From assembly GCF_001428305.1 (NCBI RefSeq), contig NZ_LMRZ01000007.1:1-64000 (forward strand): a stretch of DNA of 64,000 bases. The letters are read 5' to 3'. Position numbers and translations under genes: made by a program. Each line of letters opens with the position of its first letter. Position 1 is the first letter of the stretch. The stretch is from Janibacter sp. Soil728 (GTDB lineage: Bacteria > Actinomycetota > Actinomycetes > Actinomycetales > Dermatophilaceae). This document shows positions 1-64,000 of the stretch, one piece after another. The notes under the pieces are model-generated. The model did no database searches and was not told where the DNA came from. It saw only the letters and a program-made list of their open reading frames with translations.

Positions 1-103
1 CCTCAGCATCGCGCCTCAGCATCGCGAGCCATCCGCGGCTATGCCGATGACCCGAGACACCCCTATTCCGATGTCGCGAGACACCCTATTCCGATGTCCT
101 GAG
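1..103. repeat. Short tandem direct repeats at window start
   Basis: The first 26 bases are two exact copies of a 13-mer (CCTCAGCATCGCG). From 44 to 103 a 23-24 bp unit beginning CCGATG and containing CGAGACACC is repeated twice, with a third partial copy. No gene is supported in 1-207. The unit looks a little like the ends of IS481-type elements, but no transposase is present, so its origin is unknown. Confidence 0.5.
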
Positions 104-136
104 CCAGCACACTGCCCCCGCTACCAAATGTCGAGA

Positions 137-160
137 GGCCCGGACCAGTTGGTCCGGGCC
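137..160 (+). terminator. GC-rich hairpin followed by TTT
   Basis: The arms GGCCCGGACC and GGTCCGGGCC pair perfectly around a 4-nt loop and are followed on the plus strand by TTT. It could end a plus-strand transcript entering from the left, and it also lies 48 bp past the stop of the minus-strand thioesterase gene. Confidence 0.5.
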
Positions 161-207
161 TTTCGTCGTGCTTGGGCGCAGCGGGTGCGGGCGATGGGGG
201 CGAGCCG

Positions 208-735
208 TCAGCTGTCGCCCATGATGAGGCAGCTGGCGACCGCGTGAGCGATGACCCGTCCGGTCGTGTCGGTGATCTCGGCCTGGGCGGTGGCCGTGCG
301 GCGTCCGATGGACACCACGCGCCCTTCGCAGGTGAGCGTGCCGCTGCCCAGGGTGGCCGGGCGGGTGAACTTGATCGTCAGGTCGAGGGATGTGTACGCG
401 GTGCCAGCCGCCAGCTTGGTGTGGACGGCGCAGCCGAGGGCTGAGTCCGCGAGGGTCGCCAGCACGCCACCGTGCACGGTGCCGATCGGGTTGTAGTGCC
501 ACTCCTGCGGAGTGAGCTCGAAGACAGCCCGACCGTCGCTGACCTCGACCAGACCCATGCCGAGGGTCGCGTTGATCGGCGGCGGCGGGAACCCCCCTTC
601 GCCCAGCTTCTCGAAGAAGTCGATCCCGTCGAGCTCCCGAGCGGGGGCAGCGAAGACCTGCGGGTCGGCCCACGCATAGGTGCGTTCGCGCACGTCCGTG
701 GTGTCGGGCGTCGGGTCCGGAGGTGCCGCGCTCAT
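208..735 (-). CDS. PaaI-family (hotdog) thioesterase
   Basis: The 175-residue protein is predicted to hydrolyse acyl-CoA thioesters in the cytoplasm. The hotdog core is clear: the segment HYNPIGTVHGGVLATLADSA carries the HGG motif and the catalytic-helix region of the PaaI/YbgC group, followed by a T-SLDLTIKFTRPA strand and a C-terminal strand pair. The ATG at 735 was chosen because it overlaps the stop of the upstream ene-reductase gene in an ATGA junction, so the two are translationally coupled. A longer frame upstream has no coding character. The substrate cannot be told; the coupling suggests that the same enone or acyl compounds are handled by both enzymes. Confidence 0.85.
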   Translation of the reverse strand: MSAAPPDPTPDTTDVRERTYAWADPQVFAAPARELDGIDFFEKLGEGGFPPPPINATLGMGLVEVSDGRAVFELTPQEWHYNPIGTVHGGVLATLADSALGCAVHTKLAAGTAYTSLDLTIKFTRPATLGSGTLTCEGRVVSIGRRTATAQAEITDTTGRVIAHAVASCLIMGDS

Positions 736-1811
736 GCCGACGCCAGGGTGGGGTAGTCGGTGTAGCCGCGCGGGCCGCCGGCGTACAGCGTGTCCGGGTC
801 GACCTGGTTGAGCGGCGCGTCCAGGCGCAGGCGCTCGACGACATCGGGGTTGGCCAGGGCCCAGCGGCCGAGCGGGGCGATGTCGGCCAGGCCGGCCTCG
901 ACGTCGTCGGCGATCTGGTCGCGGTCGCGTCCGTAGCGCACGACGAGCAGAGCGGTGGGCCACAGGTCGCGCAGGGAGCGCAGGAGCTCGTCGTCGCCGG
1001 CGTGGTGGACGTGGAGGTAGGCGAGGTTCAGTGGAGCCAGCTCGCCGACCAGGTGACGGTACTGGGCGCGGATGGCGTCGGGGCCCCCTTCGTCCAGCCC
1101 GCCGAGGGGGAACCCGGGGGAGATGCGGATCCCGGTGCGCTCGGGGCCGATGGCGTCGGCGACCGCGGTGGCGACCTCGACGACGATGCGCGAACGGTGC
1201 TCGACCGAGCCGCCGTACTCGTCGGTGCGCTCGTTGGCGTTCGGTGCGAGGAACTGGTGCAGGAGATAGCCGTTGGCGCCATGGATCTCGACACCGTCAG
1301 CGCCGGCCTCGATCGCCGAGCGGGCGGCGTGCACGAACTCGGCGACGATCCCGCCGATCTCGTCGGTGGCCAGTGCGCGCGGGGTGGGCGTGCTCTGCAT
1401 GCCCGTCGGGGTGAAGAAGTCCTGCTCGGCGGAGATCGCCGACGGTGCGACCGACTGACGGTGGTGCGGGGTGTTGTCCGGGTGCGACAGGCGACCGACG
1501 TGCATGAGCTGGATGAAGACGTGGCCCCCGGCCTGGTGGACCGCGTCCGTGACGCCCTTCCATCCGGCGATGTGCTCGGGGGTGTGGATGCCCGGGGTGT
1601 TGAGGTAGCCCTGGCCGTCCGCGGAGGGCTGGGTGCCCTCGGTGATGAGCAGCCCGAGCGAGGCGCGCTGGGCGTAGTACTCGGCGGCGAGCGCGGTGGG
1701 GGTGCCGTCGGCATCGGCGCGGTTGCGGGTCATCGGCGCCAGCGCGAGACGGTGGGGAAGGGAGAGGGAGCCCAGGGTGAAGGGTTCCCAGAGAGTGGGG
1801 CTGAGTGACAT
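732..1811 (-). CDS. Old Yellow Enzyme-family ene-reductase (NADH:flavin oxidoreductase)
   Basis: This 359-residue FMN enzyme should reduce activated C=C bonds (enones, maleimides, nitro compounds) with NAD(P)H. It begins with the standard start of a TIM barrel (LWEPFTLGSLSLPHRLALAPMTRNRA). It has the substrate-binding HGANGYLLHQFLAP motif in which His and Asn hold the substrate carbonyl, then the NERTDEYGGS stretch and a C-terminal phosphate-binding segment. Length is normal for NemA/XenA-type proteins. It is first in a minus-strand pair with the thioesterase (4-nt overlap). The SDR and HxlR genes upstream fit a small electrophile-response locus, which is an inference from context. Confidence 0.9.
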   Translation of the reverse strand: MSLSPTLWEPFTLGSLSLPHRLALAPMTRNRADADGTPTALAAEYYAQRASLGLLITEGTQPSADGQGYLNTPGIHTPEHIAGWKGVTDAVHQAGGHVFIQLMHVGRLSHPDNTPHHRQSVAPSAISAEQDFFTPTGMQSTPTPRALATDEIGGIVAEFVHAARSAIEAGADGVEIHGANGYLLHQFLAPNANERTDEYGGSVEHRSRIVVEVATAVADAIGPERTGIRISPGFPLGGLDEGGPDAIRAQYRHLVGELAPLNLAYLHVHHAGDDELLRSLRDLWPTALLVVRYGRDRDQIADDVEAGLADIAPLGRWALANPDVVERLRLDAPLNQVDPDTLYAGGPRGYTDYPTLASA

Positions 1812-1860
1812 GGCGACGTCCTTGCTGGAGTAGGTGGTCGGGGTGCGGGTGAGCGTCGGG

Positions 1861-2556
1861 TCAGCGACTCAGCTGCGGGTAGAGCGTCTCGATCGGCCGG
1901 GAGAGGCCCGCCTTGACGTCGACGCTCAGCTGGTCGGCGAGGATCTCGTACTGGCCCTCCTCGAGGCCGGCGTAGGCACTGCGCACGACGTCGGCAGGGT
2001 CGTTCTTCGGTCCGGGAGCACCGGCGGCCATGGGGGTGTCGGCGTAGCCCAGGTGCAGGGACGCGACGTGGATGCCGTCGCCGACGAGGGCCACACGTTG
2101 GGTGTTGGTCGCCGACCAGAGCGCCGACTTGGTGGCGCTGTACACGTCGCCGATGCCGTACCAGCTGAGGACCGACAGCACGTTGAGCACGATCCCGCCG
2201 TGGGTGCGCAGCGCGGGGAGAAAGGCGTTGGTGACGTCGAGGGCTCCCCAGAAGTTGGTGTCGAAGAGCTCGCGTGCGGCGCTGAGGTCACCCAGCACGC
2301 TGGAGCCGTTGGCGCCGCCGGCGTTGTTGACCACGACGGTGACGTCCTGCGCAGTGCGGGCCGCCTCGACGACGGAGTCGTGGTCGGTGATGTCCAGGCG
2401 CAGCGGCACGATGCGCGGGTCATCCCACTCGCGGGGGGAGCGGGCGGCGGCGTACACCTTGGCGGCACCGCGCTCCAGCGCCTGTCCGACGAAGTGCGTC
2501 CCGAGTCCGCCGTTGGCGCCGGTCACGAGCACGACCGAGTTGGCGAGAGAGGGCAT
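1861..2556 (-). CDS. SDR family oxidoreductase
   Basis: This is a short-chain dehydrogenase/reductase of 231 residues. The cofactor motif GANGGLG is at residues 13-19, NNAG follows near 77-80, and the catalytic YSATK tetrad part is at Tyr139-Lys143, so it should be active with NAD(P). The ATG at 2556 sits directly before the MPSLANSVVLVTGA start typical of the family; the much longer upstream open frame runs antisense through the HxlR gene and is not coding. The two operator repeats at 2597-2638 lie in its promoter, so it is very likely the target of the divergent HxlR regulator. The substrate is unknown. Confidence 0.9.
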   Translation of the reverse strand: MPSLANSVVLVTGANGGLGTHFVGQALERGAAKVYAAARSPREWDDPRIVPLRLDITDHDSVVEAARTAQDVTVVVNNAGGANGSSVLGDLSAARELFDTNFWGALDVTNAFLPALRTHGGIVLNVLSVLSWYGIGDVYSATKSALWSATNTQRVALVGDGIHVASLHLGYADTPMAAGAPGPKNDPADVVRSAYAGLEEGQYEILADQLSVDVKAGLSRPIETLYPQLSR

Positions 2557-2596
2557 GGGTTCTCCTGTTCGAGGGCACAGACGTCGATCCGTGCGA

Positions 2597-2638
2597 GTTG
2601 GTGTTTCCAACCTACTGGGGTCGGTTGGTATTTCCAAC
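2597..2638. promoter_or_regulatory. Tandem HxlR-type operators
   Basis: Two copies of an inverted repeat, GTTGGTGTTTCCAAC (2597-2611) and GTTGGTATTTCCAAC (2624-2638), differ at one central base and are spaced 27 bp start to start. They occupy the 99-bp gap between the divergent SDR and HxlR genes. The symmetry (GTTGG-N5-CCAAC) and position are what is expected for a dimeric winged-helix repressor controlling its own gene and the neighbour. Confidence 0.8.
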
Positions 2639-2655
2639 TCGGGTACGATCGTGGG

Positions 2656-3093
2656 ATGAAGACGCAGGTACGTGAGTGCTCCGTGGCCAGGACGCTGGAT
2701 CTCGTGGGCACCAAGTGGACACTGCTCGTCGTGCGTGAGCTGCTCCTGGGCAGTCGCCGGTTCGAGGAGATCGTGCGGTTCACAGGTGGCCCGCGAGACA
2801 TCCTCACCGACCGTCTGCGCAAGCTCGAGGCCCACGGGCTGGTGACGCGGGTCCAGTACGAGGAACGGCCGCCGAGGTTCGAGTACCACCTGACCGACGT
2901 CGGCCGCTCGCTCGCCCCGATCGTCTCCACGATGCGGGAGTTCGGTGACCGTCACCTGGCTGGCGAAGGGGACCCACCGCTGCGGCTCGACCACTCCTGC
3001 GGCTCGGAGTTCCACCCGGTCCTCGCCTGTGCCGCGTGCGGCGAGGTCGTGCGACGAGGCGAGGTCCAGGTGGCTGATCCCGCGCTCGGCTGA
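2656..3093 (+). CDS. HxlR family transcriptional regulator
   Basis: The 145-residue protein has the HxlR winged helix: CSVARTLDLVGTKWTLLVVRELL, then the recognition region around GGPRDILTDRLRKLEAHGLV and the wing YHLTDVGRSLAP. The conserved N-terminal Cys (residue 8) common in thiol- and electrophile-sensing HxlR proteins is present. The C-terminal tail carries a CxxC pair (LACAACGEVV), so redox or metal sensing is possible but unproven. It is divergent from the SDR gene with two matching operators between them. The ATG at 2656 begins the MKTQVREC sequence. Confidence 0.88.
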   Translation: MKTQVRECSVARTLDLVGTKWTLLVVRELLLGSRRFEEIVRFTGGPRDILTDRLRKLEAHGLVTRVQYEERPPRFEYHLTDVGRSLAPIVSTMREFGDRHLAGEGDPPLRLDHSCGSEFHPVLACAACGEVVRRGEVQVADPALG

Positions 3094-3122
3094 GCTCGCG
3101 CCTCTCGTCGGACCCGGGGCGT

Positions 3123-3171
3123 GGGTGGAGGTCGACTCGCGGAGGTTTCGTCCGCGAGTCGACCTCCACCC
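3123..3171. terminator. Perfect 21-bp hairpin between convergent genes
   Basis: Positions 3123-3143 and 3151-3171 are exact reverse complements (21 bp) around a 7-nt loop. The hairpin lies between the convergent HxlR and aldehyde dehydrogenase genes and has no T-run. It may be a bidirectional terminator or one copy of a dispersed palindromic element. Confidence 0.65.
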
Positions 3172-3199
3172 GGCCCGTGCATGGCGTGCAGGTGGTCGG

Positions 3200-4687
3200 T
3201 CAGAGGGCGATGTTGACGGCCTTGACCTGGGTGTACAGATCAAGCGCCTCGGAGCCGAGCTCGCGGCCCCAGCCCGACTGCCCGTACCCACCGAAGGGCA
3301 GGCCGGCGTCGAAGGCGTGGAAGGTGTTGATCCACACCTGGCCGGCCTTCAGGCGCGCGGCCACGCGGTGTGCCCGGCTCAGGTCCTTGGTCCACAGACC
3401 AGCTGCCAGGCCGTACACGGTGTCATTGGCGGCAGCGATCACCTCGTCTTCGTCCGTGAACGGCAGGGCGACGGCGACGGGGCCGAAGATTTCTTCGCGC
3501 ACGATCGACATGTCGGGCGTCGCATCGACGAACACGGTGGGCTCGACGTAGTAGCCGGACTCGCCGACGCGCTCACCACCGACGAGGGCGCGAGCACCGG
3601 CCGCCTTGCCCGCCTCCAGGTATCCAGTGACCCGGTCGAGCTGTTCCTGTGAGACCAGCGGCGTGATGGCCGACTCGGGGTCGGAGCCCGGCCCGACCTT
3701 GAGCTGCGCGACGGCCTCGGCAAGGGCCCCGGTGAACTCGTCGAAGATGTCGGCGTGGACGTAGACCCGCGTCCCGGCCTCGCAAGCCTGCCCGGAGTTG
3801 AACGTGAATCCCATGATGGTGCCGGCAACAGCCGCTGGGATGTCGGCGTCGGCAAAGATGATGTGCGGCGACTTGCCGCCCAGCTCGAGCGACACCTTCT
3901 TCAAGTTGCCGCGGGCGGCGTCGACGATCAGCTTGCCCACCTCGGTGGAGCCGGTGAAAGCGATCTTGTCGACATCGGCGTGGCCGGAGAGCGCTGCTCC
4001 GGCCTCACCGTCGCCGGTGACGATGTTGACCACTCCCGCGGGTACGCCCGCCTCGACGAGGATCTCGCCGAGCATCAGCGCCGACAGGGGGGTCTGCTCG
4101 GCGGGCTTCAGGACGACCGTGTTCCCCGTCGCGAGGGCGGGAGCGATCTTCCACGCGGCCATGAGGATGGGGAAGTTCCACGGGATGATCTGTCCGCAGA
4201 CACCCACCGGCTCGCGGCGCGTGTAGGCGTGGAACTCCTGGGCCGGGTCGGCGAGCAGCATCGAGGGGTTGTTCGTGGTGCCGGTCAACTTCGTGGGCCA
4301 TCCGGCGTAGTAGCGGAAGCACTCGGCAGCGAATCGAACGTCGACCGCCGTGGCGACGCCGACGGACTTGCCATTGTCCAAGGACTCGAGCTCGCCCAGA
4401 TCCTCGGCGTAGGTGTCCATGAGCTCGGCGATGCGCCAGATGAGCTTCTCTCGTGTGTTCGGGCGCATGGTGCTCCAGCCACCGGAGTCGAAGGCCCGTC
4501 TGGCGGCAGCGACGGCGAGGTCGATGTCCTCCCCGACCCCTTGGGGAACAGCGGCGAGCACCTCGCCGGTTGCCGGGTCGTGGGTGTCGAAGGTCCGTCC
4601 CGATCGAGCGGCGACCCATTCGCCGTCGATGAGCATTCGAACCGGGGAGTTGAGGAATTCCTTGACCCTGGCAGATGTGATGGGCAT
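3200..4687 (-). CDS. NAD(P)-dependent aldehyde dehydrogenase
   Basis: This 495-residue cytoplasmic enzyme oxidises aldehydes to carboxylates. All family landmarks are visible: the cofactor segment IIPWNFPILMAAWKIAPALA, the GSTEVG motif, the general base Glu in LELGGKSP (about residue 267) and the nucleophile Cys in NSGQACEAG (about residue 301), then EEIFGPV near the C-terminus. AAAGGAG lies 7 nt before the ATG. It has its own promoter region containing a TGTTCA-N5-TGGACA inverted repeat that is also found before the alcohol dehydrogenase gene, so it is likely the second step of the same alcohol oxidation pathway. Exact aldehyde unknown. Confidence 0.93.
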   Translation of the reverse strand: MPITSARVKEFLNSPVRMLIDGEWVAARSGRTFDTHDPATGEVLAAVPQGVGEDIDLAVAAARRAFDSGGWSTMRPNTREKLIWRIAELMDTYAEDLGELESLDNGKSVGVATAVDVRFAAECFRYYAGWPTKLTGTTNNPSMLLADPAQEFHAYTRREPVGVCGQIIPWNFPILMAAWKIAPALATGNTVVLKPAEQTPLSALMLGEILVEAGVPAGVVNIVTGDGEAGAALSGHADVDKIAFTGSTEVGKLIVDAARGNLKKVSLELGGKSPHIIFADADIPAAVAGTIMGFTFNSGQACEAGTRVYVHADIFDEFTGALAEAVAQLKVGPGSDPESAITPLVSQEQLDRVTGYLEAGKAAGARALVGGERVGESGYYVEPTVFVDATPDMSIVREEIFGPVAVALPFTDEDEVIAAANDTVYGLAAGLWTKDLSRAHRVAARLKAGQVWINTFHAFDAGLPFGGYGQSGWGRELGSEALDLYTQVKAVNIAL

Positions 4688-4750
4688 GAACGGGCTCCTT
4701 TGGTGGACAACGCGATACGGCTCACGCTAGGCAGGTGTGGCGGTCATGAG

Positions 4751-4767
4751 TGTTCAGTCTCTGGACA
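4751..4767. promoter_or_regulatory. Shared operator, copy 1 (TGTTCA-N5-TGGACA)
   Basis: The 17-bp sequence TGTTCAGTCTCTGGACA lies 64-80 bp upstream of the aldehyde dehydrogenase start. It has the same half-sites and spacing as the site at 7890-7906. The half-sites are imperfect inverted repeats (TGTTCA / TGGACA). It is proposed as a binding site of the AcoR-like activator at 7973-9622. Confidence 0.65.
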
Positions 4768-4825
4768 ATCGAGAGGCCACCAGCACTGCGGACCGCATCG
4801 TCACCAGCCGTGCCGCGACGGTCTG

Positions 4826-5782
4826 TCAGAGTCGGTCGTCGGCGATCATGCGGTTGAGGGCGGCAGGTACCTCGAGCACCGACCCGATGGCCGTCACCCG
4901 GGCGCCGGCATCACGGGCCAACCGCTGTGCCTCGTCGTCATCGTCGGCCGGCGCCAGGATGATGAGCTCGTCGATGGCCCCGGCCGCCGGGGTGGCATCG
5001 ATCTCGTCGGTGACCCGACAGTCCGAGAGGAGCAGGACGACGCGGCGCCGCGCCCGGGCGCCAGCCAGCTGGACCTCCGCCTCGCGCAGCGCCCCAGCGA
5101 GCCCGGTGGTGCCGTGGCCACGCAGCGACAGGATTCGTTCGATGGTCCGCGTGGTGGCGGGCGCTTCAGCGATCCGCTTGAGCGGCGTCGTGGTGGCGGC
5201 GAACGCGAGCACCGAGTGCTCCTCGGGCGCGAGCGTGAGGCATGCCGCGCCGGCGACCGCGGCCGTGGTCAGCCGCGCCCCGTTCATGGATCCGGAATGG
5301 TCGATGACCAGGCACAGCGCCAGCTCGGGCCGGGCCCAGTCGGCAGCGGACATCTCATCCAGGGAGGGCATCCGGCCCTCGGCGCGAGCCCCGACGATCG
5401 CGTCCATCGACCGGTCGAGGTCCAGGTCGCCGCCGCGATGTGCCGGCACGGTCCGGCGCTTCGAGACACCGCGGTTGCGAGGGATGCCTCGTCGGGTCTG
5501 GTCGAGGATCAGCCGTGGTGCGAGCCGCCGTACGGCCGCCCGTAGTCCCTCGTCGGTTGCATGCGACATCTCGACGAGCAGTGTCAGGGTGTCGTCAGGG
5601 TCGTCGTTGAGTGCGTCGTCGAGAGCTTCGAGGTCGAGCTCGCCCACCTCGGGGGAGAGCTCGGCGAACTTCGGGTTCTTGGCCAGGTCAGCGCGACCCG
5701 TGGTGCGTGGCGCCGACCTCCGCTGGCGAGACTCGGGTGTGCTGGGTGGGGGTGTAGCGCCCGCCCCGGGAGGCGGGCTCAG
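4826..5782 (-). CDS. VWA-domain protein, partner of MoxR ATPase
   Basis: The C-terminal half is a von Willebrand factor A domain: LCLVIDHSGSMNGARL carries the MIDAS motif DxSxS, followed by the conserved Thr in GHGTTGLAGAL and the Asp in LLLSDCR, so divalent-metal binding is expected. The N-terminal part (LAKNPKFAELSPEVGELD) belongs to the protein, so the start must lie before it. The only plausible initiation codon there is CTG at 5782, overlapping the MoxR stop (CTGA); this gives 318 residues. MoxR/VWA pairs act as chaperones for metal or cofactor insertion into partner enzymes. The partner here is probably the alcohol dehydrogenase encoded upstream in the operon. Confidence 0.8.
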   Translation of the reverse strand: MSPPPGAGATPPPSTPESRQRRSAPRTTGRADLAKNPKFAELSPEVGELDLEALDDALNDDPDDTLTLLVEMSHATDEGLRAAVRRLAPRLILDQTRRGIPRNRGVSKRRTVPAHRGGDLDLDRSMDAIVGARAEGRMPSLDEMSAADWARPELALCLVIDHSGSMNGARLTTAAVAGAACLTLAPEEHSVLAFAATTTPLKRIAEAPATTRTIERILSLRGHGTTGLAGALREAEVQLAGARARRRVVLLLSDCRVTDEIDATPAAGAIDELIILAPADDDDEAQRLARDAGARVTAIGSVLEVPAALNRMIADDRL

Positions 5783-6708
5783 AGTTCCCCCGGCGACCCC
5801 TGTGAGTCGGGGTCGGGATCGTTCTCGGGGTCGACCGGTTCGGCGCCGAAGATGTCGACGTACAGGTCGGTGATCACCTGCTCGGGCGTGCGGTCGCACC
5901 CGTCCTGGAGACGAATCCTTCCCGAGAGGGACACTCTGGCTGCCGCGAGCCCCACATGCCAGTCGTCGGTCGGGGTGCCGCGCAACTTGGCCAGCTCGAC
6001 CGCGAGTCGGGCGACGTCGATGGCGCCTCGCACCGACGACCCGAAGCGGATGTCCGCGTGCTCGCGCGTGCTCCGGACGAGCTCGACGACCTTGGCGCGC
6101 CACTGCGGGTCGAGGTCGTCCGTGCGCAGGCCGACGATCGCCTGCTCGGCCTCTGCGCTCTGATAGTCCATCGAGATCCGACAGGTGCGGTCGTACAACG
6201 CGCCCGACACCCGAGCTGTCCCGACCGCGTCGAAGGGGTTCATCGCCGCTACCAGGGAGAACCCCTCGGCAGCGGCGACCCGACCCAGGCGAGGCACGGT
6301 GATCTCGAGCTCGGACATCGCGGTCAGCAGGACGTTGAGAGTCTCCTCGGGGATCCGGTTGAGCTCCTCGACGTACAGGAGACCGCCGGTGCGCAGCGCC
6401 TCCAGCAACGGACCATCCTCGAAGATCTCCGGCACGTAGCCCTTGCTCAGCACGAGGGCCGGGTCGAAGTGACCGATGAGGCGCGCCGGCGTGAGCTCGG
6501 CGTTGCCCTCGACCATGACGAAGGGGATGTGCCGACCAGAGGCGACGCGGCGTAGCAGCGTCGACTTGCCGGTCCCGGGCGGCCCCTCCAGCAGTACGTG
6601 GGCGCCGCTGAGCAGCGCCGCCTCAAGGAGCTGTGCCTCGGTCGCGCGGTCGACGACCTCCGTCGGGCCGCCTCGGACGGACGACCCGACGGAGGATGTG
6701 GGAGTCAC
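5779..6708 (-). CDS. MoxR-family AAA+ ATPase
   Basis: The 309-residue AAA+ protein has Walker A (GPPGTGKST, about 40-48), Walker B with the MoxR signature (GLLYVEELNRIPEETLN), sensor 1 (LVAAMNP) and a C-terminal lid region. It is encoded 15 bp after the alcohol dehydrogenase stop and overlaps the VWA gene. MoxR proteins with VWA partners mature metalloenzymes; the best-known case is methanol dehydrogenase assembly, where moxR sits beside mxa genes. A similar role for the mycofactocin-linked alcohol dehydrogenase is an inference from this operon. Confidence 0.9.
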   Translation of the reverse strand: MTPTSSVGSSVRGGPTEVVDRATEAQLLEAALLSGAHVLLEGPPGTGKSTLLRRVASGRHIPFVMVEGNAELTPARLIGHFDPALVLSKGYVPEIFEDGPLLEALRTGGLLYVEELNRIPEETLNVLLTAMSELEITVPRLGRVAAAEGFSLVAAMNPFDAVGTARVSGALYDRTCRISMDYQSAEAEQAIVGLRTDDLDPQWRAKVVELVRSTREHADIRFGSSVRGAIDVARLAVELAKLRGTPTDDWHVGLAAARVSLSGRIRLQDGCDRTPEQVITDLYVDIFGAEPVDPENDPDPDSQGSPGEL

Positions 6709-6723
6709 GATCTGTTCGCTCCT

Positions 6724-7836
6724 TCAGTGACTGTGGACGACGACGCCACGGACGTTCTTGCCGGCGAGCAGGTCGTCGTAGCCCTCTTGGACCTGGTCGA
6801 GGGTGTAGGTGCGCGTGATGATCTCGTCGAGCTTGAGGTCGCCACTCTGGTACAGCCCGAGGATCCGCGGGATGTCCACGGTCGGGTTGCAGTCACCGAA
6901 GAGGCTGCCCTTCAGGGACTTCCTGAAGAGGGTCATGATCGAGCCGGGCAGCTCGATGTTCTGCTCCTCGAGCTTGTTGAGGCCCGTGAGCACCACCACA
7001 CCGCCCTTGCCGACTGCGTTGAAGCCGCCGGCGACGATCTCGGAGGTCATCAGGCCGGGAGTCAGGATGGCCGAATCGGCCATCTGCCCGCGGGTCAGGT
7101 CGGTGATCGCCTCCATCGCCTCGTCGGTGCTGGCAAAGCTGTGGGTGGCACCCAGCTCCATCGCCTTCTCGCGCTTGTTCTCCAAGGGGTCGATCGCGAT
7201 GATGTTCTTCGCGCCGGCGAGGCGGGCGCCCTGCACGGCGTTGATGCCGATGCCGCCGATGCCGACGACCATCACGGTCTGGCCGGCCTTCACGTTCGCG
7301 GTGTTCACCGCTGCACCCCAACCGGTGGGCACACCGCACCCGACGAGCACGGCCTTCTCGAGCGGCAGGTCGTCGTCGACCTTGACGCAAGAGTTCTGGT
7401 GGATGACTCCGTACTGGCTGAACGTCCCGAGCATGCACATCGCGCCGTAGTCGCCGCGAGGGCCGGTGATCGGGAATCGGGGTCCGGGCAGGTAGCCCTC
7501 GAGGATCGTGGCTCCCATGTCGCAGATGGACTGCTGACCGTTGGCGCAGTATCGGCAGGATCCGCAGTTGGGGATGAAGGAGCAGACGACGTGGTCGCCC
7601 ACCTTGACCCGTGACACGCCGGGTCCGACCTCCTGGATGATGCCCGCGCCCTCGTGCCCGAGCACCATCGGCAGGCGTGCCTCGAGGTCGCCGTGCGCGA
7701 TGTGTACGTCGGAGTGGCACAGGCCGGCGTGGGTGTACTGGATCAAGACCTCTCCTTCGCGAGGCTTGTCCAGGGTGAGTTCCTCGATCTCGATGCGCTT
7801 GCCGGTTTCGACGACGACTGCTGCCTGGGTCTTCAT
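6724..7836 (-). CDS. NDMA-dependent-type zinc alcohol dehydrogenase (mycofactocin-linked)
   Basis: This 370-residue medium-chain dehydrogenase has catalytic zinc ligands (GLCHSDVH, GHEGAG), a four-Cys structural zinc lobe (CGSCRYCANGQQSIC) and the Rossmann motif VVGIGGIGINAVQGARLAGA. Its closest recognisable relatives are class III-like enzymes called NDMA-dependent alcohol dehydrogenases. These hold NAD so tightly that they need an external electron acceptor, and they co-occur with mycofactocin genes; here mftA-F start 2.5 kb away. It is the first gene of an operon with moxR and the VWA gene. A 17-bp inverted repeat lies 54-70 bp upstream, shared with the aldehyde dehydrogenase promoter. Likely function: oxidation of short primary alcohols with electrons passed to mycofactocin. 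Confidence 0.88.
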   Translation of the reverse strand: MKTQAAVVVETGKRIEIEELTLDKPREGEVLIQYTHAGLCHSDVHIAHGDLEARLPMVLGHEGAGIIQEVGPGVSRVKVGDHVVCSFIPNCGSCRYCANGQQSICDMGATILEGYLPGPRFPITGPRGDYGAMCMLGTFSQYGVIHQNSCVKVDDDLPLEKAVLVGCGVPTGWGAAVNTANVKAGQTVMVVGIGGIGINAVQGARLAGAKNIIAIDPLENKREKAMELGATHSFASTDEAMEAITDLTRGQMADSAILTPGLMTSEIVAGGFNAVGKGGVVVLTGLNKLEEQNIELPGSIMTLFRKSLKGSLFGDCNPTVDIPRILGLYQSGDLKLDEIITRTYTLDQVQEGYDDLLAGKNVRGVVVHSH

Positions 7837-7889
7837 GAGGTCTCCTCGAGTTGGGTCTGCTCACCGTGGCACGCGTCACTCGACGCATC

Positions 7890-7906
7890 TGTTCAAGAAC
7901 TGGACA
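7890..7906. promoter_or_regulatory. Shared operator, copy 2 (TGTTCA-N5-TGGACA)
   Basis: TGTTCAAGAACTGGACA lies between the divergent alcohol dehydrogenase (start 7836) and AcoR-like regulator (start 7973) genes. It matches the site at 4751-4767 at both 6-bp half-sites and in the 5-bp spacer length. This placement allows it to control both directions. Confidence 0.68.
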
Positions 7907-7972
7907 TACATCTCTCCCGCGCAGGTGCATGATGGGCAGTGGCAGGGCACACACCTGACCTGGAGGAACTCC

Positions 7973-9622
7973 ATGACCCAGCGGACAACGACGTCCGACG
8001 AGATCTCCGACGTACGCCCAGACATCGCCGCGTCCTGGCGCCGCGCGAGCCTGGCCGGCGTCGAGCACAGCGGGGCCTTCGAACGACTGGTCCCGGGGGA
8101 CTTCGACCGCAACGGTTCGCTCTTGGTCGGTGCGGGGCCGGTGCTCGACCAGCTGGAGGCGAGCCTGGTCGGCACGGGGTTCTCGACGATCCTGGGCGAC
8201 CGTGAGTGCCGCATCGTCAGGCGCTGGGATGATGACCCGCGGACACGCGAGGGACTCGACGTGCTCAACATCCGTGAGGGTGCCAGCATGCTCGAGGAGA
8301 CCATCGGCACGAACGCCATCGGCACGGTCTTCGAGACGCGGCACCCAGTCGTGATCCACGGGTCGGAGCACTTCGTGGAGTCCCTGCGGCACTTCAGCTG
8401 CTACGGACACCCGATCCGGCACCCGCTTACGCGCCGGATCGAGGGGGTCCTCGACATCTCGGCGCTGGTGGAGTCTGCGAGCCCGCTGCTCCCACCGCTG
8501 ATCGCCCGGGCCGTCCATGACATCGAACAGCGTCTCCTCGACGGTAGCCGGATCTCTGAGAAGAGCCTGCTGGCCGCCTTCCAGGAGGCGTCGGGGCGTT
8601 CCAAGCACGCCGTCCTGGCCATCGGTGAGGACATCGTGATGAGCAACCAAGCCGCCTCGAGCTTGCTCAGCTCCTCCGACATCGCGCTGCTTCGCGTGCT
8701 CGGGGACGATCCTCCGGACAGCGCCGACAGCACCTTGCGGTTCACCCTCGAGACCGGAAGGCCTGCGGACGTCATGGTGACGCGGGTCCCGGGGGCACGA
8801 CGTGGGGTCCTGCTTCGGGTGGTCGAGCGGGCCTGCGGGCCGCACCTCACTCCGCCGGCGATGAGTCCGGTCAAGGTGCCGGACAGGGCGCCCGCTCCAA
8901 CCCTGGTCTGCGGGCCACCCGGCACCGGGCGGTCGACCCGAGCGAGGGAGCTCGGCGTCCTGCCCACCAAGGTCTTCCACGCCGCGACGGCACTGCTGGA
9001 GGGGCCGGCAGTGTGGGCGCAGGAGTTCGAGAGCGCGATGCGCCGTACGAGTGGTTGCGTCGTGGTGGAGTCCATCGACCTGTTGTCGGACGAGCTGCTC
9101 GATCTGGTGATCGACCGGGTCGGCCGGCGCTCGCGGCCCCAGCTGATCTTCACCTCGGGTCCGGTCGAGGCACTCACCGGTAGGGCGGCCAACCTGGCCG
9201 GGACCGCGATCGTTCGCGATGAGCTGATGACTCTGGCATCACGGCGCTCCGAGATCCCCGGCCTGGCCGCGTCGATGCTCGCCGAGGTCGCCGCGAGCGA
9301 TGATGTGCACCTCACGCCCGGTGTCATTCACGCGCTCACGGCACAGGACTGGCCGGGCAACCTGAGTGAGCTCAAGGCCGTCATCACCTTCGCGGCCGGC
9401 CGGCGCACCCATGGCGGGATCGCGCTGACGGATCTGCCCGACCATTACCGCGTGGCCAGCTCTGCTCGCTCGCTCACCACTCGTGAGCGGGCCGAACGCG
9501 ATGCCGTCGTGGCCGCGCTCCGGGCCTTCGACGGCAACAAGGTGCAGGCGGCACGGGAGCTGGGCATGTCGCGTACGACGCTCTACACGCGCATCCGCCA
9601 GCTCCGCATCACCAGCTACTGA
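7973..9622 (+). CDS. AcoR/MimR-like GAF-AAA-Fis transcriptional regulator
   Basis: The protein has 549 residues. The N-terminal part (DVRPDIAASWRRA, then a GAF-type sensor with NIREGASMLEETIGTNAIGT) is the signature of AcoR-type activators. The centre is an eroded AAA+ region: it keeps GPPGTGRSTRARE but lacks the sigma-54 contact loop GAFTGA. The C-terminus is a Fis-like helix-turn-helix (ALRAFDGNKVQAARELGMSRTTLYTRIRQL). Actinobacterial proteins of this group (MimR, AcoR-like) activate alcohol, ketone and propane oxidation genes without sigma-54. It is divergent from the alcohol dehydrogenase operon. Its 3-prime end overlaps mftR convergently by 7 bp. Confidence 0.88.
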   Translation: MTQRTTTSDEISDVRPDIAASWRRASLAGVEHSGAFERLVPGDFDRNGSLLVGAGPVLDQLEASLVGTGFSTILGDRECRIVRRWDDDPRTREGLDVLNIREGASMLEETIGTNAIGTVFETRHPVVIHGSEHFVESLRHFSCYGHPIRHPLTRRIEGVLDISALVESASPLLPPLIARAVHDIEQRLLDGSRISEKSLLAAFQEASGRSKHAVLAIGEDIVMSNQAASSLLSSSDIALLRVLGDDPPDSADSTLRFTLETGRPADVMVTRVPGARRGVLLRVVERACGPHLTPPAMSPVKVPDRAPAPTLVCGPPGTGRSTRARELGVLPTKVFHAATALLEGPAVWAQEFESAMRRTSGCVVVESIDLLSDELLDLVIDRVGRRSRPQLIFTSGPVEALTGRAANLAGTAIVRDELMTLASRRSEIPGLAASMLAEVAASDDVHLTPGVIHALTAQDWPGNLSELKAVITFAAGRRTHGGIALTDLPDHYRVASSARSLTTRERAERDAVVAALRAFDGNKVQAARELGMSRTTLYTRIRQLRITSY

Positions 9623-10245
9623 CCGGTGCCCGCAGCCCTTCGCTCGGGGATCACGGCGCGCTGGTCGTCCAGGTGGTGGTGGAGCGCGGCGAAGGCCTCG
9701 TCCAGCAGGCCGGGCAGCGACGTCTGCTCGTCCTCGAGCCACTGCTGGTAGGCCGACAGGGCGAGCGCCAGCGCGACCCGTCCGATGGTGCGGGGATGGA
9801 GGTCGTCGGGGGACATGCCGTGTCGCTGTGCGACGTACGACGCGATGACCGCGCGCCAGGCGCCGTGGCGCAGGGTGGCGTGTGCCTGCAAGGCGGGGGT
9901 GTTCATCAGCAGACGCATGCGTCGTCGGTGCTGCTCCACGGCGGCGGGGTCGACGTGGTTGAACGCCTTGACCGATTCCTGGACGGCCTCGGCCGTGCTG
10001 ACGTCGGTGGGCATCTCGCGCAGGTGCTGGGCGAGGTGGCGCAGGCTCTCGTCGAACTGGCCCCACGGGATGTCGTTCTTGGACGGGTAGTAGCGAAAGA
10101 GCGTGCGCCGCGCGATGCCCGCCGCGTCTGCGATCTGCTCGACGGTGGTGTTGTCGAACCCCTGCTCGTCGAAGAGGCGGAAGGCGATCTCCTCGATCAG
10201 GGCATGGGTCGTCACCGGGGGACGACCGGGGCCTTTCTTGCGCAC
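9616..10245 (-). CDS. mftR: Mycofactocin system transcriptional regulator MftR (TetR family)
   Basis: This 209-residue TetR-family repressor has its helix-turn-helix at residues about 15-60 (LIEEIAFRLFDEQGF through TTVEQIADAAGIARRTLFRYYPSKNDI). The phrase RYYPSKNDIPWGQFDESL and the all-helical ligand domain fit the MftR subgroup, and it is divergent from mftA with a 97-bp shared promoter region. MftR proteins repress mft genes and respond to acyl-CoA-type ligands in mycobacteria. I see no clean palindrome in 10246-10342, so its operator is not located here. Confidence 0.9.
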   Translation of the reverse strand: MRKKGPGRPPVTTHALIEEIAFRLFDEQGFDNTTVEQIADAAGIARRTLFRYYPSKNDIPWGQFDESLRHLAQHLREMPTDVSTAEAVQESVKAFNHVDPAAVEQHRRRMRLLMNTPALQAHATLRHGAWRAVIASYVAQRHGMSPDDLHPRTIGRVALALALSAYQQWLEDEQTSLPGLLDEAFAALHHHLDDQRAVIPERRAAGTGQ

Positions 10246-10342
10246 CGGACGAACCTATCTCAGAAGTTTTCGCTTACCCCTTCCATTATTGCCCTCGGTG
10301 CCAATACGGTGTGGTCCACGTCATACCCACCAAGGAGGAACG

Positions 10343-10459
10343 ATGGACAGCACGGAGACCATGGAGACCACGGACAGCACCACTGTCGAGTCCGAAGAGC
10401 TCACCGCGGAGATGCTGGTCGAGGAAGTCTCGATCGACGGCATGTGCGGCGTGTACTGA
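10343..10459 (+). CDS. mftA: Mycofactocin precursor peptide MftA
   Basis: This 38-residue peptide is the ribosomal substrate of the mycofactocin pathway. It ends in the diagnostic core IDGMCGVY; the final Val-Tyr is decarboxylated and crosslinked by MftC and released to give the redox-active AHDP/premycofactocin. The acidic Thr/Ser-rich leader (MDSTETMETTDSTTVESEEL) would be held by MftB. A strong ribosome site (AAGGAGG) sits 6 nt before the ATG. It is the first gene of the mft operon and ends 4 nt before mftB. Confidence 0.97.
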   Translation: MDSTETMETTDSTTVESEELTAEMLVEEVSIDGMCGVY

Positions 10460-10463
10460 GCCG

Positions 10464-10796
10464 ATGTCGACCGCTGCGACTGCCACCGTCCTCGAGGCTG
10501 ACCACGCTCCACGGGTCGAGGTCCGTCTCGAGGACGGGTGGCGACTCAACCCGAAGGTCGCGCTGAGACCCGAGCCCTTCGGCGCGCTGGCCTACCACTT
10601 CGGAAACCGGCGCCTGTCCTTCCTGCGCCGGCCCGAGCTGGTCACCGTCGTCCGGGCACTGGCCGGCGCCCCTGACGTGCGCACCGCGCTGGCTGATGCC
10701 GGCGTCCCCGAGGCCCAGTGGGCGGCATTTGTCGGCGCACTGTCCACGCTCGCCGAGTCCGACATGATCCACTCCCGCAAGGAGGGCCAGCAATGA
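10464..10796 (+). CDS. mftB: Mycofactocin biosynthesis chaperone MftB
   Basis: The 110-residue protein is the RiPP recognition element of the pathway; it binds the MftA leader and presents it to MftC. It resembles PqqD: a beta segment (WRLNPKVALRPEPFGALAYHF) followed by helices ending in ESDMIHSR. The ATG at 10464 follows the mftA stop by 4 nt. Its stop overlaps the mftC start (ATGA). Position and length match known mft operons. Confidence 0.95.
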   Translation: MSTAATATVLEADHAPRVEVRLEDGWRLNPKVALRPEPFGALAYHFGNRRLSFLRRPELVTVVRALAGAPDVRTALADAGVPEAQWAAFVGALSTLAESDMIHSRKEGQQ

Positions 10797-12043
10797 CCAT
10801 CACCGCACCAGCCCACGATGCACGTCCGAAGGGCGGCAGCCTGGTCGACCAGTTCGAGCTCGGCCTCGATGCCCCCATCTGCCTGACCTGGGAGCTGACC
10901 TATGCGTGCAACCTCGAGTGCGCGCACTGTCTGTCGAGCAGCGGCCGCCGCGACCCACGCGAGCTGAGCACGCAGCAGTGCGAGGCGGTGATCGACGAGC
11001 TGCAGCGCATGCAGGTCTTCTACGTGAACATCGGCGGCGGCGAGCCGACGATCCGACCCGACTTCTGGCACCTGCTGCAGTACGCCGTCGACCACGAGGT
11101 GGGGGTGAAGTTCTCCACCAACGGTGTCCGCCTGACCCCCGAGCGCGCCGGCTTCCTCGCCTCGCCCGCCTGCAACGGCTACGTCGACGTGCAGATCTCG
11201 CTGGATGGTGCGACCGCCGAGGTCAACGACTACGTCCGCGGCCCCGGTTCCTACGACACCGCGCTCGCCGCCTTGAAGAATCTGCAGGACGCCGGCTTCA
11301 AGGACGCCAAGATCTCGGTCGTCTGCACCCGGCAGAACATCGGTCAGCTCGACGAGTTCAAGGCGCTCGCCGACCACTACGGCGCCACCCTGCGCCTGAC
11401 CCGGCTGCGCCCATCTGGTCGTGGCGCGGACGTGTGGGACGAGCTGCACCCGTTGCCCGAGCAGCAGCGCGAGCTCTACGACTGGCTGATGGCCCATGGC
11501 GAGGACGTGCTCACCGGCGACTCGTTCTTCCACCTCGCAGCCTTCGGCGAGGCACTGCCGGGCCTGAACCTGTGCGGCGCCGGGCGGGTGGTGTGCCTGA
11601 TCGACCCGATCGGCGACGTCTATGCGTGCCCCTTCGCGATCCACGACAACTTCCTCGCCGGCAACCTGCTCGCCGACGGTGGCTTCCGGGAGGTGTGGCA
11701 GACCTCGCAGCTCTTCCAAGAACTCCGTGCACCGCAGACCTCGGGGGCGTGCACGAAGTGTGAGTTCTTCGACTCGTGCCGTGGCGGGTGCATGGCGGCG
11801 AAGTTCTTCACCGGCCTGCCGATGGACGGCCCGGACCCCGAGTGCGTGCAGGGGTACGGCGAGTCCGCGCTGGCTGCCGACCGCAGCATCCCTGCGGCCA
11901 GCCAGGACCACTCCCGCACGGCGCCGGGACGCAATCAACCAGTGATGCTCACCCTGACCCGTCGTCCCGACGACTTCACGCCGCCGACGTCCGCGCCGGT
12001 CTCTGCCTGTGCGGAGAACCCGCTGGCCGGCTTCACCCCCTGA
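10793..12043 (+). CDS. mftC: Mycofactocin radical SAM maturase MftC
   Basis: This 416-residue radical SAM/SPASM enzyme carries out oxidative decarboxylation and C-C crosslinking of the MftA C-terminal Val-Tyr. The SAM cluster ligands are Cys39, Cys43 and Cys46 (ACNLECAHC). The GGGEPT motif follows, and the C-terminal SPASM domain has the expected cysteines (LCGAG..VC..YACPF, then CTKCEFFDSCRGGC). About 60 residues follow the last SPASM Cys cluster, ending in a Pro-rich tail. Translation is coupled to mftB. The longer upstream open frame runs through mftB and is not used. Confidence 0.97.
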   Translation: MTITAPAHDARPKGGSLVDQFELGLDAPICLTWELTYACNLECAHCLSSSGRRDPRELSTQQCEAVIDELQRMQVFYVNIGGGEPTIRPDFWHLLQYAVDHEVGVKFSTNGVRLTPERAGFLASPACNGYVDVQISLDGATAEVNDYVRGPGSYDTALAALKNLQDAGFKDAKISVVCTRQNIGQLDEFKALADHYGATLRLTRLRPSGRGADVWDELHPLPEQQRELYDWLMAHGEDVLTGDSFFHLAAFGEALPGLNLCGAGRVVCLIDPIGDVYACPFAIHDNFLAGNLLADGGFREVWQTSQLFQELRAPQTSGACTKCEFFDSCRGGCMAAKFFTGLPMDGPDPECVQGYGESALAADRSIPAASQDHSRTAPGRNQPVMLTLTRRPDDFTPPTSAPVSACAENPLAGFTP

Positions 12044-12062
12044 TCCCGAGAGGTCTCCACCC

Positions 12063-13256
12063 ATGTCGAAGAACCCCTGGGCCCAGAATCCTTGGTTCGA
12101 GTCCGTAGCCGTCGCCCAGCAGCGGGCGAAGAAGCGGCTCCCGAAGTCGGTCTACGGCGCACTCGTCGCCGGCTCCGAGCGTGGTCAGAGCCTGACCGAC
12201 AACGAGGCTGCCTTCACCGAGCTCGGCCTGGCCCCTCACGTCGCCGGCCACCTTCCCGACCGTGCCATGGCCACCAGTGTGCTGGGTGTCGACATCTCGT
12301 TGCCGGTGATCATGTCGCCGACCGGTGTGCAGGCGGTGCATCCCGACGGTGAGGTCGCCGTCGCTCGGGCGGCAGCCGCGCGCGGAACGGCGATCGGCCT
12401 GAGCAACTTCGCCAGTCGCTCGGTCGAGGACGTCGTCGAGGCCAACCCCAACACCTTCTTCCAGATGTACTGGACAGGCGACCGTGACGTCATGGTCCAG
12501 CGCATGGCGCGGGCCCGGGCCGCCGGTGCCAAGGGGCTGATCGCCACCCTGGACTGGTCCTTCTCGATGGGCCGTGACTGGGGGAGCCCCGAGATCCCCG
12601 AGAAGATCGACTTCGCATCGGCCCTCAAGCTGGCCCCCGAAGTGGTCCGACGTCCCCGATGGGCGTGGGAGTTCGCCAAGGAACGCAACATCCCGGACCT
12701 GACGGCACCCAACCTGGCCGCCCCGGGCGAGGACAAGGGGCCGACCTTCTTCGCCGCCTACTACGAGTGGATGACCACGACCCCGCCCACCTGGGAGGAC
12801 GTGGAGTGGATGGCGAAGGAATGGGGCGGCCCCTTCATGCTCAAGGGCGTGTGCCGCATCGACGACGCCAAGCGCGCCCGGGACCTCGGTGTGTCGGCCA
12901 TCTCGGTGTCCAACCACGGTGGCAACAACCTCGACGGCACCCCGGCCCCGATCCGGGTCCTGCCCGGCATCGCTGATGCGGTGGGTGACGACATCGAGGT
13001 GCTGATGGACGGCGGCATCCGACGCGGTAGCGACGTGGTCAAGGCACTGGCGCTGGGTGCGCGCGCGGTGATGATCGGTCGCGCCTACCTGTGGGGCCTC
13101 GGCGCCAACGGCCAGGCCGGGGTCGAGAACGTCCTCGACATCCTGCGCAGTGGCATCGACTCTGCGCTGCTCGGCATGGGCCACTCCTCGATCGACGAGC
13201 TCAGCCCGGCAGACCTCGTCATTCCCGAGGGCTTCGCCCGCAGGCTGGGCGAGTAG
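12063..13256 (+). CDS. mftD: Mycofactocin oxidoreductase MftD (FMN)
   Basis: The 397-residue member of the lactate dehydrogenase-like FMN family oxidatively deaminates AHDP to premycofactocin. Visible landmarks are the N-terminal MSKNPWAQNPWFESVAVAQQRAKKRLPKSVYGAL typical of MftD, the FMN-phosphate site LMDGGIRRGSDVVKALALGARAVMIGRAYLWG, and the catalytic SNHGGNN with its His. The ATG at 12063 lies 19 bp after mftC. Confidence 0.96.
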   Translation: MSKNPWAQNPWFESVAVAQQRAKKRLPKSVYGALVAGSERGQSLTDNEAAFTELGLAPHVAGHLPDRAMATSVLGVDISLPVIMSPTGVQAVHPDGEVAVARAAAARGTAIGLSNFASRSVEDVVEANPNTFFQMYWTGDRDVMVQRMARARAAGAKGLIATLDWSFSMGRDWGSPEIPEKIDFASALKLAPEVVRRPRWAWEFAKERNIPDLTAPNLAAPGEDKGPTFFAAYYEWMTTTPPTWEDVEWMAKEWGGPFMLKGVCRIDDAKRARDLGVSAISVSNHGGNNLDGTPAPIRVLPGIADAVGDDIEVLMDGGIRRGSDVVKALALGARAVMIGRAYLWGLGANGQAGVENVLDILRSGIDSALLGMGHSSIDELSPADLVIPEGFARRLGE

Positions 13257-13266
13257 GGAACCCTTC

Positions 13267-14004
13267 GTGGGCATGCTGACGCGGACGACCTGGACGGCGC
13301 TGGAGCCCGGCTGCCGGGTCCTGGTACCGATCGGCTCGACCGAGCAGCACGGACCGCATCTGGGCCTGGGCACGGACACGGCGATCGCGGTCGCCGTGGC
13401 CTCACGACTCGCCGAGTCCCTGCCCGGTCCGACACATGTCGCGCCACCGGTCGCCTTCGGAGCCTCCGGTGAGCACCAGGGGTTCCCCGGGCTGATGTCT
13501 GTCGGCAACGACGTCCTGGAGCTCGTCCTCGTCGAGCTGGTCAGGTCGATGAGCTCCTGGGCCGGGGAGATCACCTTCGTCAACACCCACGGGGGCAACC
13601 TCGCCGCCCTGCGCGGGGCCGTGACGCAGCTGCGTACCGAGGGGCACCGTGCCCAGTGGCTGCCGTGCGCAACCGAGGAGCTGGACCTGCATGCGGGTCA
13701 TGCCGAGACCTCGATCATGCTGCACCTCGACCCGCAGACGGTCGACATGAGCGCGGCCGAGGTCGGTGACACCCGTTCCCTGGCGGAGGTGCTCCCCACC
13801 CTGATGACGAAGGGGGTGATCGCGGTGAGCGCGAACGGTGTCCTCGGTGACCCGACGACCGCCACAGCAGAGGAAGGCCTACGGCTGCTCGACCTGATCG
13901 TCGAGGACGCGCTCGAGCGGCTGACGTCCGCCGTCGTCGATGACCGTGGTTGCCTGGTGCGCGAGTCGGGTCGCGCAGCACGTGTCGTGAAGAGCCGGCC
14001 ATGA
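13267..14004 (+). CDS. mftE: Mycofactocin precursor peptidase MftE (creatininase family)
   Basis: The protein is a metal-dependent amidohydrolase that cuts the crosslinked Val-Tyr from MftA. Metal ligands are visible in STEQHGPHLGLGTDT (Glu, His, Asp), NTHGGN and the Glu of HAGHAETSIM. The start is probably GTG at 13267 (245 residues), with an ATG at 13273 as the alternative; neither has a strong ribosome site, so translation may depend on mftD, which ends 10 bp upstream. Its stop overlaps the SDR start (ATGA). Confidence 0.94.
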   Translation: MGMLTRTTWTALEPGCRVLVPIGSTEQHGPHLGLGTDTAIAVAVASRLAESLPGPTHVAPPVAFGASGEHQGFPGLMSVGNDVLELVLVELVRSMSSWAGEITFVNTHGGNLAALRGAVTQLRTEGHRAQWLPCATEELDLHAGHAETSIMLHLDPQTVDMSAAEVGDTRSLAEVLPTLMTKGVIAVSANGVLGDPTTATAEEGLRLLDLIVEDALERLTSAVVDDRGCLVRESGRAARVVKSRP

Positions 14005-14795
14005 CGACCGCGGACCGGGTGGTGCTCGTCACCGGAGCAGCCCGGGGGATCGGCGCGGCGACCGTGTCCGACCTGCTCGGTACCGGTCACCGGGTCATCG
14101 CGGTCGACTCGTGCCGAGGCGCCGACATGAGGCTCACCTATCCGCTGGCGACTCGCGAGGACCTGGCGGCGGTCGCCGCCCTGGACTCCGACCGGGTCGA
14201 AGCCGTCGAGGCCGATGTCTCGGACCTCACCGCGATGAGGGCAGCCGTCGCCACGGGGGTTGCCCGGTTCGGGCGCCTCGATGCGGTGGTGGCCGCGGCC
14301 GGGGTGATCGCTGGTGGAGCGCCCCTGTGGGAGACGCCGGCCGAGGACCTGCAGACCCAGTGGGATGTCAACGCCCTCGGGGTCTGGAACACCGCAGCCG
14401 CCACCGTGCCCGTCATGCTCGACCAGCAGGACCCGTCCGGATGTCGGTTCGTCGCCGTCGTGTCCGCAGCCGGGAGCCGTGGGTTGTTCCACCTCAGCGC
14501 CTACAACGCCTCCAAGCACGCGGCACTGGGCATCGTCCGCGGACTCGCCGCCGACCTCGTCGGCACGGGGGTCACAGCGGTCGCGGTCTCGCCAGGCTCC
14601 ACCGACACCGAGATGCTGGCCGCGACCGCCGGCATCTACGGGCTCGATGACACCTCCGAGCTCGCCGACTCCCAGCTGATCAAGCGTGCCATCAGTCCGG
14701 CCGAGATGGCCGCGACGATCGCGTTCTGCTGCTCGCCGGCCGGGGGCGTGCTCAACGGCTCGGTGGTCGCTGCTGACGGTGGATTCACCGGGTGA
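14001..14795 (+). CDS. Mycofactocin-coupled SDR family oxidoreductase
   Basis: This 264-residue short-chain dehydrogenase has the motif VTGAARGIGAATV at the N-terminus, AAAGV in place of NNAG, and the catalytic Ser with YNASK (SAAGSRGLFHLSAYNASKHAALG). SDRs of this group carry a non-exchangeable NAD and pass electrons to mycofactocin; co-translation with mftE (ATGA) and mftF (GTGA) supports this. Residues 36-55 form an insert after the second beta strand (SCRGADMRLTYPLATREDL), which is typical of the mycofactocin SDR subfamilies. Confidence 0.93.
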   Translation: MTTADRVVLVTGAARGIGAATVSDLLGTGHRVIAVDSCRGADMRLTYPLATREDLAAVAALDSDRVEAVEADVSDLTAMRAAVATGVARFGRLDAVVAAAGVIAGGAPLWETPAEDLQTQWDVNALGVWNTAAATVPVMLDQQDPSGCRFVAVVSAAGSRGLFHLSAYNASKHAALGIVRGLAADLVGTGVTAVAVSPGSTDTEMLAATAGIYGLDDTSELADSQLIKRAISPAEMAATIAFCCSPAGGVLNGSVVAADGGFTG

Positions 14796-16351
14796 GTGCA
14801 GTGTCGCCGCCGACCGGGCTCCCGCACGGTGCTCGCCTGCGCCTCAACGAGCACGTGCGGCGGTACGACGACGGACGGGTGCTGGTCGGCGGGAGTCCCG
14901 GACGGTTGATGCGACTGTCGGCAAGGGCTCTGGCGATGCTTGACGGCGACGCGCTGGACGTTGGCGCCGGGACCGCTGTGCTCGCTGAGCGACTCCTTGA
15001 CGCCGGCCTGATGGACCCGGCGCCCTCGTCGCTGCCCCAGTCCGGGCTCGACCAGATGTCCGTGGTGATCCCGGTGCGGGACCGTAGTCGGCAGCTCGAT
15101 CGCCTGCTCGCTGGCCTGCCCGTCGGCGTGCACGTCCTGGTGGTGGACGACGCCTCGGAGCGGCCGGATCTGGTGATCGCGACGGCGGAGCGGCACGGCG
15201 CCGAGGTCTTGACGCTCCCCACCAACGGCGGGCCGGCGGGAGCGCGGAACCGAGGGTTCGAGGCGACCGGGACCCCCTTCGTCGCCTTCGTCGACTCCGA
15301 CGTCGTACCCGGTCCCGGGGCCTTCGAGGTGTTGCTGCGGCATTTCGCCGACCCACGGCTTGCGATGGTCGCGCCGCGCATCCTCGGACTCGAGCCCGGT
15401 TCGGCGAGGCCGCACGGAAGCGGCGCGCTGACCCGGTACGAGGCCGCGATGTCGTCACTGGACCGGGGGCCCGACCCGGCGTTGGTCAGGCCGATGAGTC
15501 GGGTGGCGTGGCTGCCCAGCGCCTGCGTCGTCGTGCGCCGTGATGTCTTCGAGTCCTGCGCCGGGTTCTCCGAGGAGATGCGCGTCGGCGAGGACGTCGA
15601 CCTGGTCTGGCGGCTCACCTCGGCGGGGCACCGGGTCCGCTACGAGCCGGCAGCCTCGGTGCGCCACGAGCACCGCGCCACTCCCGCGTCCTGGCTGACC
15701 CGCAAGGCGGTCTACGGCACGAGTGCTGCGCCGCTCGCATCTCGGCACGGGACCGCGGTGGCCCCCGCGGTCTTCGCACCCTGGACCGCAGTCCTTGCTG
15801 CAGCTGTCCTCGCCCAGCGTCGGTGGAGCCTGCCCGTGGTGGGACTGGCCTGGGCCACCGTCACCGTGCGCCTCGCGATGCGTTTCCGCTCCCTGGGCGA
15901 TGACGCGCCCCTCGGCTGGTCGACCGCGGTGCGGATGGCTGCTCGCCTGACGTGCGACGGAGCGCGCAGCTCGCTCGAGCAGTCAGGTGCGCTGGCGTTG
16001 CGGCACTGGTGGCCCGCAGTGCTGCCCCTGACCCTGGTGTCGTCACGAGCTCGTCGCATCGTCGCGGCTGCCGCCGTCGTCGACGCGATCACGGAGTGGA
16101 GACGCGTGCGTCCTGGCCTCGATCCCTTGAGTTTCCTCGTGGCCCGGCGGCTCGACGACCTGGCCTACGGGGCCGGTGTGTGGACCGGTGCGGTGCGGTC
16201 CGGGTCTGCGCGTGCCCTGCTGCCGCGGTTCGGCGGATCGGGCGGTGTGAGACGACGCGCCGACGGCAGCCCAGCAGGCCAGGGCCGGCGGTGGTTCAGC
16301 CAGCGAGCGCCTTCAACCAGCCCACCAGCACGACCAGGCTCGCCTGCGTGA
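14792..16351 (+). CDS. mftF: Mycofactocin glycosyltransferase MftF
   Basis: The protein has 519 residues. It begins with a short PqqD/MftB-like N-terminal domain (GARLRLNEHVRRYDDGRVLVGGS), then a GT2 domain from about residue 85 (MSVVIPVRDRSRQLDRLLAGL) with DDAS and the DSDVVPGPGAF metal motif. Hydrophobic segments follow near the C-terminus (AVLAAAVLAQRRW..VVGLAWATVTV). MftF adds beta-1,4-glucose units to premycofactocin. It starts with GTG overlapping the SDR stop. The C-terminal 30 residues are Ser/Pro/Arg-rich and overlap a convergent gene by 56 bp. Confidence 0.94.
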   Translation: MSAVSPPTGLPHGARLRLNEHVRRYDDGRVLVGGSPGRLMRLSARALAMLDGDALDVGAGTAVLAERLLDAGLMDPAPSSLPQSGLDQMSVVIPVRDRSRQLDRLLAGLPVGVHVLVVDDASERPDLVIATAERHGAEVLTLPTNGGPAGARNRGFEATGTPFVAFVDSDVVPGPGAFEVLLRHFADPRLAMVAPRILGLEPGSARPHGSGALTRYEAAMSSLDRGPDPALVRPMSRVAWLPSACVVVRRDVFESCAGFSEEMRVGEDVDLVWRLTSAGHRVRYEPAASVRHEHRATPASWLTRKAVYGTSAAPLASRHGTAVAPAVFAPWTAVLAAAVLAQRRWSLPVVGLAWATVTVRLAMRFRSLGDDAPLGWSTAVRMAARLTCDGARSSLEQSGALALRHWWPAVLPLTLVSSRARRIVAAAAVVDAITEWRRVRPGLDPLSFLVARRLDDLAYGAGVWTGAVRSGSARALLPRFGGSGGVRRRADGSPAGQGRRWFSQRAPSTSPPARPGSPA

Positions 16352-16925
16352 TGCCGTGGCCGCCCGCGTCGCGGTGGGCGGTCACCAGGGCACCGGACTC
16401 GTCGTGCAGATAGGTCCAGGTGCCGTCGAGCAGCTCGCGCGGGATGACGTAGTCGCTGTCGCCCTGGGCGACGAGGACGGGCAGGCCGGCCAGGCGCTGC
16501 TCCGTGACGGGCACGCCGGCGTCGAAGGGGAGGGTGGCGTAGAGGATCGCCGCACCTGCGTAGCGCTGCGGGTCGTCGAGGACGAGCCCGCCGGCGAAGG
16601 CGCCGCCACCGCTGAAGCCGATGAGCACGACCGGCCGCCCGGTCGGGGCCACCTCGTCGAGCCAGGTGCGGAACCACGCCATGGTGTCCGTGAGCGACTC
16701 GGCGACGGGGCGACCGATGCCGCGGTTGGCGAACCAGGCGAAGCCACCCCCTTCGGCGATCGGGGCACGGACGGCGGCGTACGAGGGCCCGGCGGGCAGG
16801 TGGGCCGCGAGGGAGAGGATCTGTCGCTCGTCGGACCCGCGGCCGTGCAGCAGCACGACGAGTGGCTTGGCCGGGTCGTCCTCGCCGAGGAAGGCGGCGA
16901 CGGCCGGGGCGAACTGCGCGCTCAC
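16296..16925 (-). CDS. Alpha/beta hydrolase (phospholipase/carboxylesterase or dienelactone hydrolase type)
   Basis: The 209-residue serine hydrolase has LLHGRGSDERQ near the N-terminus, the nucleophile elbow GFSGGGA (Ser about 109), the acid Asp in GDSDYVIP and the His of GGHG, so the catalytic triad is complete. It starts with GTG at 16925, overlapping the stop of the VOC gene (GTGA); the upstream frame is antisense and non-coding. Small carboxylesterases and MhqD-type hydrolases are often encoded next to VOC proteins in electrophile or quinone detoxification loci. The substrate is unknown. Confidence 0.85.
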   Translation of the reverse strand: MSAQFAPAVAAFLGEDDPAKPLVVLLHGRGSDERQILSLAAHLPAGPSYAAVRAPIAEGGGFAWFANRGIGRPVAESLTDTMAWFRTWLDEVAPTGRPVVLIGFSGGGAFAGGLVLDDPQRYAGAAILYATLPFDAGVPVTEQRLAGLPVLVAQGDSDYVIPRELLDGTWTYLHDESGALVTAHRDAGGHGITQASLVVLVGWLKALAG

Positions 16926-17434
16926 GCGGTCACCTCGCGCGGGACGAGCTCGCCGGCGGTGGCCACACCGGACCAGCGCTCGATCTCGGCGGGCAGGTCC
17001 AGGGCCTCGACGGGGGCCGCGTTGTCGTAGGCGCCCCACTCGCTCTGCGGCAGCATCCACATGACCTCGAACTCGTTGCCGTCCGGGTCAGCGGCGTACA
17101 CGCTCTTGGTGGCGCCGTGGCTGGACTCGCCGACGTAGGCGCCGAGCCCGGCGAGGGTCCGTCGTGCCTCGTCGAGGTCCTCGATCGTGTCGACCTGCCA
17201 GGCGAGGTGGTACAGCCCGATCGAGCCGCGCTCGCGGGCCGGCTGGGCGCCGACGCCGAAGAGCCCGAGGTCGTGGTGGTTGGTCGAGCGCGGCATCCGC
17301 AGGAAGGCGGCGCGCATCCGCGGCTCGTAGGCGATGGTCTCGGCGCCGAAGGCGTTGCGGTAGAAGGCGATGGAGCGCTCGACGTCGGCGACGAAGAGCA
17401 CCGCGTGGTTGAGGCGGACGGCTGGGATGGGCAT
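16922..17434 (-). CDS. VOC family (glyoxalase/extradiol dioxygenase-like) protein
   Basis: The 170-residue protein contains a two-module VOC fold: VRLNHAVLFVADVERSIAFYRNAFGAETI, then IGLYHLAWQVDTIEDLDEARRTLAGLGAYVGESSHGATKSVYAADPDGNEFEVMW. Likely metal ligands are the His of LNH, the His of YHLAWQ and the Glu of NEFEVMW. The ATG at 17434 was chosen because AAAGGAG lies 7 nt upstream. It forms a coupled pair with the alpha/beta hydrolase. Known family reactions are ring cleavage and glutathione/mycothiol-type isomerisation; which one applies cannot be told. Confidence 0.85.
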   Translation of the reverse strand: MPIPAVRLNHAVLFVADVERSIAFYRNAFGAETIAYEPRMRAAFLRMPRSTNHHDLGLFGVGAQPARERGSIGLYHLAWQVDTIEDLDEARRTLAGLGAYVGESSHGATKSVYAADPDGNEFEVMWMLPQSEWGAYDNAAPVEALDLPAEIERWSGVATAGELVPREVTA

Positions 17435-17499
17435 GGGCACGACTCCTTTGGAGCTGGCGTGGGACAAGGGGGAGGGGCTGGCGAAGGGGGGAGGCCGGG

Positions 17500-18075
17500 T
17501 CAGCTGATGACGCCGAAGCCCTCCGTCCAGGCGAACTTCTCGCGGGCGGCGAGGGTGATCTGCAGGAAGCCGATGGCCTCGAGCTCGCGGGCGCGCTTGA
17601 GGGCGCCGGCGTCGATGACCTTGAGCCCGCCGGAGGTGAGGACCTCGGTCAGGGACTGCTTCGCGGCGTCGTCGTCACCGGCGATGAGGGCCGTCGTCTG
17701 CAGCGGGCCCACCGTGCCCTCGGCCAGGGTGCTGGCGAAGTTGGTGTTGAAGGCCTTGACGACCTTGGCCGACGGGAGCGCCGCGGCGATCTTGGCCGCC
17801 ATGGAGCTGTCGGCGGGCACGACGAGCGCGTCCATCGTCGCGAAGTCGACCGGGTTGGTCAGGTCGACCACGATCTTGCCGGCGAGCTGCTCGCCGCGGG
17901 TGGTGATGATCTCGTCGACGGCGGTGTGGGGGACCGCGAGGACGACGATGTCGCCGGTCACGGCCACGCCCTGGTCGGAGGAGCCCAGGAGCTGCACGTC
18001 GTGGTTGCCGCGCTCGGCGACGGCCGCGATGGCGTTGGCCATGGTGCCGGTGCCGATGATGGAGATGCTCGTCAT
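17500..18075 (-). CDS. NADP/F420-type reductase (F420_oxidored fold)
   Basis: This 191-residue Rossmann protein has ISIIGTGTMANAIA at the N-terminus, the strand VVLAVPHTAV and KVVKAFNTNFA, which mark the NADP-dependent F420 oxidoreductase family. The end (ITLAAREKFAWTEGFGVIS) is longer than the minimal domain. A paralogue is encoded just upstream (18163-18801). An operator-like repeat lies at 18091-18104. It may reduce F420 or another deazaflavin/flavin; enzymes of this fold are often assigned F420 function without proof. Confidence 0.82.
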   Translation of the reverse strand: MTSISIIGTGTMANAIAAVAERGNHDVQLLGSSDQGVAVTGDIVVLAVPHTAVDEIITTRGEQLAGKIVVDLTNPVDFATMDALVVPADSSMAAKIAAALPSAKVVKAFNTNFASTLAEGTVGPLQTTALIAGDDDAAKQSLTEVLTSGGLKVIDAGALKRARELEAIGFLQITLAAREKFAWTEGFGVIS

Positions 18076-18090
18076 GGTGACCCCTAGAAG

Positions 18091-18145
18091 GTTGTTGGTT
18101 CAACTATGTGGCTTCACCGTAGCGATATTTAGTTGTTGCGTCAAC
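18091..18145. promoter_or_regulatory. Two GTTG-N6-CAAC operators
   Basis: GTTGTTGGTTCAAC (18091-18104) and GTTGTTGCGTCAAC (18132-18145) are near-identical 4-6-4 inverted repeats within the 87-bp gap upstream of the 17500-18075 gene. A third related site lies upstream of the LLM gene. A dimeric repressor such as a MarR- or HxlR-type protein is the likely ligand; its gene is not in this window. Confidence 0.65.
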
Positions 18146-18162
18146 CAAGGGTCGAAGGGGGG

Positions 18163-18801
18163 TCAGCCCCGCGCCGCGACACCGACGAGATCGCGCAGCG
18201 CACCTGCGTCGACGTTCGCGCCGAAGGCCGGCCGCCCCGGCTCGAGCGCGCGCCCCTCGGTCAGCGCCCCGATGGTCACCGGGTCGAAGCCGAGCTCGTC
18301 GACGAGGCGGGAGACCTCCGCGACGTCGTCGGGTGCATCGCCGGCGATCGCGATGGCCTTGCGGCCCTCGGCGCCCGCGGGGAGCGCCCCGTCCTCGAGG
18401 TCGTGGTAGCCCATGTGGTTGAGCGCCTTGACGACCCGTGAGGTGGGCGGGTGCGCCGCGACGACCTCGCTCGTGGTGGTGCGCGGGTCGGTGAGGTCGT
18501 CGCGGATGCCGTCGACCTCCCACCAGTAGTTCATCGCGTCGACGACGAGCGTGCCGGCGAGGGCGTCGGGTGGGACCGACGCGTGCTTGCCGAGGGGGAG
18601 GGCGAGGATGACGACGTCCGCGCGGGCGGCGGCGTCGGCGGCGGTCGTCGCCTCGGCGCCGGGGGCGAGCACCTCGACGGTCAGGGCGATCCGCTCGGGG
18701 TCGCCCGACCCGGCGACGAGCGCCTCGTGACCCGCGGCGACGGCCAGCCGGGCGAGCACGGTGCCGAGCTTGCCGGCGCCGAGGATCGCGATGGTGCTCA
18801 T
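18163..18801 (-). CDS. NADPH-dependent F420 reductase-like protein
   Basis: The 212-residue Rossmann protein starts [35 protein letters not shown] and has [13 protein letters not shown] and [16 protein letters not shown], both typical of F420-dependent NADP reductases. It may recycle F420H2 or act on NADP directly. The ATG at 18801 overlaps the stop of the upstream LLM oxidoreductase gene (ATGA). Pairing with an LLM enzyme fits a reduced-cofactor supply role. Confidence 0.85.
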
Positions 18802-19898
18802 GCGTCGCCCCCTTCGCCCGGGGTTGTGCCTGCGGAGCCGACGCCCGTCGGGGCCAGGTCCGCGAGCAGCTCGCGGACCCGAGGCGCGACCTCGCGGCCG
18901 TACAGCTCGACGGCGCGCAGCCGGTCGTCGACCGGAGTGCTGCCGCTCGTGTAGACGAGGTCGAACCGTCGGGCGTCGATGGCGCGCAGGGCGTCGGCGA
19001 TGCGCTGGGCGACGGTCTCGGGGGAGCCGATGTACAGCGACCCGTGGGCGATCTCGTCCTCGAAGGACTCGCGCGTCACCGGCGGCCACCCGCGCTCGGC
19101 ACCGAGCCGGTCGCGGTTGCGCTTGTAGTGCGGCCAGACGATGTCTGCCGCCGCCTGGTCGGTGTCGGCGACGAAGCCGTGCGAGTGCATGCCCACGGGG
19201 TGCGGGGTCGTGCCGTACTGCGCGGCGGCCCGGCGGTAGAGGTCGACGTAGGGGGCGAAGCGCGCCGGGGAGCCGCCGATGATCGCGAGCATGAGAGGCA
19301 GGTCGTAGCGCGCGGCGCGGATGACCGACTGCGGCGACCCGCCGACGCCCACCCAGGTGTCGAGATGGCCCGACTCGGTGCGTGGGTGGACCTGCGCGTC
19401 GGTGAGCGGCGAGCGCGTCGTGCCCTGCCAGGTGACCGGCTCCTCCTTGAGCAGCTCGGCGAAGAGCTGGATCTTCTCCTCGAAGAGGGTGTCGTAGTCG
19501 GCGAGGTCGAAGCCGAAGAGCGGGAAGGACTCGGTGAAGGAACCGCGGCCGAGGATCACCTGCGCGCGGCCGCCGGACATCGCGTCGACGGTGGAGAAGC
19601 GCTGGAAGACGCGCACCGGGTCGTCGGACGACAGCACGGTCACGCCGGACGCGAGCTTGATCCGCTCGGTGCGCGTCGCGAGGCCGGCGAGCACGGTCTC
19701 GGGGGAGGAGATCGCGTAGTCGGACCGGTGGTGCTCACCGAGCGCGATGACGTCGACGCCGACCCGGTCGGCGAGCACGCCCTCCTCGATGACGCGCCGG
19801 ATCGCCTCGGCCTCCGAGACGAGGGCGCCGTGGCCGTCCTCGGGGATGTCGCCGAAGGTGTCGAGACCGAGCTCGATCTGGGTGGGGGGCGTGGTCAT
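18798..19898 (-). CDS. LLM class flavin-dependent oxidoreductase
   Basis: This 366-residue luciferase-like TIM-barrel protein begins [18 protein letters not shown] and contains [73 protein letters not shown] and [18 protein letters not shown]. All are conserved in bacterial luciferase-like monooxygenases that use FMNH2 or F420. The start at 19898 is preferred over an upstream ATG because GGAAGG precedes it. The gene is divergent from the polylysine-synthetase-like gene and leads the minus-strand flavin/F420 set. Substrate unknown. Confidence 0.88.
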
Positions 19899-19929
19899 CG
19901 CGGCCTTCCGGTCGGAGATGGAAGTAATT

Positions 19930-19943
19930 GTTGTCGATTCAAT
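19930..19943. promoter_or_regulatory. GTTG-N6-CAAT operator
   Basis: GTTGTCGATTCAAT lies 32-45 bp upstream of the LLM gene start. It fits the 4-6-4 pattern of the pair at 18091-18145, suggesting that one regulator controls both promoters of this flavin/F420 gene set. Confidence 0.55.
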
Positions 19944-19987
19944 CAACCAGTGTGCCCGATGCGCTATTCCGACCGACCGGACCCCAG

Positions 19988-22900
19988 ATGTTCACCTTCG
20001 CAGTCCACGATGCGCCCGTGACCTCCCCTTCGTCCTTGTTGCCGGCGCTCCTCGCTGGTGACCGGGCCACCGATCCGCGCACCCTCGTCGACATCTTCAT
20101 GAGCGTCGTGTCGGCCAACCCGGACGCACCGGCCGTCGACAGCGGACGCGAAAAGCTCACCTACGCCGAGCTGGGCGAGGCGGCGTCGGCGGTGGCCGAG
20201 CAGCTGGCGGAGCTCGGGATCGGCCCGGGGGACAAGGTCGGGGTGCGCATCCGCTCCGGCTCCACCGACCTCTATGTCGCGATCATCGGGATCCTCGTCG
20301 CGGGCGCGGCGTACGTCCCCGTCGACGCGGACGACCCCGACGAGCGGGCGCGGGTGGTCTTCGAGGAGTCCGGTGCCGCGGCCGTCATCGGCAATGACCT
20401 GGTCATCTCGACCACCGTTGCAGGCCAAGGGCGCTCGCCGATCGAGCCGGCGCATCCCGGGACGAGTGACGACGCCTGGGTGATCTTCACGTCCGGGTCC
20501 ACCGGCAAGCCGAAGGGGGTGGCCGTCACCCACCGCAACGCGGCCGCCTTCGTCGACGCCGAGTCGCAGATGTTTCTCGTCGACGACCCGATCGCCCCGG
20601 GGGACCGGGTGATGGCCGGGCTGTCCGTCGCCTTCGACGCCAGCTGCGAGGAGATGTGGCTGGCCTGGGCCTACGGCGCCTGTCTCGTGCCCGCACCCCG
20701 CTCGCTCGTGCGCTCGGGCGTCGACGTCGGCCCGTGGCTGCTGGCCAACGAGATCACCATCGTCTCGACCGTGCCGACCCTCGTCTCGCTGTGGCCGCCG
20801 AGCTCGCTGGAGCGGGTCCGGTTGCTCATCATGGGTGGCGAGGCCTGCCCGGCCGAGCTGGCCGCGCGCCTCCAGGCGCCGGGCCGCGAGGTGTGGAACA
20901 CCTACGGCCCCACCGAGGCCACAGTCGTCGCCTGCGGCGCGATGCTCGACGGCAGCGACCCCGTGCGCATCGGCCTGCCGCTCGCCGGCTGGGACCTCGC
21001 CGTCGTCGACGCGCAGGGGCACCCCGTGGCAGAAGGGGAGTCCGGTGAGCTGATCATCGGTGGCGTCGGCCTGGCCCGCTACCTCGACCCGGCCAAGGAC
21101 GCCGAGAAGTACGCCGCCATGCCCACCCTCGGCTGGGAGCGCGCCTACCGCTCCGGCGACGTGGTGCGCAACGACCCGCTCGGGCTCGTCTTCGCCGGCC
21201 GCGCCGACGACCAGATCAAGCTCGGCGGCCGACGGATCGAGCTCGGCGAGATCGACGAGCAGCTGCTGCGCCTGCCGGGCGTCGTCTCCGCAGCGGCCGC
21301 CGTCCGCTCCACCCGGGCGGGCAACAAGCTGCTCGTCGGGTACCTGACGACCGACGCGCAGTACGACGCTGCGCGGGCCAGGGACCTGCTGCGCGAGCGC
21401 ATGCCCGCCGCGCTCGTGCCGCGCCTGGCAGTCGTCGACGAGCTGCCCACCCGCACCTCGGGCAAGGTCGACCGCGACGCCCTCCCGTGGCCGCTGCCCA
21501 CCTCCGACGACACCCCGGCGACCGGGGAGCTCGGCCAGAGCGAGCAGTGGATCGCGGGACTGTGGGCAGAGATCATCGGCGCCCAGGTGAGCGACCCCTC
21601 GGTCGACTTCTTCGACCTCGGGGGAGGCTCGCTGACTGCCGCGCAGGTCGTCAGCCGCCTGCGCGAGCGCAACCCCGAGACGACCGTCGGTGACCTCTAC
21701 GCGCACCCGACCCTCGGCGACCTCGCGGCCTGGCTCGACGAGTCCGCGGCGGCGTCGACGATGGTCCTCACCGACCGCAAGGTCCGACCCATCCGTCCAC
21801 GGACCCAGGCGGCCCAGCTCGCGGCGATGGTCCCCCTTCGCGCTCTGGCGGGGATGCGGTGGGTGGCGTGGCTGCTGCTGGGCTCGACCATCGGGCACGT
21901 CGTCCTGCCGTGGCTGCCGGCCTTCCCCCTCTGGCTCGTCGCGATCACCACGGCGCTCTTCCTCTCCGCCCCAGGCCGGATGGCGCTCGCCGCGCTCCTG
22001 GCGCGGCTGGTCCTGCGCGGCGTGAGGCCCGGCTCCCACCCGCGTGGGGGCAAGATCCACTTGCGGTTGTGGATGGCGGGGCGCATCCAGGACGAGCTGG
22101 CCGCGGCTTCGCTGTCCGGCGCGGTCTGGTTCCGTTGGTACGCAACGCTCCTCGGAGCCAAGATCGGCGAAGGGGTGGATCTGCACGCCCTCCCGCCGGT
22201 CACCGGATGGCTGGACGTGGGGCCGGGGGCCTCGATCGAGCCGGAGGTGGACCTGCTCGGTCACTGGATCGACGGGGACCGCGTGCACGTCGGCCCGATC
22301 ACCATCGGAGCCGCCGCCAGGGTCGGCGCCCGCAGCACCATCTCCCCGGGGTCGGTCATCGGTCCGGGGGCGGAGGTGGCCCCCGGCTCGCACGTCATGG
22401 GTGCCGTGACGCAGGACGAGTTCTGGTCGGGCGCCCCTGCGGAGCCGCATGGCCGGGCCCGCGGACCGTGGTCGCAGCAGCAGGCGCCGGCCCCCAGGGC
22501 ATGGCTCCTCGGCTACGCGATGCTCGCTCTGCTCATCGCCTCCCTGCCCGGGCTGGCGGCCCTCGTCGGTGCGGCCGTGCTCTGGCCGGCCGTGTCCGGG
22601 ACGCAGAGTCTCTGGGAGGCCGTGGTCGCCGCCCTTGCCTGGCTCCCGCTCTCTGCACTCGTCGGCTACCTCGTCCTCGCGCTGCTCGTCCTCGCACTCA
22701 CCCGGTTGCTCGCCACGCTCGTCCAGCCCGGTCACTACCCGGTGCGCTCGGCAGCCGGTCTGGCCATCTGGGGCACGGTCCGCCTGCTCGACGAGGCGCG
22801 CGACTGGCTCTTCCCCATCTACTCCAGCGCCTTCACCCCGATCTGGCTGCGGCTGCTGGGTGCTCGCGTCGGCGTCGGTGTCGAGGCCTCGACGGTGATG

Positions 22901-23890
22901 CTCATCCCCAAGCTCGTGCGCGTGGGCGACCACGCCTTCCTCGCCGACGACACGATGATCGGTAGCTATGAGCTCGGCGGTGGGTGGATCCGCGTCGAGC
23001 GGGTCAAGGTCGGCAAGCGCTCCTTCGTCGGCAACTCCGGGATGCTCGCGCCCGGCCGCCGGGTACCCAAGCGCTCGCTCGTGGCCGTGCTCTCCGCGGC
23101 CCCCGGGCGCGGGGTGGCCAAGGCCGGCCAGTCCTACATCGGCTCGCCACCGCGCAAGCTGCGGCGCGACGCAGCTGACCAGGACTCCAGCCGCACCTAT
23201 GACCCGCCGAGGCGGCTGAAGGTCCTGCGGGCGCTCGTCGAGCTCTGTCGGGTCATCCCGCTGTGGTGCTCGGTCGCGCTCAACGTCGCCGTGGGGGTCG
23301 CGCTGCTGGCGCTTCTCGACCGATCAGTCTGGGCCGCAGTGCTGCTCGCCGGCCCGGTGATGATCGTCGGCAGCCACGTGGCAGCCGGGATCACCCTCGT
23401 GGCCAAGTGGGTCCTCGTCGGCCGCCACCGCGTGGGGGAGCACGAGCTGTGGACTCCCTTCGTCTGGCGCAACGAGCTCGCCGACACCTTCACCGAGATG
23501 CTCGCGGCGCCGTGGTTCGCCCGGATCACCGCCGGCACGCCGGCGCTCAACGCCTGGCTGCGCCTCATGGGCAGCACGGTCGGCGCGGGCGTCTGGTGCG
23601 ACACCTACTGGCTCCCCGAGAGCGACCTCGTCCGGCTCGGCGACGGCGCGACCGTCAACCACGGCTGCGTCGTGCAGACCCACCTCTTCCACGACCGTGT
23701 GCTGAGCATGGACACGGTCGTCCTCGAGGCCGGGGCGACGCTCGGACCCAACAGCGTCATCCTCCCTTCGTCCAGCATCGGGAAGAATGCGACGGTCGGC
23801 CCGGCATCACTGGTGATGCGCGGCGAAGGCGTACCGTCGCGCACACGATGGATCGGCAACCCGATCGGACCGTGGGAGGAGCGCGAGTGA
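19988..23890 (+). CDS. Polylysine-synthetase-like single-module NRPS (A-T-transmembrane tandem domains)
   Basis: The protein has about 1300 residues. An adenylation domain (about 30-520) has FTSGSTGKPKG, the A4 segment FDASCEEMW, YGPTEAT and the terminal Lys in RTSGKVDRDALP. A thiolation domain follows with the phosphopantetheine Ser in DFFDLGGGSL (about 546). There is no ordinary condensation or thioesterase domain. The rest is three repeated units of membrane helices plus hexapeptide-repeat (LbH) folds, matching the terminal region of epsilon-polylysine synthetase (Pls). Aligning with GrsA gives the tentative pocket code D-A-E-S-I-G-T-V-V-K, close to lysine-activating modules. The start at 19988 (ATG) is uncertain; GTG 20018 is possible. 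Downstream are a coupled M1 peptidase and a PPTase. Confidence 0.88.
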   Translation: MFTFAVHDAPVTSPSSLLPALLAGDRATDPRTLVDIFMSVVSANPDAPAVDSGREKLTYAELGEAASAVAEQLAELGIGPGDKVGVRIRSGSTDLYVAIIGILVAGAAYVPVDADDPDERARVVFEESGAAAVIGNDLVISTTVAGQGRSPIEPAHPGTSDDAWVIFTSGSTGKPKGVAVTHRNAAAFVDAESQMFLVDDPIAPGDRVMAGLSVAFDASCEEMWLAWAYGACLVPAPRSLVRSGVDVGPWLLANEITIVSTVPTLVSLWPPSSLERVRLLIMGGEACPAELAARLQAPGREVWNTYGPTEATVVACGAMLDGSDPVRIGLPLAGWDLAVVDAQGHPVAEGESGELIIGGVGLARYLDPAKDAEKYAAMPTLGWERAYRSGDVVRNDPLGLVFAGRADDQIKLGGRRIELGEIDEQLLRLPGVVSAAAAVRSTRAGNKLLVGYLTTDAQYDAARARDLLRERMPAALVPRLAVVDELPTRTSGKVDRDALPWPLPTSDDTPATGELGQSEQWIAGLWAEIIGAQVSDPSVDFFDLGGGSLTAAQVVSRLRERNPETTVGDLYAHPTLGDLAAWLDESAAASTMVLTDRKVRPIRPRTQAAQLAAMVPLRALAGMRWVAWLLLGSTIGHVVLPWLPAFPLWLVAITTALFLSAPGRMALAALLARLVLRGVRPGSHPRGGKIHLRLWMAGRIQDELAAASLSGAVWFRWYATLLGAKIGEGVDLHALPPVTGWLDVGPGASIEPEVDLLGHWIDGDRVHVGPITIGAAARVGARSTISPGSVIGPGAEVAPGSHVMGAVTQDEFWSGAPAEPHGRARGPWSQQQAPAPRAWLLGYAMLALLIASLPGLAALVGAAVLWPAVSGTQSLWEAVVAALAWLPLSALVGYLVLALLVLALTRLLATLVQPGHYPVRSAAGLAIWGTVRLLDEARDWLFPIYSSAFTPIWLRLLGARVGVGVEASTVMLIPKLVRVGDHAFLADDTMIGSYELGGGWIRVERVKVGKRSFVGNSGMLAPGRRVPKRSLVAVLSAAPGRGVAKAGQSYIGSPPRKLRRDAADQDSSRTYDPPRRLKVLRALVELCRVIPLWCSVALNVAVGVALLALLDRSVWAAVLLAGPVMIVGSHVAAGITLVAKWVLVGRHRVGEHELWTPFVWRNELADTFTEMLAAPWFARITAGTPALNAWLRLMGSTVGAGVWCDTYWLPESDLVRLGDGATVNHGCVVQTHLFHDRVLSMDTVVLEAGATLGPNSVILPSSSIGKNATVGPASLVMRGEGVPSRTRWIGNPIGPWEERE

Positions 23891-25197
23891 GGCGGCAGGG
23901 CACGGACGACTACGTCCCCGGGCACGGGGACGCGTCCTACGACGTGGAGCACTACGACCTGGTGCTCGACTACAAGGTCGTGGGCAACCGCCTCTCCGGG
24001 GAGGCGACCCTGACCTGCCGGGCGCTGCAACCGGTCAGCCGGGTGGAGCTGGACCTGCACTCCCTCAAGGTCGCCCGTGTGCACGTCGACGGCGCGATCG
24101 CCAAGTACACGCACCGCTTCGACCGTCTCGCCGTCACGCTCGGGCGCACGGTGCCTGAGGGCGAGGACTTCGAGGTGCGGGTCAGGTACGCCGGCACCCC
24201 CACGCAGGTGCGCAGCCGCCATCTCGGCGAGGCCGGCTGGGAGGAGCTCGAGGACGGCGTCCTCGTCGCCGCGCAGCCGCACGGGTCGCCGTCGTGGTTC
24301 CCGTGCAACGACCGGCCCGACGACAAGTCCACCTACGAGATCGCGCTCACCGTGGCGAAGGGGTACCACGTCGCCGTCGCCGGTGAGCTCGTCAGCAGCA
24401 CGACCCGCGGCAATGCCACGACCTGGACCTACCGCCAGGACGACCCGATGGCCACCTACCTCGCCACCGTCCAGATCGGCGACTACCAGGTGCTGGAGCA
24501 GAAGGGAGCGCCCGTCCCCGTCCGCGTCGTGGCACCCGCCAGCCGCCCCCGGGCCGGTTTCGAGGCGGCCTTCGGCAAGCAGCCGCAGATGCTGGCCTTC
24601 TACGTCGAGCACTTCGGGGACTACCCCTTCGCGTCGTACACGGCGGTGATCACCGACGACGACCTGGAGATCCCGCTGGAGTCGCAGGGCCTGTCGACCT
24701 TCGGCCGCAACTTCATGCGCGACGACTGGGAGAGCATCCGCCTCGTCGCCCACGAGCTGAGCCACCAGTGGTGGGGCAACTCCGTGACCCTCACGCACTG
24801 GCGTGACATCTGGCTGCACGAAGGCTTCGCCTGCTACTCCGAGTGGCTGTGGTCCGAGCACGTCGGCCTGATGAGCGTCGGCGAGCGCGCGGCGGACCAC
24901 CACGAGCGGGTGCGCACCGACGACGGCGACGAGCTGCTCCTCGGCGACCCCGGACCGGAGCTGATGTTCGACGACCGGGTCTACAAGCGCGGTGCGCTGA
25001 CGCTGCACGCGCTACGTCGCCGGATCGGTGACGACGCCTTCTTCGAGGTGCTGCGGACCTGGAGTGCCGCGCAGCGCTTTGCGAATGTCACGACGGCGAT
25101 GTTCGTCGAGCACGCGCAGGCAGTCACGGGGGAGGACCTCGGTGACCTCTTCCAGGCGTGGCTCTACGAGGTCGAGCTGCCGCCCCTGCCGGGCTGA
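23887..25197 (+). CDS. Short M1-family zinc metallopeptidase
   Basis: This 436-residue aminopeptidase N-like enzyme has the zinc site HELSHQWWGN with the third ligand Glu in LHEGFACYSEWLW. The N-terminal beta domain (DVEHYDLVLDYKVVGNRLSGEATLTCRAL) is of the M1 type. It lacks the C-terminal helical domain of full PepN (about 850 residues), as many bacterial M1 proteins do, and has no signal peptide. The GTG start overlaps the stop of the NRPS gene (GTGA), so the two are coupled. A role in degrading or trimming the product of that synthetase is inferred from this coupling and from known polylysine-degrading metallopeptidases in producers. Confidence 0.88.
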   Translation: MRRQGTDDYVPGHGDASYDVEHYDLVLDYKVVGNRLSGEATLTCRALQPVSRVELDLHSLKVARVHVDGAIAKYTHRFDRLAVTLGRTVPEGEDFEVRVRYAGTPTQVRSRHLGEAGWEELEDGVLVAAQPHGSPSWFPCNDRPDDKSTYEIALTVAKGYHVAVAGELVSSTTRGNATTWTYRQDDPMATYLATVQIGDYQVLEQKGAPVPVRVVAPASRPRAGFEAAFGKQPQMLAFYVEHFGDYPFASYTAVITDDDLEIPLESQGLSTFGRNFMRDDWESIRLVAHELSHQWWGNSVTLTHWRDIWLHEGFACYSEWLWSEHVGLMSVGERAADHHERVRTDDGDELLLGDPGPELMFDDRVYKRGALTLHALRRRIGDDAFFEVLRTWSAAQRFANVTTAMFVEHAQAVTGEDLGDLFQAWLYEVELPPLPG

Positions 25198-25817
25198 GGG
25201 ATGGTGGCGACGGCTGCGGCGAGGCCCCCGGGTGCCTCGATGTCCACGACCTGCCAGTCGGCGACCCGGATCTCGCTCATCGGCGTGCTCAGGCCCGTGC
25301 CGAGCGCCTTGAGGATCGCCTCCTTGCGGCACCACGCCGCCGCCCGCTGCATTGCCATAGGGGAATGCAAGTTTTCGCGCATTGCCATAGGGGAATGCAA
25401 GTTTTCGTGCATTGCCATAGGGGAATGCAAGTTTTCGCGCATTGCCATAGGGGAATGCGCGCGTCCGGACCCAGCCAGCCCGGGCCGGGTGGGGGCCGGC
25501 GCGGCCGGGTCCGGCTCGTCCGGGTGGAGGACGAGGGCCGGGTCCCAGCGGGCGTCGACCGCGGCGATCGACTCGACGTCGATCCCGACCGGGTCGTCGG
25601 CGACCACCGTGACGACGTGCTCGCCGCAGCGGGAGAGGCTGACGTGCGGGCTCGTCCCGTCGGGCAGACGGACCCATGGTCGGCCGTGGGTCGTCGATCC
25701 GCAGGTGGGGCAGTGGCGGCCGATGGTGACGGGGGATGACAGGTGTGCGCGCAGGGCGTCGTTCCCTTCGAGACGCTTGCTGCGCAAGCTCCCCAGGGAG
25801 CGGGCGTCGTGCCACAT
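25164..25817 (-). CDS. 4'-phosphopantetheinyl transferase (Sfp type) with in-frame repeat insertions
   Basis: The 217-residue protein would load phosphopantetheine onto carrier domains, the adjacent NRPS being the obvious client. Sfp-type motifs are present: VSLSRCGEHVV, the Mg-binding GIDVES and the catalytic WCRKEAILKALG. Between the last two, residues about 120-156 are a repeat of the 10-mer HSPMAM(R/H)ENL encoded by 30-bp tandem repeats at 25351-25458. Near the N-terminus, SLRSKRLEG is encoded by a REP-like palindrome. Both insertions keep the frame, so the gene may still be functional. The start at 25817 follows a weak GTGGAG. Its 3-prime end overlaps the M1 gene by 34 bp. Confidence 0.85.
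   Translation of the reverse strand: MWHDARSLGSLRSKRLEGNDALRAHLSSPVTIGRHCPTCGSTTHGRPWVRLPDGTSPHVSLSRCGEHVVTVVADDPVGIDVESIAAVDARWDPALVLHPDEPDPAAPAPTRPGLAGSGRAHSPMAMRENLHSPMAMHENLHSPMAMRENLHSPMAMQRAAAWCRKEAILKALGTGLSTPMSEIRVADWQVVDIEAPGGLAAAVATIPQPGRGGSSTS
25351..25458. repeat. 30-bp palindromic tandem repeat inside the PPTase gene
   Basis: There are three full copies and one 18-bp partial copy of a 30-bp unit (ATTGCCATAGGGGAATGCAA plus GTTTTCGYGC), with only one variable base. Each unit can form a small stem GCATT/AATGC around the GCCATAGGGG core. Copies abut directly with no spacers. The unit length is a multiple of three, so each adds exactly ten residues to the encoded enzyme. Confidence 0.95.
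25764..25802. repeat. REP-like palindrome copy inside PPTase N-terminus
   Basis: On the minus strand the sequence reads GCTCCCTGGGGAGCTTGCGC followed by AGCAAGCGTCTCGAAGGG. The inner GCTTGCGCAGCAAGC forms a stem. It matches the repeats at 41554-41659 and variants at 37091, 37799, 50549 and 51890, and is translated as SLGSLRSKRLEG. Confidence 0.8.
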
Positions 25818-25842
25818 GATCTCCACGAGAGCAGGGTAGGTC

Positions 25843-27045
25843 GTGCGTGCGCTCGAGGTCTTCCGCGTCTTCCTGCTCCTCGGGCTCACCAGCTTCGGGG
25901 GGCCCGTCGCGCACCTGGGCTACTTCCGCGAGGCCTTCGTCGTGCGGCGCCAGTGGCTCACCGAGACGGCCTACGCCGACCTCGTCGCGCTCTGCCAGTT
26001 CCTCCCCGGACCGGCCTCCAGCCAGGTGGGGATGGCGATCGGGCTACGCCGTGCCGGGTACCTCGGGATGGCCGCGGCCTGGGTGGGCTTCACCCTCCCT
26101 TCGGCCCTGCTCATGCTCGGCTTCGCCCTCGGCGCGCGGGCGATCGGTGTCACCGGGGACGAAGGGTGGTTGCTGGGTCTCAAGGCCGCCGCCGTCGCCG
26201 TCGTGGCCCACGCGGTGATCGGGATGGCGCGCACGCTCGCCGTCGGGCCGCGTCGCGCCACGATCGCGGTGACCGCGCTCGCGGTCGTCCTGCTGCTCCC
26301 GTCGGCGGCCAGCCAGGTCGCCGCCATCGTCCTCGGTGCACTCGCCGGGCTGCTCTGGCTCCCGGCGGCCCCGACCACGGACGAGGAGGACGAGGCCGTC
26401 CCCGTCCGGCGACGCACCGCCCTCGCTGCCCTGACGATCTGGGTGGGGCTGCTCATCTCCCTTCCCGTCCTCGCGGCGCTCGTCCACGACCCGACGCTGG
26501 GCATCGTCGACTCCTTCTACCGGGTCGGGTCGCTCGTCTTCGGTGGCGGGCACGTGGTGCTGCCGCTGCTCGAGGCCGAGACGGTCGGCACCGGCCTGAT
26601 CGGGCACGGTGACTTCCTCGCCGGCTATGGCGCGGCGCAGGCCGTCCCCGGGCCGCTGTTCACCTTCTCCGCCTACCTCGGTGCGCTGGTGCCCGGGCAG
26701 AGCGCTCCGCTCGGGGCCCTCGTCGCGCTGCTCGCGATCTTCCTGCCATCGGCTCTGCTCGTCGTCGCCGGTCTGCCCTTCTGGCAGCGGCTGCGTCGCT
26801 CGGCCCGGGCTCGCCGCGCCCTGGCGGGGGCAGGGGCGGCGGTCGTCGGGCTCCTCGCCGCCGCGCTCTACGACCCGGTCTTCACGCAGGGCATCACGGG
26901 TGCCGGGACCATGGTCGTCGCGGCGGTCGCCCTCGTCGCGCTCGCGGTGTGGAAGGTGCCCGCCTGGGCCGTGGTCATCGGCGCCAGCGTGCTGGGCGCC
27001 GGACTTCTCCAGGTCGCGCCCATAGCACGCCTGTGGCCCCTGTGA
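25843..27045 (+). CDS. chrA: Chromate transporter family protein (ChrA)
   Basis: The 400-residue membrane protein has two homologous halves, each starting with a CHR signature: TSFGGPVAHLGYFREAFV at the N-terminus and GSLVFGGGHVVLPLLEAETVG in the middle, with QFLPGPASSQ and QAVPGPLFTF as the paired re-entrant motifs. About 10-12 hydrophobic segments are visible. ChrA proteins export chromate at the inner membrane. It starts with GTG 25 bp from the divergent PPTase start, so the promoter must overlap that gene. No chromate-sensing regulator is nearby. Confidence 0.92.
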   Translation: MRALEVFRVFLLLGLTSFGGPVAHLGYFREAFVVRRQWLTETAYADLVALCQFLPGPASSQVGMAIGLRRAGYLGMAAAWVGFTLPSALLMLGFALGARAIGVTGDEGWLLGLKAAAVAVVAHAVIGMARTLAVGPRRATIAVTALAVVLLLPSAASQVAAIVLGALAGLLWLPAAPTTDEEDEAVPVRRRTALAALTIWVGLLISLPVLAALVHDPTLGIVDSFYRVGSLVFGGGHVVLPLLEAETVGTGLIGHGDFLAGYGAAQAVPGPLFTFSAYLGALVPGQSAPLGALVALLAIFLPSALLVVAGLPFWQRLRRSARARRALAGAGAAVVGLLAAALYDPVFTQGITGAGTMVVAAVALVALAVWKVPAWAVVIGASVLGAGLLQVAPIARLWPL

Positions 27046-27093
27046 CCAGAGGAATACGTCGTCGATTTCCTCCGCATCACGGGCTGGTCCACA

Positions 27094-28473
27094 ATGGGAG
27101 ACGTGAGCGCACCCTCTGGTAAGCACCGTGTCGTCATCATCGGATCCGGCTTCGGCGGCCTCTTCGCCGCCAAGGCCTTGAGCGGCAAGGACGTCGAGGT
27201 CACCCTCGTCTCGCGTACGGGGCACCACCTCTTCCAGCCGCTGCTGTACCAGGTGGCGACGGGCATCCTCTCCGAGGGCGACATCGCCCCGGCGACCCGC
27301 GACATCCTCGCCCGTGACAAGAACGTGCGCACGATCCTCGGGGATGTCCACGACATCGACCTCGAGGCGCGCACGGTCACCTCCCGCTCGCTCAACCAGG
27401 AGACGGTCACCTCCTACGACAGCCTGATCATCGGCGCCGGCGCCGGGCAGTCCTACTTCGGCAACGACCACTTCGCCCGCTACGCGCCGGGCATGAAGGA
27501 CGTCGACAACGCCCTCGAGCTGCGTGGCCGCATCTTCGGCGCCTTCGAGCTGGCTGAGACCACGACCGACCCGCAGGACCGCGAGCGGATGCTCACCTTC
27601 GTCGTCGTCGGTGCCGGCCCGACCGGTGTCGAGATGGCCGGTCAGATCGCCGAGCTGTCCCACAAGACGCTCGCCCACGAGTTCCGCCACATCAACCCGC
27701 GCGACGCTCGCGTCGTGCTCCTCGACGGCGCCGACCAGGTGCTGCCCTCCTTCGGTGACCACCTCGGTGGCAAGGCGCGCAAGAGCCTCGAGGCCCGGGG
27801 CGTCGAGGTCCAGCTCGGCGCCATGGTGACCCAGGTCGACGGCACCGGCATCGAGGTCAAGGACAAGGACGGCACCCACCGCCGCATCGAGTCGATGACC
27901 AAGGTCTGGGCCGCCGGCGTCGCTGCCTCCCCGCTGGGCAAGATGGTCGCTGACCAGGCCGGCGCCGAGGTCGACCGCGCCGGTCGCGTCCACGTCGAGG
28001 AGGACCTGACGCTCACGGGTCACCCCGAGGTCTTCCTCATCGGCGACATGATCAACCTCAAGCGCTACCCGGGCGTCGCCCAGCTGGCGATCCAGGGTGG
28101 TCGCTACGCGGCCAAGGAGATCGTCGGCCGCCTCGAGGGCAAGGAGCCGCAGGCCCCCTTCGTCTACAAGGACAAGGGCTCGATGGCCACGATCTCGAAG
28201 TACTCCGCCGTCGCCAGCATCGGCAAGATCAAGCTCACCGGCTTCATCGCCTGGCTGGCCTGGCTGGCCGTGCACCTCATGGCGATGGTCGGCTTCAAGA
28301 ACCGCGTCTCCACCCTGCTCAACTGGATCATCACCTTCGTCGGCAACAACCGCAACGAGCGGGTGACGACGATGCAGCAGGTCTTCGCACGGCGTGCCAT
28401 GGAGGACCTCGGTCCCCAGGCCTACCCGGAGCTGCCGCGGCGCGGTCACGAGGAGCAGCGCGACGCGTCGTAG
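27094..28473 (+). CDS. ndh: Type II NADH dehydrogenase (NDH-2)
   Basis: This 459-residue FAD enzyme passes electrons from NADH to menaquinone without pumping protons. Two dinucleotide-binding motifs are seen (VVIIGSGFGGLFAAKAL near residue 11 and VVVGAGPTGVEMAGQIAEL near residue 170), along with the NDH-2 phrases HHLFQPLLYQVATG and VFLIGDMINL. A C-terminal hydrophobic segment (GFIAWLAWLAVHLMAMVGF) anchors it to the membrane. It is likely transcribed from the short gap at 27046-27093; the next gene starts 9 bp after its stop. Confidence 0.95.
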   Translation: MGDVSAPSGKHRVVIIGSGFGGLFAAKALSGKDVEVTLVSRTGHHLFQPLLYQVATGILSEGDIAPATRDILARDKNVRTILGDVHDIDLEARTVTSRSLNQETVTSYDSLIIGAGAGQSYFGNDHFARYAPGMKDVDNALELRGRIFGAFELAETTTDPQDRERMLTFVVVGAGPTGVEMAGQIAELSHKTLAHEFRHINPRDARVVLLDGADQVLPSFGDHLGGKARKSLEARGVEVQLGAMVTQVDGTGIEVKDKDGTHRRIESMTKVWAAGVAASPLGKMVADQAGAEVDRAGRVHVEEDLTLTGHPEVFLIGDMINLKRYPGVAQLAIQGGRYAAKEIVGRLEGKEPQAPFVYKDKGSMATISKYSAVASIGKIKLTGFIAWLAWLAVHLMAMVGFKNRVSTLLNWIITFVGNNRNERVTTMQQVFARRAMEDLGPQAYPELPRRGHEEQRDAS

Positions 28474-28482
28474 GGTGCGGTC

Positions 28483-29772
28483 ATGCACTTCACCCTCGAG
28501 GAGCACACCCTCCCCAACGGACTGCGCGTCGTCGTGCAGCCGGACGACACGACCCCGACCGTCACGGTCAACCTGTGGGTCGGTGTCGGATCACGCCATG
28601 AAGAGGCGGGGCGCACCGGCTTCGCTCACCTCTTCGAGCACCTGATGTTCCAAGGGAGTGCCAACGTCGACAACGGCGAGCACTTCCAGGCGCTCATGGG
28701 GGTCGGTGGCCGGCTCAATGCCACGACGTGGTTCGACCGGACCAACTACTTCGAGACGATCCCCTCGGGCGCGCTCGAGCTGGCGCTCTGGCTCGAGGCC
28801 GACCGCCACGCCAACCTGCTCGCGGCGGTCAACCAGGCCAACCTCGACAACCAGCGTGATGTGGTCAAGGAGGAGAAGCGTCAGCGGTACGACAACCAGC
28901 CCTATGGCCAAGCGCTGTCGACGGTCTACGCGACGATCTTCCCGAAGGGGCACCCCTACCACCACCCGACGATCGGCTCGATGGAAGACCTCGACGCCGC
29001 GTCGGTGCAGGACGTGCACGACTTCTTCACCACGCACTACGCACCGGACAACACGGTCATGGCGATCGTCGGTGACGTGACGGCAGAGCGGGCCTTCGCG
29101 CTCGTCGAGCAGTACTTCGGTCACATCACCCACAAGGCCGCGCCGCGACGGGGTCCGGTCGCCCCCCTTCCGCCCCTCACCGAGCCGGTCCGGGTCGAGG
29201 TCGTCGACGAGGTGCCCAACGACCGCATCCACCTCGCCTTCCGTCTCCCTGCCGAAGGGGGCGACACCCGCCGTGACTTCTTGGCCGCCTCGATGGCGCT
29301 GGACTGCTTGGGCGGGTTGAGCTTCTCCCCGCTGGAGCAGCACCTGGTCCTCGACGAGCAGGTCGCCAACAGCATCGACGTCGGCGCGATGGGTTTCGTC
29401 GACGGGGTCTCGCTGGGTCTCGTCGTCGCCGATGTCGCCGAGGGGGTTGACACCGACGAGCTCGAGGAGCAGATCTGCGCCGAGCTGACGGCCTTCGCCG
29501 ATGAGGGACCGACGCCCGAGCAGATGGAGGCGGTGCGCGCCCAGGCCGAGCGTGGCTGGCTCTCGGCCCTGGCTGCCAAGGACGAGCGCGCCGACATCAT
29601 CGGTCACTACACGTGCCTCCACGACGACCCGGAGTACATCAACACCTTCCTCTACCGGCTGGCCGAGATCACCCCGGACGACGTCCGCGCGGCTGCCGAC
29701 CGGTGGCTGCGGCCGCAGAGCCGAGCCGCTGTCGTCTACCGCGCGGCAGACGAGCAGGAGGAGGTCGCATGA
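28483..29772 (+). CDS. M16 family zinc peptidase, catalytic subunit
   Basis: The 429-residue pitrilysin/processing-peptidase-like protein has the inverted zinc motif HLFEHLMFQG (His49, Glu52, His53) and a downstream Glu in the VVKEEKRQRYDNQPYG region. The C-terminal half is the inactive homologous domain. It is the catalytic half of a two-gene pair: its stop overlaps the start of the next gene (ATGA), whose product lacks the zinc motif. Such pairs form heterodimers that degrade or process peptides in the cytoplasm or at the envelope. No signal peptide is visible. Confidence 0.92.
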   Translation: MHFTLEEHTLPNGLRVVVQPDDTTPTVTVNLWVGVGSRHEEAGRTGFAHLFEHLMFQGSANVDNGEHFQALMGVGGRLNATTWFDRTNYFETIPSGALELALWLEADRHANLLAAVNQANLDNQRDVVKEEKRQRYDNQPYGQALSTVYATIFPKGHPYHHPTIGSMEDLDAASVQDVHDFFTTHYAPDNTVMAIVGDVTAERAFALVEQYFGHITHKAAPRRGPVAPLPPLTEPVRVEVVDEVPNDRIHLAFRLPAEGGDTRRDFLAASMALDCLGGLSFSPLEQHLVLDEQVANSIDVGAMGFVDGVSLGLVVADVAEGVDTDELEEQICAELTAFADEGPTPEQMEAVRAQAERGWLSALAAKDERADIIGHYTCLHDDPEYINTFLYRLAEITPDDVRAAADRWLRPQSRAAVVYRAADEQEEVA

Positions 29773-31160
29773 GTGACACGAGCATGAGTGACACGGGCGC
29801 GAGCACCGCGAGCGTCCAGCCGCGCCCGGAGGTCCGGGCTCCCGGCGAGTGGAACTTCCCCCAGCCACGAGAGCTGGTGCTGCCCAACGGGATCCGCGCC
29901 CTCGTCCACGACGTGCCGGGGCAGTACGTGATCTCCGTGCGGGCCACGGTGCCGGTTGCCCTGCGCCACGAGCCGCGGGAGATCGAGGGGGTCGCGTGGA
30001 TCATGGCGCGACTGCTCGACGAGGGCACGCGCACCCACAGCCAGCGTGAGCTGTCCGAGCTGCTCGAGCGACGAGGCGTCGCCATCGGAGCCGGGATGAG
30101 CGAGGCCGCCCTCGGGGTGGACATGGACGTGCCGCAGCGCAACCTCGAGGAGGCGCTGGCCCTGCTGACCGAGTGCCTGAGCGAGCCGGTGTTTGCAGAG
30201 ACAGAGGTCGCGCGACTGACCCGCACCCGGCTGGCAGAGATCGAGCAGGAGCGGGCCTCGGCCGGCCGGCGGGCACTGAAGGAGTGGGCCAAGACCTACT
30301 ACGACGCGAGCAGCCGTGCGAGCCGTCCGGGCTCGGGCACCCCGGACACCGTCGCCGCGATCACCCGTCAGGCCGTCGTGGACTTCCACGCCGAGCACGT
30401 CCACCCCGAGGGCGCGACGGTCGTCGTCGCAGGCGACCTGACCGGTGTCGACGTCGACGCGCTGCTGGCCGGGTCGCTGGGTGCGTGGACCACCTCCGGG
30501 CGGACCGCGTCGGTGGAGCCGGCCCCCGCGCCGCGAGCCGCCGATGCCGCGCGCGTGGTGCTCGTCGACCGGCCGGGGTCCGTCCAGTCGGAGATCCTCA
30601 TCGGCAGCCCCGGACCGGACCGGCGAGTCGACTCGGGGTGGGCTCCCTTCCCCATCCTGGGATATGTCATCGGTGGCGCGCCCAATGCCCGCATCGACGA
30701 GGTGCTGCGCGAGGACAAGGGCTACACCTACGGCATCCGGGCCGGTTTCCGTCCGCGGCAGATCGGCTCTGCCTTCACCGTCTCGGGGTCGGTGCGTGCC
30801 GACTCGACCGTGGACTCGCTGCGGTTGCTGACCCAGATCCTCGGCGAGGTCGGCACCGGGCTCACCGAGCAGGAGACGCGCGCCGGCGTGGACTTCATGA
30901 CCCTCACCGCCCCGGGTCGCTACGACACCGCCGACGCCATCGCCGACGAGACGAGCGGGCTGGCGGGCGACAACCTGCCGCTGACCTTCACCAGTGACGT
31001 CATCGCCGCCATGCGCGAGCTGACTCCCGCTGACCTCGACGCCGCGTGGCGTGAGCACGTCTCGCAGGAGCGCACGATCATCGTGGTCGGCGACGCGCAG
31101 CTCTACCGCGACGAGGTCGAGTCGCTCGGGCTGGGCCCGGTCACCGTCGTCCCCAACTGA
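29769..31160 (+). CDS. M16 family peptidase-like protein, non-catalytic subunit
   Basis: The 463-residue protein has the M16 fold (REIEGVAWIMARLLDEGTRTHSQRELSELLERRGVAIGAG) but the position of HxxEH is replaced by VAWIMARLLDEG, so it cannot bind zinc. The later region DEVLREDKGYTYGIRAGFRPRQIGSAF is the R/Y pair segment that completes the active site of the partner in known M16B heterodimers. It starts with repeats of MSDT. Translation is coupled to the catalytic subunit gene. Confidence 0.9.
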   Translation: MSDTSMSDTGASTASVQPRPEVRAPGEWNFPQPRELVLPNGIRALVHDVPGQYVISVRATVPVALRHEPREIEGVAWIMARLLDEGTRTHSQRELSELLERRGVAIGAGMSEAALGVDMDVPQRNLEEALALLTECLSEPVFAETEVARLTRTRLAEIEQERASAGRRALKEWAKTYYDASSRASRPGSGTPDTVAAITRQAVVDFHAEHVHPEGATVVVAGDLTGVDVDALLAGSLGAWTTSGRTASVEPAPAPRAADAARVVLVDRPGSVQSEILIGSPGPDRRVDSGWAPFPILGYVIGGAPNARIDEVLREDKGYTYGIRAGFRPRQIGSAFTVSGSVRADSTVDSLRLLTQILGEVGTGLTEQETRAGVDFMTLTAPGRYDTADAIADETSGLAGDNLPLTFTSDVIAAMRELTPADLDAAWREHVSQERTIIVVGDAQLYRDEVESLGLGPVTVVPN

Positions 31161-31209
31161 TCCTGCCTGACTCTCTGGGTTGTGCGGCCTGTCTGAGCTG
31201 TGCGGGCCC

Positions 31210-31294
31210 GGTTGTGTGTTGAAGTGGGCTCCCAGATGCCGGCAACCCGTATATGGACGTGCTGGTAGCAGGAGTCCCACTTCAACACACAACC
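31210..31294. repeat. 85-bp palindromic element, copy 1
   Basis: The ends GGTTGTGTGTTGAAGTGGG and CCCACTTCAACACACAACC are exact reverse complements, continued inward by CTCC/GGAG with one bulged base. The inner part contains further partial pairing around CCGTATATGG. A second copy with 3 differences in 85 lies at 32168-32252 in the same orientation, on the other side of the DUF559 gene. Confidence 0.92.
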
Positions 31295-31371
31295 ATCCCG
31301 GGTCGCAGGGCGCTGTCCCCAGACTCCATGAGCCCCTGACGACCTGAGTGGCCAGCCGCTGTGCTGGGCAG

Positions 31372-32163
31372 ATGATCAGTGAGAGACAGGAGTGGGCGGG
31401 GAGCGCTCGCGAGCTGGCGGCGCTCGTGGCCGCAGGTGAGATGCTTCGCGCGGGCAGGTACTACGTCTCGCCCGACACATCGATCGACGTGCGCGCCGTC
31501 CTGGCCGCCGGGTTGCGCCCCACCTGTCTGACGGCCGCCACCGAGCACGGACTCTGGGTGCCGGGTAAGGGAGCGCACGGATACGGTCGGCGGGTCGCGG
31601 ATCCGACGTGGGGCGATCACGGATGGCACCGGGACTGGCCCGAGGAGTCGGTGATCGCCAGCCCGCGGCTGCTGCTCGAGCACGCCGCACGCTGCCTGCC
31701 GCCCCTGGACGTCGGGATCCTCGCTGACTCGGCCCTCCACCAGGGCAAGGTCACCGCCAGCGAGGTCAGGGCGTTGGCCAAGGCCGCACCCCGGGCTGCT
31801 GCGCGGGTGCTCGCCCGGGCCTCGGGACTGGCTCAGTCTGGCACCGAGAGCAAGGTCCGCCTCTTCCTCCAGCTGCACAACGTGACCGTGACGCCCCAGG
31901 TCCACATCCCCGGCGTCGGTTGGGTGGACAACGTGGCTGGCCGACGGTGGATCATCGAGTGCGACAGCCGGGCACACCACACGGGCGAGGACACGTACGC
32001 CACGGACCGGGCCCGGGACCTGAGGGCCCTGCGGCTGGGGTACTTCACCTCACGACTGACCTACGGCCAGGTCATGCCGGGATGGGGTGAGACCTCAGCC
32101 GACCTCCTGCGGATCATCAGGTCGGGTGCGCACCTCGATCCACCCCAGAAGTGGGCCTGCTGA
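31372..32163 (+). CDS. DUF559/Vsr-like endonuclease-fold protein flanked by palindromes
   Basis: This 263-residue protein has an N-terminal helical region (ARELAALVAAGEMLRAGRYYVS) like the AbiEi-type winged helix. Its C-terminal domain matches the DUF559 (PD-D/ExK, Vsr-related) pattern: Asp in GWVDNV, then IIECDSRAHH (ExD and His) and DRARDLRALRLGYFTSRLTY. These residues are those of an active nuclease fold. The ATG at 31372 is preferred; an in-frame GTG at 31348 is possible. Almost identical 85-bp palindromes lie 78 bp upstream of the start and 5 bp downstream of the stop, so gene and repeats look like one unit. Function is unknown. Confidence 0.8.
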   Translation: MISERQEWAGSARELAALVAAGEMLRAGRYYVSPDTSIDVRAVLAAGLRPTCLTAATEHGLWVPGKGAHGYGRRVADPTWGDHGWHRDWPEESVIASPRLLLEHAARCLPPLDVGILADSALHQGKVTASEVRALAKAAPRAAARVLARASGLAQSGTESKVRLFLQLHNVTVTPQVHIPGVGWVDNVAGRRWIIECDSRAHHTGEDTYATDRARDLRALRLGYFTSRLTYGQVMPGWGETSADLLRIIRSGAHLDPPQKWAC

Positions 32164-32167
32164 GCGT

Positions 32168-32252
32168 GGTTGTGTGTTGAAGTGGGCTCCCAGATGCCGG
32201 CAGCCCGTATATGGGCGTGCTGGCAGCAGGAGTCCCACTTCAACACACAACC
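32168..32252. repeat. 85-bp palindromic element, copy 2
   Basis: It has the same length and orientation as copy 1 at 31210-31294, differing at three inner positions (A to G, A to G, T to C). It begins 5 bp after the stop of the DUF559 gene. Confidence 0.92.
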
Positions 32253-32341
32253 AGCTGGTGATTTGCGGCCCGCGTGACTGCTGGGGCTGGTGGGACCCAA
32301 GGCTGGGGTGCTGGGAACCCAGGGCAGCGGCTGGGACCGCC

Positions 32342-33130
32342 CTAGGGGGTCAGGCGCGAGAGCACCTCGTCATGCAGCAGCCCGTTGCTCGCGACGGCAT
32401 TGCCACCCCACGGGCCGCGCTTGCCGTCGAGCGAGGTGAACCGACCGCCGGCCTCCTCGACGATCGCGACCAGCGCGGCCATGTCGTAGAGCTCGAGCTC
32501 GGGCTCGGCGGCGACGTCGACGGCACCCTCGGCCACGAGCATGTAGGACCAGAAGTCCCCGTAGGCCCGGGTCCGCCACATGTCCGAGGTCAGGTTGAGG
32601 AAGTTGCTCCCGCGGCCACTCTCGCGCCAGCCGTCGAGCGAGCTGTAGGACATGGAGGCATCGGCGAGCCTGGCGACCTTGGAGACGCCGATCGGCTTGG
32701 CCTGGGCGAGGGAACGCCCGGTCCAGGCACCGGCATCCTTGGCTGCCCACCAGCGCCGACCGAGGGCAGGAGCCGCGACGAGACCCATGACGCAGTCCTC
32801 GCCGTCGACGAGCCCGATGAGCGTGGCCCACACGGGGACGCCGCGCACGTAGTTCTTGGTCCCGTCGATCGGGTCGATGATCCAGCGGCGCTGCGAGTTC
32901 CCGGTGTTGCCGAACTCTTCGCCGAGGACCGCGTCGCGCCCGCGAGATCGCGACAGCTGCGCGCGGATCGCCTCCTCGCAGGAGCGGTCGGCGTCGCTGA
33001 CGGGGGTCAGGTCGGGCTTGGACTCGACGACGAGGTCATCTGCCTGGAACCGGGACATCGTGATTCGCTCGACCTGGTCGGCCAGCACGTGGGCCAGTCG
33101 CAGGTCGTCGGCATATTGGGAAGTCGCCAT
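32342..33130 (-). CDS. hisN: Histidinol-phosphatase (inositol-monophosphatase type)
   Basis: The 262-residue IMPase-fold enzyme has the metal-binding motifs LGEEFG, IDPIDGTKNYVRG and ELYDMAAL. The VSDADRSCEEAIR and KNYVRG signatures are those of HisN-type histidinol-phosphate phosphatases (step 8 of histidine synthesis) in actinobacteria; a general inositol monophosphatase is the alternative. The start at 33130 was chosen because the upstream in-frame extension is low-complexity and antisense. Genes rsgA and aroA lie upstream in the same direction, an order that is common in actinobacteria. Confidence 0.88.
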   Translation of the reverse strand: MATSQYADDLRLAHVLADQVERITMSRFQADDLVVESKPDLTPVSDADRSCEEAIRAQLSRSRGRDAVLGEEFGNTGNSQRRWIIDPIDGTKNYVRGVPVWATLIGLVDGEDCVMGLVAAPALGRRWWAAKDAGAWTGRSLAQAKPIGVSKVARLADASMSYSSLDGWRESGRGSNFLNLTSDMWRTRAYGDFWSYMLVAEGAVDVAAEPELELYDMAALVAIVEEAGGRFTSLDGKRGPWGGNAVASNGLLHDEVLSRLTP

Positions 33131-33188
33131 CCGGTCAACGTACCCGGCGGCCCGGCGCAGGCAGTAGTTCACTGCCGGCGCGGACTCC

Positions 33189-33227
33189 GAGACTGGCCGG
33201 AGCGAGACTGGCCGGAGCGAGACTGGC
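33189..33227. repeat. 15-bp tandem repeat
   Basis: Unit GAGACTGGCCGGAGC occurs twice in full and once in part between hisN and rsgA. No function is apparent; it is likely slippage-generated. Confidence 0.85.
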
Positions 33228-33258
33228 ACAGAGTACGGAGCAACGGCAGAGTCCCCGG

Positions 33259-34344
33259 CTAATGGCTGTCCTCGCCCGATCGTGCCCGCAGCAGCCGGCG
33301 AAGGGAGTCCAGTCGCTGCTCTCCGCCGGTCCCGGCGTGCCCGGCAGCCACCCAGGCGTCGAGGGCGCAGTCGGCTTCGTCGTGGGTGCAGCCGCGCGGG
33401 CAACCGGCGTCGGCGCCCTGCGCCAGCTCGGGGAAGTGTCGGATGATGTGGTCGGGCTGCACGTGCGCCAGGCCGAAGGACCGGATCCCCGGGGTGTCGA
33501 TGATCCACCCGGGTGCGTCCGGGTCGTCCACGTCGATCTCACGCCCGTCGATCTCGAGGCCTTCGACCGCGGGCAGTCGCAGCCCCAGAGCGCTGGTGGA
33601 GGTGTGCCGTCCGCGACCGGTGACGTCGTTGACGTGGCCCGTCGCACGGTGGGCGTCGGGGCAGAGCGCGTTGACCAGCGTCGACTTGCCGACGCCCGAG
33701 TGCCCGACGAGCACCGAGACCCGCCCGGCGAGCCGCCGCCGCAGCTCGGCCAGACCTTCGCTGCCCTCGGTGAGCACCGAGGTCACCACGTGCGGCACGT
33801 TGAGCGGTGCGTACTGGGCGAGGAAGTCCTCACCGGACGCGAGGTCGGACTTCGTCAGGAGGAGAAGGGGGTCCATCCCGGCGTCGTAGGCCGCGACCAG
33901 GCAGCGGTCGATGAGTCGGGGACGCGGCACGGGATCGGCCAGTGCGGCGACGACCACGAGCTGGTCGGCATTGGCCACGATCACCCGCTCGAAGGGGTCC
34001 GTGTCGTCGGCGGTGCGCCGCAGCACCGTCGCGCGCTCCTCGATCCGCACGATGCGCGCCAGGCCGTCGGGCTGGCCGGAGGTGTCGCCGACCATCGCGA
34101 CCCGGTCGCCGACGACGACGGGGGAGCGGCCCAGCTCGCGCGCGCGCATGGCGATCACGATGCGCTCGGGGAGGCCGTCACCGGCGGGCACGAGCGTCGT
34201 CCAGCGCCCTCGGTCGACAGCGGTCACCCGCCCGACGACGGCGTCCTCGTGCTTCGGGCGGTCCTTGGTGCGGGGACGGGTGCCTCGCCGGTTGGGTCGT
34301 ACCCGGACGTCCCGCTCGTCCCAGCTGCTCGCGGAGCGGCCCAT
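33259..34344 (-). CDS. rsgA: Ribosome small subunit-dependent GTPase RsgA
   Basis: The 361-residue protein has an N-terminal OB-fold (VGRVTAVDRGRWTTLVPAG) and a circularly permuted GTPase domain: TKSDL (G4) precedes GHSGVGKSTLVN (G1), then DTPGIRSFGL (G3). A C-terminal zinc knuckle is visible as CPRGCTHDEADCAL. RsgA helps in late 30S maturation. The ATG at 34344 overlaps the aroA stop by one base (TGATG), so the two are coupled. A basic stretch (RPNRRGTRPRTKDRPKHEDA) lies before the OB fold. Confidence 0.95.
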   Translation of the reverse strand: MGRSASSWDERDVRVRPNRRGTRPRTKDRPKHEDAVVGRVTAVDRGRWTTLVPAGDGLPERIVIAMRARELGRSPVVVGDRVAMVGDTSGQPDGLARIVRIEERATVLRRTADDTDPFERVIVANADQLVVVAALADPVPRPRLIDRCLVAAYDAGMDPLLLLTKSDLASGEDFLAQYAPLNVPHVVTSVLTEGSEGLAELRRRLAGRVSVLVGHSGVGKSTLVNALCPDAHRATGHVNDVTGRGRHTSTSALGLRLPAVEGLEIDGREIDVDDPDAPGWIIDTPGIRSFGLAHVQPDHIIRHFPELAQGADAGCPRGCTHDEADCALDAWVAAGHAGTGGEQRLDSLRRLLRARSGEDSH

Positions 34345-35639
34345 CAGCGTGCCGCGGCCTCGAGCATGGACTCCCACAGCTGCACGAACTCGGGCAGCGT
34401 CTTGCCGACAGTGCCCGGGTCCTGCACGATCGTGCCCGGCGCACGCAGCCCCACGACGGCACCGGCCATCACCATGCGGTGATCGGCGTAGGTGTGGAAG
34501 GTGTTGCCGCGCAAGGGCGCCGGGTCGATCTGCAACCCGTCCTCGAGCTCGGTCACCCCGATGCCCAGGCCGGCTAGCTCGCGCGAGAGCGCGGCGATCC
34601 GGTCGGTCTCGTGGCCCCGGATGTGTCCGACGCCGCGGATCCAGGACCGGCCCTCGGCGCAGGCCGCCAAGGCAGCCACGACGGGCGTGAGCTCGGCGGC
34701 ATCATGCAGGTCGATGTCGATCCCGCGCGGCCGCCCGTCGCCGGTCACGGTCAGGGTGCGCGAGTCGAGGCTGACCTCGGCGCCCATCTGCTCGAGCACA
34801 TCGCGGATCCGGTCGCCGGCCTGGGTCGTGTGCGTGGGCCAGTCCGGGACGGAGACCGACCCACCAGCCACGACGGCCGCGGCGAGGAAGGGCGCGGCGT
34901 TGGACAGGTCGGGCTCGACGGTCACGTCGAGCGGCAGCAGCTCCCCCGGCTCGACCCGCCAGGTGTTGGCCTCGGAGTCGTCGACCGCGGCGCCGGCGTC
35001 GCGCAGCGTCTCCACGGTCATCTCGATGTGTGGCAGCGAGGGGACCGGCTTGCCCTCGTGGACGATCGTGATGCCCTCTTCGAAGCGTGACCCGACGAGC
35101 AGCAGCGCGGAGATGAACTGCGAGGACGCGGACGCATCGACCACGACCGTGCCACCACGCACGGACCCTTGTCCCCGGACGACGAAGGGGAGGGTCCCCC
35201 TCCCTTCGTCATCGATGGTGACACCGAGGTCCCGGAGCGCATCGATCACCGCGGCCATCGGCCGCACGCGGGCGTGCTCGTCGCCGTCGAAGGGCACCGG
35301 GCCACCGGCCAGGGCCGCGACGGGCGGGAGGAAGCGCATGACGGTCCCCGCGAGGCCGCAGTCGACGGGGCGTCCACCGCGCAGGGTCGCGGGGGTGATC
35401 AGCCAGTCGGGAGAGCCACCGGTGGAGGTGGCGTCGTCGACACCGGCGCCGAGCTGGCGCAGGGCCTGGGCCATCAGCTCGGTGTCTCGGGAGCGAAGGG
35501 GGCGGCGCAGGCGCGAGGTGTCCGACGCCAGGGCGGCGAGGACGAGGTACCGGTTGGTGAGGGACTTGCTACCCGGCAGCGTCACGGTTGCATCGAGGCG
35601 GCCGGACGCTGCCGGGGCATGCCAATCAGGGCTGGTCAT
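34344..35639 (-). CDS. aroA: 3-phosphoshikimate 1-carboxyvinyltransferase (EPSP synthase)
   Basis: The 431-residue enzyme of the shikimate pathway joins PEP and shikimate-3-phosphate. Motifs: [17 protein letters not shown] near the N-terminus, [15 protein letters not shown] (EPSP signature 1 is normally LGNAGTAMR; here GLAGTVMRF), and later [22 protein letters not shown] with the KESDR-like region reading RGHETDR. The DHRMVMA segment is near the C-terminus. It is encoded between a DoxX-like gene (6 bp upstream) and rsgA (1-bp overlap). Confidence 0.95.
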
Positions 35640-35645
35640 CGCGGG

Positions 35646-36161
35646 TCAGGACACCGCGTTCTTTGCCTGGAGGGCGGCCAGCTTGGCCTCGCGCCGAGCC
35701 GTGTTGCGGGCGTTGCGCGCGGTGCGCTCGACGCTCGCGCCGGCGAGCTTGGCGCGGTAGGCGACGCCGGGCTTGCCCTCGGTGTCGACAGCGGCCAGCA
35801 TCAGGCCACCCATGAGGCTGAGGTCCTTGATGAACTGGGTCATCTTGCCGGCCTTGGCCTGCGGGTCGGACTCGGCCCAGAAGTCGTGCGTGGCCATGGT
35901 CGGCGTCAGCGTGCCCATGAGGACCGTGGAGGCCAGCCGGGGGAACTTGCCCGTGGCGAGCAGGGCGCCACCGGCGATCATCGCGGCGCCGTTGGCGCGC
36001 ACGAGCAGCTCGGTGTCGTCGGGCAGCTGGGTCTTGGCGGCGAGCGGCTTGGTGACCGTCTCGGCGGCGGGCGCGTGGGCGCTGGGGTAACGCAGGGCGT
36101 TGATGCCGCCCCAGATGAAGATGCCGGCCAGCATGGGACGGGCGATACGACGAACGATCAT
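35646..36161 (-). CDS. DoxX family membrane protein
   Basis: The 171-residue protein has the DoxX pattern: MIVRRIARPMLAGIFIWGGINALRYPSAHAP, then ANGAAMIAGGALLATGKFPRLASTVLMGTLTPTMATHDFW and a final helix KDLSLMGGLMLAAVDTEG. Three to four membrane segments are likely, followed by a charged tail. DoxX proteins are linked to quinone and thiol-stress membranes (in mycobacteria with SodA and SseA), but the biochemical role is unclear. It is probably the first gene of the aroA-rsgA-hisN transcript; an RBS-like AAAGGGAG precedes the ATG. Confidence 0.88.
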   Translation of the reverse strand: MIVRRIARPMLAGIFIWGGINALRYPSAHAPAAETVTKPLAAKTQLPDDTELLVRANGAAMIAGGALLATGKFPRLASTVLMGTLTPTMATHDFWAESDPQAKAGKMTQFIKDLSLMGGLMLAAVDTEGKPGVAYRAKLAGASVERTARNARNTARREAKLAALQAKNAVS

Positions 36162-36250
36162 GACTGCTCCCTTTGGTCGGGGGACGTCACCGGGAGGTTC
36201 CCGGCGGTACGTCTCTACCGTAGTCGGCTCGGCGGCCTACGCTCGAGGGT

Positions 36251-37087
36251 GTGTGCGGACGTTACGCGGCCACGGCCAACCCGGATGACCTGATCGAGGA
36301 GTTCGAGATCGACGCCGATCGGGTCGGTGACCCGGCGCGCTCACTCCTGAAGTCGCCCCAGGACCCGCCTGCGGGGCGACCTGACTTCAACATGGCGCCG
36401 ACCAAGCAGGCACCGGTCGTGCTCAGCCGGGCGTCCGAGGGCAAGGACCCCCTGCGTCAGCTGCGGCTGCTCACGTGGGGGCTGGTGCCGTCGTGGGCCA
36501 AGGAGACCAAGGTCGGGCTGCGGATGACCAATGCCCGCGCCGAGACGGTGTTGGAGAAGTCCTCCTTCGCCAAGGCTGCGGCGAGCCGTCGCTGCCTCGT
36601 GCCGGCCGCGGGCTGGTACGAGTGGCAGGCCTCGCCGGTGGCGACCGACAGCAAGGGCAAGCCGCGCAAGCAGCCCTTCTTCATCCACCGGGGCGACGAC
36701 GAGCCGCTGGCCTTCGCCGGGTTGTACGAGTTCTGGCGGGACCGGGCCATCGCCGACAACGACGATCCCGATGCCTGGCTGACGACCTTCACGATCATCA
36801 CGACGGCGGCCGACCCCGGCATGGACCGCATCCACGACCGCCAGCCGCTGGTCCTCGAGCGCGAGGACTGGACGCGTTGGCTCGACCCGGGCCTGACGGA
36901 CCTCGCCGAGGTCGGGGAGCTGCTCGCCTTCGCCCGGCCGGGTCGCTTTGCGGCGCACCCGGTCTCGACCGCGGTGAACGCGACGCGCAACAACGGCCCG
37001 CACCTGCTCGACCCGCTGCCGGCCTCCGAGCTGGTCGGTGCCGTCGACCCGGAGACCGGGGAGATCCACGGAGCCCACGATGGCTGA
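36251..37087 (+). CDS. SRAP domain protein (abasic-site processing, YedK/HMCES-like)
   Basis: This 278-residue protein forms thiazolidine crosslinks with abasic sites in single-stranded DNA. The catalytic Cys2 follows the initiator in MCGRYAATANPDDL. Other conserved residues are in NMAPTKQAPVV (Asn), WGLVPSWAKE, NARAETV (Glu), RCLVPAAGWYEW and the C-terminal IHDRQPLVL with its His. It starts with GTG at 36251, fixed by the need for Cys at position 2. Its stop overlaps the next gene by 8 bp. Confidence 0.95.
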   Translation: MCGRYAATANPDDLIEEFEIDADRVGDPARSLLKSPQDPPAGRPDFNMAPTKQAPVVLSRASEGKDPLRQLRLLTWGLVPSWAKETKVGLRMTNARAETVLEKSSFAKAAASRRCLVPAAGWYEWQASPVATDSKGKPRKQPFFIHRGDDEPLAFAGLYEFWRDRAIADNDDPDAWLTTFTIITTAADPGMDRIHDRQPLVLEREDWTRWLDPGLTDLAEVGELLAFARPGRFAAHPVSTAVNATRNNGPHLLDPLPASELVGAVDPETGEIHGAHDG

Positions 37088-37808
37088 CCCCACGCTCCCT
37101 GAGGAGGCGCGCCAGCGCCGGCGCCCCACGCTCCCTGAGGAGGCGCGCCAGCGCCGTCTCGAAGGGGCTCGAAGGGAAGCCTCCACCGCCCAGGGCCCCG
37201 CCCGCATCCACATCACCGCGGCGAAGGGGACGACCCGAGGCTCCCTGCTCCTCACCCATGGGGCCGGTGGCGGGGTGGACGCCAAGGACCTCGCCGCGAT
37301 CGCCGCGACCTTGCCGGAGCACGGCTGGCAGGTGGCGCTGGTCGAGATGCCCTGGCGGGTCGCGGGCAAGAAGGTGGCGCCCATGCCGCCCAAGCTCGAT
37401 GCTGCGTGGCGCGAGATCGTCGTCGCGGTGCGCGGCGACCTGGCCGACCGGGTCGTCTTCGGTGGCCGCAGCGCGGGGGCCCGGGTGGCCTGCCGGTTGG
37501 CGGCCGAGCTGGGCGCCGACGGGGTGCTGGCGCTGTCCTTCCCGCTCGTGCCGCCGGGCAAGGGGCCGGACAAGTCGCGCATCGGCGAGCTCGTCCTCCC
37601 GGTCGAGGCCGGACTCCCGCTCCACGTGGTGCAGGGCGCGCGGGACCCCTTCGGCTCACCCGACGCGGTCCGCGAGGCGCTGCGAGGAGCGTTGGGGGAC
37701 GGGTCCGCTGACGTACATGTCGACGAAGCCCCCGGCACCCACTCCTTCACCGGCGGCCAGGCCGTGGCTGACCTGGTCGCCGCCCACCTCGAGTCCACCG
37801 CTCCCTGA
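37080..37808 (+). CDS. Alpha/beta hydrolase (KANL3/Tex30-like) with repeat-derived N-terminus
   Basis: The 242-residue protein has LLTHGAGGGVDAKDLAA, the nucleophile region FGGRSAGARVACRLAAELG (GRSAG), QGARDPFGSPDAVREAL and the terminal HSF, the order seen in Tex30/KANL3 hydrolases of unknown substrate. The first about 35 residues are two copies of PTLPEEARQRR encoded by a REP-like palindrome at 37091-37166, so the N-terminus was created or extended by the repeat. The ATG at 37080 lies inside the SRAP gene (8-bp overlap). A shorter start is possible but none is obvious. Confidence 0.82.
   Translation: MADPTLPEEARQRRRPTLPEEARQRRLEGARREASTAQGPARIHITAAKGTTRGSLLLTHGAGGGVDAKDLAAIAATLPEHGWQVALVEMPWRVAGKKVAPMPPKLDAAWREIVVAVRGDLADRVVFGGRSAGARVACRLAAELGADGVLALSFPLVPPGKGPDKSRIGELVLPVEAGLPLHVVQGARDPFGSPDAVREALRGALGDGSADVHVDEAPGTHSFTGGQAVADLVAAHLESTAP
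37091..37166. repeat. Two REP-like palindromes within a coding sequence
   Basis: The unit CACGCTCCCTGAGGAGGCGC then GCCAGCGCCG occurs at 37091-37120 and again at 37127-37156, and the second ends in GTCTCGAAGGGG. Both are in frame with the hydrolase gene. Confidence 0.85.
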
Positions 37809-37858
37809 GGAGGCCGCCCGCGGCCGTCTCGAAGGGCAGCGGCCGTCTCGAAGGGGCC
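37799..37858. repeat. REP-like palindrome between convergent genes
   Basis: CCGCTCCCTGAGGAGGCCGC then CCGCGGCCGTCTCGAAGGG, with a second partial GCGGCCGTCTCGAAGGGG. It overlaps the stop of the hydrolase gene and lies just beyond the PucR gene stop, so it may help terminate both. Confidence 0.8.
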
Positions 37859-39037
37859 TCACCGCCCCAGGGCCAGCAGGATCGCCAGCACCTCGTCGGG
37901 GTCGTTGAGGCGCTCGCCGTAGAGGTCACGCACCTGGTTCATGCGGTAGCGCACGGTCTGCGGGTGGACGTGGAGTGCCTCGGCGACCAGCTCGCGGCGT
38001 CCCTGCAGCAGCAGCCAGGCGCGCAGGGTCTCGGCCAGCCGGTCCGCGGCGCCGTCCGTCACCTCGTCGAAGGGAGCCAGTGCCGCCGCGCGCAGGTCGG
38101 CCAGCGCCGCGGGGTCGGCGTGCAGGACGAGCTCGGGGAGCAGGGCGTCGGTGTCGACGACACCCTCCCGCAACCCGACGGCCCGCACCGCCCGCTCGTA
38201 GGACTCGTGAGTGCGTGTCCACGGCCGGGCCGGCCCGACCGAGGCCTCGTGCCCGTCGAGCAGTGCGAGCAGCCGCTGACGTGAGCGCCCGCCGCTGTCG
38301 GGGACGAGCAGCACCGCGCGGGCGTCGTCGGAGCCCGGCAGGGCCTCGGCGAGAGTCAGCGTGCGGGGGTCGAGGACGCCGGCGGTCTTGGCGAGGCGGT
38401 GGCGGGGGACCAGGACGGCAGTCAGGGTGCGCGGTGGCGACCAGCGGGCGGCGGCCGCCGAGGCCTCGAGCTCGCCCTCGCCGACCCCGGTGAGCAACCC
38501 GCGGGCGAGCCGGTCGAGATAGACGATGCGCTCGCGCTCGGCGCTGCTCGTCTCCCGGTTGTGGCCGGCCACGGAGGCGGCGGACAGCTCGTCGATGTAG
38601 GTGAAGACCAGCTCTGCGAAGCGCCCCAGTGTCGCCGCATCGACGCCCGCGGCGATCGCCTCGACGGACAGCTCGCGCCACGCGGCGCGTGACCCGACGC
38701 GATAGGCGGCGAGCAGCGCATCGACCGGGCGTCCGTTGCGCGCCTCCGCCTGCCCGAGGTCCCGTGCGGCGCTGACACCCACGCCGACCGGCGCACCGTC
38801 GGGCGCCGACCGAGAGGCCAGTGACACGAAGCTCTCGAGGGAGATCTGCACGGCCTTCTCGATGATCCGCCCCATCCGCCCCTGGAAGGGGACGTCGTAG
38901 GCAGGGACCTGCTCCATGACGTCGGCGACGACGACCTTGGCCACCCTCGGCAGGTGAGCGCGAAGGGTGTCCACCGTCGCTTGGTCGAGGGTGAGGTCCG
39001 CGGTGCGCTGCGCGGCTCGACCGTCCTTGTCCGACAA
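37859..39037 (-). CDS. PucR/CdaR family helix-turn-helix regulator
   Basis: The 392-residue protein has a C-terminal HTH_30 domain (AETLRAWLLLQGRRELVAEALHVHPQTVRYRMNQVRDLYGERLNDPDEVLAILLALG), a central GGDEF-like CdaR region, and an N-terminal helical domain seen in actinobacterial PucR-type regulators of lipid genes. It is divergent from the ferredoxin-reductase/desaturase operon, which it probably controls. The stop is next to a REP-like palindrome. An upstream in-frame extension is non-coding. Confidence 0.88.
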   Translation of the reverse strand: MSDKDGRAAQRTADLTLDQATVDTLRAHLPRVAKVVVADVMEQVPAYDVPFQGRMGRIIEKAVQISLESFVSLASRSAPDGAPVGVGVSAARDLGQAEARNGRPVDALLAAYRVGSRAAWRELSVEAIAAGVDAATLGRFAELVFTYIDELSAASVAGHNRETSSAERERIVYLDRLARGLLTGVGEGELEASAAAARWSPPRTLTAVLVPRHRLAKTAGVLDPRTLTLAEALPGSDDARAVLLVPDSGGRSRQRLLALLDGHEASVGPARPWTRTHESYERAVRAVGLREGVVDTDALLPELVLHADPAALADLRAAALAPFDEVTDGAADRLAETLRAWLLLQGRRELVAEALHVHPQTVRYRMNQVRDLYGERLNDPDEVLAILLALGR

Positions 39038-39204
39038 GGGAATTCCTCCTGGATCGTGGCTTCGAGGCTCGGCTGTGGACGGCCTCGCACCTCAGCCAGC
39101 GTTGGCGGCTCATTCATCTTTTGTCTCCTGCGAACAATTTACTAGGTGAAATCCTACTCGCACGAGATACAGCCACGGATGGGTTGAGGCGAGAGGATGG
39201 AGTC
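39038..39204. promoter_or_regulatory. AT-richer divergent promoter region
   Basis: The 167-bp gap between the PucR regulator and the reductase gene has a locally AT-rich stretch (about 39108-39165), unusual for this sequence and containing GAACAATTTACTAGGTGAAA. Promoters in both directions are expected here. No clean palindrome or sigma-factor consensus could be fixed by eye. Confidence 0.4.
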
Positions 39205-40320
39205 ATGACAACCTCTGCGACCCGAGACGCCGCCGCGACCCAGCCTCTGCTGAAGGTCCGCGACGCCGCAGTCCGCATCGCCCGTGGCCTGGCCACGCCC
39301 GTCGTCCCCGACGAGTACCTCGACCTCTTCGCCCCCCTTCGCTCCGGCGCCGACCTGCGCGGCCGCATCGTCTCCGTCATCCCCGAGACCCGCGACGCCG
39401 CCACCATCACCATCCGCGCCGGCCGGGACTGGCAGGGCCACTCGCCCGGCCAGTACATCCGTGTCGGTGTCGACGTCGACGGCCGCCGTCACTGGCGCGC
39501 CTACTCCCTGACGTCGGACACGAGTGCCCGCGACGGCCTGATCTCGATCACCGTCAAGGCCATGCCCGACGGGATCGTCTCGCGGCACCTCGTGCACCAC
39601 ACGCGGCCCGGCACCATCGTCCAGCTCGACCAGGCGACCGGTGACTTCATGCTCCCGCAGAGCGTGCCGCCCAAGGTCCTCTTCCTCACCGGCGGCTCCG
39701 GCATCACGCCGGTCATGGGGATGATGCGCAACCACGACTTCGACGGACTCGACGTCGTGCACGCGCACTCCGCGCCGACGGTCGACGACGTGATCTTCGC
39801 CAAGGAGCTGGCCGACCCCGCTCCCGGTGTGCGCGTCATGGTGCGCCACACCGACGACGAGGGCATGTTCACCCCTGATCAGCTCGACGAGCTGGTCCCC
39901 GACTGGAGCGACCGCGAGACCTGGATCTGCGGACCGACCCCGATGCTCGACGCCTTCGAGGCGCACTACGAGGCGGCGGGCCACACCGACCTGCTGCACG
40001 TGGAGCGCTTCCGCCCCACCATCGTCGAAGCGGGCGAAGGGGGCACTGCCTCCCTCGTCGTCGGGTCGGAGACCAAGACCCTCGAGCTCGACGGCGCCAC
40101 CACCATCCTCGATGCCGCCGAGGACGCCGGCGTCCTCATGCCGAGCGGATGCCGGATGGGCATCTGCTTCAGCTGCGTCCTGCCCATGACCGACGGTGCC
40201 GTGCGCGACCTGCGCACCGGCGACCTGACCACGACAACTCCTGACGACCCAGCGGTCAAGGTGCAGACTTGCATCTCCGCCGTCGCAGGTTCCTGCACCA
40301 TCGAGACCAAGGAGAAGTGA
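39205..40320 (+). CDS. Ferredoxin reductase with C-terminal 2Fe-2S domain
   Basis: The 371-residue electron-transfer protein has an FAD-binding domain (HSPGQYIRVGVDVDGRRHWRAYSLTS), an NADPH-binding domain (LFLTGGSGITPVMGMMR) and a C-terminal plant-type ferredoxin (PSGCRMGICFSCVLP and a later CISA Cys). It should pass electrons from NADPH to the desaturase encoded 2 bp downstream, as Rv3230c does for DesA3 in Mycobacterium tuberculosis. The ATG at 39205 follows GAGAGGATGGAG; the upstream extension lacks coding features. Confidence 0.93.
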   Translation: MTTSATRDAAATQPLLKVRDAAVRIARGLATPVVPDEYLDLFAPLRSGADLRGRIVSVIPETRDAATITIRAGRDWQGHSPGQYIRVGVDVDGRRHWRAYSLTSDTSARDGLISITVKAMPDGIVSRHLVHHTRPGTIVQLDQATGDFMLPQSVPPKVLFLTGGSGITPVMGMMRNHDFDGLDVVHAHSAPTVDDVIFAKELADPAPGVRVMVRHTDDEGMFTPDQLDELVPDWSDRETWICGPTPMLDAFEAHYEAAGHTDLLHVERFRPTIVEAGEGGTASLVVGSETKTLELDGATTILDAAEDAGVLMPSGCRMGICFSCVLPMTDGAVRDLRTGDLTTTTPDDPAVKVQTCISAVAGSCTIETKEK

Positions 40321-40322
40321 AC

Positions 40323-41558
40323 ATGACTGCCACTCTCGAGCGCACGCCCGACGCCCGCATCACCGGCGGCAAGTCGGACGTCGTCCACACCCACGTCAAC
40401 CTCCGCGAGTCGCCCATCGCGCACCTCACCCCGGAGCGGATCGAGGAGCTCGGTCGCGAGCTCGACGAGATCCGCGCGGGCGTCATGGCCTCGCTGGGCG
40501 AGGCCGATGCCCGCTACATCCGACGCGTGATCAAGGCGCAGCGTTACCTGGAGGTCGGTGGCCGCGCGGCCCTGTTCTTCTCGAGCAACCCGATCGCCTG
40601 GGTCGCCGGCACCGCCGCGCTGAGCGCGTCGAAGATCCTGGACAACATGGAGGTCGGGCACAACATCATCCACGGCCAGTGGGACTGGATGCGCGACCCG
40701 AGCATCCACTCCTCGACGTGGGAGTGGGACAACGTCACCCCGGCGGACCACTGGAAGAGCAGCCACAACCAGGTGCACCACACGTACACCAACGTCGTCG
40801 GCCACGACAACGACCTGGGCTACGGGATCATGCGGGTCGACGACGCGCAGAAGTGGTACCCGGGCTACCTCATCCAGCCGGTGACCCAGTTCATCAACGC
40901 GACCCTCTTCGAGTACGGCATCGCCGCGTACGACCTCGAGCTGGGCAAGAACTGGGCGACCCGCAAGGACAACCCCGAGTGGATGGCCGAGGCCGACAAG
41001 GTCGTCAACAAGATCAAGAAGCAGGCCGGCAAGGACTACCTGCTCTTCCCGCTGCTGTCCGGGCCGAACTTCGTCTCGACCCTCGGCGCCAACCTGGTGG
41101 CCAACCTCGTGCGCAACTACTGGACGCACTCGGTCATCATGTGCGGTCACTTCCCGGCCGGCGTGAAGACCTTCACCAAGAACTCGATCGACGGTGAGAC
41201 CCGGGGCGAGTGGTACCTGCGCCAGATGCTCGGCTCGGCCAACATCACCGGCTCGACGCCGATGCACATCGCCACCGGTCACCTGAGCTACCAGATCGAG
41301 CACCACCTCTTCCCCGACATGCCCAGCCGTCGTTACCCGGAGATCGCCCCGCGGATCCAGGCGCTCTTCGCCGAGTACGGCATCGAGTATGTCTCCGGCT
41401 CGCTGCCCAAGCAGGTCGGCTCCGCGTGGAGCGAGATCATCCGCCTGTCCCTGCCGAACGACACCTCGCTCACGCAGGCAGTCGGCATCCTGCGCAAGTC
41501 CGGCATGAAGGGCCTGAAGGCCCGCGCCCGCAAGACCCGCTTCCAGCTCGCCAGCTGA
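40323..41558 (+). CDS. Membrane acyl-CoA / acyl-lipid desaturase
   Basis: This 411-residue fatty-acid desaturase has the three histidine boxes of the membrane di-iron class: HNIIHGQ, HNQVHH and QIEHHLFP. Hydrophobic segments lie around the first box (AALFFSSNPIAWVAGTAALSAS) and before the last one. It is predicted to introduce double bonds in long-chain acyl groups using the co-transcribed reductase. Together they resemble the DesA3-Rv3230c stearoyl-CoA Delta9 desaturase pair. The stop is embedded in the first REP-like repeat at 41554. Confidence 0.94.
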   Translation: MTATLERTPDARITGGKSDVVHTHVNLRESPIAHLTPERIEELGRELDEIRAGVMASLGEADARYIRRVIKAQRYLEVGGRAALFFSSNPIAWVAGTAALSASKILDNMEVGHNIIHGQWDWMRDPSIHSSTWEWDNVTPADHWKSSHNQVHHTYTNVVGHDNDLGYGIMRVDDAQKWYPGYLIQPVTQFINATLFEYGIAAYDLELGKNWATRKDNPEWMAEADKVVNKIKKQAGKDYLLFPLLSGPNFVSTLGANLVANLVRNYWTHSVIMCGHFPAGVKTFTKNSIDGETRGEWYLRQMLGSANITGSTPMHIATGHLSYQIEHHLFPDMPSRRYPEIAPRIQALFAEYGIEYVSGSLPKQVGSAWSEIIRLSLPNDTSLTQAVGILRKSGMKGLKARARKTRFQLAS

Positions 41559-41659
41559 GGAGCTTGCGCAGCAAGCGTCTGCACGCTGGCTGAGGAGCTT
41601 GCGCAGCAAGCGTCTGCACGCTGGCTGAGGAGCTTGCGCAGCAAGCGTCTCGAAGCCTG
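41554..41659. repeat. Three tandem 35-bp REP-like palindromes
   Basis: The unit GCTGAGGAGCTTGCGCAGCA plus AGCGTCTGCACGCTG starts at 41554, 41589 and 41624; the third ends CTCGAAGCCTG instead. Each has the stem GCTTGCGCAGCAAGC. The first copy supplies the stop codon of the desaturase gene. Confidence 0.93.
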
Positions 41660-41660
41660 A

Positions 41661-41700
41661 CGCAAGAGACCCCCTTCGATCGCGAAGGGGGTCTCTTGCG
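41661..41700 (+). terminator. Perfect 18-bp hairpin terminator
   Basis: CGCAAGAGACCCCCTTCG pairs exactly with CGAAGGGGGTCTCTTGCG around ATCG. It is 102 bp after the desaturase stop and just beyond the tandem repeats, so it is the likely end of the reductase/desaturase transcript. Confidence 0.8.
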
Positions 41701-41804
41701 TTCGGCGACGTGGCGCCGGTTCCCGGTGCGCAGATAGGGCTGAGTGCCGAGGTTGGCTGTGCCTTCGCCGTTGCTCCGTACTTTGTGCCAACGCGGCTTC
41801 CTTC

Positions 41805-41930
41805 GTGATCGCCCTGATTGCCGCGGTGGCCGAGGCGTCCGGCATGACGGTGGTGTCCCGCAACATCCGGCACTTCGAACCGCTGGGAGTCGCCTGCCTC
41901 GATCCCTGGACGGTGTCAGACAGGCCCTGA
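41805..41930 (+). pseudogene. PIN-domain toxin (VapC-like) C-terminal remnant
   Basis: The open frame encodes VIALIAAVAEASGMTVVSRNIRHFEPLGVACLDPW and ends WTVSDRP, which matches the C-terminal helix and last acidic site of VapC PIN domains (ADALIAA..G..LVTRN..DF). The N-terminal two thirds and any antitoxin gene are missing; upstream sequence has no supporting frame beyond a few residues. It is 41 codons long from a GTG. This is decayed DNA in the 415-bp gap between the desaturase and galE genes. Confidence 0.7.
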
Positions 41931-41973
41931 CTTCAGCCCGGGCACGTTGTTCGAGGTGCGAGAGGGGAGCCCC

Positions 41974-42990
41974 TCACGCGGGATAGCCCTGAGGGTTGGC
42001 CGACTGCCACCGCCACGTGTCGGCGCACATGTCCTCGATGGTGCGGGTGGCACGCCAGCCCAGCTCGGCGTCTGCGCGTGAGGCATCGGCGTAGACGGAA
42101 CCCAGGTCGCCGGCACGTCGCCCGACGATCTCGTAGGGGACGGACTGCCCGCTCCCTGCCTCGAAGGCCGCCACCATCTCGAGCACGGAGGTGCCGTGAC
42201 CGGTGCCGAGGTTCCACTCGCGCACCTGCACGTCCCGGTGGGTGCTCAGGTACTGCAGCGCGGCGACATGGCCCGCGGCGAGGTCCTCGACGTGGATGTA
42301 GTCGCGCAGCGCCGTCCCGTCCGGCGTGGGGTAGTCGCCGCCGAAGACCTGGAGCTGCTCCCTTCGCCCCACCGCCACCTGCGCGATGAAGGGCATGAGG
42401 TTGTTGGGGATGCCCTGGGGGTCTTCGCCGATCCGCCCCGACGGGTGGGCGCCCACGGGGTTGAAGTAGCGCAGCAGCGCGACCTGGACCGAGCCGGTCG
42501 CGGCCACGTCCCGCAGGATCTGCTCCTGCATGACCTTGGTCCAGCCGTACGGGTTGGTCGAGCTGGTGGGCAGCTCCTCGGGCATCGGGACGCGGTCGGT
42601 CTCGCCGTAGACGGTGGCGGAGGAGGAGAAGACCAGGGTGCGCACGTCGTGGCGCTCCATGGCGCGCAGGATGGCGAAGGTCGTCCCGAGGTTGTTGTCG
42701 TAGTACTCGAGCGGCATCTCGCTCGACTCACCGACGGCCTTGAGCCCGGCGAAGTGGATCACCGCGTCGAAGCGGCCCTCGGCGAAGAGCGCGGACGTCT
42801 TGTCCACGTCGCGCAGGTCGAAGGCGTGGCTCTCGATCCGGGTCCCGGCGAGCTCTTCGAGCCGGGGGAGGACCGAGGCCCGGGAGTTGACGTGGCTGTC
42901 GGCGATGACGGGCTCGTGGCCCGCAGCGATGAGCTGGATGACGGTGTGGGACCCGATGTAGCCGGCTCCACCGGTGACGAGGACGCGCAT
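41974..42990 (-). CDS. galE: UDP-glucose 4-epimerase
   Basis: The 338-residue extended SDR has VTGGAGYIGSHTV at the start, FSSSATVYGE, the catalytic NPYGWTK (Tyr/Lys) and DYIHVEDLAAGHV. It interconverts UDP-glucose and UDP-galactose in the cytoplasm, supplying galactose for the exopolysaccharides predicted elsewhere in the window. It is monocistronic; a diverged REP-like sequence lies just upstream at 43010-43052. Confidence 0.95.
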   Translation of the reverse strand: MRVLVTGGAGYIGSHTVIQLIAAGHEPVIADSHVNSRASVLPRLEELAGTRIESHAFDLRDVDKTSALFAEGRFDAVIHFAGLKAVGESSEMPLEYYDNNLGTTFAILRAMERHDVRTLVFSSSATVYGETDRVPMPEELPTSSTNPYGWTKVMQEQILRDVAATGSVQVALLRYFNPVGAHPSGRIGEDPQGIPNNLMPFIAQVAVGRREQLQVFGGDYPTPDGTALRDYIHVEDLAAGHVAALQYLSTHRDVQVREWNLGTGHGTSVLEMVAAFEAGSGQSVPYEIVGRRAGDLGSVYADASRADAELGWRATRTIEDMCADTWRWQSANPQGYPA

Positions 42991-43009
42991 GGCCCCAGCA
43001 TAGGTAACG

Positions 43010-43052
43010 CTGGCTGAGGTGCGAGTCGCGCCAGCGGGGAGCCTCGAAGCCG
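43010..43052. repeat. Diverged REP-like palindrome
   Basis: CTGGCTGAGGTGCGAGTCGC followed by GCCAGCGGGGAGCCTCGAAG keeps the CTGAGG and CTCGAAG ends of the repeat family with a changed centre. It lies between galE and rsrA. Confidence 0.5.
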
Positions 43053-43053
43053 C

Positions 43054-43353
43054 TCAGCCTTCGGTGATGTGCCGCACCTGGGTGACCTCGGACCACGAGC
43101 CGTCGTCGCAGATCGTCGTGATGCGCTGCATGATCGTCGCCCGCAGCCGCGGAGGAGCGGGCTCGCAGGCGCAGGAGCGTTGCACGATCTGGCGCAGCAC
43201 CTGGTCGATGTCGCGCTCGGCGAGGCAGGGGCTGCAGCCGGCGAGGTGCTCGCGCACCTTCAGCGTGTCGGCGGGCGTCATCTCGCCGTCGACGTACTCC
43301 ATCATCCGGTAGAGCGCCTGCGAGCAGTCCATGGTGGCGTCGTCGTGGCTCAT
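43054..43353 (-). CDS. rsrA: Mycothiol-system anti-sigma factor (RsrA-like zinc anti-sigma)
   Basis: The 99-residue protein carries the ZAS motif HLAGCSPC (HxxxCxxC) with an upstream Cys in [19 protein letters not shown]. RsrA-type proteins bind SigR through this zinc site and release it on disulfide stress. The C-terminal tail after about residue 75 ([23 protein letters not shown]) is not found in the minimal RsrA. The start overlaps the sigR stop (ATGA), so the pair is co-translated. Confidence 0.93.
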
Positions 43354-44000
43354 GCCTTGCTCTCCTTGACGGCGGCCATGCCACGGTCGGCGGCATAGTC
43401 GGCGAGCTTCTCGCGCAGCTGACGTCGGCCGCGGTGCAGTCGTGACATCACGGTGCCGATGGGCGTACCCATGATCTCCGCGATCTCCTTGTAGGCGAAG
43501 CCCTCGACGTCAGCGAGGTAGACCGCCATGCGGAAGTCCTCGGGCAGCTCCTGCAGCGCCCGCTTGACCTGTGAGTCGGGCATCCGGTCGAGTGCCTCGA
43601 CCTCGGCGGAGCGCAGCCCCTTGGAGGTGTGCTGCTCGGCCTTGTGCAGCTGGTAGTCCTCGACCTCGGGGGAGTCGGACTGCTTCGGCTCGCGCTGCTT
43701 CTTGCGGTACGTGTTGATGTACGTGTTGGTGAGGATGCGGTACATCCACGCCTTGAGGTTGGTCCCCGGCCGGTACTGGTGGAACGCGGCGAAGGCCTTG
43801 GCGTAGGTCTCCTGGACGAGGTCCTCGGCGTCCGTCGGGTTGCGGGTGGTGCGCATCGCGGCGGAGTAGAGCTGGTCGAGCAGCGGCATCGCCTCGCGCT
43901 CGAAGCGCGCGCGCCGCTGCTCGGTGGTCTCGTTGGCGACGTCGACGGCAGCGTCGGCCGCGGCCTGCGCAGTCGTCTCGTCGGTCGTGGGATCAGTCAT
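43350..44000 (-). CDS. sigR: ECF sigma factor SigR/SigH (redox stress)
   Basis: This 216-residue group IV sigma factor has region 2 ([56 protein letters not shown]) and region 4 ([44 protein letters not shown]), both very close to SigR/SigH of Streptomyces and Mycobacterium. It recognises GGAAT-N18-GTT promoters and directs thiol-stress genes. Such a promoter lies 94-119 bp upstream, indicating autoregulation. The ATG at 44000 is the best start; a longer frame upstream crosses the promoter and is probably not translated from the main transcript. Confidence 0.95.
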
Positions 44001-44093
44001 CGCACTCCACCCTAGCGGGGTGGTGGTGCGCTCTCCGGCGTGCAGTACGAGCACCTGGACTCCTGTGCGTGGTCGTGGCTCTTCGCAGGGTCC

Positions 44094-44119
44094 AACGCCG
44101 TCTCTGCTGCTCTCATTCC
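44094..44119 (-). promoter_or_regulatory. SigR-type autoregulatory promoter
   Basis: On the minus strand GGAAT (44119-44115) and GTT (44096-44094) are separated by exactly 18 bp, the consensus of SigR/SigH promoters. It would start transcription about 90 nt upstream of the sigR ATG. Confidence 0.85.
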
Positions 44120-44214
44120 ACGGGCCCGGGTGATCTTCTGACGGGCCGTCATCTGGTGCTTGGCTTCGTGCCAAACTGACCGTGCCCACGCCCCTCACAT
44201 CAGGAGACCTACCT

Positions 44215-45315
44215 GTGGCACCTCTTGTCCTGCACGTCACCGGAGCTCGTCCAAATTTCCCCAAGGCAGCTCCGGTCCTCGAAGGCTTGGCGGCGTACGA
44301 CGTCGAGCAGCTGCTGGTCCACACCGGGCAGCACTACGACGACAAGATGTCAGACGTCTTCTTCCGGCAGCTGGGCATCCCGAAGCCGGACGTGAACCTC
44401 GGCGTGGGCTCGGGCGCGCACGGCGAGCAGACGGCGAAGGTCATCCAGGCGCTCGAGCAGCTGTTCACCGAGCGACGTCCTGACCTCGTCGTGGTCTATG
44501 GCGACGTCAACTCCACCGTCGCCGCGGCCTTGGTGGCATCGAAGATGGGGATCACCTTCGCGCACGTCGAGGCGGGTCTGCGCTCCTTCGACATGACGAT
44601 GCCCGAGGAGATCAACCGGCTTGTCACCGATCGGCTCTCCGACCTGCTGCTGACAACGAGCACTGATGCGATCGCCCACCTGGGCAACGAGGGCACGGAC
44701 CCCGACAAGATCCACTTCGTGGGCAACCCGATGATCGACACGCTCCTCAAGCACAAGGACAGCTTCGACTCTGAGTCCGCACGCCGAGAGGTCGGTATCG
44801 ACGGCGATTACATCGTCGCCACCCTGCACCGTCCGGGAAATGTCGATGACCCCGACGACGTCGCAGAGCTCGTCGCTGCCATGCACGCTGTGGCGGACCA
44901 GGCAGAGGTCGTGATCCCTCTGCACCCGCGGGGGCGAGCGCGACTTGAGGAGGCCGGGTTCCTCGACCATGACCGCGTGCGGGTCATCGATCCGATGGGG
45001 TACCTGGAGTTCATGGGCCTGGTGCGGGGGGCAGCGGCCGTGGTCACCGACTCCGGGGGAGTCCAGGAGGAGACGACGATTCTCGGCGTGCCATGCCTGA
45101 CCCTGCGGCCCAACACCGAGCGTCCGGTGACGATTACTCACGGGACCAATCAGCTCGTCACTCGCGAGACCCTGCCGGATCGCGTGCGGGAGGTCTTGGC
45201 CACAGGGCCGTTGACCGAGTGGGACACACCGCCGCTCTGGGACGGGCATGCGGGTGAGCGGATTGCCAAGGTTCTCGCTGGGTCGGTCGGTGCGGCTCGC
45301 AGGGCTGGCGCCTGA
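44215..45315 (+). CDS. wecB: UDP-N-acetylglucosamine 2-epimerase (non-hydrolysing)
   Basis: The 366-residue enzyme makes UDP-ManNAc. Conserved segments are [83 protein letters not shown]-like ATLHRPGNV and [27 protein letters not shown]. The GTG at 44215 is preferred since AGGAGA lies 7 nt before it; GTG 44182 is possible. UDP-ManNAc could feed capsule or wall teichoic polymers. A second WecB-like protein (CapG) is encoded at 61015-62154. Confidence 0.94.
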
Positions 45316-45330
45316 GCCTCGCGCCAGAAC

Positions 45331-45371
45331 GCATCAGGGGCGGTGTCCGAGTCGGACACCGCCCCTGATGC
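45331..45371. terminator. Bidirectional terminator between wecB and bL37
   Basis: The sequence GCATCAGGGGCGGTGTCCGA and its exact reverse complement (45352-45371) give a stem of up to 20 bp with minimal loop, realistically about 17 bp with a short loop. It sits between the convergent wecB and bL37 genes. Confidence 0.85.
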
Positions 45372-45380
45372 AGAACTTGC

Positions 45381-45455
45381 TCAGGCGTTGGGCTTCTTGC
45401 CGTGGTTGGCAGACTTGCCCTTGCGGGAGCGACGCTTGCGGGCGCGCTTGCTCAT
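45381..45455 (-). CDS. 50S ribosomal protein bL37
   Basis: The gene encodes a 24-residue, strongly basic peptide reading MSKRARKRRSRKGKSANHGK then KPNA. The ANHGKxPNA ending and length match bL37, a small protein seen in mycobacterial 50S subunits near the decoding-side helices of 23S rRNA. AAGGAG lies 6 nt before the ATG. It is monocistronic, convergent with wecB and separated from it by a strong terminator. It is easy to miss because of its size. Confidence 0.88.
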   Translation of the reverse strand: MSKRARKRRSRKGKSANHGKKPNA

Positions 45456-45586
45456 GGTGACTCCTTGCGTACGGGCTCTCCCGCTGAGCGCAGGAGATGT
45501 AACAACGAGGCATTCTGTCACGACATTTAGGATTGCTCCTTCGCTGGGGGTACTCACCCCGTCAGATCGATGGCATCATTGAGCCT

Positions 45587-45925
45587 GTGAAGAAGATCAT
45601 GGCCCTCGTGGGCGCGACGACCTTGGCACTGACCCTGTCGGGTCCCCTTGCGAGCCAGAACGGGCTTGACTGGGCCGCGCAGGAGAGCGACGGCTTCGAC
45701 TGGGCGCTGCCCTTCGGCCTCAGCCTCGACTGGGGCACGATGCGTCCCGCCGGTCTTGACTGGGCAGCTGCGCAGCGGGGACTGGACTGGGCGGCCCCCG
45801 CCACTGACGGTTTCGACTGGGCCGCCCCCACCACTGACGGCTTCGACTGGGCCGCCCCCGCCACGGACGGCTTCGACTGGGCAGCACCGGCTGCGACCGG
45901 TCCCAGCGACCTCGGTAACGCCTGA
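45587..45925 (+). CDS. Secreted DW-repeat small protein
   Basis: This 112-residue protein of unknown function has an N-terminal signal-like segment (VKKIMALVGATTLALTLSGPLASQ) followed only by repeats of the form G(L/F)DWAA with 7-8 residue linkers; eight DW pairs are seen. The last four form near-identical 10-residue repeats (GFDWAAPATD), encoded by 30-bp tandem DNA repeats at about 45789-45890. There are no cysteines after the signal. It starts with GTG at 45587 (ATG 45599 possible) and is coupled to the following membrane protein gene (CTGA junction). Possible roles are a secreted signal or a wall-binding peptide; neither can be shown from sequence. Confidence 0.78.
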   Translation: MKKIMALVGATTLALTLSGPLASQNGLDWAAQESDGFDWALPFGLSLDWGTMRPAGLDWAAAQRGLDWAAPATDGFDWAAPTTDGFDWAAPATDGFDWAAPAATGPSDLGNA

Positions 45926-47175
45926 GCGCCCAGCTCGACTCCCCGCAGCAGTCGGGGCCTGATCTTCTCCGAGCGACTCGGGGCTATGTCCTGTCGATCG
46001 CCGCGTTGGCCGTCCTGGCCTTCGTCGTCGCTTGGCTGACCTCGGGACCGCCTCAACACCTGAGTTGGCTCATCGCGATGCTCGGGGTCGCCGGCGTCGC
46101 AGCCGTGAGTCGGCCCCAAGCGATCGGTGCGGTTCAGGTCTCGGTCTCCGGCATCGTGCAGATCGCGGCGATTCCCCTTCTTGGTCCTGTCGGGGCAGCT
46201 CTGGTCGCTGCCTTGCCGGTCCTGCTTGACCGCAACGAGCCCCTCAAGCGTTCGTTCAACGCCAGCCAGCGGGTCTGCTATGTGCTCGCGGGTGCCGCGG
46301 GCTACGCGTTTGCTGGAGGCGCTGTCCTCACCTCGGTCCGTGAGGACGTCCAGCCCGTCTGGCTGGCGGGCCAGGTGGCCGCAGCGTCCGTGGGTGCGGG
46401 TCTGGTCAACGCGGCACTGCTCGCCGGCGTCCTTCAGCTGAGCTCAGCCGGCTCGTTGCGGGTGATCTTCGGCGATCTCCTCCGTCAGGTCATCTCGCCC
46501 TATGCGAGCTATGCCCTCGCCTCGTACATGTTGGTCCTGCTGTGGGCACCGGCTGGCCTGGCCTGGGTCTCTGCGGTGCTCTTCCTGCCATCGATCCTCG
46601 TCATCCAGTGGGGTCTGCACACCCACTCGTCCGAGTGGGCGATCCGCCACGAGGTGCTGACTCCCTTCGTCCAGGCTCTCGATCTGCGTCAGTCGGGTGC
46701 CGCGGAGGAGGCCCGGCTCGTCGGCGAGGCGGCCAACGCGATCGCCGTGGGGGTGGGGCTCGCGCCCACCGCCGTGGACGAGGTCACGACGGCGGCACGC
46801 CTGCGGGAGGTGGGCAAGCTGGCTCTGCAGGGTGCGCCGCCGGCGATCGTGCGACGAGACCATCCTGAGGCCGCACGTCGGGTCCTCGGCTCGGTCGTCT
46901 TCCTCGACCGGCCGACGTACCTCATCGCTGCCCATCAGGAGCGGGTCGACGGCCAAGGCGGCCCACGGGGCCTTGCGGGGGAGTCCATCCCGATCGGTGC
47001 CCGCGTCGTGGCCGTCGCGGCCATGTGGGGCCGTCTCGTCGCCGCCGGGATGCGGTCCGACGAGGCAGTCAGCCGCTGTGAGGCCGCGGTCGGTCTGAGT
47101 CTTGACGAGCCATGCGTCGCAGCGCTGAGGCGAGCTCTTGAGCTGAACCAGCTGCCCAAGGCGGTTGCCGGATGA
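45922..47175 (+). CDS. Membrane protein with degenerate HD domain
   Basis: The N-terminal half has about six hydrophobic segments (YVLSIAALAVLAFVVAWL, LIAMLGVAGVAAVS, IVQIAAIPLLGPVGAALVAALPVLL and others). The C-terminal half is homologous to the HD region of the next gene, but the HD pair is changed: AARLREVGKLAL aligns with TALLHDIGQLGL. It therefore lacks the metal ligands and is likely a regulatory or partner subunit. The start is uncertain: CTG 45922 overlaps the previous stop and gives 417 residues, equal to the paralogue (418); TTG 46006 would give 389. Its stop overlaps the next ATG. Confidence 0.78.
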   Translation: MSAQLDSPQQSGPDLLRATRGYVLSIAALAVLAFVVAWLTSGPPQHLSWLIAMLGVAGVAAVSRPQAIGAVQVSVSGIVQIAAIPLLGPVGAALVAALPVLLDRNEPLKRSFNASQRVCYVLAGAAGYAFAGGAVLTSVREDVQPVWLAGQVAAASVGAGLVNAALLAGVLQLSSAGSLRVIFGDLLRQVISPYASYALASYMLVLLWAPAGLAWVSAVLFLPSILVIQWGLHTHSSEWAIRHEVLTPFVQALDLRQSGAAEEARLVGEAANAIAVGVGLAPTAVDEVTTAARLREVGKLALQGAPPAIVRRDHPEAARRVLGSVVFLDRPTYLIAAHQERVDGQGGPRGLAGESIPIGARVVAVAAMWGRLVAAGMRSDEAVSRCEAAVGLSLDEPCVAALRRALELNQLPKAVAG

Positions 47176-48428
47176 TCGCCGGCCTGCGGGTCCGACCGGG
47201 ACTGGCCCTCTTCATCGTTGCCGTGCTCATCGGGTCCGTCGCCGCGTTGCGCGGCGAGATTCGACCGAGCATGATCACGCCGCTGACGCTCGCCGCGGTC
47301 ATCGCGATCTTCATCGGTGAGCAGCTGCCGATGCGGATCTCCGGACGGGTCATCGCGCCCCTGACCACGGCTCCGGCGCTGGGCCTGATCCTCATGCCGC
47401 TCTCGGGTGGAGGGCAGGAGCCGAGCGCCCCGACCGTCATGGCCGTCGTCTGGCTGAGCATCCTCTTGGGAGGACTGGTTGCACGGCTCAGTGGACGGTC
47501 GGTCGTCGAGGGATCGTTGGGATCACGATTCATCGGGATGGCAGTGGCCTGCGTGTGCGCGCGAGGAGTGACCATCGACGGGAGCGATCTCGTCGGCTGG
47601 GCCTTCAGTCCGGACGTGCATCCGGCTCTCGGGGCGATGGGTCTGCTCGCCGCGGCCGCTGCCGGTGGCCTCGTCGAACGCGTCCTGGACAGTCTGGTCG
47701 GGTTGGCGGCCGGACGCCACCTCACCCACGTCCTCGACGCCGAGGTGGGTCCTCTCGCTGGTATCTCCGCGGCCGCCATCACGACAGGCCCCCTCCTCGC
47801 GGTGGCGAGTCGCATCGTCGACTGGGCCGCCATCCCCCTCTTCACCATCCCGGTGCTGCTCAGCTATGTGACGGTCCGTCGCGTCGCTACGATCAGGCAC
47901 TCAGTCGACGAGTCACTCGTGGCGATGTCCCGGCTGCCTGAGGTCGCCGGACTCACCCGGGTCGGTCACGTGCGCCGGGTCGTCGAGCTGGCCTGCGTCA
48001 TCGGTCAGCAGATGAACCTCGACCCGCAGGGCCTCCACGACGTGGAGCGCACGGCACTGCTCCACGACATCGGTCAGCTCGGGCTGACTGAGCCGCTGCG
48101 TGGCGGTGCGACGATCTACGCGAGCGCCGCCCAGGACGAAGAGATGGCGTTGGCTGCCCGCAAGATCATCGCCGGTGCCTCCAAGCTGGCGCCCTTCGCG
48201 CCGCTCGTAGCCCACGTGGGCACCCCCTTCCGCCGCGCTCGCGAGTTCGGCGAGCACATCCCCCTTCCCTCCCGCATCGTGCGCGTCGCCAACGCGTGGG
48301 ACGACATCACCGAGGGCGCGCGCTCACCGAGGGCGGGGGCGGTCGCGCTGGAGCGGCTGCATCTCGGGCTGGGCTACGACTACGACCCGGAGGTCGTGTC
48401 CGCGCTCGAGCGGGCGCTGGAGCTGTAG
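47172..48428 (+). CDS. Membrane-anchored HD-domain phosphohydrolase
   Basis: The 418-residue protein has an N-terminal multi-helix membrane region (about 1-235) and a C-terminal HD domain with the metal ligands His298-Asp299 in ERTALLHDIGQLGL, then MALAARKIIAGASKLAPFAPLVAHVGTPFRRAREFGEHIPLPSRIVRVANAWDD, where the last Asp is the distal ligand. This layout resembles HD-GYP proteins but the GYP motif is not intact. The substrate may be a nucleotide or a cyclic dinucleotide. It is the third gene of an operon with the DW peptide and its degenerate paralogue. Confidence 0.85.
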   Translation: MIAGLRVRPGLALFIVAVLIGSVAALRGEIRPSMITPLTLAAVIAIFIGEQLPMRISGRVIAPLTTAPALGLILMPLSGGGQEPSAPTVMAVVWLSILLGGLVARLSGRSVVEGSLGSRFIGMAVACVCARGVTIDGSDLVGWAFSPDVHPALGAMGLLAAAAAGGLVERVLDSLVGLAAGRHLTHVLDAEVGPLAGISAAAITTGPLLAVASRIVDWAAIPLFTIPVLLSYVTVRRVATIRHSVDESLVAMSRLPEVAGLTRVGHVRRVVELACVIGQQMNLDPQGLHDVERTALLHDIGQLGLTEPLRGGATIYASAAQDEEMALAARKIIAGASKLAPFAPLVAHVGTPFRRAREFGEHIPLPSRIVRVANAWDDITEGARSPRAGAVALERLHLGLGYDYDPEVVSALERALEL

Positions 48429-48436
48429 CGGAAGGA

Positions 48437-50437
48437 TCAGCCGGCGACAGTCGAGCGCAGGCTGATCGCTGCCCCGGTGACGTAACCGCTGCGGCGGGCG
48501 GTCACGTGCACGTGGATACGGGTGCCCTTGTCCCTGCTGGCGAGGGTGTAGGTCGTGCCGGTCCTGCCCGTGATCGCGACGTTGTTGCGGTACCACTGGT
48601 AGCTGTAGCTGGTCGGCGTCGGGGTCCACGCGCCGGCCCTGACCGTGACGGTCTGGCCGGAGCGGAAGGTGCCCTTGAGGTAGGGGCGGTTCGTCGCGTA
48701 GATCGGGATCCCGACGCTGGCCGAGGACGCCGCCTTGGAGACGTAGCCGGTGCGGTGGGCCGCGACCGAGACGGTGAGCCTGCGGCCCGCGTCGGCGCTG
48801 GTCGGGGTGTAGGTCGGCCTTGTCGCTCCGTAGATGCTGGCCCCGTTGCGCTTCCACCGGTAGGTGTACGACGTGGGCGTCGGCGACCACGTGCCCTTGC
48901 TGGCCGTGAGCGTCTTGCCGACCCCGCGCGTCCCGGTGATCGTGGGGGCCTTCGTGACGGTGAAGGCACCTCGCTGCGAGGTGTTGACGATCTGCACCAC
49001 GGCCCCGCCGGCGTCAGCGGACACGGTGGTGATCTTGATCCGGCTGCCGTGGCTGGCGAAGGTACGCCCGACCGCCAGGGCCACGTGGTTGTCGAGAGCG
49101 CCGGTCGGGGTGGCGTCGAGGACGACAGAACCGGACCACGGGCTGGTGCGCAGCACCCGTACCCCGGTGTCCTGGTTGGTCGGGTTGCTGCTGTCACGTG
49201 CGGTGGGGGTGCGGTACTCGACCCAGTACTTCACGTTGGTGTTCTGGTCGGTGATCACGGCCGCGCGCGTGCCTTCGAGCCCGGAGAGAGGCTCGAGCGT
49301 GACGCTGGACGTGCCGTGGCCGGCCTGCACCGCTGCCGAAGGGGGGAGCAGCCCGTGCTGCAGCGCCTGCGGTGTGGAGAGCATGGGCAGGTCCCGCGGC
49401 GACGAGGGACCCATGATGTCGAGCGAGTCGCCGTACTCCATCTCGTCGCAGCCGACCCACCAGTCGGTGGCGGTGTCGTAGCGGCCGTCGGAGCTGCTGG
49501 GACAGACCAGCGAGTTGGCGTGGTCCATCGACATGTTGTGCCCGAGCTCGTGCGCCAGGACCGGTGCCGCGATGTCCGAGACGTGCAGGACGCCGGGGGA
49601 GTTGGGGGTGTCGCCGAGGGAGCCGAGGCCGTACCCGCAGCTGGGGCCTGCCGCGGAGGGCAGCTTGAGCACGAGGCTGGAGTTGTCGGTCCAGGCCCAG
49701 CCGGTCCTGCTGATGGCTTCGTTCCACAGCTTCATCGGGTCGCTGTCGCAGGCGAAGGCCGAGGTGTAGGGCGCCTTGATCGTCGGCGCACCGACCCGCA
49801 GCTCGCTGCGCGACTGCTCGCGCCAATAGCTGTCGGTCGCGGCCACCTGGGCCGTCATCGAGGCCGTCGTGGCTGGCGCGCGGGTCATCCCGCGCGGCGT
49901 GACCTCGACATAGGTGATGCGACGGGTGGCGGGCACGTAGTCGGCGCTGCTGGCCTGCTGGGCCTCGACGACCTCGGTGACCTCCAGCGGGTCGCCCTCC
50001 GGCGATGTGGCGACGGCGGTGCTGGCCGCACCGAGCGTCGACGACGAGGTGGCGGGTGTGCCGTCGGACGCTGCACGCAGGCCCGCACTGTCCAGGCGGT
50101 GGCTCGTCGGGCCCTTGCCTGCAGACCGGAGGGTGAGGGTGCGTCCGGCCTGCGCGGCGGCGACGACGCTCTGCGGGGCGCGGACGTCGAGCGTCACCTG
50201 AGCGTGCGGAGGGGCGTGCTCGAGGCTGCGGCCGCTGACGGGCACGAGCTCGTCGCCGACCCGCACGCCGAACCACTGCCGGTCACCTCGATGCTCGACG
50301 GAGGTCTTGATCAGCTCACCGGTGAGCCGGACCCGCGCCTCGTCGGTGGTCGCGTTGCCCGCATGTGCGGTCACGGCGGACGTGAGGGTCAGGGCGGCGG
50401 TGAGCACTGCGGGGACGAGGAGGCGGCGGGTGCGCAT
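48437..50437 (-). CDS. Secreted metzincin metallopeptidase with tandem C-terminal domains
   Basis: The 666-residue exported peptidase has a signal peptide (MRTRRLLVPAVLTAALTLTSAVTAHAG), a propeptide-like region, and the zinc motif HELGHNMSMDH (HExxHxxxxxH) with a Met-turn in DSLDIMG, so it is a reprolysin/M12-like metzincin. Two Cys pairs (FACDSD, VCPS, WWVGC) frame the catalytic part. The last about 190 residues hold two copies of a beta domain (GTWSPTPTSYTYRWKRNGASI and GAWTPTPTSYSYQWYRNNVAI) seen in many actinobacterial secreted proteins. It is convergent with the HD gene, 8 bp apart. Confidence 0.9.
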   Translation of the reverse strand: MRTRRLLVPAVLTAALTLTSAVTAHAGNATTDEARVRLTGELIKTSVEHRGDRQWFGVRVGDELVPVSGRSLEHAPPHAQVTLDVRAPQSVVAAAQAGRTLTLRSAGKGPTSHRLDSAGLRAASDGTPATSSSTLGAASTAVATSPEGDPLEVTEVVEAQQASSADYVPATRRITYVEVTPRGMTRAPATTASMTAQVAATDSYWREQSRSELRVGAPTIKAPYTSAFACDSDPMKLWNEAISRTGWAWTDNSSLVLKLPSAAGPSCGYGLGSLGDTPNSPGVLHVSDIAAPVLAHELGHNMSMDHANSLVCPSSSDGRYDTATDWWVGCDEMEYGDSLDIMGPSSPRDLPMLSTPQALQHGLLPPSAAVQAGHGTSSVTLEPLSGLEGTRAAVITDQNTNVKYWVEYRTPTARDSSNPTNQDTGVRVLRTSPWSGSVVLDATPTGALDNHVALAVGRTFASHGSRIKITTVSADAGGAVVQIVNTSQRGAFTVTKAPTITGTRGVGKTLTASKGTWSPTPTSYTYRWKRNGASIYGATRPTYTPTSADAGRRLTVSVAAHRTGYVSKAASSASVGIPIYATNRPYLKGTFRSGQTVTVRAGAWTPTPTSYSYQWYRNNVAITGRTGTTYTLASRDKGTRIHVHVTARRSGYVTGAAISLRSTVAG

Positions 50438-50548
50438 CAGTCAAGGCTCCGTGGCAAAAGAGTCGGCGGCACCAGCCGCAGTGACCGTCGTACGAAGGGG
50501 GAGGGCGATGCGAGGTGCGGCGTAGCGCAATGGTGGCACATCCGCCCC

Positions 50549-50590
50549 GCTCCCTGAGGAGGTCGCGCAGCGACCGTCTCGAAGGGTGGC
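50549..50590. repeat. REP-like palindrome upstream of malic enzyme gene
   Basis: GCTCCCTGAGGAGGTCGCGC followed by AGCGACCGTCTCGAAGGG has the stem GGTCGCGCAGCGACC. It lies in the 284-bp gap between the metzincin and malic enzyme genes, which otherwise holds only the two promoters; no further motif was fixed there. Confidence 0.85.
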
Positions 50591-50721
50591 GAGCCTCGCA
50601 CCGGAGCGGCCCTGCACGTGTGGGAAGATGGTCGCGGCTCACCAGCCGCCCGTCGTGACCTCACCCGGTCATCACAGGGCCGCCCAACTTCTGCTCCACG
50701 AGTTTCCGAGGTCTGTCTGCC

Positions 50722-51882
50722 GTGTCCGCGTCCGAGCCCACCACCACGTATGACCTGACTGCCCCGCAGTTCGTCGCCCACGAGGGCGGCAAGGTCGAGG
50801 TACGGGCCACGAAACCGTTGCGGGGGATGGACGATCTCGCGCTCCTCTACACGCCGGGTGTCGCCGACGTCTGCCTCGCGATCGAGCAGGACCCGTCGCT
50901 CTCGCGTAGCTACACCGCGCGCAACAACACGGTCGCCGTCATCACCGACGGCACGGCCGTGCTCGGCCTGGGCGACATCGGCCCGCTGGCCGCGATGCCG
51001 GTCATGGAGGGCAAGGCGGTGCTCTTCAAGCACTTCGCCGGTGTCGACGCGATCCCGGTGTGTCTGGAGTCCGGCACGGTCGACGAGCTCTTCGAGGCGA
51101 TCGCGCGGATGGCGCCGAGCTTCGGTGGGATCAACCTCGAGGACATCTCGGCCCCGCGCTGCTTCGACCTCGAGCGTCGGCTGCGTGAGCGGCTGGACAT
51201 CCCCGTCTTCCACGACGACCAGCACGGCACGGCGATCGTCGTGCTCGCCGGCATGATCAACGCGTGCCGCGTGCTGGGCCGTGAGATCTCCTCGCTCAGC
51301 GTCGTCGTCGCCGGCGCCGGCGCGGCTGGCGTCGCGGTCACCCAGCTGCTGCAGTTGGCGGGTGTCACCGACGTCGTCGTGTGCGACTCGCGCGGCATCA
51401 TCGGCAAGCACCGCAACGACCTGGTGGCGCACAAGGAGATGCTCGCGGCGACGACCAATGTCACGGGCAAGACCGGGACGATGGGCGACGCGCTCAAGGG
51501 CGCCGACGTCTACATCGGCGTCTCCGGCGGCACGGTGCCCGAGGAGCAGATCGCGGCGATGGCCGAGGGTCCGATGATCTTCGCTCTCGCCAACCCGACG
51601 CCCGAGGTGCACCCCGACATCGCGCACAAGTACGCGTCGATCGTCGCCACGGGCCGCAGCGACTTCCCCAACCAGATCAACAACGTGCTGGCATTCCCGG
51701 GGATCTTCCGCGGGGCCCTCGACGCCGGGGGAGTGCAGATCAGCGAGGAGATGAAGCTGGCAGCTGCCCGCGCCATCGCCGACCTCGTCGCGGAGCCGAC
51801 GGTCGACTGCATCGTCCCGCCCGTCTTCCAGGAGGGCGTGGCCGAGGCCGTCGCCGCCGCCGTGGCGGCCCACGCCGGATGA
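50722..51882 (+). CDS. NAD(P)-dependent malic enzyme
   Basis: The 386-residue enzyme converts malate to pyruvate and CO2. Conserved parts are LALLYTPGVADVCLAIEQDP (catalytic Tyr), VCLESGTVDE, ISAPRCFDLERRL, FHDDQHGTAIVVLAGM (metal ligands) and the Rossmann motif VVVAGAGAAGVAVTQLL. The Glu-Asp-Ile-Ser segment and 386-residue length match the short bacterial malic enzymes without the phosphotransacetylase domain. It starts with GTG at 50722; the ribosome site (CGAGGTCTG) is weak. Confidence 0.95.
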   Translation: MSASEPTTTYDLTAPQFVAHEGGKVEVRATKPLRGMDDLALLYTPGVADVCLAIEQDPSLSRSYTARNNTVAVITDGTAVLGLGDIGPLAAMPVMEGKAVLFKHFAGVDAIPVCLESGTVDELFEAIARMAPSFGGINLEDISAPRCFDLERRLRERLDIPVFHDDQHGTAIVVLAGMINACRVLGREISSLSVVVAGAGAAGVAVTQLLQLAGVTDVVVCDSRGIIGKHRNDLVAHKEMLAATTNVTGKTGTMGDALKGADVYIGVSGGTVPEEQIAAMAEGPMIFALANPTPEVHPDIAHKYASIVATGRSDFPNQINNVLAFPGIFRGALDAGGVQISEEMKLAAARAIADLVAEPTVDCIVPPVFQEGVAEAVAAAVAAHAG

Positions 51883-51888
51883 CCTGCC

Positions 51889-51938
51889 CACGCTCCTTGA
51901 GATGCGAGCTCGCGCAGCGAGCGAGCCTCGATGGGACC
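51889..51938. repeat. Diverged REP-like palindrome
   Basis: CACGCTCCTTGAGATGCGAG then CTCGCGCAGCGAGCGAGCCT and CGATGGGACC. The centre GCTCGCGCAGCGAGC keeps the palindrome of the family. It fills the gap between the malic enzyme and PqqD-like genes. Confidence 0.7.
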
Positions 51939-51943
51939 TGTGC

Positions 51944-52219
51944 ATGACTCGATGGCGAGTCGCTCCGGGCATCGCTTGGGTGGCGGCCGAGCCTGAGCGC
52001 GTCGCGCTCATCGACACTCGCGACCCGATGGCGCAGCCGATGCACGTGCAGGCTCCCTTCGCAGCCCTGTGGGCCGCCCTGGCGGACGGCCCGGTGACCC
52101 AAGCGGGCCTCGAGGTGATCGCCGCCGACATCGTGGACGAAGGGGAGGCCGCGGACTTCGTCGCCAGCTTCGTCGAGTCCCTCGGTGTCGTGGGTGCGGT
52201 CGAGCAGGTTACGGCGTGA
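51944..52219 (+). CDS. PqqD-like (RiPP recognition element) protein
   Basis: The 91-residue protein has the PqqD fold pattern: WRVAPGIAWVAAEPERVALIDTRDP, AALWAALADGPVTQAGLEVIAADIVDEGEAADFVASFVESLGVVGAV. It is similar in size and layout to stand-alone recognition elements that bind leader peptides. It is coupled to a nucleotidyltransferase-fold gene (GTGA). No precursor peptide, radical SAM or cyclase gene lies beside it. Such pairs also occur in actinobacterial exopolysaccharide loci, and one begins about 2.5 kb away, so a role in polysaccharide export or modification is an alternative. Confidence 0.8.
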   Translation: MTRWRVAPGIAWVAAEPERVALIDTRDPMAQPMHVQAPFAALWAALADGPVTQAGLEVIAADIVDEGEAADFVASFVESLGVVGAVEQVTA

Positions 52220-53064
52220 GCAGCGTCCCGCTGACGCTTGCCGAGGCCGTCCCGCTGGGCACGGTGCACCTCCAGCGACTGCTGGAGGCGGCAGGGATCA
52301 GGTCGCTCGCCATCAAGGGACCGGCCTTCATCGCTCTCGGGGTACGGGCGCCGCGCCACAGCAACGACATCGACCTGATCATCGCCCCCGAGGATCGTGA
52401 GCGGGCGAGTGCGGTCCTGGCGGGTGCCGGGTGGGGGATCATCTCGCACTGGTTCCCTCCTGCCCTGGACGATGTCATCTACTCCACGACCTTCAGCCAC
52501 CGGCAGTTCCCGGCGACGCTCGACCTCCACCACCACTTCACTGGCTTTCTGGCACACGACGCCTTCGACCAGCTCTGGCGCGCACGCACGATGGTGCAGG
52601 TGGGACATCAGGACGTGGTGTGCACGGGACGAGAGCACGCGCTCGTCATCGAGGGGCTCAACTCGATCAAGATGCTTGAGCACGAGCGCCGCCCCGAGGC
52701 CGCGCGGCGTGTCGTCGAGGCCGCGGTTGCGGTCGATGTCGGTGCCGTGGAGGCAGCCGCCATAGCGGTCGGCGCCCGACACACTGCAGCTCCGATCATC
52801 GCGGCACTCGGGGGCCCCGACCCGGACCAACCGGCGCCGGACGGCTTCGGCTCCTGGGTGGAGCGGGGCGCCCGCAACAGCGGACGCGACCTCATCTGCG
52901 ATGTCCTGCGCCGGTCTCCACGATCTGCGCCACGGGTGGTGTGGGAGCAGCTGACGCTGGACCCGAAGGTTGCACGCTTCTGGGCCCAGTCCCACGGGGT
53001 GCCGTATCGCAGTCCCCAACAAATCCTGTGGGTCCGGATCCAGCGGATGCTCAAGCGACGCTGA
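52216..53064 (+). CDS. Nucleotidyltransferase-fold family protein
   Basis: The 282-residue protein has the NTP_transf/GrpB-like pattern with KGPAFIALGVRAPRHSNDIDLIIAPEDRERASAVLAGAGW, where the DIDL pair would bind metal. A second acidic residue is likely in LDLHHHF. These proteins appear next to PqqD-like genes in lasso-peptide and exopolysaccharide loci, where their reaction is unknown. Translation is coupled to the PqqD-like gene. Confidence 0.8.
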   Translation: MSSVPLTLAEAVPLGTVHLQRLLEAAGIRSLAIKGPAFIALGVRAPRHSNDIDLIIAPEDRERASAVLAGAGWGIISHWFPPALDDVIYSTTFSHRQFPATLDLHHHFTGFLAHDAFDQLWRARTMVQVGHQDVVCTGREHALVIEGLNSIKMLEHERRPEAARRVVEAAVAVDVGAVEAAAIAVGARHTAAPIIAALGGPDPDQPAPDGFGSWVERGARNSGRDLICDVLRRSPRSAPRVVWEQLTLDPKVARFWAQSHGVPYRSPQQILWVRIQRMLKRR

Positions 53065-53275
53065 CCTCTCGGTCGCTACTCCCTCTCGTTGGGGTGGTGG
53101 GCGTGCACCTCGACGAGCTCCACCGCGAAAGGGTCGAAGTCGTGGATCGCCGCGCGGCTGCGCGTGCTGTGAGGATGTCGTGGGCAAACTCCGTCGGGGC
53201 GCCGTCGCTGAGGAACCTCAGCCCACGGGAAGCGGTCATGCAGGCCGGCCCCGAACGGTCAAGAGTGGCTGCCTG
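53065..53275. other. Intergenic region with short palindrome and a minus-strand protein-like trace
   Basis: The gap between the nucleotidyltransferase and cysN genes contains a perfect 16-bp palindrome (GCTGAGGAACCTCAGC, 53207-53222) and, on the minus strand, an open stretch reading IHDFDPFAVELVEVHAHHPN then ERE and a stop. There is no start codon in that frame, so it may be gene decay. No clear terminator is seen. Confidence 0.4.
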
Positions 53276-54613
53276 TCAGATCGTGTACTCGACCCCGTGT
53301 GTGCTCGAGATCATCCCCGCTCCGACGGTGTTACCGGTCGCCGGATCGATGAGGATGAAGGACCCCGTGGCCCGGTGGGTCGCATACGCGTCGACGGCGA
53401 GCGGCTGGGACAGCCGCAGGGAGACGGTGCCGACCTCGTTGAGGCCCAGCTCGCTGGCCTCGCCGTCCCGCTCGAGGGTGTTGACGTCCAGACGCGCACC
53501 CAAGCCGTCGACGACGGCCTTCACGGTGCGGGTGGTGTGCTTGAGGAGCAGCTTTTGACGGCTGTGGAGCGCGCCGGTCGACATCCAGCAGATTGTGGCG
53601 GTCACCTCTCGGGTGACCTCGGGCGCATGCTCGGCGTCTGCGATGAGGTCACCACGTGAGACATCGACCTCGTCGGCGAGACGCAGGGTGACGGACTGAC
53701 CGCTCACCGCTTGGTCGTGGGTGGCGTCGAGGGTGTCGATGCCGGCGATGGTCGTGCGGACCCCGCTGGGCAGGACGACGATCTCCTGGCCGACGGTGAA
53801 GGTGCCCGCCTCGACCCGACCGGCATATCCCCGGTAGTCGCGGTGCTCGCCCTGCTGCGGACGGATGACGTACTGGACGGGGAAGCGGTCGCCCTTGTCC
53901 TCGAAGAGGTCGGCGTTCTCAGCCGTCTCGAGGTGCTCGAGCAGGCTCGTCCCGGTGTACCAGGGCATGGAGTCGCTGGTCTCGACAACATTGTCGCCGG
54001 CAAGCGCACTGATGGGGAAGGTCGCGACGGCCGGCACCTGGAGCTGCTCGGCGAAGGCGAGGAAGTCGTCACGGATCTGTGTGTAGACGGCCTCGTCGAA
54101 GTCGACGAGGTCCATCTTGTTGACCACGAGGGTGATGTGCGGGACCTGTAGCAGCGACAGGAGCACGGTGTGCCGGCGCGACTGCTCGGTGAGCCCGTGG
54201 CGCGCATCGACGAGGACAAGCCCGAGATCGGCAGTCGAGGCGCCGGTGACCATGTTGCGCGTGTACTGCGCGTGCCCGGGGGTGTCGGCAAGGATGAACT
54301 TGCGCCGGGGAGTCGCGAAGTAGCGGTACGCGACATCGATGGTGATGCCCTGCTCGCGCTCGCTGCGCAGGCCGTCGGTGAGCAGCGCCAGGTCGGTGTG
54401 GTCGTGGCCCTTGGCCTTGCTGGTGGCTTCGACCGCCTCGAGCTGGTCCTCGAAGATGGCCTTGCTGTCCAGCAGCAGCCGCCCTATGAGGGTCGACTTG
54501 CCGTCGTCCACGGACCCGGCCGTCGCAACGCGGAGCAGACCCAGGTCGAGGTTGGTACCGACCGAGGTCGCGGACTGCTCGGGCAGGGGGGTGGTCAGGG
54601 TGTCGGTACTCAT
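53276..54613 (-). CDS. cysN: Sulfate adenylyltransferase subunit 1 (GTPase)
   Basis: The 445-residue EF-Tu-like GTPase has GSVDDGKSTLIGRLL (P-loop), DTPGHAQYTRNM (G3) and NKMDL (G4). It drives APS formation by CysD. The APS kinase domain (CysC) found in fused CysNC proteins is absent. The ATG at 54613 overlaps the cysD stop (TGATG); a longer upstream frame runs through cysD and is not used. Its product with CysD activates sulfate for cysteine synthesis or for sulfated glycans. Confidence 0.96.
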   Translation of the reverse strand: MSTDTLTTPLPEQSATSVGTNLDLGLLRVATAGSVDDGKSTLIGRLLLDSKAIFEDQLEAVEATSKAKGHDHTDLALLTDGLRSEREQGITIDVAYRYFATPRRKFILADTPGHAQYTRNMVTGASTADLGLVLVDARHGLTEQSRRHTVLLSLLQVPHITLVVNKMDLVDFDEAVYTQIRDDFLAFAEQLQVPAVATFPISALAGDNVVETSDSMPWYTGTSLLEHLETAENADLFEDKGDRFPVQYVIRPQQGEHRDYRGYAGRVEAGTFTVGQEIVVLPSGVRTTIAGIDTLDATHDQAVSGQSVTLRLADEVDVSRGDLIADAEHAPEVTREVTATICWMSTGALHSRQKLLLKHTTRTVKAVVDGLGARLDVNTLERDGEASELGLNEVGTVSLRLSQPLAVDAYATHRATGSFILIDPATGNTVGAGMISSTHGVEYTI

Positions 54614-55527
54614 CAGAAGTACCCCTCCTTCTTGCGGTCCTCCATGGCGGCCTCGCTGAATCGGTCGTCGCCACGGGTGGCGCCACGCTCGGTCAGGCGG
54701 GCGATCGAGATCTCGTCGATGATCTCTGTGACGGTTGCGGCCGGAGACTCCACGCACCCGGTGAGCGTCAGGTCGCCGACGGTGCGGAACCGGACGGTCC
54801 GCTCGCTCGCGACCTCACCAGCGCGAAGGGGGTTGTGCTCGCTCTCGGTGAGGAGCATCCCGTCCCGCTCGAAGACGCGTCGCTGGTGCGAGTAGTAGAT
54901 CTCGGGGATGTCGAGCTGCTCCCGGCCGATGTACTGCCAGATGTCGAGCTCGGTCCAGTTGCTCAGCGGGAAGACGCGCATGTGCTCGCCCTCGTGGATA
55001 CGCCCGTTGTAGAGCGACCACAGCTCCGGGCGTTGGTTCTTGGGGTCCCACTGGCCGAAGTCGTCGCGGTGGGAGTAGATGCGCTCCTTGGCGCGCGCCT
55101 TCTCCTCGTCACGCCGTCCGCCGCCGAAGGCAGCGGTGTAGCCGCGCTCCTCGATGGCGTGGAGCAGGGTTCCGATCTGCAGACGGTTGCGCGAGGTCTT
55201 GCCGTCGTCGATGACAATGCCCTGGGCGATCGCCTCGTCGACGGAGGCGACATGCAGGTCGATCCCGAGGCGCTCGACCCAGCGGTCGCGGGTGGCGAGG
55301 ACCTCGGGGAAGTCGAAGCCGGTGTCGACCTGAAGCAGGCCGAACGGGATCTTGGCGGGGGCGAATGCACGCTCGGCGAGCCGGAGCATGACGATCGAGT
55401 CCTTGCCTCCGGAGAACATCAGGACGGGGCGCTCGAACTCTGCGGCGACCTCACGGATGATGTGGATCGACTCGGACTCGAGGACGTCGAGGTGCGTCAG
55501 GGCAGCCTGTGGGGCAGCAGTGGGCAC
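54613..55527 (-). CDS. cysD: Sulfate adenylyltransferase subunit 2
   Basis: The 304-residue ATP sulfurylase subunit has the PP-loop MFSGGKDSIVMLRLAERAF and later the conserved GRRDEEKARAKER and FPLSNWTELDIWQYI. It adenylates sulfate to APS with CysN. It is the first gene of cysDN. An ATAAC-N5-GTTAT inverted repeat lies 34-48 bp upstream. Confidence 0.96.
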   Translation of the reverse strand: MPTAAPQAALTHLDVLESESIHIIREVAAEFERPVLMFSGGKDSIVMLRLAERAFAPAKIPFGLLQVDTGFDFPEVLATRDRWVERLGIDLHVASVDEAIAQGIVIDDGKTSRNRLQIGTLLHAIEERGYTAAFGGGRRDEEKARAKERIYSHRDDFGQWDPKNQRPELWSLYNGRIHEGEHMRVFPLSNWTELDIWQYIGREQLDIPEIYYSHQRRVFERDGMLLTESEHNPLRAGEVASERTVRFRTVGDLTLTGCVESPAATVTEIIDEISIARLTERGATRGDDRFSEAAMEDRKKEGYF

Positions 55528-55560
55528 GGGGAACCTCTCTTCGGACGGGACCCATGGAGC

Positions 55561-55575
55561 ATAACTGGATGTTAT
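55561..55575. promoter_or_regulatory. ATAAC-N5-GTTAT inverted repeat before cysD
   Basis: ATAACTGGATGTTAT is a perfect 5-bp inverted repeat in the promoter region of cysDN. An AT-rich palindrome this close to a GC-rich gene is a plausible sulfur-regulator site. The rest of 55576-55734 should hold the glycosyltransferase promoter; nothing else definite is seen. Confidence 0.5.
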
Positions 55576-55734
55576 GGATGTCCAAACTAGTGCTCAGGTG
55601 TTGGATGGCAGTGTCAGCAGGTGGCACACACCGTTCATGGGCAGCCGGTAGCCTTCGGTGCGCCCGCTCCGGCCGCTGCGGCTCCGTTCCCCAGGCATGC
55701 ATCGGCAACCATCGGTCCTCCAGGAAGGCACGCT

Positions 55735-56955
55735 GTGCGCTCTCACGCGTCGCGAGACGTCTTAGTGCTGTCGCTGTTGCCGCATCCCTTCGCGACGAGG
55801 ACGCGCAAGGCGGCCGAGGCCTACGCCGGTGCGGGTCATCGGGTCAGGTTCCTCGCCCCGCAGCGAGCCGGTCGGACCGTCGACGAGGTCGAAGCAGGGG
55901 TAGTGCGCCACGGGGGCGTCGTCAGCCACCACGTGGTCGTGCCGCGGACAGATCTGGGGAGCTCCGGAGGCGCGCAGCTACGCAACGCATTGCTCAGCTT
56001 CCTCCCCGCGCTGCTGCGGATGATAGTAGTGACGCTGCGCAGCCCTGCGGATGTGGTGCATGTCACTGGCGTGCCCCTAGTCCCGGTTGCGATGCTCCAC
56101 CGAGCGAGGTTCGGCTCTCGGCTGATCATGGATGTGAACGAACGGCCCGCCTCGGTGACAGCCAAGGGATCGCTCTTCGGCACCATCAGCCGGTTCGAGC
56201 CGATTGTCATCCGCGCCGCTGCGCCTCAGGCGTCGCTAGTCACCGTCGTCGCGCCCGGCCATGCCGAAATCCTCCGGTCCACCATGGGGGTGCGCCACGC
56301 GCTCGTCGTGCGCAACGCCCCGCTCGCGGAGTGGCGCACGGAGTGGGTCGACCAACCGGAGGCGCCCCCGCTTCGCGTCGTCACCGTGGGTTCGCTCTTC
56401 CCGGGCCGCGCGCTGGAACTGCTCATCCGGGCAGCGGCGATCGCACGTCGCGAGGGTACGGACCTGCGCGTTGCGATCTTCGGCAGCGGAAGGCCCGACT
56501 ACCTGCAGTCGCTGCGCGATCTCATAGTGAGCGAGGGGGTCGAGGACATCGTCTCGCTCGAAGGGCGGATCGATTCCTCCCAAGTGTCGCAGACGTACAC
56601 GGTAGGTCACGTTGGTCTCGCCCTCTACGAGGGCGCAGACCCTGGCAACGATTCCCTGTCCAACAAGATTATCGAGACGGTGGCGTCAGGTCGGCCCGTA
56701 CTGGCCGGTGACCTCCCCGAGAACCGGGCTTTCATCACCGAGTTCGGGGTCGGTTGGCTCACCGAGGTATCAGCGGAGGCCATCGCCGCTGCGCTGCGCA
56801 ACATCGCCAGCAGGTCGAGCCGCGACGACCTACAGACCCTCGGCCAGCATTGCCATGCCGTGGCGGGGGAGTCGCTCACGTGGGAGAGTGAGTTCGGCAA
56901 GGTATTGGCAGCGGTGGACGGATTCTCGGTGCGGCGTAGCCGATGGGGCCGCTGA
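55735..56955 (+). CDS. Glycosyltransferase family 4-like protein
   Basis: The 406-residue cytoplasmic glycosyltransferase has a GT-B fold. The donor domain has VTVGSLFPGRALELLIRAAAI, VAIFGSGRPDYLQSLRDL and GLALYEGADPGNDSLSNKIIETVASGRPVLAGDLPENRAFI. The start GTG at 55735 is preferred since AGGAAGG lies 6 nt upstream; GTG 55621 is the long alternative. It is followed by a flippase gene (39 bp), so it belongs to the exopolysaccharide locus. The sugar and acceptor are unknown. Confidence 0.85.
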   Translation: MRSHASRDVLVLSLLPHPFATRTRKAAEAYAGAGHRVRFLAPQRAGRTVDEVEAGVVRHGGVVSHHVVVPRTDLGSSGGAQLRNALLSFLPALLRMIVVTLRSPADVVHVTGVPLVPVAMLHRARFGSRLIMDVNERPASVTAKGSLFGTISRFEPIVIRAAAPQASLVTVVAPGHAEILRSTMGVRHALVVRNAPLAEWRTEWVDQPEAPPLRVVTVGSLFPGRALELLIRAAAIARREGTDLRVAIFGSGRPDYLQSLRDLIVSEGVEDIVSLEGRIDSSQVSQTYTVGHVGLALYEGADPGNDSLSNKIIETVASGRPVLAGDLPENRAFITEFGVGWLTEVSAEAIAAALRNIASRSSRDDLQTLGQHCHAVAGESLTWESEFGKVLAAVDGFSVRRSRWGR

Positions 56956-56994
56956 CGCCGTGAAGCCACTTGACACCCGCAAGGCGCCACGATC

Positions 56995-58440
56995 ATGACG
57001 TCGATGCTCCGACCGGTGGACCTGAAGGCCCGGGTATCAGGCCGGACAGGCACACGGGGCGGGCAGGCGCTGGCCAGCCTCGTACTCCAGGGCGGGCTGC
57101 GGTTCCTCGTGAGTTTCCTCGTGGGCCGGTTCACCGGCCCCGCGACCCTCGCCGTGGTCTCGAGCGGCATGTCTCTGGCCAACCTGCTGACGTTGGTGTG
57201 GCCGACGACGACAGGAGAGGCCGCGAGCCGTTTCGTCGCCCGGTCCCGGGGCGAAGGGAGCGACGTCAACGCCGTGGCGGCCTTCCTGGGGCGACGGACG
57301 CTGCTGGCCGCCTTGCCACTCAGCATCCTGTCCATCCCGATCTGGCTACATCTCGGGGGGACCCTCGCTGGCGCTGGCGTCATCGCGCTCCTCGTGGCGT
57401 CCTTCTCGTGCTACTGCTTCGCGAGGGGAGTGCACTATGGAGCGGGCCAGACCTCACGACAACTCAAGTGGGATCTCGTCACGACAACCTCCGCCGTGGC
57501 AGGGGTGCTGCTGGTCCTTCTCTCCGAAGTGCCCACCATCCTCGTGCTGGGTGTCTTGGCCGTCACGTACGGCGTCTACGCGTTGGCCTGCTGGCCCTGG
57601 CAGGCTGGAGGTGGGCTGGGTCCGGCCGCGCGGCGTGAAATCGATGTCTTCGTCGCGTGGGGGTCGTTGGGGACGCTGGCGAGCGCCGGATTCGCCCAGT
57701 TCGCCATGATCGTGGCCGTGGCAGTGGCCGGTCACGCGGAGGCGGGCCAGTTCGCTGCTGCAATGGTGCTTGCCGCACCGGCCGCGATGGTGGCCAACTC
57801 GTTGGCGCAGGTGCTCTTCCCGTCCATGGCCGAGGCCCTCGGAAGGGGTGACACCGAGGCGGTGCGCTGGCAGCTGGATCAGTCGACCAGGGCGCTCACG
57901 GCGATCATGGTGCTCATCTTCGGCGTCGTGGTGATCGGATGCCGGCCCCTCGTGGAGCTGGTGTGGGGGAGCCGCTACGCGGAGGCCGCGCAGGTCGCGC
58001 CGCTCCTCCTGATCCCGGCCATGTGGCGCAGCATCGCCTCACCCAGCCAAGGCGCGATCTCGGTCTCCACGCGGGGCGGAATCGTCTTCTCCAGCCTGGC
58101 CAGCGTGGCCGGTTTCGCGGTGGGCGCGCTGGTGTGGTGGACGATGCCGCAGGGTTGGGGCGTCATGGGTGTCGCCACCGGCTATGCGCTCGGGACGTTG
58201 CTGATCGCGGCAGCCATCTACGTCCGTGCGTGGACCCGAAGCCAGCAGCGTTGGGCCACCAACTCCGTTCTCCTCATCTTGGTCTCCGGGCTCATATGGG
58301 TGATCTCGTGGCAGCTTGCCGAGCGGTCCACCGGCTTTGGGGTGGACCTGCTCGCGGTGGGCGTCTTCGTCGTGACATGGGGCGTACTCCAGCGACGCCA
58401 ACTGGTTTCGCTCTGGACCCGCGTGAGGCGCCGAGGTTGA
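56995..58440 (+). CDS. Polysaccharide flippase (Wzx-like, MOP superfamily)
   Basis: The 481-residue membrane protein has about 12-14 hydrophobic segments in the MOP exporter layout, with GQALASLVLQGGLRFLVSFLVGRFTGPATLAVVSSG at the start and VWGSRYAEAAQVAPLLLIPAMWR in the middle, typical of Wzx-type lipid-linked oligosaccharide flippases. It would translocate undecaprenyl-linked repeat units across the membrane, for use by the polymerase encoded at 59600-61015. It is convergent with the next gene, 20 bp apart. Confidence 0.9.
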   Translation: MTSMLRPVDLKARVSGRTGTRGGQALASLVLQGGLRFLVSFLVGRFTGPATLAVVSSGMSLANLLTLVWPTTTGEAASRFVARSRGEGSDVNAVAAFLGRRTLLAALPLSILSIPIWLHLGGTLAGAGVIALLVASFSCYCFARGVHYGAGQTSRQLKWDLVTTTSAVAGVLLVLLSEVPTILVLGVLAVTYGVYALACWPWQAGGGLGPAARREIDVFVAWGSLGTLASAGFAQFAMIVAVAVAGHAEAGQFAAAMVLAAPAAMVANSLAQVLFPSMAEALGRGDTEAVRWQLDQSTRALTAIMVLIFGVVVIGCRPLVELVWGSRYAEAAQVAPLLLIPAMWRSIASPSQGAISVSTRGGIVFSSLASVAGFAVGALVWWTMPQGWGVMGVATGYALGTLLIAAAIYVRAWTRSQQRWATNSVLLILVSGLIWVISWQLAERSTGFGVDLLAVGVFVVTWGVLQRRQLVSLWTRVRRRG

Positions 58441-58460
58441 CCCCGGCCCAGACCCTATGG

Positions 58461-59597
58461 CTAGCTGGTTAGGCCAAGGGCTGTTCGCTCGCGCTCGGTG
58501 ACAGCGGCCCACGAATACCGACCGGCTTGGGCCCGCAGCTGTTCTCTGTCCACGTCCTCGCCGAGGACGCTGACGATCTTGCGGGCCACGGCTCCCTCCG
58601 GATCCGGCTCGGCCGGCACGACCCAGTCGTCGTGAGCGAGGGCCCGGCGCACACCACCCACATCGGTGGCAACAACCGGGGTCCCCGAGGCCAGGGCTTC
58701 GTTGATGACGGTCGGCCACCCCTCGCTGCGACTCGGGATGACGAGAACAGACGCCCGGCGCATCGCGGCAGCCACCTCCTCCCGGCTCCGGGGGCCCGTG
58801 AATTGCACCGGGAGGTCTGCAGTGGCCGCCCGAAGGTCGCCGTCGAGGCCCCCGACACCGATGACCGTCATCTGGGCAGCTGGCACCTTCGCGTGAACCT
58901 GACGGAAGATCTCGGGTAGGCGGTCGGCTCCCTTGACGGTCGCCAAGCTGCCCACGAAGAGCACCTCGGGTGATCGATCTCTCGGCCCGAGGGCGAAGAG
59001 GTCGAGGTCGACGCCGTTGCCGGTGACCACATCATTGTTCTCGGTGGCGCCCAGCTCGTGCGCCCGGGCCCTCAGGGCGGGACTCACGTACATGACCGAG
59101 TGTGCCTGGCTGATCGTCCATGCGAACTCGCCAGGACGCACCTGCATGCCGAAGTTCACGTCGGACCCGTGGAGGGTCACTGCGAAGGGGACGGCGTGTC
59201 TCTCCGCAAGAACCGCTGCCACGAGCCCGGCTCCGACCTGGTACATGCCGTGCGCGTGAATGACGTCGTGGTCGATCGCGCCAAGGAGCCCCTCGACCTC
59301 GTCCGCGAGGGTCTCCGCCCACGGTCGCAACCTGGTGGAACGGCGCAGCCGTACAAAGCCGATCGGTGAAGCTCTCAGCCCGACGAAGGGCGCTGCACCG
59401 GGCACGGGGTCCTCGACGTCGCGGTCGGTGGACAGCAGCAGTCGTCTCAGTGTTCGCGTCGGACGCAGCCTCAGGTCGACCCGCTCCACGACCTCACCGT
59501 GCGCCTCGTGGGCGGTAACGCGCTCGTCGATGAAGGTCCCGCCCAGTGGCCTGGCCACGGTGGGGAAGACATCGCTGAGGAGAAGAATCTTGGACAT
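58461..59597 (-). CDS. Glycosyltransferase family 4 protein
   Basis: The 378-residue GT-B enzyme has an acceptor domain start KILLLSDVFPTVARPLGGTFI, HDVIHAHGMYQVGAGLVAAVLA and FAVTLHGSDVNF, and the donor motif SVLVIPSRSEGWPTVINEALASGTPVVATDVGG with the E-x7-E pair of GT4 enzymes. It is the last gene of the minus-strand polysaccharide operon and lies 2 bp after the polymerase gene stop. The sugar transferred is unknown; L-FucNAc is one candidate because its synthesis genes are in the same operon. Confidence 0.92.
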   Translation of the reverse strand: MSKILLLSDVFPTVARPLGGTFIDERVTAHEAHGEVVERVDLRLRPTRTLRRLLLSTDRDVEDPVPGAAPFVGLRASPIGFVRLRRSTRLRPWAETLADEVEGLLGAIDHDVIHAHGMYQVGAGLVAAVLAERHAVPFAVTLHGSDVNFGMQVRPGEFAWTISQAHSVMYVSPALRARAHELGATENNDVVTGNGVDLDLFALGPRDRSPEVLFVGSLATVKGADRLPEIFRQVHAKVPAAQMTVIGVGGLDGDLRAATADLPVQFTGPRSREEVAAAMRRASVLVIPSRSEGWPTVINEALASGTPVVATDVGGVRRALAHDDWVVPAEPDPEGAVARKIVSVLGEDVDREQLRAQAGRYSWAAVTERERTALGLTS

Positions 59598-59599
59598 CG

Positions 59600-61015
59600 T
59601 CAGCCGCCATCTCGGTTCAGCTCCACCCGGTCCGCTGCGTCATCGCGTGCGGGGGGGCCCGATGGCGTGGTCCAGTGCGTCCACGAGAGACACAGCATGT
59701 AGCCGATGAGGACCCACCACGATGGATCCCCGAGGACAGAGCTCGCGATAAGTCCGGCGTACACCAGCGCCGCGAAGCACAGGACCACCTCGAACTGCAG
59801 CAGCCTCTGGGGACCGACCTTGGCCACCGGAAGTACCGCGGCCACGCAGGCCACGATGATGACGAGAAACGCGACGAGACCGATGACTCCGTATTCGGCG
59901 GCGATCTGGGCAAACGTGTTGTGAGCCGGGACGATGCGCCCCGTGCCCCGCTGGGGGTCCGCTGCGAGAACGGCTTGGAAGGATCCCGGGCCTGTGCCAA
60001 CCCCTCCGCTCTCGAAGAAGTACCGCACCGCGTGCTCGGTGAGGGCGACGCGCAGACTGTCGCTGCCGGCGTCGGCCTGACTCGTCACCGACGTGATCAG
60101 TGCCGAGAGCCGGCGAGAGAAGAACACGGGGATCGCCAGTGCCACGGGGGTGACGAGCAGAACCGTGACAAGGAAGTACCCGAGGTCAAAGGCAGCGAGC
60201 GCGAGCGAAGCGATCAAGATGAGGGTCAGGGCACCGGCGACCGCGCCTCGGCTCTCGGTATTGATCGCAAGGAAGAGCGTGAAGACCAAGAGGAGACTGA
60301 CCAGCCCCTGGGCGACAATCGATCTCAGCCGTGCGATCACGATAAGGGTCGGGCCCACAGTGCCGAGCAAGAAGGCCCCGAAGTTGTTGGGGTTGATGAA
60401 GGACGCGGCAATGGACGTAGAGCTGAAGGAATATGCGCCGTCGGTGTGCTCGCTGAGGTGGGCCCCAGTACGGATCTCCCACAGACCGATGGCACCCGTG
60501 ACGACCACCGCAGCCAAGAACCCCCACCGCAGGCTGGCCATGGCGCGCGGGTTGCCCCTCATGGTGCCGAGCATGACTCCCACACTGATCATGCCCAGCG
60601 TGACGCTGATGAGATTGCGCTGCCCGAGGGCCGTGTCAGGCGTCCAGAGGAGCCCGAAGCACCCCCAGAGGAGGAAGATCAGGCTGGCCCACGCCGCACT
60701 CCGCATCCTCGGAGGCAACGTGTGCCACTCCTGCCTGAGGCCCGACAGGGCAGGCAGCAACATCAGCACGAGCAGAATCCGGAAGAAATAGGGCGAGCCC
60801 TCGGCTCCGGGGGTGAAGGATGCCCATGGGCCCAAGGCGGCGAGCGACGGGATCAGGAACAGGCTCAGGCGACGTGGCCACCGAACCTGGAGCGTTGCGG
60901 TGCTGGCTATCACGTCCGCTTCGACCGGGGTGCCTGCAGCCGTCGAACCCAGGCTCTCGTCCACACCGCTCCATGGCGGAGCCTTGGTCGATCCTCTCCT
61001 GACAACCTGGTCCAT
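59600..61015 (-). CDS. O-antigen ligase/polymerase-like membrane protein (Wzy type)
   Basis: The 471-residue protein has about 12 membrane segments and a large extracellular loop with SFINPNNFGAFLLG before it and GTGPGSFQAVLAADPQRGTGRIVPAHNTFAQIAAEYGVIG, whose AHNTFAQ is the conserved WaaL/Wzy His-region. It is predicted to polymerise or ligate lipid-linked repeat units outside the membrane. The ATG at 61015 overlaps the capG stop (TGATG). Confidence 0.9.
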   Translation of the reverse strand: MDQVVRRGSTKAPPWSGVDESLGSTAAGTPVEADVIASTATLQVRWPRRLSLFLIPSLAALGPWASFTPGAEGSPYFFRILLVLMLLPALSGLRQEWHTLPPRMRSAAWASLIFLLWGCFGLLWTPDTALGQRNLISVTLGMISVGVMLGTMRGNPRAMASLRWGFLAAVVVTGAIGLWEIRTGAHLSEHTDGAYSFSSTSIAASFINPNNFGAFLLGTVGPTLIVIARLRSIVAQGLVSLLLVFTLFLAINTESRGAVAGALTLILIASLALAAFDLGYFLVTVLLVTPVALAIPVFFSRRLSALITSVTSQADAGSDSLRVALTEHAVRYFFESGGVGTGPGSFQAVLAADPQRGTGRIVPAHNTFAQIAAEYGVIGLVAFLVIIVACVAAVLPVAKVGPQRLLQFEVVLCFAALVYAGLIASSVLGDPSWWVLIGYMLCLSWTHWTTPSGPPARDDAADRVELNRDGG

Positions 61016-62154
61016 CAGCTGCGGATCCCGGCCCACGCGTGATGGCGCCGAGCCGTCGACAGGATGAACTTCACCGTGCGCTCGCTGGTGTTGTCGATGA
61101 GGTAGTCATCGGGCGTGAGGTGCCCCACGCCGTCCTGGGTGTACCCGGAGGCCATGGCGACCTGGACGGCAGCGACCACGTCGTCGACGTCGAGCCCGGT
61201 CATGATGATCCCTCCGGTGTCGAGGGCCTCGGGGCGCTCGATGGAGTCACGCAGCGTGACTGCGGGGAACCCGAGCAGCGAGGACTCCTCGGCGATCGTC
61301 CCGGAGTCGCTCAGGCAGCAGGCAGCCGAGAGCTGCAGCTTGTTGTAGTCGTGGAACCCGAGCGGGTCGCTGAAGGTGATCCCCTGTGGAGCGGACCAGT
61401 CGGGCAGGGCTTCGAGGCGCTTGCGTGTGCGCGGGTGCGTCGACACGAAGACGGGCAGACCGAATTTCTCGTGGACCGCGTTGAGGCAGGCGAGCAGCAT
61501 GCGCAGTCGCTCGGGGGAGTCGACGTTCTCCTCGCGGTGGGCGCTGACCAGGAAGTAGCCCCCTTCGCTCAGGCCCCGGTCGGCCAGCACTGGGGACGTC
61601 TGGATCTGGTCCGCGTAGGCATTGAGCACCTCGCGCATCGGCGAGCCGGTCTTGAGGATCCGGCGAGGGTGGAGCCCCTCGGCGAGCAGGTTGCGTCGCG
61701 CGTGCTCCGTGTAGACGAGGTTGAAGTCCGCGACGTGGTCCACGAGGCGACGGTTCGTCTCCTCGGGGACGTTGAGGTCGAAGCATCGGTTGCCGGCCTC
61801 CATGTGGTAGACCGGCACCTTCATGCGGCGGGCCATGAGCGCGGCGATGCACGAGTTGGTGTCGCCAAGGACGAGCAGTGCGTCCGGCTGCTCCTCACGG
61901 ATGACGCTCTCGACGGCGATGAGCGTCCCACCGAGGACCGCCCCGAGCGACGAGGTGTCAACGCCGAGCATGTGGTCGGGCTGGCGGATGCCGAGGTCGT
62001 CGAAGAAGACCTGGTTGAGCTCGTAGTCGTAGTTCTGCCCGGTGTGGACCAGGACGTGGTCGATGCCGGCGGTGTCGTCCAGCCTGTGGAGGACGCGCGA
62101 GAGCCGGATGAGCTCTGGGCGCGTGCCGACGACGGTCATGACCTTGAGCGTCAT
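61015..62154 (-). CDS. capG: UDP-N-acetylglucosamine 2-epimerase-like, likely CapG/FnlC for UDP-L-FucNAc
   Basis: The 379-residue WecB-fold enzyme starts MTLKVMTVVGTRPELIRLSRVL and has HTGQNYDYELNQVFFDDLGI, VLGDTNSCIAALMARRMKVPVYHMEAGNRCFDLNVPEETNRR and SDSGTIAEESSLLGFPAV. Those last phrases and the position after capF and capE indicate the third enzyme of UDP-L-FucNAc synthesis, which epimerises UDP-N-acetyl-L-pneumosamine/talosamine at C2. Its start overlaps the GNAT stop (ATGA). Confidence 0.92.
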   Translation of the reverse strand: MTLKVMTVVGTRPELIRLSRVLHRLDDTAGIDHVLVHTGQNYDYELNQVFFDDLGIRQPDHMLGVDTSSLGAVLGGTLIAVESVIREEQPDALLVLGDTNSCIAALMARRMKVPVYHMEAGNRCFDLNVPEETNRRLVDHVADFNLVYTEHARRNLLAEGLHPRRILKTGSPMREVLNAYADQIQTSPVLADRGLSEGGYFLVSAHREENVDSPERLRMLLACLNAVHEKFGLPVFVSTHPRTRKRLEALPDWSAPQGITFSDPLGFHDYNKLQLSAACCLSDSGTIAEESSLLGFPAVTLRDSIERPEALDTGGIIMTGLDVDDVVAAVQVAMASGYTQDGVGHLTPDDYLIDNTSERTVKFILSTARRHHAWAGIRS

Positions 62155-62765
62155 GCGAGCGCCTTCCTGTAGAGGTTCATGAGCCGACCTTCGCGCGTCC
62201 GGTACTCGCGGTCCAGGACCCACCCGGAGGAACGATAGAAGCCGTTGGCGGCGTCATTGTCACGGGCGTCCGTGCTCAGGTGGGCGGTCGAGGCGCCCTT
62301 CGCCCTGGCCTGGTACTCCCACTCGACGAGGAGCCGCTTGCCGAGGCCCGTGTTCTGAGCCGACGGGGCGGTGCAGATCGAGCTGAGCAAGGCGCCGGTC
62401 GGTTTGCCGTCGTCGCCCGCCTCTCCACGGTAGAAGGCGCCGCGTGCCAGGCGGAGGATCGCCTTGGGCCTGCGGGCAGCGGCCACTGCGCTCGCGACCA
62501 CCAGACCCGCGAGTCGCCTCCTGAGGAGACGTCGGTAGTAGCCCGCAGGTTCGGTAGTACCCACCGCTGCTCCGACAACAACGCCACCCGCGTCACGTGC
62601 GACGACTGCCACGGCCGTCGGGTCGCCGAGGAACCCGGCGTAGAACTCGGTGAGGAAGCGCAGACCCAGCGCCGAGAGGAAGAACTCCGGGAAGGCGCTC
62701 TCGTGGACCCGGGCCAGGAGGGCGGGGTCCTGTGTCGTCATCGGTCCCAGTCGGTGGTCGCTCAT
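62151..62765 (-). CDS. GNAT family N-acetyltransferase
   Basis: The 204-residue acetyltransferase has the acetyl-CoA segment SICTAPSAQNTGLGKRLLVEWEYQARAKGAS (Q/RxxGxG/A variant QNTGLG), followed by LSTDARDNDAANGFYRSSGWVLDREYRTREGRLMNLYRKAL. It sits between capF and capG with ATGA-type junctions, so it may acetylate a sugar amine or lipid-linked intermediate of the polysaccharide; this is an inference from position. The ATG at 62765 is 1 bp before the capF stop. Confidence 0.87.
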   Translation of the reverse strand: MSDHRLGPMTTQDPALLARVHESAFPEFFLSALGLRFLTEFYAGFLGDPTAVAVVARDAGGVVVGAAVGTTEPAGYYRRLLRRRLAGLVVASAVAAARRPKAILRLARGAFYRGEAGDDGKPTGALLSSICTAPSAQNTGLGKRLLVEWEYQARAKGASTAHLSTDARDNDAANGFYRSSGWVLDREYRTREGRLMNLYRKALA

Positions 62766-62766
62766 G

Positions 62767-63867
62767 TCAGGACGTCCGTACAGGCTGGACGAAGGTGTCC
62801 GGTGCCTCGGGCCGGAAGAGCTCGTGGCTCCAGAACTGCGTGAAGAGCACCTCGTCGCCGGTGTTGGTGATGTTGTGCACCCAGCCGACCGGCATGTCGA
62901 TCGCCACGGGTGCCTCACCATCTGTCTCGAAGGTGAGCACCTCGTCGGTGAACATCTTGCGCAGTTCCATCGTGCCCGTGCCCCGGATGACGGCGAAGCG
63001 CTCGATCTTGTGCAGGTGGTAGTGCTCGCCGCGGGTGACGCCCGGCACCGTGGTCGAGAAGGAGGTCTGCCCCTCGCCGCCGCGACAACGCACTGTCTCG
63101 ACGAAGGCTCCGCGGGCGTCCGCGTGCGGCACCAGCCGGATCGGGTAGTGGTCGGGGAAGAGGGCCGCCCGGTAGGTGTTGAAGAGGTCGATCCGAAATT
63201 TCGTCGCCAGGTCGGGGATCTCGCCGGTTGGCACGTAGGTGCTGTGGAACTCCTGCAGCAGGTCCCAGACCTCCTGCACACCGTGGGCCTCTGGCTCTGG
63301 ACGCAGGACCGGGTCGGCGGTGAACAGCCCGTCGAGGAGGCCCTGAGCTGCGTCCTGGGCGTGCAGCAGACCGACCTCGTTGTCGTTGATCGTCACGTCC
63401 TCGCCCGAGACCGTGGCGTGGACGAAGGTGGCGACGAAGGAGTTGTATCCGGGGCGGCCGTGCTCCCCGAAGACGTTGGGGAGGCGGACGTCGACGAGGT
63501 GACCGCCGACAGCGGACGCCGCGTCGCGCAGGATTCGCGCGGCCTCCTGCTTGCCGTCACCGTAGGGGCTGCCGTTGCCGGCTTGGGTCGAGTTCGCATA
63601 AACGACACGAAGGGGGGACCCCCCCTTCGTGATCGCTGCGGCGAGGTCCTCGGCCAGGGACACGTTGCCCTCGCGGACCTCATTGTCCGTCTCAGCACGG
63701 TTGACTCCGGCCACGTGGATCACGGCGTCGGCACCCGCGACGAGTCGGTCGAGCCCCCCCCACTCCTGCCGCCCGACTGGCACGACCTCGTGGTCGGTGA
63801 GCGCGTGCAGGCGCAGTCGGGTGTGCCACCCGAGGAAACCGTTGCTGCCGGTGAGGAGGATCTTCAC
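62767..63867 (-). CDS. capF: CapF-like reductase with C-terminal cupin (UDP-L-FucNAc pathway)
   Basis: The 366-residue bifunctional protein has an SDR N-terminus (MKILLTGSNGFLGWHTRLRL, then YANSTQAGNGSPYGDGKQEAA with the catalytic Tyr/Lys) and a C-terminal cupin (GVTRGEHYHLHKIERFAVIRGTGTMELR with metal-binding His pairs). This two-domain layout is that of Staphylococcus CapF, which epimerises and reduces the product of CapE with NADPH. It starts with GTG at 63867, overlapping the capE stop (GTGA). Confidence 0.93.
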   Translation of the reverse strand: MKILLTGSNGFLGWHTRLRLHALTDHEVVPVGRQEWGGLDRLVAGADAVIHVAGVNRAETDNEVREGNVSLAEDLAAAITKGGSPLRVVYANSTQAGNGSPYGDGKQEAARILRDAASAVGGHLVDVRLPNVFGEHGRPGYNSFVATFVHATVSGEDVTINDNEVGLLHAQDAAQGLLDGLFTADPVLRPEPEAHGVQEVWDLLQEFHSTYVPTGEIPDLATKFRIDLFNTYRAALFPDHYPIRLVPHADARGAFVETVRCRGGEGQTSFSTTVPGVTRGEHYHLHKIERFAVIRGTGTMELRKMFTDEVLTFETDGEAPVAIDMPVGWVHNITNTGDEVLFTQFWSHELFRPEAPDTFVQPVRTS

Positions 63868-64000
63868 GACAGTGCCCTCAGGACGTCGACCATCTCCGGG
63901 AGGGAGGCCACGAGGCGCCTCGTCGCCTCGAGATCCAGACGCTCGGTGTTGTCGGAGTCGAAGTCCGCGGCGACTATCGCCTCGTCCTCGCCCTCCTCGA
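63864..64000 (-). CDS. capE: CapE-like nucleotide-sugar dehydratase, C-terminal part (cut by window end)
   Basis: The last 44 residues are visible (EEGEDEAIVAADFDSDNTER and LDLEATRRLVASLPEMVDVL, ending RALS). The acidic-start plus SDNTERLDLEATRRLL pattern is the C-terminus of the UDP-GlcNAc 4,6-dehydratase/5-epimerase family (CapE/WbjB/FnlA). Position before capF and capG supports the call. The catalytic part lies outside the window. Confidence 0.75.
   Translation of the reverse strand, partial: EEGEDEAIVAADFDSDNTERLDLEATRRLVASLPEMVDVLRALS

Follow-up and report, generated by a model that had tools for sequence, protein, structure and literature searches.

A probable epsilon-poly-L-lysine synthetase operon in Janibacter sp. 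Soil728, with a phosphopantetheinyl transferase inherited alongside it in the genus

Results

Three adjoining genes for a synthetase, a peptidase and a phosphopantetheinyl transferase

The window analysed here is a stretch of 64,000 nucleotides from Janibacter sp. Soil728 (contig NZ_LMRZ01000007.1, positions 1 to 64,000). Its plus strand carries a gene for a pls-type NRPS of 1300 amino acids (Pls; 19988..23890), which begins with an ATG at 19988 and whose stop codon ends at 23890. The next gene on the same strand encodes an M1 zinc peptidase of 436 amino acids (23887..25197), and its start shares the four bases GTGA at 23887-23890 with the stop of pls. On the minus strand lies a gene for an Sfp-type phosphopantetheinyl transferase (PPTase; 25164..25817), convergent with the M1 gene, the 3′ ends of the two overlapping by 34 bases. 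We place the PPTase start at the ATG at 25817; an in-frame GTG further upstream, at 25889, is also a possible start. An initial annotation of this DNA had described a synthetase, a GTGA-coupled zinc peptidase and an oppositely oriented PPTase, and the profile matches and coordinates confirm all three genes, including the minus-strand PPTase, which matched PF01648 over the cut-off; it made no mention of the 34-base overlap or of the tandem repeat in the PPTase gene described below. A promoter scan of the locus returned 0 sites (0.2 expected), and one terminator-like site was found (1.0 expected).

The synthetase has the architecture of the Pls/PosA family

Profile searches gave Pls the domain order adenylation (A), carrier (T) and terminal region, without a C or a TE domain. 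The A domain (residues 41-499; 20108..21484, plus strand), delimited by profile matches and by alignment to 7wew_A, has the core motifs and matched TIGR01733 with 329 bits (cut-off 317.4), its AMP-binding_C part falling just under its own cut-off (21 vs 24.5 bits). The T domain (21545..21736, plus strand) was assigned from a PF00550 match at residues 520-583 and from the position of its FFDLGGGS motif, in which Ser548 is presumably the residue of phosphopantetheine attachment. The C-terminal polymerising region (21812..23866, plus strand; 685 residues) matched nearly the full length of the Pls/PosA model TIGR02353 over residues 609-1293, with 669.5 bits against a cut-off of 423.1, and hydropathy placed three hydrophobic regions, at residues 635-661, 838-915 and 1084-1144, that could accommodate six helices. 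The domain order and the Pls/PosA match agree with the A-T-transmembrane-tandem-LbH layout of the initial annotation, and the hydrophobic regions could supply its membrane segments. That annotation would have abandoned its reading had the C-terminal region resembled Pls only through generic LbH repeats; the score lies far above the Pls/PosA cut-off, and on this match we set aside a generic LbH protein.

The adenylation pocket code is that of a polylysine synthase

By sequence, the closest solved structure is 7wew_A, an epsilon-poly-L-lysine synthase (E 8.7e-186), with which the A domain shares 63% identity. Alignment to 7wew_A identified D217, A218 and E221, the first three specificity residues (codons of D217-A218-S-C-E221 at 20636..20650, plus strand), followed by S-I-G-T-V-V, so that the pocket code DAESIGTVV agrees with 7wew_A at nine of nine residues, as read in the initial annotation; the tenth code residue is the usual lysine. 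The same nine-residue code was found in 110 of 110 related loci, a set that includes the window's own gene (L037) and two genes entered under two identifiers each (L024/L118 and L033/L096). According to the available text of PMC10522769, position 2 of the code is alanine in lysine enzymes, methionine in PosA (ornithine) and phenylalanine in PDAP/PDAB. Because the code is that of 7WEW and its second residue is alanine, lysine is likely to be the substrate in preference to ornithine or diaminobutyrate, and is our best prediction from the sequence. A non-basic substrate, which would have spoken against the initial annotation, does not agree with a code shared with a solved polylysine synthase, and the pocket code led us to set non-lysine substrates aside.

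The coupled peptidase is a homologue of PldII, apparently without an export leader

The peptidase is of the short kind, consisting of the M1_N and catalytic domains, both of which matched their Pfam models over the cut-off. Its zinc-binding motif HELSH lies at residue 289 (24751..24765, plus strand), with Glu312 as the third ligand; an alignment of 109 loci, one of them the window's copy, kept the HExxH motif, E312 and Y366 in all 109. An M1 gene followed pls in 109 of 110 loci, the exception being L025, the sequence of which covers 5 kb only. A gap of about 0.3-2.1 kb separated the two genes in L087, L095, L097, L099 and L102.

The initial annotation had suggested comparing the peptidase with known polylysine-degrading enzymes. 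We made this comparison through a Streptomyces-like genome (G638), which stands in for the published PldII sequence itself. Its A domain shares 94% identity with 7wew, and its gene after pls starts in a GTGA overlap and measures 1404 bp with the stop codon; published accounts give a length of 1404 bp for pldII (PMC9223678, in excerpt) and an overlap of 4 bp for pls-pldII (PMC4361855, in excerpt). The peptidase of the window was 42% identical to the product of this gene over 436 amino acids. Since that gene matches the published pldII in length and overlap, we class the window peptidase, on sequence grounds, as a homologue of PldII rather than as PldII itself. The excerpted PMC9223678 presents a homology model of PldII in which one zinc sits at D44/T45 and a second at D173/K174, with T194 and E281 as active residues; the HExxH motif at position 321 of the G638 protein is at odds with these residues.

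PldII of S. albulus is reported to lie outside the membrane (PMC9223678, in excerpt). By hydropathy, a crude and here the sole basis for calling a leader, a twin-arginine-like hydrophobic leader was present in each of the five canonical loci where an M1 gene adjoins pls (L183 and L188-L191), where the best 12-residue hydropathy was 1.64-2.09. The other 122 loci, among them that of the window (L037) and with six genes entered under two identifiers, were without such a leader, with a maximum of 1.38 and a median of 0.18; L097 reached 2.02 with an alternative start choice, its first start being far upstream. For a sixth canonical-type pls (L193), no M1 match was found in the surrounding 12 kb. 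The window peptidase showed no export leader by hydropathy, does not share the outside-membrane trait of PldII and is therefore probably cytosolic. On the effect of such peptidases on the polymer, published accounts conflict: repression of PldII shifted the chain length (PMC9223678, in excerpt), and a review states that inactivation of Pld and PldII was without effect on production or chain length (PMC8506220, in excerpt).

The PPTase gene is inherited with pls in the genus

In 18 aligned PPTase sequences, D104, E106, W186, E190 and K194 were invariant; we take the Asp/Glu pair and WxxKEAxxK to be the functional motifs of an Sfp-type PPTase. Across 16 genomes of the genus, the Pls region scored over the cut-off in eight, was present as pieces at contig ends in G004 and was missing from seven. 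The pls-type PPTase gave a strong match in G000, G002, G004, G008, G009, G010, G011 and G012 and was absent from the seven that lack a complete pls. The G015 contig breaks off within the M1 gene, and in G004, a draft assembly, the PPTase is split over two frames. All eight genomes with this PPTase thus have pls as well, G004 in pieces, and the two are inherited together in this genus. All genomes but G002 (90% completeness), 15 of 16, also gave a second, more distant Sfp-like match at another place.

One genome without the module, G006, retains an N-terminal pls remnant of 178 residues with 83% identity (L138, 5839-6372). No M1 or PPTase match was found beside it in the same 14 kb, and G006 has therefore probably lost the module.

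Beyond the genus, a convergent PPTase adjoined the M1 gene in 18 of 80 named loci, a count that includes a weak match in Microbacterium (L116, E 1.5e-7) and a denominator that includes two loci ending less than 500 bases from M1 (L062 and L090). The loci with a PPTase came from Nocardioides, Aeromicrobium, Ornithinimicrobium, Humibacillus, Kocuria, Arthrobacter, Microbacterium and relatives without a genus name, and none of the Nocardia, Mycobacterium and Rhodococcus loci among the 80 had one beside M1. A tree of 99 Pls proteins, built by a quick method, placed the window in a clade of 29 rows, 21 of them with the PPTase, L187 being counted as positive on a 41-residue match. Mapping its presence onto the tree required eight changes; the gene has therefore been lost or gained repeatedly. 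By title or abstract start, our literature search returned no paper on a link between a PPTase and pls.

In-frame palindromic repeats in the PPTase and in other genes

The PPTase reading frame contains four 30-bp copies of the palindromic repeat GCATTGCCATAGGGGAATGC plus spacer (25349..25458; HSPMAM...), in frame and placed between the conserved DVE and WCRKEA. The PPTases of four congeners (G002, G008, G009 and G010) are without a repeat array at this site; G012 has four HDLKEMR units there and G011 three HLPGEMR-like units. These congeneric arrays (L131, 5628-5735; L132, 4463-4569) are likewise in frame, tandem and species-specific. A second palindromic repeat, GCTTGCTGCGCAAGC, lies in the PPTase frame near the start (25775..25789; SLRSKRLEG). 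Among the congeneric PPTases (L130 and L132), it also occurs in that of G012, and G010 has two slightly differing copies of it; elsewhere in the window it forms three tandem copies at 41562-41646.

With up to three mismatches, the window palindrome matched 130 places on one strand and 122 on the opposite one, figures that may include a place twice, once per strand, as the palindrome is nearly self-complementary; the reversed pattern was found at 0. The pattern GCGCAT-NNCCNNNNGGNN-ATGCGC, with one mismatch allowed, occurred in 10 of the 16 genomes of the genus, at up to 102 places, while the controls gave 0 throughout save for one in G005, itself without a match. The cores differ between G011 and G004, the two genomes for which places were listed. 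We also inspected one linker of CydD in 16 loci (L196-L211), G005, G004 and G001 being left out after failure of the anchor. This linker has four HSPMAM units in G000, three HDLKEMR in G012, three HLPGEMR-like in G011 and two HC(P/R)TAM in G006, with other short repeats in G002 and G009 and a single HLPKEMR in G007; no array was seen by eye in G003, G008, G010, G013 or either copy of G014. Apart from these, a SelB-like gene (L042) contains two units, and L044 has in-frame palindromes in both CydD and CydC. A REP/RAYT origin was considered and set aside: a search of the organism's own genome for that transposase family, Y1_Tnp (PF01797), gave no match.

Rickettsia palindromic elements are palindromes inserted in frame into ordinary genes. 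The repeats described here share this property, but they belong to an actinobacterial genus, are often tandem and have cores that differ between species at shared sites. A search by title found papers on Rickettsia, on enterobacteria and on REP/MITE in general, and none on palindromes of this genus or on actinobacterial coding palindromes.

The window Pls belongs to a widespread form outside the canonical clade

Under tight E-value limits, Pls A domains were found in 104 of 393 genomes of the class and, for the Streptomyces-like genus, in 161 of 392, and Pls-related stretches numbered at least 591. Seven Streptomyces-like genomes (G840, G700, G712, G782, G814, G758 and G610) gave two Pls A-domain matches. 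In the five of these pairs that were listed whole, one copy shared 75-87% identity with 7wew and the other 67-69%; for G840 and G700, the tree puts the first copy within the canonical clade and the second elsewhere. The canonical Streptomyces-like Pls clade has a support of 100 and sits on a long stem (0.59 changes per site). The window Pls lies outside this clade, which counts against an epsilon-polylysine reading.

Compared with pls-pldII of S. albulus (7WEW), the locus shares the domain order, the A-domain code, the carrier motif and the 4-base overlap with a homologous downstream gene. It differs in that the whole Pls is about 51% identical to near-albulus copies, that the peptidase is without the twin-arginine-like leader of canonical PldII and has IPLESQ in place of APVENQ, and that a PPTase gene lies next door. 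The low identity, the missing leader and the IPLESQ motif also count against the epsilon-polylysine reading, as do the PldII model with its other zinc positions and the failed polymer production in Corynebacterium described next. The coryneform operon, as described in the available text of PMC8117764 (Jiang et al.), is alike in combining Pls with a peptidase, in its similar codes and in its occurrence in non-filamentous actinobacteria. That text reports the pls-peptidase operon in Corynebacterium and the formation of polymer, 26-35-mers, after expression in S. coelicolor, with no polymer in C. variabile itself or in C. glutamicum expressing pls; it also lists homologues whose codes are the same or very close, among them those of Brevibacterium, Arthrobacter, Microbacterium and Dermacoccus. 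The terms 'phosphopantethein' and 'PPTase' do not occur in the portion of its main text available. Acinetobacter PosA, a poly-ornithine synthetase, comes under the same NCBI family name, TIGR02353, but has the code DMEHNGTVSK where the window has DAESIGTVVK (PMC10522769, in excerpt).

Discussion

The locus is very probably an epsilon-poly-L-lysine synthetase operon, whose product would be a positively charged, antimicrobial chain of lysines. The idea of the initial annotation that its genes make and activate a polylysine is supported by the lysine code, the PldII homology and the inheritance of the PPTase with pls in the genus. In its make-activate-trim scheme, trimming is unproven, as a peptidase without a leader by hydropathy would encounter the polymer in the cell interior. 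Operons of the pls-pldII kind have been described before, in Streptomyces and in coryneform actinobacteria, and the present operon is one more member. What goes beyond the literature examined is the co-inheritance of the PPTase with pls in the genus, the leaderless PldII homologue and the coding palindromes in the PPTase.

The family, the lysine code, the gene coupling and the catalytic residues were read from the sequence, and the co-inheritance of the PPTase from the genomes of the genus; with a predicted substrate, product and export direction, and a putative location and role for the peptidase and service of the PPTase to the Pls carrier, they suggest the following course of events. The PPTase would modify Ser548 of the carrier domain with a phosphopantetheine arm, and the A domain would activate L-lysine with ATP and load it onto the arm. 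The membrane-embedded tandem LbH region would then link each lysine through its side-chain amine to the carboxyl of the following one, repeatedly, and may also pass the growing chain outward. The coupled M1 peptidase, made together with the synthetase, would cut the polymer back to lysine; without a leader, it would most likely clear polymer that stays in or returns to the cell, in self-protection.

Among other readings, the most serious is that lysine is loaded, but that the enzyme form common in actinobacteria, instead of making a secreted antibiotic, produces lysine oligomers that are short or stay in the cell, or modifies a component of the envelope, with a cytosolic M1 enzyme recycling the product. 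This would fit the distribution of the hydrophobic leader (0 of 122 non-canonical loci, six genes of which stand under two identifiers, vs 5 of 5 canonical ones), the long stem of the canonical clade, the wide spread of the family (104 of 393 class genomes and at least 591 stretches) and the presence of both Pls types in some Streptomyces-like genomes. The leader call, however, comes from hydropathy, and the Corynebacterium enzyme yielded 26-35-mers in S. coelicolor (PMC8117764, in excerpt); on balance, we consider this reading unlikely, while giving it some weight. A polymer of another diamino acid, such as ornithine, diaminobutyrate or beta-lysine, seems to us quite improbable. It is true that the Pls/PosA model is named after both lysine and ornithine enzymes and that few pocket residues separate related enzymes (PMC10522769, in excerpt), but the window code is identical to that of 7WEW, its alanine at position 2 stands against methionine for ornithine and phenylalanine for PDAP/PDAB, and the poly-beta-lysine code DGESISVVNK differs from it (same source, in excerpt).

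The notion that the peptidase and the PPTase are chance neighbours of pls is harder still to credit. It could appeal to the low share of named loci with the PPTase beside pls, 18 of 80 (with L116 weak, and L062 and L090 cut off near M1) and to the other Sfp-like match elsewhere in the genome. Against it, the M1 gene is present in 109 of 110 loci, a finding that led us to set this reading aside; moreover, the PPTase is co-inherited with pls in the genus, is convergent in 18 of the 18 loci that have one and, within the Pls clade of the window, accompanies 21 of the 29 rows.

A broader proposal, which we regard as evenly balanced between right and wrong, concerns the repeats and the peptidase together. 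Throughout the genus there would be a class of protein-coding palindromes, short, in frame and often tandem, in loops or linkers of ordinary enzymes (PPTase, CydD and SelB). Because several species have their own palindrome core at shared sites, these cores may either be homogenised genome-wide within a species or re-insert at tolerant places. In the linked part of the proposal, Pls with a cytosolic peptidase would be the common actinobacterial form and the exported PldII of industrial Streptomyces a derived exception.

The findings place a complete polylysine operon in a further actinobacterial genus. The co-inherited PPTase may matter where such genes fail in other hosts. The difference in the leader sets the industrial Streptomyces system apart from the far commoner form and opens the native role of polylysine to testing, and the repeats in the PPTase and CydD frames indicate that small palindromes can reshape proteins.
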